This document shows positions 1 to 41,477 of a stretch of 41,477 bases of DNA, piece after piece. Numbering within the stretch: position 1 is the first letter of the stretch; every line of letters starts with the position of its first letter. The translations under genes and the position numbers were made by a program. Origin of the DNA: a virus; the IMG/VR virus record IMGVR_UViG_3300028595_000025, positions 1 through 41,477 of that record. The stretch is one strand, 5' to 3'. A model generated the notes under the pieces. It was not told the origin of the DNA. It saw only the letters and a program-made list of their open reading frames with translations, and ran no database searches.

Positions 1-127
1 TATCTAAGTCAATCTCAGGCATCCGCGCCTTTTCCTCCGCATCCAACTGCTCGAGTTCCTCGTCTGCGTTTTCAACAAAGTCTGCGAATTCCTCGATAAG
101 TGTTTTGCGTGAAATACGCCCATCAAG
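1..127. repeat. Terminal redundancy, copy 1 (circular joint)
   Basis: Bases 1-127 are identical to 41351-41477. The repeat lies inside the portal gene and carries no feature of its own. The portal reading frame continues correctly when the ends are joined, so this is most simply the overlap left when a circular or circularly permuted molecule is assembled. The length, 127, is a common assembler k-mer, which supports an assembly origin over a true terminal repeat. Confidence 0.95.
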
Positions 128-1294
128 TTTCTCGAATATTTCCGCATTCTCCATATCGCGGCCCGGTTCGTTGCGGCTCATCACAATATCCACCGCATCC
201 GTTTCCTTATCCTGAATAGTAGAAATCTCGTTGATTAACTCGATCCGCTTCTCAAGCCCCTTCCTGAAATAGGCCTCTTTGGTAGCCGCCACAAACTCGA
301 AATCATAGAGCGCCTTAGAGATTGCAACACCGGATAGTTGGTCGCCTGTTTTTGACTCAAGGAAATTGGGGACGTGCGATTGCTTGTGTATCTCGTCTTT
401 AATCCATTCCGACATAAACTTGATATATTCGTGCGGAATTTCTTTAGTAAGGAAGTCAATCTGCGCATTCTCATCAAGCCCCATAAAGGCGCGAATATCC
501 CTTAGATTGTCCGCCTCCTCGGATGACATGGAATAGCCGCGCATCACAAGGTACGCAAAACAAAAGCGGCTAAATTCGTTCATCGAGTCTGTCATCAACA
601 CGTCATAGGCGTCTATCAAATCACGTACTGACTCAAAATCCCCTATCATTTCCTCGTTGTTTTGATAAACGACTATGGGCACTTGTTTGTAAAAGTGCGC
701 TTCCGCTCCGTCCAATTCATACGTCGATGCTGATTCTTTTTTAATCCAGTGCTCTATCTCGTCGGGATAATAAATATATACATGCTTATCGTCGCCTCTC
801 ATATAGTGGCGCATACAAGCTATCAATTCGGGCTCTATAGAATAATCCCATATCGGTATCATCTGTGCCGCCGGCGCCTTTGAAAACCTCGGGACCGCCT
901 CTTTGCTGTCTACATAGTGGATTTCAAAACCTATGCCCTGTACCGATGTCTGTTTACCCAACTGTGATGTTTCTATCGGCTCATGGTTGAATTTAAATAT
1001 ATCCTCGAGCACCGCCCCGTACTTTTCATTTTCGGTGGTGTAGGTGATAAGCCCAGGCTGATACATATAGCCAACTACGGTTTGAATTATTTTCCTGGCA
1101 TAGCTAATAGTTATGACACCGCTTTTAACGTCCCGGGCCTGTAGCCGATTTATGATATACTGATTGTTGCCCTTGTAATATTCTAAGTTGTCTTTATATC
1201 GTTTCTGGTTTTTTGCAACGTCCGCATTTTGCTCTAAAAGGTTTTCTATATCTTGTTTTGAAAGGCGTTTGTCGCCCAATTCCATTTGAATCAT
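1..1294 (-). CDS. Portal protein (SPP1 gp6-like), 3' end continues at 41350
   Basis: Forms the dodecameric portal through which DNA is packaged and ejected. Start ATG 1294-1292 overlaps the stop of the preceding 60-residue gene (ATGA). Translation begins MIQMELGDKRLSKQDIENLL and runs open to base 1; across the circular joint it ends at TGA 41324-41322, giving 440 residues, a usual size for SPP1-type portals. Typical features are a tyrosine-rich N-terminal region, the IISYAR-like early helix, a central GDQLSGVAISKALYDF segment (residues about 320-335) and an acidic C-terminal tail. It lies directly after terminase and overlaps the MuF-like gene by 23 nt. The family call rests on sequence character and gene order. 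The ends of this contig cut the gene, so it must be read circularly. Confidence 0.9.
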   Translation of the reverse strand, partial: MIQMELGDKRLSKQDIENLLEQNADVAKNQKRYKDNLEYYKGNNQYIINRLQARDVKSGVITISYARKIIQTVVGYMYQPGLITYTTENEKYGAVLEDIFKFNHEPIETSQLGKQTSVQGIGFEIHYVDSKEAVPRFSKAPAAQMIPIWDYSIEPELIACMRHYMRGDDKHVYIYYPDEIEHWIKKESASTYELDGAEAHFYKQVPIVVYQNNEEMIGDFESVRDLIDAYDVLMTDSMNEFSRFCFAYLVMRGYSMSSEEADNLRDIRAFMGLDENAQIDFLTKEIPHEYIKFMSEWIKDEIHKQSHVPNFLESKTGDQLSGVAISKALYDFEFVAATKEAYFRKGLEKRIELINEISTIQDKETDAVDIVMSRNEPGRDMENAEIFEKLDGRISRKTLIEEFADFVENADEELEQLDAEEKARMPEIDLD

Positions 1295-1473
1295 GGTCTA
1301 ATTCTATGTCCTACACCATCGGGGTATCGCGCCGCCCGGTGTTTGTTTTTATTGAACGTGTTGACAAGCGCCCTATCGTGTTCTTCAAATGCCCTCATAT
1401 ACTCGGCCTGTTTTAGCGCTTCCAATTCCTCTGAGGTTTTCCCCTTGAAAAGATCATCTATATTATCGTTCAT
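1291..1473 (-). CDS. Small acidic helical protein between terminase and portal
   Basis: A 60-residue protein starting MNDNIDDLFKGKTSEELEAL. The start overlaps the TerL stop (ATGA at 1473) and its own stop overlaps the portal start (ATGA at 1294), so it is translationally coupled on both sides, the main reason to believe it. It is predicted helical and charged with a basic C-terminus (KNKHRAARYP). No membrane segment or motif is seen and its function is unknown. Small proteins in this position are common in siphovirus packaging modules. Confidence 0.75.
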   Translation of the reverse strand: MNDNIDDLFKGKTSEELEALKQAEYMRAFEEHDRALVNTFNKNKHRAARYPDGVGHRIRP

Positions 1474-2669
1474 ATTTCTGTATACCCCACTGATCCCGGA
1501 TTATGGTCTAATTCCATAACAAGGTAACGCAGCGCGTCCATGGCGTGGTCATTATCCTTAATAGGTTCCTCTTTTTCGTTGACGCCCTCTTTAACCTCAG
1601 CCCAACGATAAAGCCCAAACTCCCGGATAAGGTTTTTGCACCTACTACTGATAAACAATCGGGGGTATCCGTCCGGCTGTACAACAAGCCGCTCAGACAC
1701 GCGCTGTATGCCCAAGGTGACGTCTTTCTTAGCTGCTTTGGTGTTTATACCATGTTCCCGTAATTCGGCCCGCTCCTGGGCGTCGTGATCGGCCACAGCC
1801 AACGATTCGTTACCATATCGTTTCACGTGCTCTTGATGGTATCCGATCAGCCTTTTAGCTTCATAGTGTTCATCGTAGATGTAAAGGCGCCCATCATGGT
1901 CTACCGCACCAAATAGACAAACAAAAGGATTAGTATAACCAAAGTCAATTGACCTATAGCGTGACCAAGCGCTCGGGATGGGGCGATCTTTGTAGATATG
2001 TACTGAATAATTGAATCCAGGATATACTATTCCCTCTGCCAGTACCCACTTGCCTAAAATGTAGCGGTCATAAAAGACCCCCGTATAGGTACTGGATACC
2101 TCGTCTATATACTCCTGTGTATTGACCGGATTGTCCGAAAGTATAAAATGCCAGTGTCCGGAGTTTAACTGGTCATTATCTATAAAATCAGTTTTGACAT
2201 AGTGCGTCGGTACGTCCGGGTTGCAAGTCCAGAACTTAGGCCAGACCTGGCCATCGCCGCGGCAACGTGATATTGCCATCAAAACAAAATTGCGCGGGTG
2301 CTGTGTTACCTCGTCGGCCAACCACCCGTAGACGGTTTTGCCCTGAACACGGCCCCATGACCGCTCGTTATGAGCATCGGCACAAGCTATCTCTATGCCC
2401 TTGCTCAAAACCTGTATCCGCAGCGGTTGCCGGCGCACCTTTATGTCACCAGGATTAATCTTTTGTAAATCCCGGATCACATTGTCATAGAGCGATTCAT
2501 GGGTTTTGCCACTCATTAGCAGCAAAGCCCCATCGGGGCAATCATAAATGTGCTTATACCACCTAAGTATCTGAGCGTAGGTCTTGCCGCTCGATACCGC
2601 CCCGGCTGCTATGTTAAAAGAATGCTTAGACTCTTTTAGGTATTCAATCTGCCTCTGGCTGAGGCCCAT
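1470..2669 (-). CDS. terL: Terminase large subunit (PBSX/phage_term_2 type)
   Basis: ATP-driven DNA packaging motor and headful or site-specific nuclease, 399 residues. The N-terminal ATPase has a Walker A variant GAVSSGKT (about residues 22-29) and a Walker B region ending GWLADE (about 114-119), followed by the coupling region TCNPD. The C-terminal RNase H-like nuclease shows acidic positions in SIDFGYTNPF (about 240), VADHD (about 292) and DNDHAMDALRYLV (about 373-385). Length fits the family. The start lies 26 nt inside the small-subunit gene. Which packaging mode it uses cannot be read from the sequence, but the circularly closed contig is compatible with headful packaging. Confidence 0.93.
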   Translation of the reverse strand: MGLSQRQIEYLKESKHSFNIAAGAVSSGKTYAQILRWYKHIYDCPDGALLLMSGKTHESLYDNVIRDLQKINPGDIKVRRQPLRIQVLSKGIEIACADAHNERSWGRVQGKTVYGWLADEVTQHPRNFVLMAISRCRGDGQVWPKFWTCNPDVPTHYVKTDFIDNDQLNSGHWHFILSDNPVNTQEYIDEVSSTYTGVFYDRYILGKWVLAEGIVYPGFNYSVHIYKDRPIPSAWSRYRSIDFGYTNPFVCLFGAVDHDGRLYIYDEHYEAKRLIGYHQEHVKRYGNESLAVADHDAQERAELREHGINTKAAKKDVTLGIQRVSERLVVQPDGYPRLFISSRCKNLIREFGLYRWAEVKEGVNEKEEPIKDNDHAMDALRYLVMELDHNPGSVGYTEI

Positions 2670-2976
2670 CTATCAATTCTCTAAGCATATCATAAACGGG
2701 GTTATCCTCTTGAAAGATAGTATGGTCAATCGCCTGTTTAGCTTTTCCGTCAAATCTATCAATTAAGTCCCGTATTGCTGGGCCGTCGTTATTTTCAAGC
2801 GCATTAATTATGTAGGCATGCACTAATTTTTCGGCATATGTTTTTTCATCCCCTTCGGGGGTTTCCTCAAGCTTGTCCCGAATAATAGATACAATACTAA
2901 ATTTAGGACGACCATTCGGATTGCCTGTATGACCCGGCAACCATCGGCCCTGTTCATCCCTTCCGTCTAAGCTCAT
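2644..2976 (-). CDS. terS: Probable terminase small subunit (DUF5681-like N-terminus)
   Basis: A 110-residue protein beginning MSLDGRDEQGRWLPGHTGNP. The GRWLPGHTGNPNGRP motif is the signature of the DUF5681 group, often encoded next to phage terminase genes. The rest is charged and helical (residues 30-110), consistent with an oligomerising DNA-recognition subunit. It directly precedes and overlaps terL, which is the strongest argument for its role in recognising the packaging site. No good Shine-Dalgarno is seen; its start sits inside the preceding 52-residue gene, so translation is probably coupled. Confidence 0.75.
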   Translation of the reverse strand: MSLDGRDEQGRWLPGHTGNPNGRPKFSIVSIIRDKLEETPEGDEKTYAEKLVHAYIINALENNDGPAIRDLIDRFDGKAKQAIDHTIFQEDNPVYDMLRELIDGPQPEAD

Positions 2977-3112
2977 ATTGGTTGTCTACACTGTTCTTTA
3001 TTACCTTGCCCATCATTTCCGCATAGTTATAGGGGAATGTATGAACAAGGGTCCATTGCCCATCTATTTTGACAAGCTTAGGCTGCATTATGTAAAGTGT
3101 AAAAGGGTCCAT
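2954..3112 (-). CDS. Small protein at head of late operon
   Basis: A 52-residue reading frame starting MDPFTLYIMQPKLVKIDGQW at ATG 3112 and ending at TGA 2956-2954, overlapping the terS start by 23 nt. It is the first gene downstream of the candidate late promoter (3164-3192). Composition is protein-like (aromatic and hydrophobic residues spaced normally, basic end RRKG) and coupling to terS supports translation. The Shine-Dalgarno is weak. No known family is recognised; a role in packaging is only suggested by position. Confidence 0.6.
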   Translation of the reverse strand: MDPFTLYIMQPKLVKIDGQWTLVHTFPYNYAEMMGKVIKNSVDNQYELRRKG

Positions 3113-3114
3113 TA

Positions 3115-3134
3115 TTTACCGCTATATCGGGAAA
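3115..3134. promoter_or_regulatory. Operator-like dyad 2 (TTTACCG-N6-CGGGAAA)
   Basis: Near-palindromic site TTTACCG CTATAT CGGGAAA just upstream of the 52-residue gene. A related dyad lies at 3186-3204 with the same half-site and 6-nt spacer. The pair brackets a TATAAT box, so they look like binding sites for a dimeric regulator of the late promoter. Confidence 0.5.
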
Positions 3135-3163
3135 ATACTACCAAAACAGGATGTTTCGATCCA

Positions 3164-3192
3164 ATTATATCAAATTTCCGCTGGGTTTACCG
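3164..3192 (-). promoter_or_regulatory. Candidate late promoter
   Basis: On the minus strand a perfect -10 TATAAT (3169-3164) has an extended TGn element. Seventeen bases upstream the -35 position holds CGGTAA instead of TTGACA, and this hexamer is half of the dyad at 3186-3204. That is the pattern of an activator-dependent or alternative-sigma promoter. Transcription would begin near 3157 and read the 52-residue gene, terS, terL and the structural genes. Confidence 0.55.
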
Positions 3193-3204
3193 CTATCACG
3201 GAAA
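3186..3204. promoter_or_regulatory. Operator-like dyad 1 (TTTACCG-N6-CGGAAA)
   Basis: Dyad TTTACCG CTATCA CGGAAA sharing TTTACCGCTAT with the site at 3115-3134, about 71 bp away. It occupies the -35 region of the candidate late promoter, which suggests an activator site, or a repressor site if the two dyads cooperate. Confidence 0.5.
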
Positions 3205-3239
3205 TAAAAAGGCCCCCGGGCTGCAGTTCCCGTAGGGCC
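3204..3239 (-). terminator. Rho-independent terminator upstream of late promoter
   Basis: Minus-strand hairpin with outer stem GGCCC/GGGCC (3239-3235 with 3215-3211) and inner CGGG/CCCG, followed directly by TTTTTATTT. It isolates the late promoter from upstream transcription. Confidence 0.8.
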
Positions 3240-3260
3240 ACACTAAAGGTTTTAACTTTC

Positions 3261-3311
3261 AAAAAGGGAGTCCCGCCCCGGTGCATAGCCGGACTAATCA
3301 ACGGGACTCCC
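3261..3311 (-). terminator. Strong terminator closing the structured RNA
   Basis: A perfect 10-bp stem, GGGAGTCCCG pairing with CGGGACTCCC (3311-3302 with 3275-3266), followed by TTTTT on the minus strand. The 26-nt loop is unusually long and GC-rich. Its 5' arm is also complementary to 3404-3411 upstream, so it could be held open by an alternative fold. Confidence 0.8.
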
Positions 3312-3442
3312 TACCGTACGGCCGCTGTCACCGTGCCCGGTGCAGCATCTAACTATAGGCCGGGGTTTCTGTGCGCCAGCATTAGGCACCCTTATCCGGC
3401 CGGGGGAATCCTACTAACCGTACTTGACAGCTTTCAGATTCA
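3261..3442 (-). ncRNA. Putative structured RNA of about 180 nt
   Basis: A promoter-like sequence (3449-3477) lies upstream and a strong terminator ends the segment, with no convincing reading frame between. Minus-strand complementarities: 3431-3425 with 3330-3324 (GCTGTCA/TGACAGC, 7 bp), 3423-3418 with 3321-3316 (GTACGG/CCGTAC, 6 bp), a GGCCGG/CCGGCC stem around 3399-3358, a small CACCG-GGCA-CGGTG hairpin, and GGATTCCC (3411-3404) with the terminator arm GGGAGTCC. The first two helices cross each other, so they form a pseudoknot or are alternatives. I do not recognise a known riboswitch or phage RNA. Function is unknown; it lies between early and packaging genes. Confidence 0.5.
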
Positions 3443-3448
3443 GTTACA

Positions 3449-3477
3449 AATCTAACATATCCCCTGCCCCTTGTCAA
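3449..3477 (-). promoter_or_regulatory. Sigma70-like promoter for the structured RNA
   Basis: On the minus strand TTGACA (3477-3472), 17-nt spacer, TAGATT (3454-3449) preceded by TG-T (extended -10). It starts immediately after a terminator hairpin and points into the structured RNA, not into a gene. Confidence 0.6.
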
Positions 3478-3478
3478 A

Positions 3479-3506
3479 TAAAGCGGCCCTATTATGGCGG
3501 GGCCGC
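3479..3506 (-). terminator. Second terminator of the methyltransferase operon
   Basis: Perfect 7-bp stem GCGGCCC/GGGCCGC (3506-3500 with 3489-3483), 10-nt loop, then TTTATTT on the minus strand. It abuts the next promoter (TTGACA at 3477). Confidence 0.65.
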
Positions 3507-3512
3507 GTCGCC

Positions 3513-3536
3513 GAAAAAAGAACCGCCGAACAGCGG
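3513..3536 (-). terminator. First terminator of the methyltransferase operon
   Basis: Short stem CCGC-N6-GCGG (3536-3533 with 3526-3523) followed by TTCTTTTTT on the minus strand. With the hairpin at 3483-3506 it makes a tandem terminator after the sigma-like gene. Confidence 0.55.
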
Positions 3537-3610
3537 CCCTTAGAAGGGGGAAGGGAGGAAACTAATCGTTCGTGCTGTAAGTGCACCTAACTTTTGGTAT
3601 ATATAAAAAG

Positions 3611-3630
3611 CACTATACCTCTCACTATAC
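3611..3630. repeat. Direct repeat CACTATAC-N4-CACTATAC
   Basis: Two exact 8-bp copies (3611-3618, 3623-3630) at 12-bp spacing, just beyond the 3' end of the sigma-like gene. It may be an operator or an alternative promoter element; nothing in the sequence decides which. The rest of 3537-3647 holds no gene that I can support. Confidence 0.4.
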
Positions 3631-3647
3631 TATAACGTATGTTTAGG

Positions 3648-3956
3648 TCACTTTTTCGACACAATTTTTTTTAGTGTTCTTTCAACGCGCTTATAGGATG
3701 CTGTGCGGGTATAATACTTTTTTTTTGTTCGCCAATATCGTTTTTCGCGGTCCATGCAGTTGCGCATAGCCCGCACACCCTCGGCCAAGTAAAACTCATC
3801 GGTCTTACCCGATTCAGCCTCAACGATCCGCATCCATGCCTCTTGTAGTAAATCCTCGCACAACTCGGGGCACCGGCTCATGGCCTTGCACACATCAACC
3901 AGGTGTTGGCGTAGGGGGATGTTGTTATGTATTTGTATAAATTCTTCGGCGTTCAT
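3648..3956 (-). CDS. Sigma-70 region-2-like small protein
   Basis: A 102-residue basic protein. Residues about 30-48 (CPELCEDLLQEAWMRIVEAE) follow the pattern of sigma region 2.1-2.2 (DxxDLxQExxxRv). The following part, with aromatic and basic residues (MDREKRYWRTKKKYYTR), could fit regions 2.3-2.4, which bind the -10 element. There is no region 4, so it is either a truncated ECF-like factor or a regulator that borrows the fold. Start ATG 3956 overlaps the methyltransferase stop (ATGA). Encoded just before the late control region, it is a good candidate for the late-gene switch; that is inference from fold resemblance and position. Confidence 0.5.
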   Translation of the reverse strand: MNAEEFIQIHNNIPLRQHLVDVCKAMSRCPELCEDLLQEAWMRIVEAESGKTDEFYLAEGVRAMRNCMDREKRYWRTKKKYYTRTASYKRVERTLKKIVSKK

Positions 3957-5092
3957 TTGAATAGCGCCATTTTGTTAATTCGCTTATTAGCTATATCTAT
4001 GTATTCTTGATTCAATTCTATTCCTAAATATCTGCGGTTCAGCTTTAACGACACCAAGGCGGTTGTGCCTGAGCCCATGAACGGGTCAAGCACAAGGCCG
4101 GGGGTGGTGTCGGCGTCACAGTCACAGGATGGTTGCCAGCCGATGGTAATTTTTATCGATGCTTCACCAGCACGATTCACGGCTGTTGGCCCATGATCAG
4201 TATGCCCCATAGCCAAGGCTCTTCGCGCTCCAGGTTGTCGTGTCCCATTATTTCTACTTTCCACCACCCGCACCCACGGTTTGCCGCACTCTGAGCAGTA
4301 GCCTTTCTCTGATGTACCCGCCCGGATGCACGGCTCTATCAGCTTTTCGGGGAAGGTTGCAAAGTGCGCCTCGGGGAACGGCTGTGTAGCCACAGTCCAG
4401 ACAGTGCGCTTGTTGCGGCCATTCATAGAGTCATCTTTTGACCATTTACCGAGAGTACCGGTTTGATTCTGGCCTAAGATTTCTTGCTTTTTCCCCGGAT
4501 TTATATTGGGGCTCCCATGACTATTATCACTTCCCGGCTCCCGCACCGCATCGGCATCGTAAAAATATTTCGGCTGCTTGCTCATCAGGAAAATGTATTC
4601 ATGCGCCTTTGTCGGCCGGTCGGTTACGCTTTCGGGCATGGGGTTGGGTTTTGCCCATATGATGTCAGAACGGAGATACCAGCCGTCAGCCTGTAGTGCG
4701 AATGCAAGCCGCCACGGTTGGCCGATTAGGTCTTTGGGTTTTAGGCCGTCAATTATTTTTGTTTTTCCCGTTCGTTTTTCTTGCTTTTTATCACCCGCCC
4801 CATGCCCCCAACGTTCATTAAATCCCTTATTAGTTTGCGGGCCGCTGCCATTATACCCATCCCCCATATTCAGCCACAGCGTACCCTCGGGTTTCAGCAC
4901 CCGGCGCACCTCCCGGAACACGGCTGTCATTTTGTCGATGTATTCATCCAGGGTAGGCTCAAGGCCGAACTGTCCGTCTATGCCGTAATCTCTCAAACCC
5001 CAATACGGCGGCGATGTCACAACACAATCAATCAGGCCATCGGGTAGCGTTTTCAAAACCTTTAGCACATCGCCCTGGATTATCTTATTCAC
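3953..5092 (-). CDS. DNA N4-cytosine/N6-adenine methyltransferase (beta class)
   Basis: Methylates phage DNA from S-adenosylmethionine, probably against host restriction. Catalytic motif IV TSPPYWGLRDYG lies near the N-terminus and the SAM-binding motif DPFMGSGTTAL near the C-terminus, the beta-class order (PF01555 type). SPPY is more usual for N4-cytosine enzymes, but the base cannot be settled. A Cys-rich insert (CSECGKPW, then CDCD) suggests a zinc knuckle. I choose GTG 5092: it overlaps the previous stop (GTGA) and gives VNKIIQGDVLKVLKTLPDG, the normal N-terminus. An ATG at 5107 would add five residues inside the previous gene. Length 379. No cognate restriction enzyme is present. Confidence 0.9.
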   Translation of the reverse strand: MNKIIQGDVLKVLKTLPDGLIDCVVTSPPYWGLRDYGIDGQFGLEPTLDEYIDKMTAVFREVRRVLKPEGTLWLNMGDGYNGSGPQTNKGFNERWGHGAGDKKQEKRTGKTKIIDGLKPKDLIGQPWRLAFALQADGWYLRSDIIWAKPNPMPESVTDRPTKAHEYIFLMSKQPKYFYDADAVREPGSDNSHGSPNINPGKKQEILGQNQTGTLGKWSKDDSMNGRNKRTVWTVATQPFPEAHFATFPEKLIEPCIRAGTSEKGYCSECGKPWVRVVESRNNGTRQPGARRALAMGHTDHGPTAVNRAGEASIKITIGWQPSCDCDADTTPGLVLDPFMGSGTTALVSLKLNRRYLGIELNQEYIDIANKRINKMALFK

Positions 5093-5265
5093 TTGGCATA
5101 TTCCCATCTATCCATATCATCGGCTATCCATTCATTTCCGTGATATTGCCAGTATAACACGCCGTTCTTGTTTCGCAGCCTTGCGCCGGCCAAAGTAATG
5201 CGTAGTCGTTTCAGCTTTACAACGCATAGTCTGCGGCCGTCTGGTTTAGCGTCTTTTAGTTTCAT
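5089..5265 (-). CDS. Small basic protein coupled to the methyltransferase
   Basis: A 58-residue frame from ATG 5265 to TGA 5091-5089 starting MKLKDAKPDGRRLCVVKLKR and ending MDRWEYAK. The start follows the preceding TAA directly and the stop overlaps the methyltransferase GTG, so translation is coupled on both sides. It has a basic N-terminal half and an aromatic C-terminal half (WQYHGNEWIADD). No known family is recognised. Confidence 0.65.
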   Translation of the reverse strand: MKLKDAKPDGRRLCVVKLKRLRITLAGARLRNKNGVLYWQYHGNEWIADDMDRWEYAK

Positions 5266-5352
5266 TTAGCCGACACTATCCAAAAACACCCAATAAATCA
5301 CTTTATCAAGTTCTGTAGTTTTAAACCTATAGCCGCACCTTGGACACTTCAT
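5266..5352 (-). CDS. 28-residue single zinc-knuckle peptide
   Basis: ATG 5352 to TAA 5268-5266. The peptide begins MKCPRCGYRFKTTELD; CPRCG is half of a zinc ribbon, so it would need to dimerise or share metal with a partner. It starts one base after the upstream stop and ends one base before the next ATG. The tight packing favours a real gene despite its size. Confidence 0.5.
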   Translation of the reverse strand: MKCPRCGYRFKTTELDKVIYWVFLDSVG

Positions 5353-5353
5353 A

Positions 5354-5464
5354 TCAGCATGGTCCCGAAAGGGCCAAAACCAAACAAATCACAAAACTCA
5401 CCACCAACAAAACTGCTAACATAGTCAAAATAACCATGCCCCATATTTCTATTTTATCCACCAT
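5354..5464 (-). CDS. 36-residue single-span membrane protein
   Basis: ATG 5464 has a strong Shine-Dalgarno (AGAAGGAGCGTGA) and ends at TGA 5356-5354. It starts MVDKIEIWGMVILTM and continues as one hydrophobic helix of about 23 residues, ending ALSGPC. It is the first gene after pentamer array 1 and heads the small set leading to the methyltransferase. Possible roles include an inner-membrane effector or a small holin-like factor; nothing specific is shown. Confidence 0.6.
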   Translation of the reverse strand: MVDKIEIWGMVILTMLAVLLVVSFVICLVLALSGPC

Positions 5465-5490
5465 TCACGCTCCTTCTGAATATCAGGGGT

Positions 5491-5555
5491 TGCCTTGCCT
5501 TGCCTTGCCCAGCCCAGCCTCGCCGCGCCACGCACTGCCGTGCCACGCCGGGCCA
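5491..5555 (-). repeat. Pentamer array 1: 13 x NGGCN
   Basis: Sixty-five bases in exact 5-nt register. On the transcribed strand the units read tggcc, cggcg, tggca, cggca and so on, ending with three aggca units. Twelve of 13 have GGC at positions 2-4; the fifth, gtgcg, departs. The array begins directly after the TAG of the phosphoesterase gene (5558-5556) and ends about 26 nt before the next start codon. Arrays of the same length and register lie at 6361-6425 and 7079-7143. Confidence 0.9.
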
Positions 5556-6338
5556 CTAACATTCAATCAATTTTTCTTTTGTATATTCCATATCGTGGAG
5601 GTCGTATCGCCATGCATATTCACCATCTTCACAATCAAAAGACAGGATACCTATATCAATTGTTCCCGTCATTAGCCGCGCCCCAAACTTTGTACCCGGT
5701 CCCTGCAATGCGGGGGTTGTAATAATAAGGCTCGTGGCATCCCCCGAATAGGTAAAATAGTGCACATGGGACCGGATGACAACATCGGCCATTGGTTGTA
5801 ATTTGCGAATTGACCATAGAATGTTCCAAAGTCTATCACGCGCTGGTCCGGTGTTGCGGCCATGGGGGATTATTGACGAGCTGACTTTGTGTTTGCAATC
5901 AAACGTCACTCCACCAACATTGAGGAAAGGATGGTCATGCACTTCCCCGCCAACCTCGCGGGCAAGCGTTTTTTCCCAATCAGTATCGCGGCCAGTATGA
6001 TAGGCTGTACCATAGGACAATACAATTTTTTTAGCCCTTGCCTCAGTAATACACTTAGCCGCTATCACAACCTGGTCGTCTGGATCGGAAAGAATTAACT
6101 CTGTCCCACCTGACTTGTCACCCTTCCCGTCTACAGCATCACCGTTCACCAAAAGCACATCTATAGGTTGAAGGCTTTCGATTGTTTCTTTGTACCAGTT
6201 CCACATTTTACGCCTTAGTACGGAACACTTTAGCTGTTCATCCAGTGCGGAATCCTGGCAATCAATTTCCGCATCATCGGGGGTAAGCCCCGTTCTGTGT
6301 CCACAGTGTAAATCAGATATTACAACTAATCGTTTCAC
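5556..6338 (-). CDS. Calcineurin-like metallophosphoesterase
   Basis: A 260-residue two-metal phosphoesterase. Motifs in order: SDLHCGH (D-x-H, residues 8-14), GDAVDG (about 66-71), YGTAYHTG where GNHD is usual (the histidine is kept), CKHK (about 150), and SHVHYF near residue 190 (the final H-x-H). Start codon is GTG 6338-6336 with AAGGGG six bases upstream. Substrate is unknown; phage members act on nucleotides, nucleic acids or phosphoproteins. It is a single-gene cassette lying between pentamer arrays 2 and 1. Confidence 0.85.
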   Translation of the reverse strand: MKRLVVISDLHCGHRTGLTPDDAEIDCQDSALDEQLKCSVLRRKMWNWYKETIESLQPIDVLLVNGDAVDGKGDKSGGTELILSDPDDQVVIAAKCITEARAKKIVLSYGTAYHTGRDTDWEKTLAREVGGEVHDHPFLNVGGVTFDCKHKVSSSIIPHGRNTGPARDRLWNILWSIRKLQPMADVVIRSHVHYFTYSGDATSLIITTPALQGPGTKFGARLMTGTIDIGILSFDCEDGEYAWRYDLHDMEYTKEKLIEC

Positions 6339-6360
6339 ATTTATCCCCTTCTAAATTGAT

Positions 6361-6425
6361 AGCCTTGCATTGCCTTGCCTCGCCCGTCCTTGCCGCGCAT
6401 TGCCAGGCCTCGCCATGCCGAGCCC
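6361..6425 (-). repeat. Pentamer array 2: 13 x NGGCN
   Basis: Sixty-five bases in 5-nt register; transcribed-strand units start gggct, cggca, tggcg, aggcc and end aggca, aggca, atgca, aggct. Three units (atgcg, aggac, atgca) depart from GGC by one base. It is flush with the TAG stop (6428-6426) of the upstream 187-residue gene; a 22-nt AT-rich spacer with a Shine-Dalgarno separates it from the phosphoesterase start. Confidence 0.9.
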
Positions 6426-6989
6426 CTATTTCTTAACGTCCCATAAGGTGACGTCAAACTTGCCATACATGCCCCGGAATGTTCCAAGGCCGAGCGCAAT
6501 TCCACCCTTGCGAATTAAATCCTCCAATAGCTTAATGCTGATATCGTCATTCTCGATAAACTGAATTTCAAAGTTTAATTCCCACGGTGTATTGAGTGTC
6601 GGGCGTTCTTTCGGGTTGGGAATGCCCTTTGCAAGCCGGGCAACCCGCTTATCAAGGTAAATCTGTTCATTCCACCCGCTAAATACCACCGGCTCCCCGT
6701 TGGCGGTAAAAGGAATATGAAACGGTGACACCGACACAAAGCTAAGCATTGCGGCGCATACGTTTTTATACTCCCGCATATCAAGTAGACGCTTTGGGGT
6801 GCTTGTAGTATTCTGTGCTGACAGGAAAGACATTATGTTTATGCTTGGCATAATCAGACTTTTCCCGTCTTGCGCAAAATACATCTTGTCCTCGGGGCTC
6901 AATCCCGTTTTGTTGTCGCCCGCGTATCTGTCGAACATAATTGGCATAATCCCATCGAGTCCCACCTCGATTCTCACAGTTTCCCTCAT
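6426..6989 (-). CDS. Unknown protein with RAMP-like glycine loop
   Basis: A 187-residue protein starting MRETVRIEVGLDGIMPIMFD with a perfect Shine-Dalgarno (GGAGG, 6 nt before ATG 6989). Middle region SFLSAQNTTSTPKR and VSPFHIPF; near the C-terminus ALGLGTFRGMYGKF resembles the G-rich loop of RAMP-superfamily RNA-binding proteins (Cas5/6/7 type). Alternating hydrophobic strands at both ends fit a ferredoxin-like fold. There is no CRISPR array or other cas gene nearby, so if the resemblance is real it is a lone domesticated protein. It stands alone between pentamer arrays 3 and 2. Function unknown. Confidence 0.7.
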   Translation of the reverse strand: MRETVRIEVGLDGIMPIMFDRYAGDNKTGLSPEDKMYFAQDGKSLIMPSINIMSFLSAQNTTSTPKRLLDMREYKNVCAAMLSFVSVSPFHIPFTANGEPVVFSGWNEQIYLDKRVARLAKGIPNPKERPTLNTPWELNFEIQFIENDDISIKLLEDLIRKGGIALGLGTFRGMYGKFDVTLWDVKK

Positions 6990-7062
6990 GTATTTCCTCC
7001 AAGAGTTGACTTTTTGTGAATGGCAGTTTACTAACAGTAACTTTGCGCCTTATCATCTTCAT
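6781..7062 (-). CDS. Doubtful overlapping reading frame
   Basis: ATG 7062 has a credible Shine-Dalgarno (TTGGAGTTGAT) and opens a 93-residue frame beginning MKMIRRKVTVSKLPFTKSQL. Beyond residue 24 it runs out of frame over 209 bases of the better-supported 187-residue gene, and its later part (RGRQQNGIEPRGQD) looks like shadow translation. Only the first 24 codons are non-overlapping. It may be a leader peptide feeding ribosomes to the 6989 start, or a gene eroded by a frameshift. Confidence 0.25.
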   Translation of the reverse strand: MKMIRRKVTVSKLPFTKSQLLEEIHEGNCENRGGTRWDYANYVRQIRGRQQNGIEPRGQDVFCARREKSDYAKHKHNVFPVSTEYYKHPKAST

Positions 7063-7078
7063 ATCAACTCCAAATTAA

Positions 7079-7143
7079 AGCCTCGCCTTTCCTCGCCGAG
7101 CCAATCCCCGCCGTGCAGAGCCATGCGGAGCCCAGCCCTGTCT
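7079..7143 (-). repeat. Pentamer array 3: 13 x NGGCN (more degenerate)
   Basis: Sixty-five bases in 5-nt register directly after the TAA (7146-7144) of the AAC(3)/DUF4910-like gene. Transcribed-strand units include gggct, gggct, tggct, cggcg, tggct, cggcg and end aggaa, aggcg, aggct; six units (agaca, ccgca, ctgca, gggat and others) have lost part of GGC. It is followed by TTAATTTGGAG and ATG 7062. Confidence 0.85.
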
Positions 7144-8967
7144 TTACTTACCATGTAAAAGCCCCTTGTCAACTAAATACTCAGCGGTCTTGTGTAGCTC
7201 GTCTATGCTGATACCGCTTACCTCTGACAGATATAATAAATCTGAATCATCATTTAACAGCCAGCGGGCCGCGTCTAAATTACAATCTATCCCCCGCTTT
7301 GAAAAACACGGCTCACCGTTCATCTTGACAGGCCGATAGTACTTGTTCATTTCCCAAGTCTGGCATATTTCGTACAGCTTGTCAATCGTCCGCTGTATCG
7401 CCCGGAAGGATATGAAATCTTTGTTATCAAGCGATGTATGATATTCCGGGTACTCCCCCGGAGGGCAGGTCATTATAGTCCCCATGGGTTTATACCAATG
7501 CCGCTCATCCGCTCCCCTGTGCGGGTAAAAATCCCTTACCTCTGATTCTAATACATATTCTGCTACATCATTAAACATAGACCAGAGATTAGACCGCTTA
7601 TAGACAAAGGGCTTGTCAACACCGCAACACGTTACCTCATACCCGCCCTTCACTTTAGTCATGTCCTGGGTTGCCATGTAAGTGATACTCCCTATAGTTT
7701 CGGGTACAAATACAATCCTGTATGAATAGCGGCGCGGTGCGCTGCGTAATAGACGTGCTAAGAATATCAGCGCAAGCGGCCCGCTCAATTCGTTATTGGC
7801 CATTGACGGATGACAGGTATAGGTTGAAAACATTATTTCATCGTCTAATTCACCGGGGATCAGAATATGCGACATCGTTAACGATCCCTTCTTATACCCG
7901 GCGTCAATAAACACCTGATAGGTGCCGTCGGTCATCTTTTGCTTTTGGTAATCAGATATACAGAAACCCCAATCCTTCTCGTAATATGCTGTTTTATAGG
8001 GAATAACTGTAGGCTGTTCGGGTATAGAGTGCAGGTGCTTTTGTAGTATTTCTGCCGGTTCATACACACAGTGCGGGAGCGATCCGCTCACTATGTGCAG
8101 ATTGTTTTCTGAGGCGTCGATTATAGTATGCCCGGCCCTGTCTTTAATCCACGCCTCTTTGAAATACCATTCATCCGGTACAGTCCAGTCAAAAACCGCT
8201 GTCCCCGATGGTATCTCTATCGTTTCAAGCGGTGTTATTTCTGACAACAAGCGGTGTGTTTCCCGCACCCCATCTCCGGTAATCGAGCGCATAATAGGAA
8301 ATAGTTTATCAAATAACGTTTCAATCTCAGTGTATTTGTCTTTGTGCAGATTGCGGCCGTTGTTAAATAAAATGTCTTTCTTGATTATATGCGCCGCACT
8401 ATCTAAGCATATAATCGTGTGTTGTATTCCGTGTATTTCTTTAAGCCCGGCTGCACCCTCGTCCTCTAATAATTGGCCTACCGTGTTTAGGTCACTCTCA
8501 ACCCCATCCTCTAATCGGCGCACATAAAGGCTGGTGTCCTGAAATGTTTTTTCATATCTATACTTAGCCTTATAGACCGATTCCACAAAATGGGCATAGG
8601 TAAATGAGTGCTGATAATCAACATCGATCAATAACATGAAATCTATGGGGGCAAAGCAGTTGTATTGATAATCCGGCCTTTGGTTAACAAACCAGTCTTT
8701 TTGCTTCCCCCAAACCGCAAAGGAATAGATATAGTGCTGCGTCCGCATAAAGTCTGGCCGTTTTAAAGCGGCGGCCGACAGGCTCCCGGTCTGTGACGGC
8801 GTTTTATGAATATCAAACTCCGCACCGTCACAATAATCCATATTGTAGGTGGGAAATAATAGCGTACCATCCGGCCCGACTATTTCTTGGTACATATCAA
8901 TCAAACTATCTAAATCATGCCCAGCATACAGGAGCTTGGATACGTCGGAGGCGACAAGTAAAATCAT
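7144..8967 (-). CDS. Two-domain protein: AAC(3)-like acyltransferase + DUF4910-like aminopeptidase domain
   Basis: A 607-residue protein, last gene of the glycan operon. Residues about 1-160 match the AAC(3)/antibiotic N-acetyltransferase fold: GPDGTLLFPTYN, TPSQTGSLSAAALKRPD, SFAVWGK and YAHFVESVYKAKYRYEKTF. The usual His-Ser-Ser near the start reads ASD. Residues about 215-520 resemble the DUF4910/M28-like domain of polysaccharide-cluster proteins: SITGDGVRETHRLLSEI, YKTAYYEKDWGFCI, STYTCHPSMANNELSGPLA, PHRGADERHW and EYHTSLDN, with His, Glu and Asp suited to a zinc site. A small winged-helix-like tail follows. It probably adds or removes an acyl or aminoacyl group on the nonulosonic sugar. 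The start overlaps the ligase gene. Confidence 0.7.
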   Translation of the reverse strand: MILLVASDVSKLLYAGHDLDSLIDMYQEIVGPDGTLLFPTYNMDYCDGAEFDIHKTPSQTGSLSAAALKRPDFMRTQHYIYSFAVWGKQKDWFVNQRPDYQYNCFAPIDFMLLIDVDYQHSFTYAHFVESVYKAKYRYEKTFQDTSLYVRRLEDGVESDLNTVGQLLEDEGAAGLKEIHGIQHTIICLDSAAHIIKKDILFNNGRNLHKDKYTEIETLFDKLFPIMRSITGDGVRETHRLLSEITPLETIEIPSGTAVFDWTVPDEWYFKEAWIKDRAGHTIIDASENNLHIVSGSLPHCVYEPAEILQKHLHSIPEQPTVIPYKTAYYEKDWGFCISDYQKQKMTDGTYQVFIDAGYKKGSLTMSHILIPGELDDEIMFSTYTCHPSMANNELSGPLALIFLARLLRSAPRRYSYRIVFVPETIGSITYMATQDMTKVKGGYEVTCCGVDKPFVYKRSNLWSMFNDVAEYVLESEVRDFYPHRGADERHWYKPMGTIMTCPPGEYPEYHTSLDNKDFISFRAIQRTIDKLYEICQTWEMNKYYRPVKMNGEPCFSKRGIDCNLDAARWLLNDDSDLLYLSEVSGISIDELHKTAEYLVDKGLLHGK

Positions 8968-10088
8968 CTTAACCTTTTAAACCTTTCGGTATGCAACCTC
9001 TCCACATATTCTATACGCATCGGTGTATGGAATTTGCCTATTTTATGACGGACATACGTTTTGATACGTTTTTCGCTTACATTTCCCACCACCTTTGCAA
9101 TCACTACCTGACCAAGTATAGGATTTGGCTCACCCTTCACCGTCACATCTTTAATGCCTGGAATTTCCAAGATGCAACTTTCTACATCAATCGGCGATAC
9201 CTTATACCCGCCAACATTTATGATGTCGGAATCACGTCCGCGGAAACGAATATAGCCGTTCTTTTCATCCACTAAGTCCCCTGTATCATACCATCCGTCT
9301 TTAAACGGAGAGGGGGCGTTTAGGTATCCTACCATAGATGTTTTACTCTTTATCCACAACCGTCCGTTAACTATTCGGTGTTCGTCCCCTATCTTTAACC
9401 AAAGCCCCTCGCCTGATTTAGTCCGCATTATCCCGAGTTCTGATAATCCATAGGTTTGCTTTAGTTTTACATCTGGCAGTGCTTTACTTAACGCCTTTAG
9501 CGTGGCCGGCGGCATCGGTTCGGTTCCGTAGGTGATTAGCTTTAGACTGGAAAGGTCATGTTCTTTATACGCACCGCTCAAAAGCATAAGATTAAGGAAT
9601 GACGGTGTAGAGGGGAGCAGTTCGGCCTTGTTCTCAGCAATAGCCCTACACACCCCGCCGGGGCTGCGGTCTGAAATATAGATAGGCGTTCCGTTTCTAA
9701 GGGTGTAAAATAGTGTATTCCAGCCGCCGATATGATCGAACAACAGAAACATAATGGTGCGGAAAGATTTACCAGGATAATCAAACTTAGATATGAACCT
9801 TGTATAGTCGTGCAGCGCCGCCTTGGGCGGTCCGGTTGTACCAGACGAGAAAAGCACAAACCCGCCTTTCACTTCTTTGTATAGCGGGTTCACAGCTTTC
9901 ATGCCTGTAAACGTAAACTTGTTTTCTGCTATATCATATAAAGATTCAATCTGTGCCGCTTCAACGCGGGGCTTTATGTCTTTCACCTGATTGGCGATCG
10001 GCACCACCACGTCCCCAGCTTCCAAGAAATCCAAAAGCACGTTTACGCTCTTTTGTGTGAAGTCTGATTGAATACCTATAACACTCAT
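8964..10088 (-). CDS. AMP-forming acyl ligase (ANL superfamily)
   Basis: A 374-residue adenylating enzyme, shorter than the 500 residues usual for the family because the N-terminal subdomain is reduced. Core motifs are in order: FSSGTTGPPKAA (P-loop-like, about 79-90), ITYGTEPM, TYGLSELG (about 214), YDTGDLV (about 270), FRGRDSDIINVGGYKVSP (about 283-300) and a C-terminal TERFKRLR that supplies the lysine-bearing tail. It would activate a carboxylate as acyl-AMP and load it onto the acyl carrier protein encoded two genes upstream. Start overlaps the SDR gene stop by four bases (ATGA). Confidence 0.85.
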   Translation of the reverse strand: MSVIGIQSDFTQKSVNVLLDFLEAGDVVVPIANQVKDIKPRVEAAQIESLYDIAENKFTFTGMKAVNPLYKEVKGGFVLFSSGTTGPPKAALHDYTRFISKFDYPGKSFRTIMFLLFDHIGGWNTLFYTLRNGTPIYISDRSPGGVCRAIAENKAELLPSTPSFLNLMLLSGAYKEHDLSSLKLITYGTEPMPPATLKALSKALPDVKLKQTYGLSELGIMRTKSGEGLWLKIGDEHRIVNGRLWIKSKTSMVGYLNAPSPFKDGWYDTGDLVDEKNGYIRFRGRDSDIINVGGYKVSPIDVESCILEIPGIKDVTVKGEPNPILGQVVIAKVVGNVSEKRIKTYVRHKIGKFHTPMRIEYVERLHTERFKRLR

Positions 10089-10729
10089 ACTCCCCCCAAA
10101 TATATAACCTGTCCAGTCACAAAATAGCTTTCAGGTCTTATCAGCCAATCAACTATATTGATTATATCATCCACAAGGCCGGGCCGCTTAATAGCCTGCA
10201 TCCCAATAACTTTTTCCAGTTTGTCCTCGGGGACGTTTTTGATTAAATCTGTATATATCGGATTGGGGCCGATACAGTTTACTTTTATCCCCCATGGGCT
10301 AAGCTCTTTAGCGATAATTTTGGTAAAGGTTTCCACAGCCGCCTTGGATGCGGCATAAACCGCCTCACCCTCGAGCGCCAACGGTACGGCCACCGATGAA
10401 AAGTTTATTATCCTCGGACAACTGGACCCCTTTAATAGCCTGGCCGCTTGTTGACAGACGTTGAAGGTTCCCAAAAAATTGGTCGCCATAATATCACGGG
10501 CTTTGTCCGGGGACATAAGCAGAAAATGATTCATAGACGCTATACCGGCGCAGTTGATGACAACATCTAAAGAGTGTACGCTTTCAAGGAAAAACTCAAC
10601 ACTATCGGGTTGTGTAACGTTACATGCGGTTGACCTGCTGGCCCGGAATACATCATGTCCGATAGTTTCATAATGCGTAGCCAACCTGGCCCCGATCCCC
10701 CGGCTTGCGCCTGTGATTAGAAAACGCAT
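10085..10729 (-). CDS. Short-chain dehydrogenase/reductase (FabG-like)
   Basis: A 214-residue classical SDR: TGASRGIGAR cofactor motif (residues 6-15), NCAG (about 59), serine in NFSSVA, catalytic YAASK (about 129-133) and the IKVNCIGPN segment. The Arg after the glycine motif favours NADPH. Next to an acyl carrier protein and a ligase, the likely substrate is a 3-ketoacyl-ACP or a sugar-linked ketone. It overlaps the ACP gene by 13 bases. Confidence 0.85.
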   Translation of the reverse strand: MRFLITGASRGIGARLATHYETIGHDVFRASRSTACNVTQPDSVEFFLESVHSLDVVINCAGIASMNHFLLMSPDKARDIMATNFLGTFNVCQQAARLLKGSSCPRIINFSSVAVPLALEGEAVYAASKAAVETFTKIIAKELSPWGIKVNCIGPNPIYTDLIKNVPEDKLEKVIGMQAIKRPGLVDDIINIVDWLIRPESYFVTGQVIYLGGV

Positions 10730-10992
10730 AGTTCCACCAAAAAAGTGGCCAGCGTTCCTACTGTTCTAAATGGACTATCGGTGCGTGAATACGTCTTGTC
10801 CGTAACGATAGGCATTTGCTTGCCGGTCTTTTCCTCTATTTTCTGTTCAACCAACAGGATAAAGCTCACAAAATTAATGCTTTCGATATTAGAGAAATCA
10901 TAAAGGATGGTATCCTCTGTGATGTCTGACCAAATTTCACGCCCGACTATTTCGTTTGTTTCAAGCATAGCCTCTTTGATTAATTCAATCAC
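10717..10992 (-). CDS. Acyl carrier protein-like
   Basis: A 91-residue acidic helical protein. The phosphopantetheine site of ACPs (DSL) appears as IESINFVSFI, with Ser about residue 39, followed by the helix LLVEQKIEEKTG. The C-terminal part is longer than in fatty-acid ACPs. It would carry the acyl group made by the ligase and reductase encoded just downstream; the phosphopantetheinyl transferase must come from the host. The start overlaps the previous stop. Confidence 0.8.
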   Translation of the reverse strand: MIELIKEAMLETNEIVGREIWSDITEDTILYDFSNIESINFVSFILLVEQKIEEKTGKQMPIVTDKTYSRTDSPFRTVGTLATFLVELCVF

Positions 10993-11207
10993 TTCCGGCC
11001 CGCCTTTAAATCTATCAACGTTTCTACGTAAGAAAGGCCTGTGATTGGCTTCCAGAATTTATTACCGTTTAGATTCATTAGCTTGACCCAATTGCCAGAG
11101 GGAGATACTTCCAGTATCTTATATTCTGTTACTTCTTCCTCACGGTAAGCATATCTGCCGGACGTTTTTAACAATACTCGTTTCCCAACAAGATCAGTGA
11201 TTTCCAT
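10989..11207 (-). CDS. Small unknown protein of the glycan operon
   Basis: A 72-residue protein starting MEITDLVGKRVLLKTSGRYA. I choose ATG 11207 because GGGAGG lies nine bases upstream; a longer frame to 11297 would run 90 bases into the CMP-sugar synthetase gene. Predicted all-beta, SH3-like (VGKRVLLK, TEYKILEVSPSGNWVKL, KFWKPI). Its unbroken position in the operon suggests an accessory to the neighbouring enzymes. No known family is assigned. Confidence 0.65.
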   Translation of the reverse strand: MEITDLVGKRVLLKTSGRYAYREEEVTEYKILEVSPSGNWVKLMNLNGNKFWKPITGLSYVETLIDLKAGRK

Positions 11208-11910
11208 TAGTTCTGCCCTCCCATGTCTTTTTGAAATGGTCAATAAACCTGTTTTCCGCATCCGTCCAATCTTCCGGGGTGTCGATTGGGAACACACTCT
11301 GCCAGTCTACAATAAACGGCGCCGCCTTTGGTGGGAATAAATTACCGTTCATCATAAGCCGCGGAATTGACATCCACCAGAACATTTCCGCGTGATGATA
11401 GGTATCAAACCATAGATTTGACGTTTTATCTTTTTGCCCTGGGAATACCATTCTCAATCTGCCGTCCTCGATTATCATGGCCCTCTGGAAATGCCACGGA
11501 CTTCTGACAACGGGAATACAAACATCCGCTGCCTCTGCGATCATAGTATCGAGGGCAAGCCGTATATAATCACCTGAAATCATCGGAGCGGTAGCGTAAA
11601 TCATACAACAGTTTTCAAAGTGGTGGTTTTGCTTCGATAGTTCAGCTAAGGTGAAGCGGACAACCTCATACATCGGCACATCGTCGTCCGCTAATTCTTT
11701 GGGCCGCATAAAGGGGATGTTTGCGCCGGCGGCCTTAGCCACATCGGCTATTTCCTGGTCCTCGGTTGACACAACTATTTCGTCAAAAACCCCGGAACCC
11801 TTAGCCGCCTGGATAGAGTAATTAATTATCGGCTGACCTAAAAACTCTTTAATGTTCTTATGCGGTATTCTTTGGCTACCGCCCCGGGCCGGAATGATTG
11901 CTATGTTCAT
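11194..11910 (-). CDS. pseF: CMP-nonulosonate synthetase (PseF-like)
   Basis: Activates a nine-carbon sugar acid with CTP to CMP-sugar. At 238 residues it begins MNIAIIPARGGSQRIPHKNI, the cytidylyltransferase P-loop; then FLGQPIINYSIQAA, STEDQEIADVAKAAGA, YATAPMISGD and WFDTYHHAEMFWW. The pattern of PARGGSxRIPxKNI plus the late His-Asp-Ala/Glu-x-FYW block is closest to pseudaminic acid PseF rather than to sialic acid NeuA. I choose ATG 11910, which overlaps the previous stop (ATGA) and has AGGA upstream; a start at 11982 would add 24 unrelated residues. Substrate exactness (Pse versus a relative) is inferred. Confidence 0.85.
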   Translation of the reverse strand: MNIAIIPARGGSQRIPHKNIKEFLGQPIINYSIQAAKGSGVFDEIVVSTEDQEIADVAKAAGANIPFMRPKELADDDVPMYEVVRFTLAELSKQNHHFENCCMIYATAPMISGDYIRLALDTMIAEAADVCIPVVRSPWHFQRAMIIEDGRLRMVFPGQKDKTSNLWFDTYHHAEMFWWMSIPRLMMNGNLFPPKAAPFIVDWQSVFPIDTPEDWTDAENRFIDHFKKTWEGRTNGNH

Positions 11911-12437
11911 AATTTCCTCACTATATCCATGTCCGGCACATCCGTTTGAGGTTTGGTAAACACAAACAACAGGCTTGACCAATATCTGCGCTTGTAATAC
12001 TTTGTCCCCGGTAGCACGGTTGTGTGTCCATTATAGCGGACCGCCATTTTATACCAAAAATCCACCGCCTTGCTGCTGTAGTAACATTCGCCATGTACTA
12101 TATCGAGATTCAAATAATCAAAAGCGCGGGTCAAGATACTGGCGACGGCGGCGGCACCTAAACCTTCACCCCGTCGGCGTGGTGCAATCAATACGCTGAT
12201 TTCACCGCGGCGGTTCTCCCATTCAATATTCTCTATACCGCCGTAACCGACAAGGTTACTCCCCCGCCAAAAGCCCCAATACCTTGTTGACCCGCGCCTA
12301 TCACAAATAACCTCACGGTAAAAATCTTGCTGCATTTCCTCAGTCAGCTCATAGGGGGTGCGCAACGTTTCCATTATATCGTTGCGCCATCCCCTGACCG
12401 TTTCCATGTCTTGATACGATAGCGGTTTAAAAATCAT
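11907..12437 (-). CDS. GNAT-family N-acetyltransferase
   Basis: A 176-residue protein beginning MIFKPLSYQDMETVRGWRND, the usual start of RimJ/PseH-type GNATs. Acetyl-CoA site: APRRRGEGLGAAAVASIL (R-x-x-G-x-G/A pattern, about residues 85-102). ATG 12437 overlaps the NeuB-like stop (ATGA) with GGAAGGG upstream. Placed between a nonulosonate synthase and a CMP-sugar synthetase, it probably acetylates an amino sugar intermediate as PseH does, but a later position on the sugar is possible. Confidence 0.8.
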   Translation of the reverse strand: MIFKPLSYQDMETVRGWRNDIMETLRTPYELTEEMQQDFYREVICDRRGSTRYWGFWRGSNLVGYGGIENIEWENRRGEISVLIAPRRRGEGLGAAAVASILTRAFDYLNLDIVHGECYYSSKAVDFWYKMAVRYNGHTTVLPGTKYYKRRYWSSLLFVFTKPQTDVPDMDIVRKL

Positions 12438-13084
12438 AATATCCCTTCCAATTGTTCGGGCGTCATGGCCCATGGTCCATTATCCAGCCCCTTTGAGTCT
12501 GGTAGTTTAAAATGTTTCTCGTATCGGGTGGGCTTGTATTTGTGGAAAAGCTCAAAGTTATCCGTATGGTCTGATATTCCTACAGATAAAAACCCACCAA
12601 ATAGGGTTGCATACTTAACCCAATTAGCCGGGTACTCGGGCACACAACACAAGAAGTCTATATTGTCCGAAATCATAGACAACCTGAAATCCCAAGTGGT
12701 GAACGGAGAGGGGACCGACACAAGCGCCAAGACACTATTGGGTATCTTCGGCAACAATAGTTCATAGATCGATTGGCGGCAAGCTATCTTGACAAAAGGC
12801 ACACTATAGTTATCGATCAGAAACTTTAGTGACGGTATATCAAATACACTGGCCGTTGTTTCATAGCCCATTTTTGCCGCCAACCTGTAGGCATAATCAA
12901 AAACGTCCCTATCAAGCGGGGTTACAGTTTTGCCCCCCGCTTTAGGGACGGTATTAAACAATTGCCATTTAATAACTATCCGGCGCTTGCCGGAATTTAC
13001 GTTGTCCATTTCCTTTATCATCTTTAGCGCCTCGAGGCGCGAATTCTGACACGTTTCACCGGAACCGAAATCAAGTATTACCAT
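12434..13084 (-). CDS. Compact NeuB/PseI-like nonulosonic acid synthase
   Basis: Condenses phosphoenolpyruvate with an amino sugar to a nine-carbon acid. At 216 residues it is much shorter than the usual 335-350. It keeps TIM-barrel landmarks: IKWQLFN (for the VKFQxF motif), ETTASVFDIPSLKFL, FVKIACRQS, VGISDHT and YEKHFKLPDSKG (the metal or substrate histidines), ending with DNGPWAMTPEQLEGIL. The C-terminal SAF/antifreeze-like domain is absent and the N-terminus is reduced (DFGSGETCQNSRLEA). It is either a minimal phage version or partly degenerate. It overlaps the regulator gene by 14 bases. Confidence 0.8.
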   Translation of the reverse strand: MVILDFGSGETCQNSRLEALKMIKEMDNVNSGKRRIVIKWQLFNTVPKAGGKTVTPLDRDVFDYAYRLAAKMGYETTASVFDIPSLKFLIDNYSVPFVKIACRQSIYELLLPKIPNSVLALVSVPSPFTTWDFRLSMISDNIDFLCCVPEYPANWVKYATLFGGFLSVGISDHTDNFELFHKYKPTRYEKHFKLPDSKGLDNGPWAMTPEQLEGIL

Positions 13085-13523
13085 TTACAACCACCTGCCA
13101 TTCTCCGTCAATTTTCTTTCTCGTGACCCCGCGATATTTCAAGAATTTCCAAACTGTAGAATGGGCCATATTGTATTTTTTTGCTATTTCCTGAATAGAA
13201 TTGCCATCATTTAGCAGTCCCATCATTTCTGAAAATCTTTTATTATAGACAGCGGATTTTCTATAGCCCCTTTCTGTTCGCTTAATCTCCCGCCGCAAAA
13301 ATATAGAATTGACATTCTCGCGGGTGGTATTAAACACATTGGCTATATCGCCGTAATTCATACCGCTTTCCAATAATAGACACATGGCTAAAAATCGGCT
13401 GTCACACTTCTTTTGCCATGGGCGTGTATTTTGGTTCGGTCTGTTCTTTATCTCCGCAATTTTCGCCGCCTCTTTGTCCGTCCAGTTTATTTTCAGCTTC
13501 GGTGCATATTCTATTGTTGGCAT
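13071..13523 (-). CDS. HTH DNA-binding protein heading the glycan operon
   Basis: A 150-residue basic protein with two helix-turn-helix segments: MNYGDIANVFNTTRENVNSI (about residues 56-75) and SIQEIAKKYNMAHSTVWKFL (about 109-128). The architecture resembles resolvase-type or sigma-4-like HTHs without a catalytic domain. It is the first gene after a strong promoter whose -10 box is only five bases from the ATG, so its mRNA is probably leaderless. Being first in the operon, it may autoregulate it. It could also bind packaging or replication sites. Confidence 0.65.
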   Translation of the reverse strand: MPTIEYAPKLKINWTDKEAAKIAEIKNRPNQNTRPWQKKCDSRFLAMCLLLESGMNYGDIANVFNTTRENVNSIFLRREIKRTERGYRKSAVYNKRFSEMMGLLNDGNSIQEIAKKYNMAHSTVWKFLKYRGVTRKKIDGEWQVVVNGNT

Positions 13524-13528
13524 ACTCT

Positions 13529-13557
13529 TTTATATCCGATAATCTATCACTTGTCAA
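13529..13557 (-). promoter_or_regulatory. Strong sigma70 promoter of the glycan operon
   Basis: Minus strand TTGACA (13557-13552), 17-nt spacer, TATAAA (13534-13529). The ATG of the HTH gene begins five bases after the -10 box, at or near the expected transcription start. Confidence 0.8.
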
Positions 13558-13566
13558 CCGAAATGC

Positions 13567-13914
13567 TCATACGTCCTCCAACAAGGACTGAGCATCCTTG
13601 ACATATCGTAGATTTGGGCCAAATGGATGCGTCCCCGCATACCCCTTCGCCATGGGTAGTGTCAGTTCCAGCGCCTCCCGCAGACACTCTACCTCGGCCT
13701 CAAGTTTGTTGATTTTTCCCAACCGTGCTTCAGCTAAGCCATTTAGTGCACGATTAGCTATCTCGTACCCCTTAACCTCGTCCTGTAGCTGCTCTACCTG
13801 TTCGATGAGCCAATCCATATCTTCGTCCACCGTTTTTGGGTGGAGATCGGTATAGATAAACGGCCCGTAACCCTCGTCCATCGTGTATCGTATTTTTATT
13901 TCCTCAAGGTTCAT
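13567..13914 (-). CDS. Coiled-coil protein, last gene of early operon 2
   Basis: A 115-residue protein starting MNLEEIKIRYTMDEGYGPFI. Residues about 30-90 form heptads (LIEQVEQLQDEVKGYEIANR, then INKLEAEVECLREALEL). It overlaps the upstream gene by ATGA. It ends just before the glycan operon promoter, with no clear terminator between. Unknown function. Confidence 0.7.
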   Translation of the reverse strand: MNLEEIKIRYTMDEGYGPFIYTDLHPKTVDEDMDWLIEQVEQLQDEVKGYEIANRALNGLAEARLGKINKLEAEVECLREALELTLPMAKGYAGTHPFGPNLRYVKDAQSLLEDV

Positions 13915-14495
13915 GATTCCTCCAACACGGCACGAGCTTTTCCCCCCAAATCCTGCGAAATTGGCGTATCGTCCAATCCGTAAGGGAAGAACTCACCATC
14001 TGCGTTCAGGGCGTCGGCTTCGGCGTCCCGATAAGTGGTTGTACAAGCATAGAATTGTAGTGCCTCCCGCAGCTTGGCGTTTTCGGTCAATAGCCAATCA
14101 AGCAATCGCCCCAAATCAGGCAGAGTATCGTGTTTGCCCGTAGCGTCTTGCCACAACTTGACGGCTTCGCCCATGCGCCTTTGCTGCATGTTGAACAGGG
14201 CGTTTAGTTCTTTGTTTTCGGCCTCAAGGCCGCTGTCCATTTCCATCATGTCAAGGTTGTACTGTGTCAGGGCGTTACGGGCTTCCTCCACCTCGGCCTG
14301 TAGCTCTGCCCTTCTCTCACACGCCTGTTTCTCGATAGCGTTGGCCCTTTCACGTTCGTAGGCTACCTCTTGCCGCAAATCGTCTACATCTCTGAGATAC
14401 TGTGTGCGTTCTGCGGCCCAGTCGTCCATCAAAGCGGATGCAGGCCACTGGTCATCGAGCGTATCGCCGAGTTCGGCATAATCCTCAAAGGTCAT
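13911..14495 (-). CDS. Long coiled-coil protein
   Basis: A 194-residue protein from ATG 14495 (MTFEDYAELGDTLDDQ), chosen because GGAGG precedes it and the start overlaps the previous stop (ATGA); an upstream ATG at 14573 would add 26 residues inside the zinc protein gene. Residues about 30-150 are an almost continuous coiled coil (LRQEVAYERERANAIEKQAC, AEVEEARNAL, ENKELNALF). The upstream 20 bases including the start are identical to those before the gene at 15299. Confidence 0.75.
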   Translation of the reverse strand: MTFEDYAELGDTLDDQWPASALMDDWAAERTQYLRDVDDLRQEVAYERERANAIEKQACERRAELQAEVEEARNALTQYNLDMMEMDSGLEAENKELNALFNMQQRRMGEAVKLWQDATGKHDTLPDLGRLLDWLLTENAKLREALQFYACTTTYRDAEADALNADGEFFPYGLDDTPISQDLGGKARAVLEES

Positions 14496-14692
14496 CGGTC
14501 TGCCTCCATTATCCATTCCAATCGGGTGTTGATATTTAAATCCGAGAATGTAGACCGACACCCATTTGGACAATCCCCGGCAGCGAAAGCGGACGCTATC
14601 CCAACTTTGCTCTTTTTATCTTCTGGCACATGCTCTGCTCGGTTCAATTCAGCGCCACAATCCCCACACCGCAATATTGCCGTCCACATCAC
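14492..14692 (-). CDS. Small zinc-ribbon protein
   Basis: A 66-residue protein; GTG 14692 (GTGA overlap with the previous stop) or ATG 14689 may be the start, with GGAGAAG upstream. Motifs CGDCGAELNRAEH and GDCPNGC give four cysteines for one zinc ribbon. It ends MEADR, the same last four residues as the protein ending at 15296. Unknown function. Confidence 0.65.
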   Translation of the reverse strand: MMWTAILRCGDCGAELNRAEHVPEDKKSKVGIASAFAAGDCPNGCRSTFSDLNINTRLEWIMEADR

Positions 14693-14862
14693 TTCTCCAA
14701 CATCTCCTTTGCAATTTTCTTAATAGCATTCCGCACTCCAACCTGATAATATGTACCCTTAAGCAAGCGGTCTGTTTCATCACAAATCTTTATTTGCATG
14801 GCGAGGACGCATCCATTCCACAAATCTTTTTGCTGCTCTACCATTTCAAACCCATCAGTCAT
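14689..14862 (-). CDS. Small helical protein
   Basis: A 57-residue frame from ATG 14862 (MTDGFEMVEQQKDLWNG) to TGA 14691-14689. It overlaps the preceding gene by eight bases and the following GTG start by GTGA. The upstream AGGAAAGCG-type junction is shared with two neighbouring genes. Helical, basic end (AIKKIAKEMLEK). No known family. Confidence 0.6.
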   Translation of the reverse strand: MTDGFEMVEQQKDLWNGCVLAMQIKICDETDRLLKGTYYQVGVRNAIKKIAKEMLEK

Positions 14863-15088
14863 CGCTTTCCCCCAGTAGCCACTGGGCTATAGCTTGTACC
14901 CGTTCTCTTGTCTGGCTCCAAGTTCCAGCAAGCTCACCCAGTATCGCATCCCGCATTTCCTCTATTCCCTGCTTGCGGCCTTCGGCAGCGACGGTGCGGA
15001 GTATGGATTCAGCTTTTCTGTTCCAGCTTGGACTACCAGGAGCTAATTGTAGTTGCCATAGCCATTCATTTTTCTGTTTTTTAGTCAT
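14855..15088 (-). CDS. Small paralogous protein A (RKQGIEEMRDA motif)
   Basis: A 77-residue protein starting MTKKQKNEWLWQLQ. The central AEGRKQGIEEMRDA and the C-terminus AQWLLGESDD closely match the gene at 15081-15299 (ARKQGIEEMRDAV, AQRLLEESDD), so the two are tandem duplicates with diverged N-termini. Coupled on both sides. Unknown function. Confidence 0.65.
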   Translation of the reverse strand: MTKKQKNEWLWQLQLAPGSPSWNRKAESILRTVAAEGRKQGIEEMRDAILGELAGTWSQTRERVQAIAQWLLGESDD

Positions 15089-15299
15089 CGCTTTCCTCCA
15101 ATAGCCGCTGGGCTATCTTGTCAACAAACACGTGACTATCGGTCAGTTCCCTTACCGCATCCCGCATTTCCTCTATGCCCTGTTTGCGGGCTTCGGTTAT
15201 GAGTTGGGTTGTACACTTTACCCAATCATGCCGTTCTGGCTCATACCATAGGTCTGTTTCCTTGCACCATTCCTCAGCCTTTTTTTCTGCCCAGGTCAT
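15081..15299 (-). CDS. Small paralogous protein B (MTWAEKKA family)
   Basis: A 72-residue protein from ATG 15299 (MTWAEKKAEEWCKETD), chosen for the GGAGGCAGACCG upstream and the ATGA overlap. It shares its N-terminus (MTWAxKKA) and QLITE segment with the gene at 15734-15991 and its C-terminal half with the gene at 14855-15088, so it looks like the link between two duplicated copies. Unknown function. Confidence 0.65.
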   Translation of the reverse strand: MTWAEKKAEEWCKETDLWYEPERHDWVKCTTQLITEARKQGIEEMRDAVRELTDSHVFVDKIAQRLLEESDD

Positions 15300-15607
15300 C
15301 GGTCTGCCTCCACTGGGTCGTAACGATTGAGTATCCTGTTCACATAGCACCACCCACACCACTCCCTCGGGTCATCCCCGATAAGCAGTTCACAGGGTTC
15401 ATTAGTTGCCATTCCGTATTCACAGTGCCATCGTTTTCGAATTGTCCTGAGTGCTTCTAATAGCTGCTCCCGTTCCTCGGCCCAATCGTTGAGCATGTCC
15501 AGATTCGATTTTCCCAAGGCCAAACCAGACTGCCCTTTCGCATGGTAAGATATTGGAATAAGTCTCTTTTGCCATTCCTCAAACTTGTCGATTCTCTGTT
15601 CAGTCAT
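15296..15607 (-). CDS. Small acidic protein with C-terminal Cys-Trp motif
   Basis: A 103-residue protein starting MTEQRIDKFEEWQKRLIPIS. Helical through NDWAEEREQLLEALRTIRKR; then WHCEYGMATNEPCELLIGDD and REWCGWCYVN give four cysteines that may bind zinc. The start overlaps the upstream stop in a GATGACTGA junction. Unknown function. Confidence 0.65.
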   Translation of the reverse strand: MTEQRIDKFEEWQKRLIPISYHAKGQSGLALGKSNLDMLNDWAEEREQLLEALRTIRKRWHCEYGMATNEPCELLIGDDPREWCGWCYVNRILNRYDPVEADR

Positions 15608-15737
15608 CGCTTTCCTCCTTGACCGGTCCGCACCACTTGGCTAATTTGTAGTCACCTACGTAGTGGCCCAACACAGGATTAACGACGAGCCACGTTAGCT
15701 TTGTTTTCCCGCATTTAGTGCATGTGTATGTTTTCAT
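15600..15737 (-). CDS. 45-residue zinc-ribbon-like protein
   Basis: ATG 15737 to TGA 15602-15600, Shine-Dalgarno GGGAGGAAC. Begins MKTYTCTKCGKTKLTW, with one CxxC and a lone WCG later, and ends KEESDD like two unrelated neighbours. Coupled to the upstream stop by ATGA. Confidence 0.6.
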   Translation of the reverse strand: MKTYTCTKCGKTKLTWLVVNPVLGHYVGDYKLAKWCGPVKEESDD

Positions 15738-15991
15738 ATCTGTTCCTCCCACCAGCGGTTTGAGCGGATATCGTGCAATAGTCCGTCAAGATTAAACCAG
15801 CTATGTGTTACAGCGAATCCCGCCATATCTTGCCCAACCGTGCGTATCGCTTCCTCCATCCCCCGTTCGGCGATTTCGGTTATGAGTTGGGTTAGAAACT
15901 CCGGGAAAAAATCTTTGTGATAAGTAACATAGCGACACCCATCAGTTTCTTGTTCTGCTATACTAATAGCCTTTTTTTGTGCCCAGGTCAT
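15734..15991 (-). CDS. Small paralogous protein C (MTWAQKKA family)
   Basis: An 85-residue protein starting MTWAQKKAISIAEQETDG, related to the gene at 15081-15299 through MTWAxKKA, LTQLITE and the G-MEEAIRTV segment. Ends FNLDGLLHDIRSNRWWEEQI-like, so the C-terminus is unrelated to the others. ATGA overlaps on both sides. Confidence 0.65.
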   Translation of the reverse strand: MTWAQKKAISIAEQETDGCRYVTYHKDFFPEFLTQLITEIAERGMEEAIRTVGQDMAGFAVTHSWFNLDGLLHDIRSNRWWEEQI

Positions 15992-16287
15992 ATTTCCCCC
16001 TGTCTGTTTATTGCGGTATGAATTTGTAGCAACCGTTGCCGCAAATCATCCCGCTCAGCTTTCACCCTCTGTATTTCCCGCCGTTGCCAACGGATAGACT
16101 GTCTTTGATGTACCAATAAGGCGCGGGTTTTTATTGACACATACTTGCCGTCATGGATCGCCTTGGCCCATCTACGGTTTGTAATAACTACAGCAATCAA
16201 GTACATGCCGACTATTACAAAACCAGAGGTTATAAAGATAACAGCAAGCGGCCAGTAATGAATAATCATATCAAGGAATCTGGTCAT
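15988..16287 (-). CDS. Single-span membrane protein with coiled-coil tail
   Basis: A 99-residue protein. Residues about 9-36 form one long hydrophobic helix (YWPLAVIFITSGFVIVGMYL); the rest is basic and helical (REIQRVKAERDDLRQRLLQI). This resembles an inner-membrane spanin in outline, but it sits among replication genes far from the lysis cassette, so I do not call it one. ATGA overlaps at both ends. Confidence 0.6.
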   Translation of the reverse strand: MTRFLDMIIHYWPLAVIFITSGFVIVGMYLIAVVITNRRWAKAIHDGKYVSIKTRALLVHQRQSIRWQRREIQRVKAERDDLRQRLLQIHTAINRQGEI

Positions 16288-16808
16288 CTCCGCCCCCTTC
16301 CGCGGCTCAGCTTTCTGCGGTCAACCCATACAAGTTTACCCTCGCCCTCAAGGTGACGGGCCCGCTTTTTCACGGTTGTTTTGCTCGTACCTATTATATC
16401 AGCTATATCAGCCCATTGCAGAGCTGGGTTTTGCGCCGCCTTTATCAACAGCGGGTCTAAAGCGGGCCAATCGAAATATCGCCCACTTAGGTATCGGTTT
16501 GCTACGGCTTCCCTCATCGTGTCACGCCGCGTCCAAACAAGCCGTCCCTCGGTTTCAAGCTGTCTGCACCTGCGCTGCAATAATAGCATTTCGGTTTCAA
16601 GTACAGACTCTATCTCACACCATCCCATATTACAATCATTAAAGCAATCTATCAAAAGAGTGTCAAGCCTTTTATCGTATGTTTTTGATAGATGGCCTGG
16701 CTTAGTATCCGGCGGCAAGACCCGGTCCTTGGGACGCTGGCCCCACATCAGTTCGTATAGATTGGTAATGACTAAATGATCCGGCGGGGGGGCGGTTTTG
16801 TAACTCAT
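16284..16808 (-). CDS. DNA-binding protein with two repeated HTH domains
   Basis: A 174-residue protein. Two copies of the same helical unit are visible: MGWCEIESVLETEMLLLQRR then LETEGRLVW (about residues 60-92), and LQWADIADIIGTSKTTVKKR then LEGEGKLVW (about 129-161). Each reads as an HTH with a recognition helix followed by the same exit strand. A basic tail RGRGRR ends it. It is likely an origin- or operator-binding protein that acts with the adjacent replication protein. ATGA overlaps both neighbours. Confidence 0.65.
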   Translation of the reverse strand: MSYKTAPPPDHLVITNLYELMWGQRPKDRVLPPDTKPGHLSKTYDKRLDTLLIDCFNDCNMGWCEIESVLETEMLLLQRRCRQLETEGRLVWTRRDTMREAVANRYLSGRYFDWPALDPLLIKAAQNPALQWADIADIIGTSKTTVKKRARHLEGEGKLVWVDRRKLSRGRGRR

Positions 16809-17311
16809 TCCTTTTCCTCCTTACATCTTAGACAATAACCCGCTGTGTGCGTGTTATGATATCCACAACTTGTGCACAACCACCCCTCTTTCGGGAAAGG
16901 GTAGTCTAACTGTTTATAATTAAATTTAAGATTAAGATTAAGATACGATAGACTATCATAGTCTATAAAAGTATACACCCACTCGGGTGCAGCCTGTAGT
17001 GCTATCTCAATTCCGCGTTTTACGGTGTGTATTTTTGTCTTTTGGTGCTTGATGAAATTCTTGATAGCAACCCATCCATCCTGATACTTGATGCGCCCAT
17101 CGGCTTCGAAGCGGTCCAGAATACGGCGTACCATGTCTTTTTCAAAACCAGTATCAAAGGATATTCTCCGGGGTGTGATTTCATAGACCCCGGCTATGTT
17201 GGTCAGTGGGTTGGTCAGTAGGTACAGAAACAATAGCTTTTCGGACGGGTCTAAACTTATGATATAGGTGTCATCCCAAAACTTAGTATTGACGTACCGT
17301 TCTTTTGCCAT
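16805..17311 (-). CDS. DnaD-like replication initiation protein with zinc finger
   Basis: A 168-residue protein starting MAKERYVNTKFWDDTYIISL, the usual N-terminus of phage replisome-organiser/DnaD-N winged helix proteins (then SEKLLFLYLLTNPLTNIAGV, MVRRILDRFEADGRIKYQD, FIKHQ). The C-terminal DnaD/DnaB-binding domain is absent; instead a CTSCGYHNTHTAGYCLRC zinc finger ends the protein. It probably binds the origin and recruits host helicase. The start codon follows a promoter -10 by eight bases with no Shine-Dalgarno, so the mRNA appears leaderless. Confidence 0.7.
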   Translation of the reverse strand: MAKERYVNTKFWDDTYIISLDPSEKLLFLYLLTNPLTNIAGVYEITPRRISFDTGFEKDMVRRILDRFEADGRIKYQDGWVAIKNFIKHQKTKIHTVKRGIEIALQAAPEWVYTFIDYDSLSYLNLNLKFNYKQLDYPFPKEGWLCTSCGYHNTHTAGYCLRCKEEKE

Positions 17312-17319
17312 GTTTCAGC

Positions 17320-17348
17320 TATTTATCACATCTGTTAATCTTTGTCAA
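17320..17348 (-). promoter_or_regulatory. Promoter of early operon 2
   Basis: Minus strand TTGACA (17348-17343), 17-nt spacer, TAAATA (17325-17320). The -10 is imperfect. ATG 17311 follows by eight bases. It lies immediately after the terminator of the upstream operon. Confidence 0.6.
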
Positions 17349-17350
17349 TA

Positions 17351-17374
17351 GAAAAACCCCCGCCCGTCCGGGGG
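17351..17374 (-). terminator. Rho-independent terminator of early operon 1
   Basis: Six-bp GC stem CCCCCG/CGGGGG with a 6-nt loop (17374-17357), followed by TTTTTC on the minus strand. It would end a transcript covering the HNH gene and the tmRNA-like RNA. Confidence 0.85.
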
Positions 17375-17519
17375 CCATGCGCGGTAAAGTGTTCAAGGCA
17401 AGAAACATTTTCGTAACCTTTCCTTGTCCAGTCCTAAAGCTACTACAAATGTGATCTCTTGCGCTGTGACGGGCCAGCGCTTTATCCGGCTTACCTCGTC
17501 TGAGGAATTACCGGCTTAC
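17375..17519 (-). other. Non-coding segment with two hairpins
   Basis: No reading frame with protein character. On the minus strand two hairpins follow the tmRNA-like RNA: CCTC-AGAC-GAGG inside a CCGG/CCGG closing stem (about 17515-17488) and GCGCTG-N8-CAGCGC (about 17481-17462). They may belong to the 3' trailer of the tmRNA-like precursor. A short ATG frame near 17413 has a Shine-Dalgarno-like AAGGAAAGG but reads through the terminator and is not called. Confidence 0.4.
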
Positions 17520-17594
17520 TGGACGCGGCGGGACTTGAACCCGCGTCCCGACACAGCTATTACGCTTTTGTGTCGGTCGAACCTTCGCGCGCCC
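17520..17594 (-). ncRNA. tmRNA-like alanine-type tRNA domain, 75 nt
   Basis: Minus-strand RNA from 17594 to 17520. Seven-bp acceptor stem GGGCGCG/CGCGTCC with a G3-U wobble and discriminator A, the alanyl-tRNA synthetase identity set. T arm GCGGG-TTCAAGT-CCCGC is perfect. There is no D stem; instead GAAGGTTCGAC resembles the tmRNA D-loop consensus GGATTCGAC. In place of an anticodon arm, CCGACAC/GTGTCGG (7 bp) closes a 15-nt loop containing AGC-GTAATA-GCT. The 3' part GGACGCGGGTTCAA resembles the bacterial ssrA end as I recall it. There is no room for a tag frame or pseudoknots; the loop holds GCG TAA TAG. It begins four bases after the HNH stop. CCA is not encoded. Confidence 0.75.
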
Positions 17595-17598
17595 TTCA

Positions 17599-17985
17599 TT
17601 ACAAAACATCCCTACAGGCAACGTACTTCTTTAGCACCGTTAATTCATGTCGCCTGTACTCAGAATCGGTTATACCCATTTCTTGTAGGTAGTCTTTATA
17701 CAAGACGCCCTCTAATCTTTCTAAGTACTCCATATCCACAAGTTTGTCAAGGTATCGGCTAAACTGTAGCTTCTGGTTGTGCGCCATATGGTGATGCTCT
17801 TTACATAGCAGTATCCCGTTGTGTATATCCCACCGCGGCACCCGCCATCTGCGCTTGATGATATGATGACACTCGACAAATGGATTGGAGCGCCCGCAGA
17901 TAGCGCACCTATCAGACCACTTGCGCCGGACGGCCTTGCGCCACCAATGACCTAAATATGAATCACTTACTGCTTTTTTGCTCAT
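17599..17985 (-). CDS. HNH endonuclease
   Basis: A 128-residue protein with a clear HNH core: CAICG (about residues 28-32), ECHHIIKRR (about 39-47), WDIHNGILLCKEHHHMAH (about 53-70). The paired CxxC/CxxH positions bind structural zinc and the histidines form the catalytic metal site. The N-terminal part is basic (WWRKAVRRKWSDR). Free-standing HNH proteins in replication regions may nick DNA for recombination, or home. It overlaps the alanine-repeat gene by 23 bases and lies next to the tmRNA-like RNA. Confidence 0.85.
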   Translation of the reverse strand: MSKKAVSDSYLGHWWRKAVRRKWSDRCAICGRSNPFVECHHIIKRRWRVPRWDIHNGILLCKEHHHMAHNQKLQFSRYLDKLVDMEYLERLEGVLYKDYLQEMGITDSEYRRHELTVLKKYVACRDVL

Positions 17986-18784
17986 TTAATGCCCCGTTAA
18001 TCTTTCTTGTAAGGTATCTATTTTGATAGTTTTTCTCGGCGGTATGGGTGGCATAGGCGGAGGCATCGGCGGCATGGGCGGCATCGGCGGCGGCATGGGT
18101 GGCATAGGCGGAGGAATAGGCGGCATGGGCGGCATCGGCGGCGGCATAGGCGGCGGCATGGGTGGCATAGGCGGAGGCATCGGCGGCATGGGTGGCATAG
18201 GCGGCGGCATAGGTGGCATAGGCGGCATAGGCGGCATAGGCGGAGGAATAGGCGGCATGGGCGGCATCGGCGGCGGCATAGGCGGCGGCATGGGTGGCAT
18301 AGGCGGCGGCATAGGCGGCATCGGCGGCATAGGCGGAGGAATAGGCGGCATGGGCGGCATCGGCGGCGGTTTTCACATCGTCAATCGTTGCATCACCCCT
18401 TAACCATCTACGCGCCGTATTTATCGCATCCCAGCTCCGCTTATCTTCCCACCCCGTTTTTTTCATGGCCCGTTCAGCGAAATGACAAACTGACCATAGA
18501 ATGATCTTCTTTGCGTCAATCAAAGCCAAGCACTTACGATTCCGCCCAACCAACTTATCACCTTGTTCTACTACATCGCCCCATATCTCAACCTTTTCAA
18601 GCAGAAATTGCCCGGAATATTGTAGCGCGTCAATCAATCGCCGTGAACCGTGCAGCCCATTTTTACAGATGGTTATATCACCCTCAACAGAGTAGGTTTT
18701 ACCTACTTCAACCTTGCGGCCATCACCGTGAGGCAATTTCCCATCTTCCGGCAAGAAATGCCACGCTTTAATTCTCTTTTCCAT
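17963..18784 (-). CDS. DUF7666-like protein with long Ala-Tyr repeat tail
   Basis: A 273-residue protein. The N-terminal domain (MEKRIKAWHFLPEDGKLPHG, GKTYSVEGDITICKNGLHGS, VEIWGDVVEQGDKLVGRNRK) matches a widespread phage domain I recall as DUF7666. Residues about 138-250 are low-complexity repeats of AAYAA, AADAAHAAYSSAYA and AYATHAA type, alanine at about two of three positions, probably helical; a short basic tail follows. ATG 18784 has AGGGGAG upstream. Function unknown. Repeat number is likely to vary by slippage. Confidence 0.75.
   Translation of the reverse strand: MEKRIKAWHFLPEDGKLPHGDGRKVEVGKTYSVEGDITICKNGLHGSRRLIDALQYSGQFLLEKVEIWGDVVEQGDKLVGRNRKCLALIDAKKIILWSVCHFAERAMKKTGWEDKRSWDAINTARRWLRGDATIDDVKTAADAAHAAYSSAYAADAAYAAAYATHAAAYAAADAAHAAYSSAYAAYAAYATYAAAYATHAADASAYATHAAAYAAADAAHAAYSSAYATHAAADAAHAADASAYATHTAEKNYQNRYLTRKINGALNEQKSSK
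18030..18370. repeat. Degenerate GGC-rich tandem repeat inside CDS
   Basis: About 340 bases built from GGCGGCATAGGC-like units, mostly GGCGGCAT(A/G/C)GGC variants in 6-, 9- and 15-nt periods. The only biological frame is the minus-strand Ala/Tyr one; the Gly-Ile-Met and Pro-Met frames are shadows. Longer blocks (about 70 nt) recur, for example the AADAAHAAYSSAYA coding block three times, showing recent duplication. Confidence 0.85.
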
Positions 18785-18917
18785 CTTCACTCCCCTCTGT
18801 TTTCCCCGTACCATTACAGTACGGACAATCAACAGGCTCTACCGCTTTGCTGCGGTAGCTATACTGATATAGCTCCCCGCTACCAAAACATTCCTCACAA
18901 ACTACGTTGTCAGCCAT
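18768..18917 (-). CDS. DnaJ-type zinc-finger mini protein
   Basis: A 49-residue frame from ATG 18917 (MADNVVCEECFGSGELYQY) to TAA 18770-18768. Two CxxCxGxG motifs (CEECFGSG and CPYCNGTG) form a DnaJ central-domain zinc site. GGGAG precedes the start; it overlaps the ATPase stop by 16 bases and the next gene's start by 17. Similar tiny proteins are common in phage early regions; partner unknown. Confidence 0.7.
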   Translation of the reverse strand: MADNVVCEECFGSGELYQYSYRSKAVEPVDCPYCNGTGKTEGSEDGKEN

Positions 18918-19555
18918 TCTATCAACTCCCTTCCGAAATCCTCTCCGGGCTTTTCAATAGTCTTGTCCTGAAACCTGCTTGTTCTATCTTTACTGATAAA
19001 CCCGATATGGTCAAGTGATAATTCCATTAACATATCAAATTCATATTCTATGCCCTTTCCAGCTTCGGGAGCAAGCCCTATCCGTTGCGGTTTCCCATCG
19101 TTTATCAACCACTCGGTTTTGCTGCGCATCGTAACTATGATATGACCAGGGAATCTAAGGATAGCACTAACCATCTTTTTTTGCTTTGGTGTGCCCTCTG
19201 ACCACGCAGCCCACGTATTACCTTTATACTTGGACTTTGCCAGTCTGTCAACCTCCACCAGTAGATCATGCCATGAATGGGTAAGGCTATCTATGATAAG
19301 CACCCCGTAATCGGTGGCGCCGGCCATGTATTGAATCACGGCATCAATAGACTTGTCCTGTTCCATCTCCGCAACATCGAAATCAAACACATCCGCATAC
19401 TTTGATGCGCTGCCGTGCTCGGTATCAATCAGCGCCACCTGCAGGCCCATCCCCTTGGCAATAGCTAAGGATGAATAAGTCTTGCCGCTACCGGCCGGCC
19501 CGTGGATAGCAAGTCTTAATCTACTATCCGCTTTTGTTGCTTTTTTGAATTCCAT
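18902..19555 (-). CDS. Sak4-like RecA-fold ATPase
   Basis: A 217-residue RecA/KaiC-fold protein. Walker A HGPAGSGKTYSSLAIA (about residues 18-33), acidic IDTEHGSASKYAD, Walker B YGVLIIDSLTHSW (about 83-95), then IIVTMRSKTEW and the GKGIEYEFDMLMEL segment typical of phage Sak4 proteins. Sak4 proteins assist single-strand annealing and recombination with SSB. No SSB gene is seen here. Shine-Dalgarno GAAGGGG. It is the clearest DNA-metabolism gene of the window. Confidence 0.85.
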   Translation of the reverse strand: MEFKKATKADSRLRLAIHGPAGSGKTYSSLAIAKGMGLQVALIDTEHGSASKYADVFDFDVAEMEQDKSIDAVIQYMAGATDYGVLIIDSLTHSWHDLLVEVDRLAKSKYKGNTWAAWSEGTPKQKKMVSAILRFPGHIIVTMRSKTEWLINDGKPQRIGLAPEAGKGIEYEFDMLMELSLDHIGFISKDRTSRFQDKTIEKPGEDFGRELIEWLTT

Positions 19556-19772
19556 ATTTATCCCCTTCTATCAAGTATAGTACTTCACCCACAAGGATTG
19601 AGGCCCCATCGTGGCGGGGCACATGATCAATCCATCCTTCGTCAATCTGTAAACCATCGGGACCGAATAGGCGCCATAAATAATGATTGAACACGTCATG
19701 CTTTTCCCCTGTGTTGTGGATCAGCAATTGATTGACTTGTTTCTGATTGACGTTGATAATTACCTGTATCAT
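19524..19772 (-). CDS. Hypothetical early protein
   Basis: An 82-residue protein starting MIQVIINVNQKQVNQLLIHN, predicted mixed alpha/beta (HYLWRLFGPDGLQIDEGWID, ASILVGEVLYLIEGD). ATGA overlap with the upstream gene and 32-base overlap with the Sak4-like gene. No family recognised. Confidence 0.65.
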   Translation of the reverse strand: MIQVIINVNQKQVNQLLIHNTGEKHDVFNHYLWRLFGPDGLQIDEGWIDHVPRHDGASILVGEVLYLIEGDKYGIQKSNKSG

Positions 19773-20095
19773 CCTAACCCCCTCGGTTTTGCGTTATAAG
19801 GATTTTCCCACGTTGGCGACCAGGCATCTTCTGTCCAGTAACAATTATCACCGTGACAATTGGGATTGCCGCAAAAACACTGATTCTCAAATAGCGGCAA
19901 CATTATAGCATGCCCCCGGCCAACAATCAACTCGTCACAAGATTCACAATACAGATCAACCGACAGGTCGCACGGGTCAGTGTCATAAATAGGCCGCACT
20001 TCCCCCTCGTCTATGTTCTTATCCCGATACTCTGCATTCCAACACTCAGCGCACCATATACCCATCGGCACCCATTCATATGCGATTACTTTCAT
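19769..20095 (-). CDS. Cysteine-rich zinc-binding protein
   Basis: A 108-residue protein starting MKVIAYEWVPMGIWCAECWN. Three metal-binding-like pairs: WCAECW, YCESCDE, and QCFCGNPNCHGDNCYW, so up to two zinc ions. Acidic overall. It lies two bases after the previous gene. Possibly an anti-host factor or a nucleic-acid-binding accessory; not recognised. Confidence 0.65.
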   Translation of the reverse strand: MKVIAYEWVPMGIWCAECWNAEYRDKNIDEGEVRPIYDTDPCDLSVDLYCESCDELIVGRGHAIMLPLFENQCFCGNPNCHGDNCYWTEDAWSPTWENPYNAKPRGLG

Positions 20096-20097
20096 GA

Positions 20098-20286
20098 TCA
20101 GCCAATCCTTTCCTCATTAGTTATGTAAAATCTAAAAGCGCCCACATCTTTTAAATCACGCCCCAACGGACTATTGCGGTATTTATTCTGTGCTTTTTCT
20201 ATCGCTTCTTGTCTGGATTCAGCCGCAAATTTCCCGGCAGAATAAGTGCCGCTAAAATTACTTGCCCCAACCGTGTAGACTTTCAT
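20098..20286 (-). CDS. Small basic early protein
   Basis: A 62-residue protein starting MKVYTVGASNFSGTYSAGKF; then SRQEAIEKAQNKYRNSPLGR and FRFYITNEE. It looks like a small alpha/beta fold in which a helix follows a strand. Start overlaps the previous stop. Unknown function. Confidence 0.6.
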   Translation of the reverse strand: MKVYTVGASNFSGTYSAGKFAAESRQEAIEKAQNKYRNSPLGRDLKDVGAFRFYITNEERIG

Positions 20287-20537
20287 ACAGCATCCTTTTG
20301 CGGCAAAGACAAAATACGGTTTTCTAAATCCATATGGATTTCAAATAGTATATCCTCTGACAAAATGTCAACAAGGTTTTGAAGCGGCCGTCCGACATCA
20401 GCCCTGGCCCCGGCATCGTATAACTCGAGGTCTGTAATCTCCACCTGCCCCTGGTCCACCACCTTGTATCGCCCAAAACAGGTAAACACAAAATCCCTTT
20501 CAGTCAACAATTCGTTTCCAAAACTACCATGGATCAT
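20283..20537 (-). CDS. Hypothetical early protein
   Basis: An 84-residue protein starting MIHGSFGNELLTERDFVFTC, acidic, with DQGQVEITDLELYDAGARAD and a helical C-terminal half. Overlaps both neighbours by ATGA. No family recognised. Confidence 0.65.
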   Translation of the reverse strand: MIHGSFGNELLTERDFVFTCFGRYKVVDQGQVEITDLELYDAGARADVGRPLQNLVDILSEDILFEIHMDLENRILSLPQKDAV

Positions 20538-20692
20538 TTTTTCGCCCCCTTCAATTTGTCCTCTAATTCCTCGATGCGCTCACACTGTTGATCAAACGCA
20601 TCAAGCAATTCGTAATAGTTGTGCTGGCATCTTTCCAGCTTTACCTTTAGCTCCCCGATCTGCATGTACAGCGTCCGTTTACTTTCCCCCAT
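20534..20692 (-). CDS. Short coiled-coil protein
   Basis: A 52-residue protein from ATG 20692 (MGESKRTLYMQIGELKVKLE), chosen because AGGGG precedes it; a longer frame to 20746 would run through the upstream membrane protein gene. Almost entirely coiled coil (DAFDQQCERIEELEDKLK). It overlaps the membrane protein gene by 14 bases. Confidence 0.6.
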   Translation of the reverse strand: MGESKRTLYMQIGELKVKLERCQHNYYELLDAFDQQCERIEELEDKLKGAKK

Positions 20693-20819
20693 TCTTACCC
20701 CTGCGGTTAAGCCGCCGCCATTTAACCGATGATAGCACAATTCCACCTACTATTGCAAGCACTATGTAAGCCAATATCCCGATAACGATTATTTTAATCC
20801 ACATCAAGATTAGGTCCAT
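20679..20819 (-). CDS. 46-residue single-span membrane protein
   Basis: ATG 20819 to TAA 20681-20679, GGGGAAG upstream. Residues 2-30 are hydrophobic (LILMWIKIIVIGILAYIVLA then VGGIVLSS), followed by a strongly basic tail (KWRRLNRRGKNGGK), so the C-terminus should be cytoplasmic. Unknown function; small early membrane proteins often target host envelope or exclude other phages. Confidence 0.65.
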   Translation of the reverse strand: MDLILMWIKIIVIGILAYIVLAIVGGIVLSSVKWRRLNRRGKNGGK

Positions 20820-20837
20820 AACTTCCCCAACCCCCGT

Positions 20838-20878
20838 AGAAAATGGCCGGAATGCGCGGAGGTAAACGCACCCCGGCC
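20838..20878 (-). terminator. Hairpin, weak terminator or attenuator
   Basis: Minus-strand stem GGCCGG/CCGGCC (20878-20873 with 20850-20845) with an inner TGCG/CGCA pair, followed by ATTTTCT. The U-run is short, so it probably attenuates rather than stops early transcription. Confidence 0.5.
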
Positions 20879-20885
20879 CAACATG

Positions 20886-21050
20886 TCAAATATTAAACGG
20901 TACGGCCTGGCTCAACAGGTCATACAAGCGGTCGCTCCGGTCCCCATGGTCATACAACCAGTTAAGTTTAATGACTTCCCCATCGGGATCGGTCTTTACC
21001 TTGCGCCTGACATCCCGCATCAATCGGGACCATTCCTTTTTATTGTGCAT
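20886..21050 (-). CDS. 54-residue basic early protein
   Basis: ATG 21050 to TGA 20888-20886 with AGGAG ten bases upstream. Starts MHNKKEWSRLMRDVRRKVKT and ends with a helical LYDLLSQAVPFNI. It overlaps the upstream gene's stop by 11 bases. Unknown function. Confidence 0.6.
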   Translation of the reverse strand: MHNKKEWSRLMRDVRRKVKTDPDGEVIKLNWLYDHGDRSDRLYDLLSQAVPFNI

Positions 21051-21213
21051 ACTTTCTCTCCTGTTCCTCAGCGCAAGCCTTGCAAATCCCGTGACTCACA
21101 GAGTCGGCGTGATAGTTATCTGTGTTAATGATTAAAGCGCCGATTTCTGCTTTACACCATGCACACTTTACCGTTATTTGCGGCCCATAATCACCTGTAT
21201 AAATTTCGTTCAT
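21040..21213 (-). CDS. 57-residue zinc-knuckle protein
   Basis: ATG 21213 to TAA 21042-21040 with GGGGGAG upstream. Begins MNEIYTGDYGPQITVKCAWC; CAWCKAE and CKACAEE give a four-cysteine zinc site separated by about 25 residues. Unknown function. Confidence 0.65.
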   Translation of the reverse strand: MNEIYTGDYGPQITVKCAWCKAEIGALIINTDNYHADSVSHGICKACAEEQERKYAQ

Positions 21214-21243
21214 ACACTCCCCCTATCGTTTAAAGCCCGTCGG

Positions 21244-21324
21244 CTATCTTTCAAACGATCCGAAAATTGCAAACAAAAAAACTGCTATTAAGCAAATCAA
21301 AATCAAAATATCTTTTTCGCTCAT
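21244..21324 (-). CDS. 26-residue membrane peptide
   Basis: ATG 21324 to TAG 21246-21244. MSEKDILILICLIAVFLFAI is followed by FGSFER; it reads as a charged start and one hydrophobic helix. It begins three bases after the upstream stop. The Shine-Dalgarno is poor; translation would rely on coupling. Confidence 0.45.
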   Translation of the reverse strand: MSEKDILILICLIAVFLFAIFGSFER

Positions 21325-21327
21325 GCT

Positions 21328-21537
21328 TTAAAAATCCCAGCTCATTTCTTTGATAACATCCCGGACAAACAGTTTAAAGCTGATTCCAAGCGCATCAAAT
21401 TCATCGCCCAACCCGTAAGACTTATTGCAGAGAATTTCTTCTACGCCTTGGGCGGTGGCGCTTGCGCTTTCAGTACGCATAATTGCTGCTGTTTCGATAA
21501 TTAGCTTATCTCTTTTTGTTTTTCGTTTATCGTTCAT
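21328..21537 (-). CDS. First early gene, small basic-acidic protein
   Basis: A 69-residue protein starting MNDKRKTKRDKLIIETAAIM, helical; then SYGLGDEFDALGISFKLFVR. It begins six bases after a perfect TATAAT box, with no Shine-Dalgarno, so it should be read from a leaderless mRNA. As the first gene expressed it is a candidate host takeover factor, but no family is recognised. Confidence 0.65.
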   Translation of the reverse strand: MNDKRKTKRDKLIIETAAIMRTESASATAQGVEEILCNKSYGLGDEFDALGISFKLFVRDVIKEMSWDF

Positions 21538-21543
21538 ACTACT

Positions 21544-21571
21544 ATTATAGCATATCCAGCGGAGAGCGCAA
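21544..21571 (-). promoter_or_regulatory. Strong early promoter with extended -10
   Basis: Minus strand TTGCGC (21571-21566), 16-nt spacer, TGC-TATAAT (-10 at 21549-21544). ATG 21537 follows by six bases. It is the only strong promoter seen at the start of early operon 1. Confidence 0.75.
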
Positions 21572-21639
21572 GGGGTAAAATGAAAAAAAGTGCAGAATTT
21601 GAGGTTTTTTTTCGAGAAGTAGTAAACGGGTGTGTAGTA

Positions 21640-21670
21640 AAAAGGTGGGAATGGGGCGGTTGCCCGCCCC
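21640..21670 (-). terminator. Terminator after the tail fibre genes
   Basis: Minus-strand 7-bp stem GGGGCGG-GCAA-CCGCCCC (21670-21653) with a GNRA tetraloop, followed after eight bases by TTTTT. The stem starts at the last base of the preceding TAG. The U-run is displaced, so efficiency is uncertain, but it sits exactly at the end of the late operon. Confidence 0.6.
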
Positions 21671-22014
21671 TATGTTATCATTTTTAGATTGTCCACACTG
21701 AAGATACAACTGCCGTGCAAAGGTAGGCTATCGCCATGGTCTGCCGAGTTGTACCGAGCGCGGACTGTCAGAATGCGTGAGTTGTCCAAGCTATCAGCCA
21801 CCGACAAATCGGCGCTTGACAGTACTATAGACTCTTGTGAAGTGGGTGAGGAAATGGCAACAGACGAGCGGCCGTTGACAATATTACCGTTAATATCGCC
21901 TAAATCCCAAACCGCCCAATTCGGCGCTATACCCGAGTCGTTTTCATCGCTGAATGACGCAATTATGATACCAGTGCCCTTTTCGGAAAAGGTAACATTT
22001 AATGGTGTAGGCAT
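21670..22014 (-). CDS. Terminal fibre-region protein
   Basis: A 114-residue beta-rich protein starting MPTPLNVTFSEKGTGIIIAS, likely a small immunoglobulin- or jelly-roll-like domain (LTVRARYNSADHGDSLPLHG near the end). It is the last gene of the late operon and overlaps the preceding one by a base. Probably a virion surface or fibre component, judged from position. Confidence 0.55.
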   Translation of the reverse strand: MPTPLNVTFSEKGTGIIIASFSDENDSGIAPNWAVWDLGDINGNIVNGRSSVAISSPTSQESIVLSSADLSVADSLDNSRILTVRARYNSADHGDSLPLHGSCIFSVDNLKMIT

Positions 22015-22514
22015 TACGCATCCGCAGCACTAAGGGTATAAGTCACCGAAAGAACATCGCCCGAATCAGCGGCCTTGTCACCACCGGTAAAAGCCCCGCC
22101 GGACATTAGAATACCCCCGGCTCCCAAGGTGGAATTCGAAGCCAAAAAAGCCCCGCCGATTGTTGAATTGTTGGCGCTGATCGTAAACTGCGCCTTGGTG
22201 GAATTGGTCAGCGTTTGGCTTGACCGGCTCTCTAACCAAATCTCACGGCTTGACTCATTATAAGCCGTGAACTCGGTCCACCCTGTATGCGAAGCCATGG
22301 TGTGCGAATCCTGAAAAGTTGGGCCAGTAGTAGCAACCAGTCCAATATACCAAGGCGACACTTGCGTATCACCACCGGTAAAAACCAAATCAAGTACATG
22401 ATTCAGCCCTTGGTCTACTACCATATTCGGGAAGGTGTCTGCCCATTTCTTTTCCCCATATTTATCGTGGCACTCGGCGACAAATATACCGCCAAGTTTT
22501 AAACCATCTTTCAT
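22014..22514 (-). CDS. Tail fibre/knob-like protein
   Basis: A 166-residue protein starting MKDGLKLGGIFVAECHDKYG. Segments VVDQGLNHVLDLVFTGG, SPWYIGLVATTGPTFQDSHT and AQFTISANNSTIGGAFLASN are typical of a small phage domain often found at fibre tips. Serine, threonine and glycine-rich, predicted all-beta. Follows a 276-residue repeat protein in the same operon. Confidence 0.65.
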   Translation of the reverse strand: MKDGLKLGGIFVAECHDKYGEKKWADTFPNMVVDQGLNHVLDLVFTGGDTQVSPWYIGLVATTGPTFQDSHTMASHTGWTEFTAYNESSREIWLESRSSQTLTNSTKAQFTISANNSTIGGAFLASNSTLGAGGILMSGGAFTGGDKAADSGDVLSVTYTLSAADA

Positions 22515-23345
22515 TTATGTTTCTCCTGTAAAATCTATATTCGGTTTTTTAGCTGTAAAGGTAATTGTAGCCGATTTACCCGAAAAAGTTATTGTAACAA
22601 TTCCCGTTGCCGGGGGTCTAAAGTCTGCTCTATCGTCTATTGTGAAACTGTCAAGTACAGTGGCCAGCGACGTCAACTGCTTTGTGATTGCGTCGCTTAG
22701 ACTTATTTGGTCCGTTGCTCGGCAATCTATCGTTAATGTGAAGTCGCCGCTATCATCTAAATTAAAACTATCGCTAACGGCGGCGACCGTTTCGAAGATT
22801 GCACTCGGTGTGTCGCTAAACTGTAGATTTTCAATTGTAATACCTGTTAGCGATCCCCCACTTGTGGCAGCGCCCGATAGGGTAAAACTGTCAGTAACCG
22901 AAACGATAACAAGGCCGCCCCAGTTTGTTTCATCGTCTAACTGAAATACGTCAACCACCGAAGCGACTAAAGAGGCTACGGCGCCGACATTTTCATCCAG
23001 CGTAAAGATGTCTGACAGACTTGTGATACCCTCATATTGTTTGGTATTAGAGTCTGCTAAATTAAGGGTTTCTATAACACCCGCGTTGAGCGCAGCCTGG
23101 TTTATCACCGATTCCGATAACGTAAAACTATCAGTAACGGAGACATCGAAACCAGATGCCGTGCCCTTTAATATGATGGGGGCGTTGCCGCCAAACAGTA
23201 CACCGCGTTTACCTCTGAAAAACGATACACCCTCGGTTGTCTGGACAATGTAATTACCCAAGCCCCCGGCTTCTGTACCGATACTGAAAACAATAAACGG
23301 GCTATAATACTTTGTTTGTTTGGGGCGGCCCCAGCGAACAATCAT
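22515..23345 (-). CDS. Fibre protein with repeated VTDSFTL-type strands
   Basis: A 276-residue protein starting MIVRWGRPKQTKYYSPFIVF. From about residue 70 it has seven or more degenerate repeats spaced about 20-30 residues: VTDSFTLSE, LSDIFTLDE, VVDVFQLDD, VTDSFTLSG, VSDSFNLDD, TDQISLSD and VLDSFTIDD. Such repeats form stacked beta-strands in adhesins and fibres. The C-terminal GIVTITFSGKSATITFTAKK closes it. Exact receptor role is unknown. Confidence 0.65.
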   Translation of the reverse strand: MIVRWGRPKQTKYYSPFIVFSIGTEAGGLGNYIVQTTEGVSFFRGKRGVLFGGNAPIILKGTASGFDVSVTDSFTLSESVINQAALNAGVIETLNLADSNTKQYEGITSLSDIFTLDENVGAVASLVASVVDVFQLDDETNWGGLVIVSVTDSFTLSGAATSGGSLTGITIENLQFSDTPSAIFETVAAVSDSFNLDDSGDFTLTIDCRATDQISLSDAITKQLTSLATVLDSFTIDDRADFRPPATGIVTITFSGKSATITFTAKKPNIDFTGET

Positions 23346-24578
23346 TTAGCTTGTTTTAAAGAATGCAAAAGAATCTTCTGCCCCACTCGCGGTAAACCTG
23401 AAAATAACCGTGTCGGCGTTCATGTCCGCAGCCGCAGCGTCAAGCTGGTAAATACCGTTTGCTATTTCTGCCACAGAACCGGAGATGGCGCCAAATGCCC
23501 CACCATCCTGTGAAACGGTAGCAGTTACGGTTAAGCCGGTCAAAAGGTCATCATTAGAATCTACCATCGGGAAACAGAAATTAGAAAAAGCAGCATTCTT
23601 TATCACGCCCTTTGCCGCACCATAGGCGGTGAGTGCATCTGCCACTTCGCTTTGCACCTCGTTATCCCATGAGGCATTCCAAGGTACTGCGGTCAGACCT
23701 GCGCCGGCGGCGCCGATTTCCGCGGTGTCAACCAAGATGCTATCAACAATCCCGTCAATGGTATCAATCTTGCCATCAAGCGTAGTACCTGTATCAGTCA
23801 AGATACTATCAACGTTCGCATCGATAACGTCAATTTTGCTGTCAAGCGTAGTGCCGGTGTCAACTAATATATCGTCAACAATCCCGTCAATCGTTGCAAG
23901 GGTAGCGGGCAGCGTAGTACCCGTGTCGGTCAGAATGCTGTCAACATTACCATCAACAGTGTCAACCTTGCCCTCAATAGTAGAAAGTGTAGAGGGAAGT
24001 GTAGTTCCGGTATCAACTAAAATGTCATCAACTATACCGTCGATAGTTGTTAAGGTAGCGGGTAATGTAGTGCCGGTGTCAGTCAAGATACTATCGACAT
24101 TACCGTCAATAGTGTCAACCTTGCCGTCAATAGTAGACAGCGTTGACGGCAGCGTGGTTCCGGTATCGGTCAGAATTGCGTTAATGTCCGCACCGTTATC
24201 ATTAGCAGTCTGTGAGGTTCCGGCAACGTTGGTGACGTTAACATCCAACTGGTCAGTAGAGCATAGCGTGTCCCACACGTTAGCAGTGACTACCATGCAC
24301 GTTTCCCAAACCGGAAGGGCGCCCGATTCATGCACCATTACCTTTAAAACACCCAACGTGTTAGTATCGGTTGTATCGAGCGCACAAGTGTAATACCCCA
24401 GCTCGTCATGCACACAAGCATCAGCGTTGTTTTTCTGAGCCATGTTACCGCCATTTTTTGAAAGACGGACATCGGCCTGCGATATTGTCAAGCCCGTTTC
24501 AGCGGTCTTACCGTCGTCCTCGTCTACAAACGGCCCTATTAATAAAGTGACCGCTGTACTTTGTTTTACAAAAACCAT
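23346..24578 (-). CDS. Trimeric fibre protein with DTGTTLP repeats
   Basis: A 410-residue protein starting MVFVKQSTAVTLLIGPFVDE. The N-terminal 130 residues form a globular, virion-attachment-like domain (TLGVLKVMVHESGALPVW). Residues about 130-290 are tandem repeats of SILTDTGTTLPATLTTIDG and KVDTIDGNVD type, heptad-like, likely a trimeric coiled stalk. A C-terminal domain (VSQDGGAFGAISGSVAEIAN) follows. I recall this repeat class from many environmental siphoviruses. It heads the final fibre set. Confidence 0.7.
   Translation of the reverse strand: MVFVKQSTAVTLLIGPFVDEDDGKTAETGLTISQADVRLSKNGGNMAQKNNADACVHDELGYYTCALDTTDTNTLGVLKVMVHESGALPVWETCMVVTANVWDTLCSTDQLDVNVTNVAGTSQTANDNGADINAILTDTGTTLPSTLSTIDGKVDTIDGNVDSILTDTGTTLPATLTTIDGIVDDILVDTGTTLPSTLSTIEGKVDTVDGNVDSILTDTGTTLPATLATIDGIVDDILVDTGTTLDSKIDVIDANVDSILTDTGTTLDGKIDTIDGIVDSILVDTAEIGAAGAGLTAVPWNASWDNEVQSEVADALTAYGAAKGVIKNAAFSNFCFPMVDSNDDLLTGLTVTATVSQDGGAFGAISGSVAEIANGIYQLDAAAADMNADTVIFRFTASGAEDSFAFFKTS
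23735..24190. repeat. Tandem repeats coding the fibre stalk
   Basis: Related units of about 45-85 bases encoding TDTGTTLP and IDGKVDTIDG blocks recur at least six times. The plus-strand 254-codon open frame over this region is only their shadow. Confidence 0.75.
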
Positions 24579-24588
24579 TGATTTATCC

Positions 24589-25992
24589 TCAAAACATGAC
24601 GGCCATTTGGCCGACCGCCTTTATTTCATATTCGTATGCGCCTATATCCCAACTATCCCCCTGGGGCCGATCTATTCCTGCGTAGTCATCTGCAAAAGAA
24701 CTAAGCGTATACCCAACATCTATCAGTGCTGAACCCGAAGATAGTGAAAAATCACCACCCGATGCGTCAACAAAAGCTCCGGCTGTTAACCCGCTCACAT
24801 TATCTGTTGCAGACCCAGCCCAGCTCCCGTTATGGGCATTATTACTCTGGGTCATAGTCCCGTTGGCAGTATTCTGCGCCCCACCTGAATTGTTATCAAG
24901 CAAGGCGTTGTTCTGTACAGTAACCGTGTTGCCCGAGTCTACCCGTATTCCCTCATCCCCGCAGTTGTATATCGTGTTGTTCAAAATGGTTATACTTGTA
25001 GCAGAACCAGAATAAACAACAATCCCCTCGCCGTTTATGGTATCAATAATATTATTTCTAATCTCGACACCCTCGGAATCCCCCCAGCTATTGCTCAGAG
25101 ATATCCCCTCATCGGAGTTGGTGCAATCGTGGATATAGTTTTTTTCAATTACAGCGCTCTGGTTTCCCTCGGCATGGACTCCCTGCATCACAATAGGGCG
25201 GCATCCTGCGGTATTAATGTTTAATATCTCATTTCCGCTTATGGTTATGCCGACAATTCCACCCTTAATATCTATCCCATCTGGCTGGCCGCCAAGCGCC
25301 CCGGACCCGTCAATTGTATTTCCAGTGATTGTTATGTTGGTATGAGAGGGGTAGCCATCTCCACTATCAGGATAGCCAGAACCACCGCCCCCTACATATA
25401 TGAGCTCACCATAACTATCGTGTATATTATTGTTTAAAATATTGATGTTATCACAAGCGGGAGTATACGCTGAACTACCCTCATGACCTGAATCAGCCGT
25501 AGGAACTACATAAACTAATGGCCCGTCGCTAACGCTCCCCCCATGCGAAATATCGCAATCCTCAATAGTCCAATTATCACCGGCAATAGCAACAGCTTTA
25601 CCGCTTGTTGGTTTTACAATATTGAAGCCCCTTACAGTTACATCATTATATTTTGTATGAGAACTGTTCTGCGCCAGCACATCTTCGATAATACACATCG
25701 AACTACCAGAATATGCCGCCCAGGAGGGTGTTGAGTCGTTGGTATTATAATAACTGTACCCATCAAGGGTGAGGGTGTAGCCGGGGTCAGCCGTTTTGTT
25801 TCCTTCAATATCTATCCCGGCCCCATAATCTTCATCGGTATCACTACCCGCTTCCCGTGCAGAAAAATATACAGTAACATCTTCCGATGCCAAAGACGAA
25901 TTGATAGTAGCCCAATTCAACACGGACCACGGCTCGCTCTGTGTGCCGCTCTTGGTCCCCGTCCAATCGGGGTCTACATAATAAGTTGCCAC
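24589..25992 (-). CDS. Right-handed beta-helix protein, putative depolymerase
   Basis: A 467-residue protein. GTG 25992 is chosen: it shares its G with the preceding TAG, has GAGG upstream and gives VATYYVDPDWTGTKSGTQSE, the standard opening of phage beta-helix proteins; an ATG at 26073 would overlap the previous gene by 82 bases. Repeats of NITITGNTID, GITISGNEIL, VEIRNNIID and ITILNNTIYN type mark successive coils of a pectate-lyase-like helix. It is likely a capsule or glycan depolymerase or a receptor-binding spike; no catalytic residues can be assigned. Confidence 0.75.
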   Translation of the reverse strand: MATYYVDPDWTGTKSGTQSEPWSVLNWATINSSLASEDVTVYFSAREAGSDTDEDYGAGIDIEGNKTADPGYTLTLDGYSYYNTNDSTPSWAAYSGSSMCIIEDVLAQNSSHTKYNDVTVRGFNIVKPTSGKAVAIAGDNWTIEDCDISHGGSVSDGPLVYVVPTADSGHEGSSAYTPACDNINILNNNIHDSYGELIYVGGGGSGYPDSGDGYPSHTNITITGNTIDGSGALGGQPDGIDIKGGIVGITISGNEILNINTAGCRPIVMQGVHAEGNQSAVIEKNYIHDCTNSDEGISLSNSWGDSEGVEIRNNIIDTINGEGIVVYSGSATSITILNNTIYNCGDEGIRVDSGNTVTVQNNALLDNNSGGAQNTANGTMTQSNNAHNGSWAGSATDNVSGLTAGAFVDASGGDFSLSSGSALIDVGYTLSSFADDYAGIDRPQGDSWDIGAYEYEIKAVGQMAVMF

Positions 25993-26723
25993 TATGCCCT
26001 CAATCTCCGGTAATGGTTCTGCATAACGGGTACGGATACACCGCCACCCGCTTCCGAATACGCCCCAACCCAATCGCTGGCACTGGCTTTGATGTCATCA
26101 AAATACATATAGGCCCCGTTTGCAGGCTCTTGACCACGCTCCGAGTAGTTGCCCACATATAGCGCCTCTGGTGCCAAAGCAGACGTCGATAGACCTGTAT
26201 CTGCCCCACCAAACAAGGTGTCCCCATCACACCGACACTCAACAATCCCGTCGCTACCAGTACCAGCAACAAACTTTATTTCCAAATAATGCCAAGCGTC
26301 GGTTGAAAAATTAGTAACACTATCAGTTTCTTCGTCTACCCCGGATACTTCTGATATTTTATGCCATCGAGCCATAGAGGTCGTGCCGTGGCAATATGCG
26401 CTTAGCACGATAATGTCAGTTGTGCCGTCAAATAGATAAAATAGGACACAGGTTTCGTAGGTGCCCCCCATTTCAAAAGCAGAAGGAATATAGACATATC
26501 CTCTCACATAGATCGTAGAGGGATCGCTTAGGTTGACAACTCCGTAACAGTTTCTATTTGTTCCATCGTATGACGCTTTATACCCATAACTCCCGTTATT
26601 CTTAGCCGTGGCGTCTATCGCAAAAGTACAACTCCCGTCATTTGTTATAGAATCAAACTCCCACGGCGTTGAACCCGCGTCCTCTCCATCTATAAGGAAT
26701 AGTCCATCATCAGCTTCAGCCAT
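25992..26723 (-). CDS. Jelly-roll (LamG/polysaccharide-lyase-like) protein
   Basis: A 243-residue beta-rich protein starting MAEADDGLFLIDGEDAGSTP. Strands GYKASYDGTNRNCYGVVNLS, IYVRGYVYIPSAFEMGGTYE, DAWHYLEIKFVAGTGSDGIV and YMYFDDIKASASDW follow the concanavalin-like pattern of glycan-binding domains. It directly precedes the beta-helix gene and they are translationally coupled, so they may form one receptor-binding or depolymerase unit. Confidence 0.65.
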   Translation of the reverse strand: MAEADDGLFLIDGEDAGSTPWEFDSITNDGSCTFAIDATAKNNGSYGYKASYDGTNRNCYGVVNLSDPSTIYVRGYVYIPSAFEMGGTYETCVLFYLFDGTTDIIVLSAYCHGTTSMARWHKISEVSGVDEETDSVTNFSTDAWHYLEIKFVAGTGSDGIVECRCDGDTLFGGADTGLSTSALAPEALYVGNYSERGQEPANGAYMYFDDIKASASDWVGAYSEAGGGVSVPVMQNHYRRLRA

Positions 26724-27006
26724 TAGTGATTACCTTTTTCATTTTTTCATTCCTGTCAAACGGGTTTTGCCCAAAAACTCCCACGATCTTTTTGTCTAAT
26801 GAAACGAATATGCCAAAATAGTAGTCCAACCAAATACACACCACGACGGTTTCGTCCCGGAACACTCCGGCAGACACAATATCCGGCGGCCCGTATTCAT
26901 CCATAAGCGGACCGATAGCGACATCAAAATCAACATATTCGTCCGTTACCGTGACACATGCAGCCAAGGTTAAAATCAAGGCGATAACTAAATATTTCGT
27001 CTGAAT
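26716..27006 (-). CDS. Small lipoprotein, start codon uncertain
   Basis: Lipobox LTLAAC marks the cleavage and lipidation cysteine. The first conventional start, TTG 26979, leaves only seven residues before the Cys and no positive charge. The frame is open back to 27009; a rare ATT start at 27006 would give IQTKYLVIALILTLAAC, an ideal lipoprotein signal, with AAGG just upstream. Mature protein about 80 residues (DEYGPPDIVSAGVF, FGIFVSLDKKIVGVF). It follows the putative endolysin, so an outer-membrane spanin-like role is possible; other options are a surface exclusion protein. Stop at 26718-26716. Confidence 0.55.
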   Translation of the reverse strand: MQTKYLVIALILTLAACVTVTDEYVDFDVAIGPLMDEYGPPDIVSAGVFRDETVVVCIWLDYYFGIFVSLDKKIVGVFGQNPFDRNEKMKKVITNG

Positions 27007-27413
27007 ATCCTTTTATCTATCAACATGCCCTCGGATACCGCACGGCTCACACCATACGGATCATAGGTGACATGACTAAACCCGTCGCCGGCTACAAAAT
27101 GATTCCATGTCCCGTGATTTAAAGACACTGAATATTTGAGCACTTCAAACTCGTTTGGGCTACAGAAATAATATCTACTTTCTTTCCTGGTCGTAACCGG
27201 TAGCCCGAAAAACCCTAATATAGAATCAGGGTTCTTTATATAGCAGTCTTTGTGCATCCAGCCCTTACCGACAAACTCAATATACAACTGTCTGATTATA
27301 TCGGTATCAAGCTCAACCCGTTTTAATCTGTTGGCATGCCATAACAAGTCCATGAAATAACAACCAAAGCGCCGTATTTCAGACCTAAGCCTACTATCGT
27401 TTTGTAGAATCAA
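26988..27413 (-). CDS. Putative cysteine-peptidase endolysin (DUF261-like)
   Basis: A 141-residue protein starting MILQNDSRLRSEIRRFGCYF. The GCYFMDLLWHANR helix with Cys, the NHGTWNHFVAGDG segment with His, and VTYDPYGVSRAV with Asp are arranged as in papain-fold (C39/NlpC-like) peptidases. It resembles proteins I recall as DUF261. Placed between a membrane protein and a lipoprotein, it is the best candidate for the cell-wall hydrolase. No other lysin fold is visible in the window. The catalytic assignment is inferred, not proven. Confidence 0.5.
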   Translation of the reverse strand: MILQNDSRLRSEIRRFGCYFMDLLWHANRLKRVELDTDIIRQLYIEFVGKGWMHKDCYIKNPDSILGFFGLPVTTRKESRYYFCSPNEFEVLKYSVSLNHGTWNHFVAGDGFSHVTYDPYGVSRAVSEGMLIDKRIFRRNI

Positions 27414-27667
27414 TGTCCGTTCTTTATCAACCGGTAGACTTCATCTAACCGTTCTTTGATATACTCTAACTTTTCACTTGTTTTTGCTTGCTCTATATCC
27501 AATTGTCTTTGGTCATTTTCCAATGCCATGATATGTTCTTTGTTCCGTTTGGCCTGAGCAAATGCTACCGTAGTGGATAGCGCCCATGAACCAGAGGCAA
27601 CCGCAAGTAGTGCGGTTATAAATAAAGCAAGCGGAATACTTAACTGTTTTTTATTATTATCTGACAT
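27410..27667 (-). CDS. Holin-like protein: one membrane span plus coiled coil
   Basis: An 85-residue protein starting MSDNNKKQLSIPLALFITAL. Residues about 11-36 are hydrophobic, the rest a coiled coil (RNKEHIMALENDQRQLDIEQ and EKLEYIKERLDEVYRL). This is the XhlA-like architecture seen beside phage lysins, though with the membrane segment at the N-terminus. ATGA overlaps the putative endolysin. Confidence 0.6.
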   Translation of the reverse strand: MSDNNKKQLSIPLALFITALLAVASGSWALSTTVAFAQAKRNKEHIMALENDQRQLDIEQAKTSEKLEYIKERLDEVYRLIKNGH

Positions 27668-27887
27668 TCCTTGACTCTAATGCGGATAACCGCGTCTTTA
27701 TTTCCTCTATTTCCTCGATTGCTGTTTTGGGCGGCACATAATCCCGCCCACCAGGCATAATGTTTTTAATACGGTCCGGTATTTCATGGACAATCGTAAA
27801 CCCGGCCTTTAGTTTTTCCTCGTCAACCTTTCGGCCCGCCGGGGAAAACTCAAAGCCGTCTGCGTTTTCTTTTAAATAGTATTTCAT
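27657..27887 (-). CDS. Small protein upstream of lysis genes
   Basis: A 76-residue protein starting MKYYLKENADGFEFSPAGRK; ends with a helix IEEIEEIKTRLSALESRNVR. Overlaps the fibre gene upstream by ATGA and the holin-like gene by 11 bases. Unknown function; may be a tail-tip accessory. Confidence 0.6.
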   Translation of the reverse strand: MKYYLKENADGFEFSPAGRKVDEEKLKAGFTIVHEIPDRIKNIMPGGRDYVPPKTAIEEIEEIKTRLSALESRNVR

Positions 27888-28264
27888 AGCATGTATTCAA
27901 TCGGGTAGGCAACATATAGGTCCGTTGCGGTATTGTGTACCGTAAACTCAACCTTGTAATCAGCACTAAGCCACAAAACCGCCTGCACAGATCCATCATA
28001 GCTTGACATTATCCAGGATGACCATTCCGAACTTGCATAGGGTGTGTTGGAAATATTGCTGTCATCTTTCGGTCTGTAATTAACAACCGAAAAAGTACCG
28101 CCCAACGCAACATGACACCTAACCGCTTTGGTGCCTGCCGGAACAACAGAACTGAAATCTACTTCCAAACCGCCGCTGAAACTGTCCGCTGTCCAGCCGG
28201 ATGTTTTTGAGGCAAACCACCCCGTACCCGGATTTGTTATTTTATGCCAAGTGTAAAAGGCCAT
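27884..28264 (-). CDS. Small beta-rich tail protein
   Basis: A 126-residue protein starting MAFYTWHKITNPGTGWFASK; aromatic and serine-rich strands (SSEWSSWIMSSYDGSVQAVL). Follows the large beta-helix fibre with one base between, so probably a fibre tip or chaperone-like domain. No family recognised. Confidence 0.6.
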   Translation of the reverse strand: MAFYTWHKITNPGTGWFASKTSGWTADSFSGGLEVDFSSVVPAGTKAVRCHVALGGTFSVVNYRPKDDSNISNTPYASSEWSSWIMSSYDGSVQAVLWLSADYKVEFTVHNTATDLYVAYPIEYML

Positions 28265-30535
28265 TCAAACCTCTTGCCACGAATTAGAGCCATAGATGGT
28301 ATAATCGCCATTGTCATCAAAGTTGTTATCATGCTCATTATCTACGTCAATGGGTTGCAATCTAACATTATCGATATAAATACCTTCATCTGTAGATGCT
28401 GGGGCATTAAGCCGAACAAACGCCATTGCTCCCACCGCGTTTTCTGGAATCGCTACATTTGTTGTTTCAAACGGTCCATATTCATCCGGCGTTGTGCTCG
28501 GATTGCCCGGTACTTCCGTCCATGATCCGCCCGAATCGGTAGTATAGGCAATTATGATTTTAGCCTCATCTGTTGACACTCCACCCCCGGTAGGAATATT
28601 TATTTTAGCTGACAATTTATAGGTCTGACCCGGCACAAGACCGTGCATATCATTTTTCGTATTGTTATCGCAAAACCTAAACTCGGCGGTATCAGTAGAT
28701 GTTTTCCTTATGAGTAGGGAATAGCTTCCTTCGTAAACATCCACTGTATCTCTTTGCGTATAGCAATTAGTTGTCTGACTGTTACCATCCCCTATTAGAT
28801 AAGGAAATCCGGTTGATTCACAATTGCCGTCTACTATTAGTTGGCCGCAATCCACAGAATAATTGTTCATTACCCTTGTGAATTCGCAATCTGTGTCTAT
28901 TCCGATTCCTATATATAGAGCGTCCTCAACCCTGTTGTTTTGAACTATTGAATGATCACTATTATTTAAAAATATACCTGTTGGGTTTTGAAGATCGTCC
29001 GTTGATAGTGTGAGGCCATAGCATGATATATTATAGATATTGTTTGATTCTATTTTATTTTTATCACCAGTATTGGCGTTTATTCCTATAGCTGTTCCCT
29101 CGGTGCTGCCGCCGCCCTTTATATCATGTATAGTATTCCCTATGATATGGCCGCTCCGTGAATGTATCCCCTCTGCTGTTGCCCCGCTTGACAATAGATT
29201 TTTTACTGTGTTATTAGCGCACAAAACATCGGACGGATTAGTGCAAACAATATAAATTCCGTAAACAAAGCCACCGCTTGGATTAGAATTATTACCATCG
29301 ACAATATTCCCTATTACAATTCCGGTACAAGTAGCAAGGCGAATTCCCATCCCCATATATTCTTTAATAAGGTTGTTGCGTATATTTATATTGTCACAAT
29401 CTGAAACATATATGCCATTTGCATAGGCATCAAGACAAGTAACGCTATCAATAACAGAATCATCTGCATAATTGAAAAAAATCAATGATTTTAAATTAGT
29501 ATCGCTACTATCCCGCGTTACCTTTAGGTTTCTTATTTGCGCCCCGGTCTTTTCGCTCCCGGATGAACCGACACACTCTATAGCGTAGTCATTGGCGTTT
29601 TTTTCTATAATTGTGTTGTCCCCCCGGCCCTGCAATGTAACATTATCCGCCAATTCCAGCGCTGCGGTTATATAAAACGTACCATCTGTCAGGTCAACAA
29701 CACCCCCGCCCTTGGACGCCACATGATTGATAGCCGCCTGTATTTCTGTCTGGTCATCTGTACCATCACAATAATAGTCTGCAATATCCGGGTACATCTC
29801 ATTGGCTACCGTAACATGCCCGAGGTTTGTTGATAATGACGGGAGGCCAGAGGCCATAAACCGGGCCAGGGCGCTGGAATCAAAAGTAAAGTTTTGATAA
29901 ACCTCACGGAACATTACCAATGTATAGCCAAGCTCGCCGGTTGTCTTTTCAACATCAACAGAATAGCATTCACATACACTGTCTATATATTCCCGCTCAC
30001 CAGCACCACCTATTTGCAAAGTGTACCACCGGCCCGGCTCATACCAAAAGCACTCACCGGGTATGGAAATCCCGTAAATGTGTCGTTTTTCTTTGTGTTC
30101 TTTCCACGCCAACTCTGCCAGCTTTTCTACCTGTGCTTTTGTAACGATATAATTGTTGGCAAGCCTAAATTCGTTTTCTCCGTCCTTATAGATTCCCTCC
30201 GCATCATAAAAAGAATCGTGAATAAAACCCCGCCCACCAGAAAGTCTAAAAACCGGTTTAGCCCGAATAGTTGCCGCGGTTATTGTTTGTGATTCCCCCG
30301 AATTATTGGTCAATAATATTTCCGCACCGCCGGCATAAGTAGTGACATCAAAAGTGGTTTGGTCAAGACCCTCGGTAGCCGTGTCTTTATTGGAATTCTC
30401 CCACCACTTCCCGCTTGCGCTAAAGGTATGCCAAATAAATACTGCGTCCTTGGCCCCGATAACCTCTAAGTCTTTTTTATTTAGTTTTTCTTTTTGCGTG
30501 GGGCGTTCTAATCTATAACCGCTAAATCGTGGCAT
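28265..30535 (-). CDS. Tail fibre/spike with beta-helix and carbohydrate-binding end
   Basis: A 756-residue protein. Residues 1-220 form a tail-attachment region continuing the baseplate (MPRFSGYRLERPTQKEKLNK, YTLQIGGAGEREYIDSV). Residues about 235-560 open with YPDIADYYCDGTDDQTEIQA, the classic pectate-lyase/beta-helix start, followed by coils such as IRNNLIKEYMG, GNTIHDIKGGG and VQNNRVEDALY. Residues about 575-740 look like a carbohydrate-binding jelly roll (YEGSYSLLIRKTSTDTAEFR, YIDNVRLQPIDVD). Likely the main receptor-binding or glycan-cleaving spike. Confidence 0.8.
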   Translation of the reverse strand: MPRFSGYRLERPTQKEKLNKKDLEVIGAKDAVFIWHTFSASGKWWENSNKDTATEGLDQTTFDVTTYAGGAEILLTNNSGESQTITAATIRAKPVFRLSGGRGFIHDSFYDAEGIYKDGENEFRLANNYIVTKAQVEKLAELAWKEHKEKRHIYGISIPGECFWYEPGRWYTLQIGGAGEREYIDSVCECYSVDVEKTTGELGYTLVMFREVYQNFTFDSSALARFMASGLPSLSTNLGHVTVANEMYPDIADYYCDGTDDQTEIQAAINHVASKGGGVVDLTDGTFYITAALELADNVTLQGRGDNTIIEKNANDYAIECVGSSGSEKTGAQIRNLKVTRDSSDTNLKSLIFFNYADDSVIDSVTCLDAYANGIYVSDCDNINIRNNLIKEYMGMGIRLATCTGIVIGNIVDGNNSNPSGGFVYGIYIVCTNPSDVLCANNTVKNLLSSGATAEGIHSRSGHIIGNTIHDIKGGGSTEGTAIGINANTGDKNKIESNNIYNISCYGLTLSTDDLQNPTGIFLNNSDHSIVQNNRVEDALYIGIGIDTDCEFTRVMNNYSVDCGQLIVDGNCESTGFPYLIGDGNSQTTNCYTQRDTVDVYEGSYSLLIRKTSTDTAEFRFCDNNTKNDMHGLVPGQTYKLSAKINIPTGGGVSTDEAKIIIAYTTDSGGSWTEVPGNPSTTPDEYGPFETTNVAIPENAVGAMAFVRLNAPASTDEGIYIDNVRLQPIDVDNEHDNNFDDNGDYTIYGSNSWQEV

Positions 30536-32704
30536 TTAAACGTCCCATAAAAACTTGGTATCAAATTCTGCCACAAACTCACCGTAAGTATCGGGGTCGG
30601 GCCAATCGTCCCCATCGGCGACAGATTCGGCCAACCTATCGCCAAGGCTGGTAAAGTCTTTCACGCTTCGGGCGTCCCATACGTTTTGCATATTTTCGTT
30701 TTTCTTTATCTTAACGCCGCGGACTAAAATTTTATTGGCCTGCGCCACATCGAGTATAGAGTTAACATCCTGTATATCCGAATCGCCTATGGTTTCGATG
30801 CTCGAGGGGTCAGAATATCCGGTGGCAAGTTTGGATATAAGCCGTAGAGTATTTGAAGCATCCATGCCTAAATACATCGAACCGCTGGCATCGGCCAGTT
30901 CTTTTAAATGATCCCATGGGGTATCGCCACGGGGGACTATAGCCCACGGGTGTGTTATATCCACCGCATCGGCTATAATCCCAATAGTGTCATATGAATC
31001 TGAATCGGCATCGTCTGCGGACTCCGTACCGCTGGAACCGTCATTATTATTTAATATAAACCAATTAAGCGCCGCATCATTCTGCACCAACATGGCGCCA
31101 TCCATGGATAGCGTTACGTTGTCATCCAATTCTACAGTCACAACCAGGCGGTCAGAATCGCCGTCTGTAATTGTGTGTGATACCTCGTATTTTCCCCATC
31201 CCTCACCACCGGAGATAGAATAGGCGCCGGCCGATGAATCATTAGACCCCCCGCTATCATGCTCGGCCAGTACAATACTGTCCCCACAGGCAGCGGATGA
31301 TTTTAGATAAATGGAAAAGTTGTACGTTTCCCCAACGTTCAGCTTTTTGGTTCCTAAAAATGTCACAGTCTGCTGCACTGTACAGGCGGCGCTACCATAA
31401 ACCAAATCGCCTTGATAACTACCGAATAACCCACCGGCTACTCGGCTAAAAGTAGCTCCGGTCCCCGCCACGGCCCAACTGTTTGCAATTGTTGCATTCT
31501 CAAAACTTGAATTAGCCACATAGTTATAAATATCTTTTTTTGTGGCAAGGCGGGCTATTAAATGGAAAAGGCTGTCCGCCTCAGTGGAGTCGCTTAGCTT
31601 TTTATCTTCCCAGCTTTTGCCGGCGATAGTTATTGTGCGGCCGATGTCAGAAACCCCGTCCTCGGCAACAATCTGCACATAGCTAAGCCCATCGAAAACA
31701 CTTGTCCTGGCAAACAGACCGGAATCCAGCCTACCGATAAAAAACGGTTCCCAATTCCCGGAGTACCATGTTTCAGCCTCAACCCTGCATCGGTGTTTCA
31801 TATAGGCCTGCGCCGATGTTCCGTTGTATACGGAGTTGGCCGGATCAAATGCCGCATACTGGTCATCGGCAAATTCACCGTTGATAGAATTAAGCGTCAA
31901 TGAAAGGCTGTTTGCAACCTGGCTACCGTTTGTCGGCTCCTCAATACTTTTAGAATTTGTCATCGAGGTTACGAAACTCGTAACGTTGCAGCGCGTTCTC
32001 CCGCACCCCTCACCGTTGAAATGCCAGACAATTTCCTCGTCTTTGAGCGCCTTGAAATTATTCGCTACCTGGGCGGCGGTAGTAGTCTTAGAAAGGAACA
32101 CCCTGATCTGATTTATGGTGTAAGCGCCCTCGGTGCCGTCCTCATGACGGACCGAAAACAGCGGGTATTCCATACCCTTGGCATCTATGTTGCCTGACCA
32201 TGTAGTATCAGCCGCACTGCCATCAACATACAGGGCACCACCGGATGTGTCGCCGGTAGTCAGATCGATTGAACAGGCAAGCTCTATCCATGTTTGTAGG
32301 GACGGGTTGTCAGTATATGCGCTACTCTGTAGAATCCGCTCAGTGCCGCCGTCCTTCCACTTAACCTGAAACTGGTCATCCCCGGCGTCGTATTCTAATT
32401 TTAGATAATTGTCTGAGTCTACATACCACGCCCAAAGCGGTTGATCATCTGCGGTATCATAATCAAACGTCGGTTTTATTTTGGCGTATATTGTAAGGGT
32501 AGAAGTGAGGGGCAGAAGATAGTCGCAGTGGCCCGATGTAAGGTTGTGACTCCCGGCTTCGTTTGCCGCGGTGATAGCGGTATAGGCCAAATCGGAATCA
32601 TAAGGCGGATAAAGGTGTTGCCGAAAATCTATATAGTATCTTTCCTCATTAGTGAGTGTTTTGAGGTCAGATTTCCAGCTCGAGCCTATATCTTTAATAG
32701 CCAC
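30536..32704 (-). CDS. Large baseplate/distal tail protein with LamG and CBM-like inserts
   Basis: A 722-residue protein starting MAIKDIGSSWKSDLKTLTNE. Residues about 60-220 form a LamG-like domain (LTIYAKIKPTFDYDTADDQP, WIELACSIDLTTGDTSGGAL, GAYTINQIRVFLSKTTTAAQ). Residues about 395-550 form a second, carbohydrate-binding-module-like domain (NSSFENATIANSWAVAGTGA, LNVGETYNFSIYLKSSAAC). The flanking regions resemble tail-tip proteins. The stop abuts the next ATG. Position after tape measure fits distal tail plus hub functions. Confidence 0.65.
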   Translation of the reverse strand: MAIKDIGSSWKSDLKTLTNEERYYIDFRQHLYPPYDSDLAYTAITAANEAGSHNLTSGHCDYLLPLTSTLTIYAKIKPTFDYDTADDQPLWAWYVDSDNYLKLEYDAGDDQFQVKWKDGGTERILQSSAYTDNPSLQTWIELACSIDLTTGDTSGGALYVDGSAADTTWSGNIDAKGMEYPLFSVRHEDGTEGAYTINQIRVFLSKTTTAAQVANNFKALKDEEIVWHFNGEGCGRTRCNVTSFVTSMTNSKSIEEPTNGSQVANSLSLTLNSINGEFADDQYAAFDPANSVYNGTSAQAYMKHRCRVEAETWYSGNWEPFFIGRLDSGLFARTSVFDGLSYVQIVAEDGVSDIGRTITIAGKSWEDKKLSDSTEADSLFHLIARLATKKDIYNYVANSSFENATIANSWAVAGTGATFSRVAGGLFGSYQGDLVYGSAACTVQQTVTFLGTKKLNVGETYNFSIYLKSSAACGDSIVLAEHDSGGSNDSSAGAYSISGGEGWGKYEVSHTITDGDSDRLVVTVELDDNVTLSMDGAMLVQNDAALNWFILNNNDGSSGTESADDADSDSYDTIGIIADAVDITHPWAIVPRGDTPWDHLKELADASGSMYLGMDASNTLRLISKLATGYSDPSSIETIGDSDIQDVNSILDVAQANKILVRGVKIKKNENMQNVWDARSVKDFTSLGDRLAESVADGDDWPDPDTYGEFVAEFDTKFLWDV

Positions 32705-34631
32705 GTGCTAACCTGTTACCTACAGAAATGATTTTACGTGCCGCCTGGTCCTCGGTCAGAACAGAACCGTTGATAATTATGGTGGTACCCAAACCGCCCA
32801 TTTTATTAAGCGGAATTACTGCCTCCGGTTTATTCCCCTCGGCCAACTCATAGGCGCCATGCTGCGTTACAACACCGCCCTCGGCAAGTGAGGCAACAAT
32901 ACCAGAACCCACAAATGCAGCGGCGGCGGCAGCGGCAAGTGCGGAACCTTGCACAAAATTGCCAGTAGCAAAAGCGATCACAGACCGGGCCAACGCTTCC
33001 TGACCAAGCGCCCGTAGTATTTTAGAAATGGCATCTTTGGCCGCATCCCCAATAACCTTCCAGCCTCCCTCGCCCTCAACAATAGCCTCACCAATTGAAA
33101 CAAGTACAGGGGCAACATAGCTATTCAGGGTGTCGGCCAATTCAACCGCTTTATCTTTGGCTTCCGATAGTGCTTTTGTATATGCGGACGCCACATCTTC
33201 GGCCCCCGCAAAGGGATCGACAGACTCTATACGCTCTAATTCATCAGCCAATTCCTCGGCAGCTTCGGCGGCGGCTTCCATCGGGAACACAAAATCAGTT
33301 AATGCGGCCTGATTTCTGCGGAGCGCATCTTCGGACATATCCAAAGACTCGGCCACTTTTTTAGGTTTTTCCTCTGCTTCCTCGCCGTAGGCATCTTCAT
33401 ATTCTTTTCTTAGTTTGGCTAAAATCGCCGTTACCTCATCCTTAGTATGAACGGCATAAGGCAATTGATCTTCCCAATATGCTATAGCCTGCTCAAGCGC
33501 CTCTCTTTGCCCTTGCTCTGTTTTTGCATATTCAGTTTGTACGAGTTTTAAATATTCCTGTAATTGCTTTTGCCGATCAGCCTCCGCTTTCGCAGCCTCC
33601 GCTGCTGCATCGGCCTTTTCTCTCTCGGCTTTTTCTGTAGCATCCGCTGCGATAGCTTCCCATCTCGCGGCCTCACGCAAAAGTGCCCGCCGTTCTTTCA
33701 GCGCTTCCAGCTCGGCAACTTGTGCCGGGGCCATCATACCCCTGCCCCTGGGTCTAGAAAGGCGCTCTATCTGCTCATTTAGTACCTGTAATTCCTCGTT
33801 GGCGGTGGCGGTTCCCATCCGCACTTCCCGCTCCATTTCCGCAAATCTAAGCAATGATTCTTTGGCCTCGAGCGCCGCCTCCGCAAATCTGGTAAGTTTG
33901 CGAATAGTGGGCTCTAATCCATAGGCGATCAATTGGCCGTTGGCTTCTTTCAAGTCCCCTATTGCATTTGTAAGCTGCTCAACGGCACCCGTTGCAGTCT
34001 GCGCTAAGTCCTGACTAAGCCCTCCGAATTTCTCCTGTAACTGCGTTGTAATTTCAAGCAGCTTATCTTGTTTGGTGCCGGACATATCAACGACGATACC
34101 ATACCGACTAAGCGCGTTTGTGGTAGACCCGAGTGTTTTACCGACAAGTGATGCGGCCATATTCAGGTCCATGCCCATTGCGGTTGCCATATCTTGAATG
34201 CCGGGGACAACCTGCTTTATCCCTTCCTCATCAAGATTAGCCAATTGCTGCAAAAGACTAATGGCTGAAATTGTGGCCTCATCACCGAACCGCGTTACTT
34301 TTTGTAGTTCGCCTGCAAAGTCAATCAGCGAATCGGCGGATATTGAATATTGCCTACCAGTGGCCCGTATGGCGCTCCGCAAAGATTCCTCGGCCTGCTC
34401 CTGGACCGCATAGGCGCTGTATAAATCTTTGATGACTTTGGTTGTGGCACGGATTGCCATGACAACTCCGCCGGCGGTCAACATGCCCTTAGCCCACCGG
34501 AACATGGCGTTTTGCATTTCACCCACCGAGCGCTTAGCCGTGTCTGTGTGCTGCTGAAACTGTTTCATCTGCATTACCGCGCGTTGGGTTTCAGCTTTTA
34601 TTACTAATTTTAGTTCCTCGGATATTGCCAT
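32694..34631 (-). CDS. Tail tape measure protein
   Basis: A 645-residue protein setting tail length; at about 1.5 A per residue the tail would be near 100 nm. Helical N-terminus (KLVIKAETQRAVMQMKQFQQ), a conserved segment of TMPs at about residues 115-165 (ATISAISLLQQLANLDEEGI, then MGMDLNMAASLVGKTLGSTT and ALSRYGIVVDMS), a long coiled coil (about 290-420, rich in Ala/Glu/Lys), hydrophobic part AAAAAAFVGSGIVASLAEGG and a final GLGTTIIINGSVLTEDQAAR. The gene follows the two small chaperone-like genes, the usual order. Confidence 0.88.
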   Translation of the reverse strand: MAISEELKLVIKAETQRAVMQMKQFQQHTDTAKRSVGEMQNAMFRWAKGMLTAGGVVMAIRATTKVIKDLYSAYAVQEQAEESLRSAIRATGRQYSISADSLIDFAGELQKVTRFGDEATISAISLLQQLANLDEEGIKQVVPGIQDMATAMGMDLNMAASLVGKTLGSTTNALSRYGIVVDMSGTKQDKLLEITTQLQEKFGGLSQDLAQTATGAVEQLTNAIGDLKEANGQLIAYGLEPTIRKLTRFAEAALEAKESLLRFAEMEREVRMGTATANEELQVLNEQIERLSRPRGRGMMAPAQVAELEALKERRALLREAARWEAIAADATEKAEREKADAAAEAAKAEADRQKQLQEYLKLVQTEYAKTEQGQREALEQAIAYWEDQLPYAVHTKDEVTAILAKLRKEYEDAYGEEAEEKPKKVAESLDMSEDALRRNQAALTDFVFPMEAAAEAAEELADELERIESVDPFAGAEDVASAYTKALSEAKDKAVELADTLNSYVAPVLVSIGEAIVEGEGGWKVIGDAAKDAISKILRALGQEALARSVIAFATGNFVQGSALAAAAAAAFVGSGIVASLAEGGVVTQHGAYELAEGNKPEAVIPLNKMGGLGTTIIINGSVLTEDQAARKIISVGNRLARGY

Positions 34632-34911
34632 TCTTTGTCTTTTGCCATTTTTGCTCTGCTATTTCGAACAACTGTATTATGTTCAAAATCTGCGCCGGCT
34701 GCTCGGCCCACCCACCGGAATAGGGCAGACCAAAGGTTTTGTATCGTTGCCATATCTTTAGGTTGCGCCAAAACACAGGGGTAAATAGAGAATGTACTTC
34801 ACCCTGTTTAATTTTATGCTCACCATCGGGGAAAACGTATACTGTACTGTGTTGGAATTTGTCTAAGACTGCCGGTTTGTTATAGCCCTCTGCCCAACAG
34901 CAAAAGGCCAA
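34591..34911 (-). CDS. Tail assembly chaperone-like protein 2
   Basis: A 106-residue protein starting MAFCCWAEGYNKPAVLDKFQ, Trp/Tyr-rich. It lies between the tail tube genes and the tape measure, where the second assembly chaperone is normally found, and overlaps the tape measure by 41 bases. No slippery heptamer is evident at the junction with the upstream gene (two bases between them), so the pair seems to be two separate proteins. Confidence 0.55.
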   Translation of the reverse strand: MAFCCWAEGYNKPAVLDKFQHSTVYVFPDGEHKIKQGEVHSLFTPVFWRNLKIWQRYKTFGLPYSGGWAEQPAQILNIIQLFEIAEQKWQKTKNGNIRGTKISNKS

Positions 34912-34913
34912 TA

Positions 34914-35273
34914 TCAGTTTTTTGAGTCTGTGTCCCTCAACTCGCGCCGGATATGTCCTGCAACTTCGGTGATAAGTCCATAGGTGCCTGGGAGTGTTTT
35001 TATTACCGACGGGTCCGTTATCGCCTTTCCGTTTTCATCTTTTAGGCCCGTGACTTTTTTAACGCAAGCATCCCATACGGCTGTAGCGTTTAATTTGTAC
35101 TCAATCTTGATGTTGTTATTATCATCAAAAGCGGGCACAACCGGAGTCAGAGATTCCTCTTGTTCCCCGGTCATGTACATAAACTCTACTTTTATTTGTT
35201 CATCCTCGGGCAGCTTATCGTTGCCGCGCCAATTCGGTATAAACGTATCTCCCTTTGCAACCTTGATTATCAC
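34914..35273 (-). CDS. Tail assembly chaperone-like protein 1
   Basis: A 119-residue protein starting MIIKVAKGDTFIPNWRGNDK; acidic, with a helical half VWDACVKKVTGLKDENGKAI and ITEVAGHIRRELRDTDSKN. It follows the major tail protein, the normal place of the first tail chaperone. Assignment is by order and size, not by motif. Confidence 0.6.
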   Translation of the reverse strand: MIIKVAKGDTFIPNWRGNDKLPEDEQIKVEFMYMTGEQEESLTPVVPAFDDNNNIKIEYKLNATAVWDACVKKVTGLKDENGKAITDPSVIKTLPGTYGLITEVAGHIRRELRDTDSKN

Positions 35274-35282
35274 CTTAACCCC

Positions 35283-35699
35283 CTAAGCAGTACTGTATGT
35301 TGAAAGACCCCCGGAAATCTGAGCGGTTCCGTTGAATGTAGCCAATCCGTCTACAGGCTCACCAACAGTGAGGCCGGTTATTACGGCACTGCCAGTAAAT
35401 CCAGCTTTGCTACCAGTGGTTTTATTGTGCAAAAGCACAAGGGTAGAGGCCGCGCTTGCATTGGTAGACATCATATTATCAACCAATGCGCTTTGTGCGG
35501 TATCGGAATCTTCATAATATCCGCTAAATGTAACGGTGTGACTACGTAGGCCGGGCTCAAATCCCCGATCATGTACCGTATCGCCAAAAGCGGTATTTTC
35601 CAAGGCATCCCCGGCAAAAGAAATTTCCCAGCTATTAATTTGGGCCATTTCACCGGAACCGACAAGGATTTTGCCGTCCCATCCTTTATTGATCGCCAT
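35283..35699 (-). CDS. Major tail tube protein
   Basis: A 138-residue beta-rich protein starting MAINKGWDGKILVGSGEMAQ. The GKILVGSGEMAQINSWEISF opening, DTVHDRGFEPGLRSHTVTFS, and the ending ATFNGTAQISGGLSTYS fit small phage tail tube subunits. Shine-Dalgarno GAGGAG upstream. It sits between the tail completion protein and the chaperone-like genes, consistent with this role. Confidence 0.8.
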   Translation of the reverse strand: MAINKGWDGKILVGSGEMAQINSWEISFAGDALENTAFGDTVHDRGFEPGLRSHTVTFSGYYEDSDTAQSALVDNMMSTNASAASTLVLLHNKTTGSKAGFTGSAVITGLTVGEPVDGLATFNGTAQISGGLSTYSTA

Positions 35700-35835
35700 C
35701 TATCGTATCTCCTCTAATTTCGGGTTTTTCTACCCGCTTTACTCTTTTTTGTTCTATCATGATATAACCGCACTCAGGACATATACACGGCCCCTTGCGG
35801 TTTAGTTTGTTATCGCAATTTCTGCAAATTACCAT
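35686..35835 (-). CDS. 49-residue zinc-ribbon protein in the tail operon
   Basis: ATG 35835 to TAA 35688-35686, AGGAT upstream. Begins MVICRNCDNKLNRKGPCICP and continues ECGYIM: CRNC and CPEC form a classical zinc ribbon. It overlaps the tail tube gene start by 14 bases. An unusual but recurring small insert among tail genes; function unknown. Confidence 0.65.
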   Translation of the reverse strand: MVICRNCDNKLNRKGPCICPECGYIMIEQKRVKRVEKPEIRGDTIDGDQ

Positions 35836-35843
35836 TTCAAATC

Positions 35844-36245
35844 CTATGGATCAAAGTATTGAACTATCGCGTCAAAGGTAGCCGCATAACCATCGTCGTC
35901 CGGTTGCGGGATAAGTAGAATGCCGCTACAGTTAATAGCCGCTATATCCACGGAATCGAGCGCCACCTCTGTTGACTGGTCAAGCAAGTCCCTTATCTTG
36001 TGCGCTGTAGTAAGTAGCGTATACTGATCATCGTCATATCCGGTTATCTGTACCCGCGCCTGGCCGGACCCCGGGCGGTCAAATGTCATCGGGGTATGCG
36101 GGTCACTGATAGTACGGAACACAAAATAGGGTTCATCGCAGCCCTGCTCGGCTTTCAGAAAATAGAACCGATTGCCGATGTCATCGTATATATCCGTATC
36201 GGCCTGGACCGTGACGTATATAGCTTGCTCTATATTATCTGCCAT
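35844..36245 (-). CDS. Tail completion/terminator protein (DUF3168-like)
   Basis: A 133-residue protein starting MADNIEQAIYVTVQADTDIY. YFVFRTISDPHTPMTFDRP, ARVQITGYDDDQYTLLTTAH and KIRDLLDQ follow the pattern of DUF3168 tail terminators, which cap the tail tube and join it to the head. Overlaps the gp10-like gene by 11 bases. Confidence 0.75.
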   Translation of the reverse strand: MADNIEQAIYVTVQADTDIYDDIGNRFYFLKAEQGCDEPYFVFRTISDPHTPMTFDRPGSGQARVQITGYDDDQYTLLTTAHKIRDLLDQSTEVALDSVDIAAINCSGILLIPQPDDDGYAATFDAIVQYFDP

Positions 36246-36567
36246 ACCTCTTTAATTCTCTATCTATTTCGCCACGTAATATCTTAATTGCATCGCTACG
36301 CGAAACATCCATCCCCGGTCTCATATATGGTTGCGCTTCCATTTTCCTTGTTCCATATTCCACATAGGGCGCATATTCTACCGGAGTGCCTACTTCTGCA
36401 TAATCTTTGTGTACCTTGTAATTAATTGATCCGTATAAATTGCCCGTTCTAATCGACCCTTCCGCATAAGCAAGAACATTACCTTGTACAACTATCGCTA
36501 CCTTTCTGAGCGCACGGGGCAATACTGCGTCTATCACCGCTTGTGGGGGGGCGTCGGTCCAGCCCAT
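36235..36567 (-). CDS. HK97 gp10-like neck protein
   Basis: A 110-residue protein starting MGWTDAPPQAVIDAVLPRAL. The pattern SIRTGNLYGSINYKV, TPVEYAPYVEYGTRKMEAQP and YMRPGMD is diagnostic of the HK97 gp10 (minor capsid/tail-joining) family. The start ATG overlaps the preceding TAA. Confidence 0.85.
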   Translation of the reverse strand: MGWTDAPPQAVIDAVLPRALRKVAIVVQGNVLAYAEGSIRTGNLYGSINYKVHKDYAEVGTPVEYAPYVEYGTRKMEAQPYMRPGMDVSRSDAIKILRGEIDRELKRYGR

Positions 36568-36747
36568 TTATTCCTTTACCGGAAACAGGGTGATAATCTG
36601 CTGAGCCAGAAAGGTCACAATACCGGATACAATGCCGGCCCACATCGGAGCGGGGAGCTCTGCGAATTCCCAAACCCCAGCACCTATCAAAGACGCAACA
36701 ATCGGCGCCAACTTACCAACCCATTTTTGCCATGGCCAATTTTTCAT
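36568..36747 (-). CDS. 59-residue two-span membrane protein in neck region
   Basis: ATG 36747 (GAGGAAATAAA upstream) to TAA 36570-36568. Begins MKNWPWQKWVGKLAPIVASL; two hydrophobic segments (about 13-29 and 35-55: MWAGIVSGIVTFLAQQIITL). It is holin-like in size and layout but lies among connector genes, far from the lysis cassette. Could be a second holin or an envelope factor carried as a moron. Confidence 0.65.
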   Translation of the reverse strand: MKNWPWQKWVGKLAPIVASLIGAGVWEFAELPAPMWAGIVSGIVTFLAQQIITLFPVKE

Positions 36748-36748
36748 T

Positions 36749-37060
36749 TTATTTCCTCAGTTTCATTAGCACCTTTTTATGGTGCCCCATATTTAGCGTG
36801 TCTTTTACAAACACAACGTCAAACGTATCACCCGAATAGGTGACTCGTTTTGTTTCATCGATACTGACAGTATCGCTACAAAATAGCTTATAGTCTGCCA
36901 TCAGCTCCCGGCGCTCGGCTGGAAATCGCTCGAGTCCTGCCACGGGGTTGATTGCACACTCAATTGTTGAACCGCTACCGTAGGTTATAGCGCTACCCCA
37001 TCCGGTAGAGGTCGAGCGGCTAAGCACAACCGCTGACTCAGTATAGTAATCAGAAATCAT
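36749..37060 (-). CDS. Head closure protein (Hc1-like)
   Basis: A 103-residue protein starting MISDYYTESAVVLSRSTSTG. Beta-rich, with CAINPVAGLERFPAERRELM, KLFCSDTVSIDETKRVTYSG and FDVVFVKDTLNMGHHKKVLM, as in small head-tail stopper proteins. It overlaps the adaptor by ATGA and sits between adaptor and gp10-like gene, the standard order. Confidence 0.75.
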   Translation of the reverse strand: MISDYYTESAVVLSRSTSTGWGSAITYGSGSTIECAINPVAGLERFPAERRELMADYKLFCSDTVSIDETKRVTYSGDTFDVVFVKDTLNMGHHKKVLMKLRK

Positions 37061-37656
37061 ACCATCCGCACTTGCCGGTATTTATCAAGCGCCCTTATCA
37101 GCCTTTCGGGGTACTGGTTGGCGCCGGCGTAAGTCACTGAATAGTCATCTATCCGTTCAGACATGACCCCCGTTTCTTTGGGCCTATCCAGTAAATGCCA
37201 GATCATCTTCGCGACGGTTAACTTGATACCCTCGGGCCAGTTAATGCGTGATATTTTGATGGTGCCTATATAGTTGTTTTCTAAAGTGCTGTTCGGGTCT
37301 TGCGTTATTACCGCGCCCTTGCTCTTTAGGGTCAACTGCCCTGCGGCCGCTGTCTTTATCGTATGAATCCCGACATTAGAATATCCGCCCTCAATGGCAA
37401 TATCCATGTTTGCCAGAAATCCCTTGTCATCAAAATACGAATCCGAATCAGTTATATAATCGTTTGTATCCGAATCCCGATTTATTACGATTGCTGAACC
37501 GCTTTTCCGTTGCACATACTTGTCCTGAAAATAGGTATTCAAGTAGGTGCATAAGTCATCCTGTACAACGGGGATAAGATTGTTGATCCGCTCGTCATAC
37601 GTATTGTCTGTGAGGTTTAGATATTCCTTTACCTCATTGACTGATATTACACTCAT
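37057..37656 (-). CDS. Head-tail adaptor (gp6-like connector)
   Basis: A 199-residue protein starting MSVISVNEVKEYLNLTDNTY, with helical start (NNLIPVVQDDLCTYLNTYF), a beta insert (about 50-140) and helical end (LTVAKMIWHLLDRPKETGVM, PERLIRALDKYRQVRM) typical of phage gp6-like connectors. The start is part of a TAATG with a stop in the -1 frame of the upstream gene (see 37656-37712). Confidence 0.82.
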   Translation of the reverse strand: MSVISVNEVKEYLNLTDNTYDERINNLIPVVQDDLCTYLNTYFQDKYVQRKSGSAIVINRDSDTNDYITDSDSYFDDKGFLANMDIAIEGGYSNVGIHTIKTAAAGQLTLKSKGAVITQDPNSTLENNYIGTIKISRINWPEGIKLTVAKMIWHLLDRPKETGVMSERIDDYSVTYAGANQYPERLIRALDKYRQVRMV

Positions 37657-37712
37657 TATTTACGTTTTCGGCTTTTACGCTTGCGCCCGCCGCCTTTATT
37701 TATTGATACCTT
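37656..37712 (-). other. Possible -1 frameshift extension with basic tail
   Basis: If the ribosome (or a lost base) moves to -1 at the ATT AAA AGG codons near 37712, the frame continues KVSINKGGGRKRKSRKRK and stops at TAA 37658-37656, forming TAATG with the adaptor start. The rest of the late operon uses this kind of overlap, so the -1 frame looks like the original end of the gene. Confidence 0.45.
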
Positions 37713-38482
37713 TTAATCCAATAGTCACAATCTTCTATGGCGCCCACCTGTTTGTAATACTGCTGCTGCAATTGACTTATCTGTTCGCCTATCTGTTTCT
37801 GTCCGATCGCCAACTGTTCGCGCCTCTGTGACGCTTCCCCGACTATTTTCCATTCACCCTCATATCCGTATACAGACGTACAGGCAAGCACAGACCCCTT
37901 GCCACCGACATGTACACTTATCCCGTTGGCCTCAGCAATGCCAAGCCAGTATTCACAAGCGGGACGCTGATAAACATACTCGTCCCTGCCCTGCATATGA
38001 ACACCAAAAACGGCTATATGGCCCACATTATGGTATAGCTTGTGCTCGTACACCGCCAAAGCGATCATATAGACTACCGAGTTTGTGAAGTTCTTATGAT
38101 AGCCCTCGGATACCTCGTCAAGCGGATATTTTATTGACTTTGGAACCTTGGGGTGAACATCCCGCATATAAACGGGGCAATTCGCATTATTCAACCTGTC
38201 GATAATTTCAGGACGATTGATATAGTCATCTTGGTGCATTTCAAATATCAAGTCCCACCGCTTGAACGGCTTATGAGTCAAGTCAACGCCAAGCCCCCAT
38301 ATTTCAAAATCTTTATCCTCATAAGGCGCATCCTGCATCGAATCCGCTGTACCTATAATGGCTATTCTACGGAAATCGCCTTTGGTTTCGGGACGCCATG
38401 ACCCTTCACCTACTGTGCTACTCTGTACTTTAGTATCTTCGTTAATCAGCTTAAGTCCTAAGCCTAAAGTATCGTTGTTCAT
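37700..38482 (-). CDS. Rossmann-like protein inserted in the head module
   Basis: A 260-residue protein starting MNNDTLGLGLKLINEDTKVQ. The segment RRIAIIGTADSMQDAPYEDK, then FEIWGLGVDL, RWDLIFEMHQ and GHIAVFGVHM, shows a Rossmann-type beta/alpha fold like the MptE/DUF115-like proteins I recall in phages. C-terminal coiled coil (RREQLAIGQKQIGEQISQLQ). It is not a classical structural protein. The annotated stop is TAA 37702-37700, but a -1 shift would extend it by a basic tail to 37656. Shine-Dalgarno GAAGGGG. Confidence 0.65.
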   Translation of the reverse strand: MNNDTLGLGLKLINEDTKVQSSTVGEGSWRPETKGDFRRIAIIGTADSMQDAPYEDKDFEIWGLGVDLTHKPFKRWDLIFEMHQDDYINRPEIIDRLNNANCPVYMRDVHPKVPKSIKYPLDEVSEGYHKNFTNSVVYMIALAVYEHKLYHNVGHIAVFGVHMQGRDEYVYQRPACEYWLGIAEANGISVHVGGKGSVLACTSVYGYEGEWKIVGEASQRREQLAIGQKQIGEQISQLQQQYYKQVGAIEDCDYWIKRYQ

Positions 38483-38502
38483 TCAATCCCCTTCTAAAAT
38501 AT

Positions 38503-38525
38503 GGCGGGAGCACAAGGCCCCCGCC
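38503..38525 (-). terminator. GC hairpin between capsid accessory gene and the Rossmann-like gene
   Basis: Minus-strand stem GGCGGG-N11-CCCGCC followed by ATATTTTAG. The U-run is weak; it is probably an attenuator that keeps capsid-proximal transcripts more abundant, or an mRNA stabiliser. Confidence 0.5.
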
Positions 38526-38533
38526 CTTATTGG

Positions 38534-38938
38534 TTAAATGATAATTGCCCCGATCTTCGCCGTATTAGTGGCAAAAGTACAGGTCAAATCAATATAGCCG
38601 TCACTGTCTTTAAACCGTGCGGTTTCAAACGGACCGATAAACTCAAAGGGGCCAGACGCAGCGCGGGCCGTGGACCCGGCATAAATCGTCAAATCGCCCT
38701 GAGTGTAGCCGCTGAACGCGGCCTTTGAATCGCCGTCTTTCACCTTCACACCGGTCAAAGAGTCACCTGCCACATTAGTGGCGGTGCGCTCAATAATAAA
38801 GATGACCCGAGATCCATCAAGTTTACTTACATCAAGATACGCACCGGTGTCGGTATCTACCGCCTGCATAGTCGGTGCCACAGCAACGGAGCTATTCATG
38901 GTGGTCATTTTCAATACAGTAATTGCATTAGCTGCCAT
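38534..38938 (-). CDS. Head decoration-like protein
   Basis: A 134-residue protein starting MAANAITVLKMTTMNSSVAV; beta-rich, with VIFIIERTATNVAGDSLTGV and GPFEFIGPFETARFKDSDGY. It follows the major capsid protein directly, where capsid decoration or stabilising proteins are normally coded. No membrane or enzymatic motif. Role inferred from position and composition. Confidence 0.6.
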   Translation of the reverse strand: MAANAITVLKMTTMNSSVAVAPTMQAVDTDTGAYLDVSKLDGSRVIFIIERTATNVAGDSLTGVKVKDGDSKAAFSGYTQGDLTIYAGSTARAASGPFEFIGPFETARFKDSDGYIDLTCTFATNTAKIGAIII

Positions 38939-38950
38939 TATTCACTCCTT

Positions 38951-39805
38951 TTAGCTGGTAGACTCAGCGGTATAGTCACAGGTAAGGGTTGCCAAATGGT
39001 TAGGACGAACTACTTTGTAGCCGTAAACCAAAAGACCCTTTACCAGATCATGAAACGCCTTGGACGGTCGGACAGCCTCAACGGTGTCCATTTGCACAAC
39101 AAGGCTCAAAGCCTCTGGGCCGCCGAACATAACCTTAGCGTTGGTTGTCACATTACCATTGGTGATGTTATTTGAAGTATAGACGTTGTATCCGAGGTAT
39201 TGTCCGCGGAATCCGCCCATTTCCAAATCGCCACGCACCTGGCCTTTATCCACGTCCAGCTTTTTAGCCAAAAGTGCATAGTAGAACCAAGGCGGGCATA
39301 CGCACCACCGTCCGTTTTTCGGACAGTTGTACGTGTCCAGGTAATGCGAAATATAGTTAAAAACCTTGAAAACAGCGTTGCTGTTTACATCAATACCCGA
39401 TCCGGTAGAACCATAGGTCACACCGGCCTGAGAATACGTAGCCGCAAGCGCAGCGTCGATATTATCGCGCAACGCCCAGGTGGCATTCTTAATAGCCTCT
39501 GCCATTACATCGGGGCGGGCCTGCAATCGGTCCACATCGTCAACCGCAAACGCAAAATATTTGAACTGGTCAATTTTCAGCTCTTTCTGCGCGTCGGTCA
39601 AGAATTCCCAAGTAAGGTCGGAAGTGCTATTATCGGTATAGGTATTGACGGTTACGGGGCCAACCTCGTTGATTTTTACGGTGTTACCCTTTGAAGCCTC
39701 CCCCTCATAATTGCGATTGGCAACCTGAAGGAAAGAACTTGCATCATTAAGGCGGGCCAAAATCTGATTACTCCATATCTCTGGAATAAAATGTTTGATC
39801 GCCAA
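38951..39805 (-). CDS. Major capsid protein (HK97 fold)
   Basis: A 284-residue shell protein. AIKHFIPEIWSNQILARLND is the typical N-terminus of P22/phage coat-like proteins of the HK97 fold; later VNTYTDNSTSDLTWEFLTDA, FAVDDVDRLQARPDVMAEAI, RDNIDAALAATYSQ and GGFRGQYLGYNVYTSNNI. The start codon appears to be TTG 39805-39803 with AGGAGATAGAAA upstream; no in-frame ATG suits. It has no long N-terminal delta domain, consistent with the separate scaffold gene upstream. Confidence 0.9.
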   Translation of the reverse strand: MAIKHFIPEIWSNQILARLNDASSFLQVANRNYEGEASKGNTVKINEVGPVTVNTYTDNSTSDLTWEFLTDAQKELKIDQFKYFAFAVDDVDRLQARPDVMAEAIKNATWALRDNIDAALAATYSQAGVTYGSTGSGIDVNSNAVFKVFNYISHYLDTYNCPKNGRWCVCPPWFYYALLAKKLDVDKGQVRGDLEMGGFRGQYLGYNVYTSNNITNGNVTTNAKVMFGGPEALSLVVQMDTVEAVRPSKAFHDLVKGLLVYGYKVVRPNHLATLTCDYTAESTS

Positions 39806-39815
39806 TTTCTATCTC

Positions 39816-40415
39816 CTAAGCTGAGAATTTAGAATAATTCTCAAATATCTTTTTCTGAATTTTGGGGTCCAGTCTTTGCTCATTGGTTAGCCTTGATTCC
39901 CAATCTTTAAACTCTTGTTCAGTACCGAATTCACCCTCTGCGGCCGAATCGTCGCCACTCTTTGGAGTTTGATTGCTTGTCAATTTTTCGTTTACCTTTT
40001 TCTGGACATCCCCTTGCATTAGTTCAACTAATGATTTTATATCCGCTTCAATTTCTGCTTCCGTTTCACCGTGCACACGATTAACGAAATCATCGGAAAG
40101 TTGATATTTCGCAAGCAAGCGCATTTTTCGGTAACTTATCGTTTCCTCTTTTAGCGCTTTTTCCCGCTCGGTTAATTCCCTTTCGCGTTTCTCGGCAAGA
40201 TACTGTTCCTTTTCTTTGGCCTTCATTTGAGCAAGTTTCAATTCCTCAATTGCGGCCTGCGCTTCCTCGAGCGCCTTTGATTGTCTACTAATCGTAGAAT
40301 CACGCTTAGCTAACAATTCTTTTAGTGAGTCATCCGGTTTGGATACCTCGTTTTGAGTAGATTCATCATCTACCGGTGCCTGTTCATCAACCACCGCCGT
40401 CTGCTCATCACTCAT
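39816..40415 (-). CDS. Scaffolding protein
   Basis: A 199-residue acidic, mostly helical protein starting MSDEQTAVVDEQAPVDDEST. A long coiled coil spans about residues 30-95 (SKALEEAQAAIEELKLAQMK, KRERELTEREKALKEE), then KYQLSDDFVNRVHGETEAEI and an acidic linker, typical of DUF4355-like scaffolds. It lies between MuF and capsid genes and overlaps MuF by ATGA. Confidence 0.85.
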   Translation of the reverse strand: MSDEQTAVVDEQAPVDDESTQNEVSKPDDSLKELLAKRDSTISRQSKALEEAQAAIEELKLAQMKAKEKEQYLAEKRERELTEREKALKEETISYRKMRLLAKYQLSDDFVNRVHGETEAEIEADIKSLVELMQGDVQKKVNEKLTSNQTPKSGDDSAAEGEFGTEQEFKDWESRLTNEQRLDPKIQKKIFENYSKFSA

Positions 40416-41344
40416 TTTAATTTTGCTCCGTATTTATTTTTTTTAATCCCGTTCCTTTTGGCCCAAGATTTATAGGTCTCGTATGGTTTTAATCCCTCGT
40501 CTCGTATTCTTCTAATTTTCGGCTCAAAGCCCGTTACTTCTTCACGGACTCTACAGCGGCAATTAATATCAAAGGAAGCAACACCGGAAAGAGTAGGGCC
40601 AGCAACAGGGCCAACAGAGGTATTAAACATACCATCTTTCCCCGCCGCCTTGCCGTCAAGGTCTCCGTGTTCAGGCCGAGTTGCCATATCAAGCGTAGCG
40701 TCCCATATTCTTTTAATTTCAACGCCCAATTCCTCCGATTCATCAGCCGCGGCTAACTGTCCAAGTACAGCCGCCCGCTGCCCCTCAGTGCGTGCAATCC
40801 TGATATAACCACTTGCGCTGCGGTCGATAAACCTTTTAATCTCTTTTGCCATCTTAGTATAAGACTGGCCTTGTATAACGCCCTGCGTGACAGCCCTTCG
40901 AATTCCAAGTAATCCGTTTTGCCGCATTCCCGTCTTTGCAATATGCCTAAGATCATTAGCGACCGCTGCTTTGACCGTTTCATCATTAAGCAAGCCCCAT
41001 TTCAGCGCAACTTGTGCGTCTTGTTGGATCGCCCACCCGTAACGATAAAATGCCTCTTGGTATTCTACCTCGGATAGACGTTCAACAAGCCGACCGTTCT
41101 TGCTGAACACAGGCCCCATGGTTTCGGTAAGTTGGTCATTCAACTTAGTCAATCGGTTGAACTTGGTCATTTCGGCGTTGGTTAATTTGCCGTTTACCGA
41201 ATATTTGTCAAATATCTTTTGCAGATCGACACGTATTTTGTCGAGCGCTTCTTTATAATTAGTTAACAGCTCCCGCTCAAATCTGTTTTGTATTTGATCG
41301 ATAGCCCGCCATATTTGGCGCTCAGTTTTCCTCAGCTTCGCCAT
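40412..41344 (-). CDS. MuF-like head morphogenesis protein
   Basis: A 310-residue minor head protein. Helical N-terminal half, then SYTKMAKEIKRFIDRSASGY, RIARTEGQRAAVLGQLAAAD, KRIWDATLDMATRPEHGDLD and FDINCRCRVREEVTGFEP, the signature of phage MuF (PF04233). It may be ejected with DNA or stabilise the portal. No toxin domain is fused to the C-terminus; it simply ends in a basic tail (KRNGIKKNKYGAKLK). The start overlaps the portal end by 23 bases in another frame. Confidence 0.9.
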   Translation of the reverse strand: MAKLRKTERQIWRAIDQIQNRFERELLTNYKEALDKIRVDLQKIFDKYSVNGKLTNAEMTKFNRLTKLNDQLTETMGPVFSKNGRLVERLSEVEYQEAFYRYGWAIQQDAQVALKWGLLNDETVKAAVANDLRHIAKTGMRQNGLLGIRRAVTQGVIQGQSYTKMAKEIKRFIDRSASGYIRIARTEGQRAAVLGQLAAADESEELGVEIKRIWDATLDMATRPEHGDLDGKAAGKDGMFNTSVGPVAGPTLSGVASFDINCRCRVREEVTGFEPKIRRIRDEGLKPYETYKSWAKRNGIKKNKYGAKLK

Positions 41345-41477
41345 TCAGATTATCTAAGTCAATCTCAGGCATCCGCGCCTTTTCCTCCGCATCCAACTGC
41401 TCGAGTTCCTCGTCTGCGTTTTCAACAAAGTCTGCGAATTCCTCGATAAGTGTTTTGCGTGAAATACGCCCATCAAG
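41322..41477 (-). CDS. Portal protein, C-terminal end (duplicate across joint)
   Basis: Contains the true end of the portal frame (EIDLDNLNGEAEEN, stop TGA 41324-41322) plus the 127-base terminal repeat. Together with 1-1294 it rebuilds the 440-residue protein. Only 41322-41350 is non-redundant here. Confidence 0.9.
   Translation of the reverse strand, partial: LDGRISRKTLIEEFADFVENADEELEQLDAEEKARMPEIDLDNLNGEAEEN
41351..41477. repeat. Terminal redundancy, copy 2 (circular joint)
   Basis: Identical to 1-127; see that entry. Removing one copy gives a 41,350-bp circular map. Confidence 0.95.

Follow-up and report, generated by a model that had tools for sequence, protein, structure and literature searches.

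A message-less tmRNA encoded in a virus genome belongs to a diverse viral RNA family and is a candidate competitor of host tmRNA

Introduction

Ribosome rescue by tmRNA is near-universal in bacteria. The canonical molecule (Rfam family RF00023) is about 350 nt long and carries a tag frame, a resume codon and pseudoknots in addition to its tRNA-like domain (TLD). Full-length or permuted tmRNAs are also encoded by phages, including Bxz1-like mycobacteriophages, Streptomyces phages and Melnitz; they possess an alanine-type TLD and retain the tag-coding message. Reduced forms have been described in organelles, where the plastid tmRNAs of the Mallomonadaceae (~65 bp) and mitochondrial tmRNA are CDS-less (PMC11915505). 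Among phages, the ssrA of Mycobacterium phage DS6A (tmID 11587) has been classified as 'TLD only' (PMC4131195; PMC11915505), a brief mention which was the only record of such a phage RNA encountered in the open-licence literature. With respect to function, a remark in PMC4131195, which cites Mao et al. 2009, states that a TLD-like molecule, whether or not it can be charged, is a strong inhibitor of tmRNA, perhaps via titration of SmpB; the remark is repeated in PMC11915505.

Here we report the analysis of a 75-nt RNA encoded in IMG/VR record IMGVR_UViG_3300028595_000025, of which the whole stretch of 41,477 nt that was analysed is referred to as the window. Like the DS6A ssrA, to which it is likened by description, the window RNA is phage-borne and little more than a TLD. 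A first-pass annotation of this DNA had stated that no such phage RNA was known to it; DS6A provides a precedent, and the window RNA is not the first of its kind. The DS6A RNA was reported as one sequence, whereas the window RNA belongs to a broad family; no description of such a family, its size classes or its invariant G3.U was found in the open-licence literature. The plastid CDS-less tmRNAs, also likened by description, are of about the same size and share the absence of a tag frame, but they are organellar, as is the mitochondrial form, and the window RNA is phage-borne. Compared with full-length and permuted phage tmRNAs, it has the alanine-type TLD without the message.

Results

The window is a virus record, in which terminase, major head and tape measure genes were identified. 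At 17594-17520, on the minus strand, it contains a complete tmRNA TLD of 75 nt from which the message domain is absent, as delimited with RF00023 and with R1, a covariance model built from other viruses only, the window RNA being excluded. The 5' end lies at 17594 and the discriminator A at 17520. Read from 5' to 3', the RNA consists of the acceptor 5' strand GGGCGCG (17588-17594, G3 at 17592, from the sequence), CGAAGG, the motif UUCGAC (17576-17581), which sequence and RF00023 alignment identify as the D-loop analogue of tmRNA, the helix 2 5' strand CGACACA (17569-17575), the loop AAAGCGUAAUAGC (17556-17568), the helix 2 3' strand UGUGUCG (17549-17555), the linker GGAC between helix 2 and the T arm (17545-17548, the same in most relatives), the T arm GCGGG-UUCAAGU-CCCGC (17528-17544, a perfect 5-bp stem in RF00023 and R1), the acceptor 3' strand CGCGUCC (17521-17527, U70 at 17523, from sequence and R1) and A. 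Both strands of helix 2 were placed by the R1 alignment and are supported by covariation, all seven homologous pairs covarying. The gene has no encoded CCA, and GTA comes next.

The acceptor stem is of 7 bp, and G3.U70 and A73 are alanine identity elements. The D stem is missing, with GGUUCGAC in its place. These features, and the perfect T arm, had all been read from the letters in the first-pass annotation and are present. The same annotation had described helix 2 as 7 bp closed by a 15-nt loop; the helix was recovered, its length being 7-8 bp and that of its loop 13-15 nt, depending on how it is read. Canonical tmRNA shares with the window RNA the G3.U acceptor, A73, UUCGAC, helix 2, GGAC and the T arm, and differs by its length of about 350 nt, tag frame, resume codon and pseudoknots, none of which are found in the ~75-nt window RNA. 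The TLD parts kept in such RNAs, hereafter minis, correspond to those of tmRNA that alanyl-tRNA synthetase (AlaRS), EF-Tu and SmpB contact; what has been lost is the message.

Comparison with the whole tmRNA model supported this description, with a match well outside what chance would produce. RF00023 aligned with the window RNA over model positions 1-374 with 46.9 bits, a score falling just below the gathering cut-off of 47 bits (E 1.2e-15), and 308 positions of the message region were replaced by 13 nt. The mRNA-like domain of canonical tmRNA (resume codon, tag frame and stop) is lacking, and there is no sequence for the pseudoknots PK1-PK4. With R1, the window RNA scored 61 bits (E 4.2e-14), and its folding was more stable than that of shuffled sequences (z -3.55 and -3.9). 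A tmRNA match over the whole model from which the message alone is missing supports the reading as a message-less tmRNA, and the earlier proposal of a tmRNA stripped of about 300 nt, with an acceptor of the alanine type, was borne out. ARAGORN, the other program suggested at that stage, made no call at the window RNA.

Some phages carry permuted tmRNAs, and the window RNA might be one half of such a two-piece molecule, or else an unusual tRNA. It has neither a D stem nor an anticodon arm with a 7-nt loop, its loop is of 13 nt, and its two halves are collinear, whereas in the permuted form (RF04321) the 3' half stands ahead of the 5' half. In addition, true permuted tmRNAs scored at most 37 bits with R1, as against 42-92 bits for minis defined by pattern. 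These data make both origins very improbable. Weak blastn matches in the phages Pseudomonas PA_L9, Stenotrophomonas QDWS359, Bordetella PHB04 and Xanthomonas XacN1, considered as possible minis, turned out to be full permuted tmRNAs, and a match in Phass-1 was to a full-size tmRNA.

The genes flanking the window RNA are all on the minus strand. An HNH endonuclease gene (17599-17985, minus strand; PF13391, E 5.4e-8; phrog_119, E 1e-8) precedes it, with 4 nt between the stop codon and the 5' end of the RNA. About 145 nt downstream, a terminator-like hairpin with a T tail (17355-17376, minus strand), weak by itself (1 found versus 1.9 expected in shuffles), precedes the next gene, a DnaD-like or replisome organiser gene (16805-17311, minus strand; phrog_6251, E 1.5e-21; phrog_1701, E 4.1e-21). 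No SmpB gene was found in the window. Elsewhere in the window, a GGC/ATA/ATG tandem repeat array (18036-18369; 132-bp unit, 2.1 copies, 92% match, with shorter periods nested) lies inside an ORF whose minus-strand product has an Ala/His/Tyr-rich repeat (AYATHAAAY...) following a DUF7666 domain. A gene group at 7144-13084, unusual in a 41-kb phage record, resembles sugar or surface-glycan metabolism and comprises NeuB-like, CMP-sugar cytidylyltransferase, AMP-binding ligase, short-chain reductase and DUF4910/Antibiotic_NAT fusion genes.

Relatives were sought by pattern scans over viral contigs, in which UUCGAC (or GGUUCGAC) and part of the T arm were fixed, with TCCA also fixed in one scan; a misspaced pattern, GGANNNGGTTC, one N short, contributes nothing to the family counts. 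The scans of public contigs yielded at least 136 distinct relatives of 59-119 nt with 7/7 acceptor pairs. Most are either 59-65 or 73-88 nt long; among the matches listed, only six, of 92-119 nt, came from a scan that allowed longer loops. Matches were sharply bimodal, with either 4-5 acceptor pairs, as for chance or tRNA, or 7/7. The window RNA is thus a member of a large and diverse viral RNA family. Sorted by common neighbour proteins, the loci of the at least 136 relatives fall into 66 groups, 52 of them single, a count which overstates the number of independent lineages as many loci are short. Counts of overlapping ORFs at mini loci were discarded owing to spurious GC-rich frames.

The acceptor stem was left free in one scan. 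Among the matches listed, genome contigs included, 99 of 105 distinct sequences had 7/7 acceptor pairs, and G1-C, G2-C, G3.U70 and A73 were present in all 99, none of which the pattern demanded; the genome-contig scan did require TCCA, yet it gave few of the 105 sequences. The constancy of these letters is evidence of selection for recognition by AlaRS. Conversely, UUCGAC and the T loop were imposed by the patterns and their conservation is partly built in; the RNAs of phages Riptide and BRock, found by similarity instead of by pattern, vary in UUCGAC or the T loop. The GGAC linker was seen in 94 of the 136 relatives, among the matches listed.

Covariation in the acceptor and helix 2, which the first-pass annotation had proposed to look for, was found in two alignments. 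In 23 gapless 79-mers, which were not fitted to the covariance model, 95.7% of cells were paired, compared with 68.7% after shuffling and 39-50% with slid partners. The corresponding values for 91 model-aligned sequences were 95.8%, 63.7% and 41-54%; G1-C, G2-C and G3.U were found in 91/91, and strong covariation was seen for acceptor pairs 4-7, for helix 2 and the T stem, and for a small inner hairpin. All seven pairs of helix 2 change on both sides in both alignments, and the helix is kept with different letters between loci that have neighbour proteins in common. In contrast, helix 2 loops, which replace the ~300-nt message and pseudoknot region, are wholly different among relatives; many contain an A-rich segment together with a small hairpin, and short ones are tetraloops such as GCGA, some GNRA-like. 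The letters GCG-TAA-TAG, which had been read in the window loop as a possible alanine codon followed by two stops, are there but are not common to relatives and do not form a conserved reading frame; as the loops vary freely, the mini-message reading does not hold. Taken together, the complete TLD, the invariant alanine elements, the covarying helices and the phage location indicate, at the level of sequence, a phage-encoded message-less tmRNA.

Constancy is greatest in the acceptor and T-arm elements that AlaRS and EF-Tu use, as would be expected if the RNA acted away from the ribosome, either as a decoy for AlaRS or EF-Tu or as an alanine donor to a non-ribosomal transferase. However, the tmRNA-specific GGUUCGAC region, the GGAC linker and helix 2 are kept as well, although such decoys need none of them, and no transferase neighbour is common to the loci. 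We regard an off-ribosome role as improbable.

Isolated phages carrying a mini include the Streptomyces phages LuckySocke, GiJojo, pSt2308, BRock, Alone3 and Riptide, in which the copies sit unannotated in tRNA arrays, and Pontimonas phage phiPsal1, whose copy is flanked by the prohead protease and major capsid genes. Two carriers also have a full-length tmRNA: Riptide (PV654398; mini at 83298-83374, tmRNA at 94862-95128 with annotated tag ANSKFAFALAA) and the IMG/VR record G008. One viral contig, L285, has two minis 1.3 kb apart, at 5-81 and 1317-1392. One mini was found in each of eight bacterial assemblies. In Cellulosimicrobium cellulans MP1, it belongs to a prophage (contig 17, L411-L413) with replication, portal, tape measure and endolysin genes, which adjoins host ssrA and smpB. 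In two bacterial family surveys, R1 matched the seed genomes only (1/301 and 1/150), so that the mini appears as a phage trait in those families. None was present in 15 records having a window replication gene in common, and the RNA is therefore dispensable in that group; records with the AAA/Sak4-like gene of the window had no mini, one weak match being a tRNA. A plasmid search returned T-arm fragments only.

Since ssrA is a common integration site of phages and islands, the RNA could in principle be a degenerate leftover or an att-site copy of the host gene, and the mini at 5-81 of contig L285 does look degraded in its T arm. A copy of this origin is contradicted by the compensatory changes in relatives with common neighbour genes, both halves being kept and covarying. 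No match to tyrosine integrase (PF00589) was found in the window. Moreover, the Cellulosimicrobium prophage mini immediately precedes a tRNA array and is separated from the intact host ssrA by 28 kb, and its acceptor and stems differ from those of the host gene. The attP copy of the ssrA 3' end raised in the first-pass annotation was rejected, and a remnant of ssrA is in our opinion highly unlikely.

Discussion

The best-supported reading of these sequence data is a competition with tmRNA: charged with alanine and bound by host SmpB, the RNA would compete with host tmRNA on stalled ribosomes, to which we assign a probability of about 0.5. RNase P would cut the RNA from the HNH operon transcript, a host enzyme would add CCA, host AlaRS would charge it, and host SmpB and EF-Tu would bind the charged form. 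The latter would then compete for SmpB and stalled ribosomes and, on entry, add one alanine to the nascent chain while offering no resume codon. Tagging and proteolysis by the host would be blocked or bypassed during infection. The trans-translation decoy or regulator of the first-pass annotation has thus become the leading, still putative, reading, ahead of the AlaRS or EF-Tu decoy that it had also put forward.

Several observations bear on this model. The inhibition of tmRNA by a TLD-like molecule, as remarked on in PMC4131195, supports a competitor. SmpB was not found in 40 carrier records, nor any RF-1/ArfB-family factor in 29 records, and the RNA would need host factors. No partner gene is common to the whole family, and gene contexts differ between loci, which fits an RNA acting on host machinery. 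On the other hand, the charging signals are invariant although the inhibition, as stated in that remark, needed no charging, which argues against passive titration of SmpB alone, and the full-length tmRNAs beside the minis of Riptide and G008 argue against simple inhibition. The invariant signals and this coexistence lead us to favour a charged RNA that would enter ribosomes and there act as a dead-end competitor or else donate alanine without a tag.

The second form, which we consider less probable, would be a working alternative to tmRNA: alanyl-RNA with SmpB might enter stalled ribosomes, add alanine, perhaps repeatedly, without a degradation tag, so sparing phage proteins from tagging, and possibly hand the ribosomes to other release factors. 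The invariance of G3.U70, A73, G1-C and G2-C suggests that charging matters, the two genomes with both RNAs suggest a separate job, and minis are often sited in phage tRNA arrays. Against this stands the lack of an RF-1/ArfB release factor in the 29 records, the means of freeing the ribosome not being evident. It seems doubtful that phages widely use such an alanyl-charged, SmpB-borne RNA as a tag-less branch of trans-translation bypassing host tagging, which would add alanine to nascent chains and be distinct from tmRNA and from simple decoys. With either a dead-end competitor or a tag-less donor, the occurrence of the same kind of RNA in well over 100 other viral sequences suggests that it probably serves many phages for interfering with, or redirecting, host ribosome rescue.

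The family is diverse and appears to be under selection for both alanine charging signals and tmRNA-specific structure. Its carriers include phages of culturable hosts (Streptomyces, Pontimonas and a Cellulosimicrobium lysogen), which makes an RNA-based block or rewiring of trans-translation by phages directly testable. The minis also expose an annotation gap. They are mostly unannotated, and ARAGORN misses nearly all mini loci scanned, its sole tmRNA call, at L062, having a different and implausible 5' end. The GiJojo copy is overlaid by a protein gene, gp44 (L394:999-1241), a hypothetical protein which is probably a false call. The permuted two-piece tmRNAs of the Bordetella PHB04, Stenotrophomonas QDWS359, Pseudomonas PA_L9 and Xanthomonas XacN1 phages (L390, L367, L368 and L392) are likewise unannotated in the stretches viewed, L367 having a protein gene called at that position.
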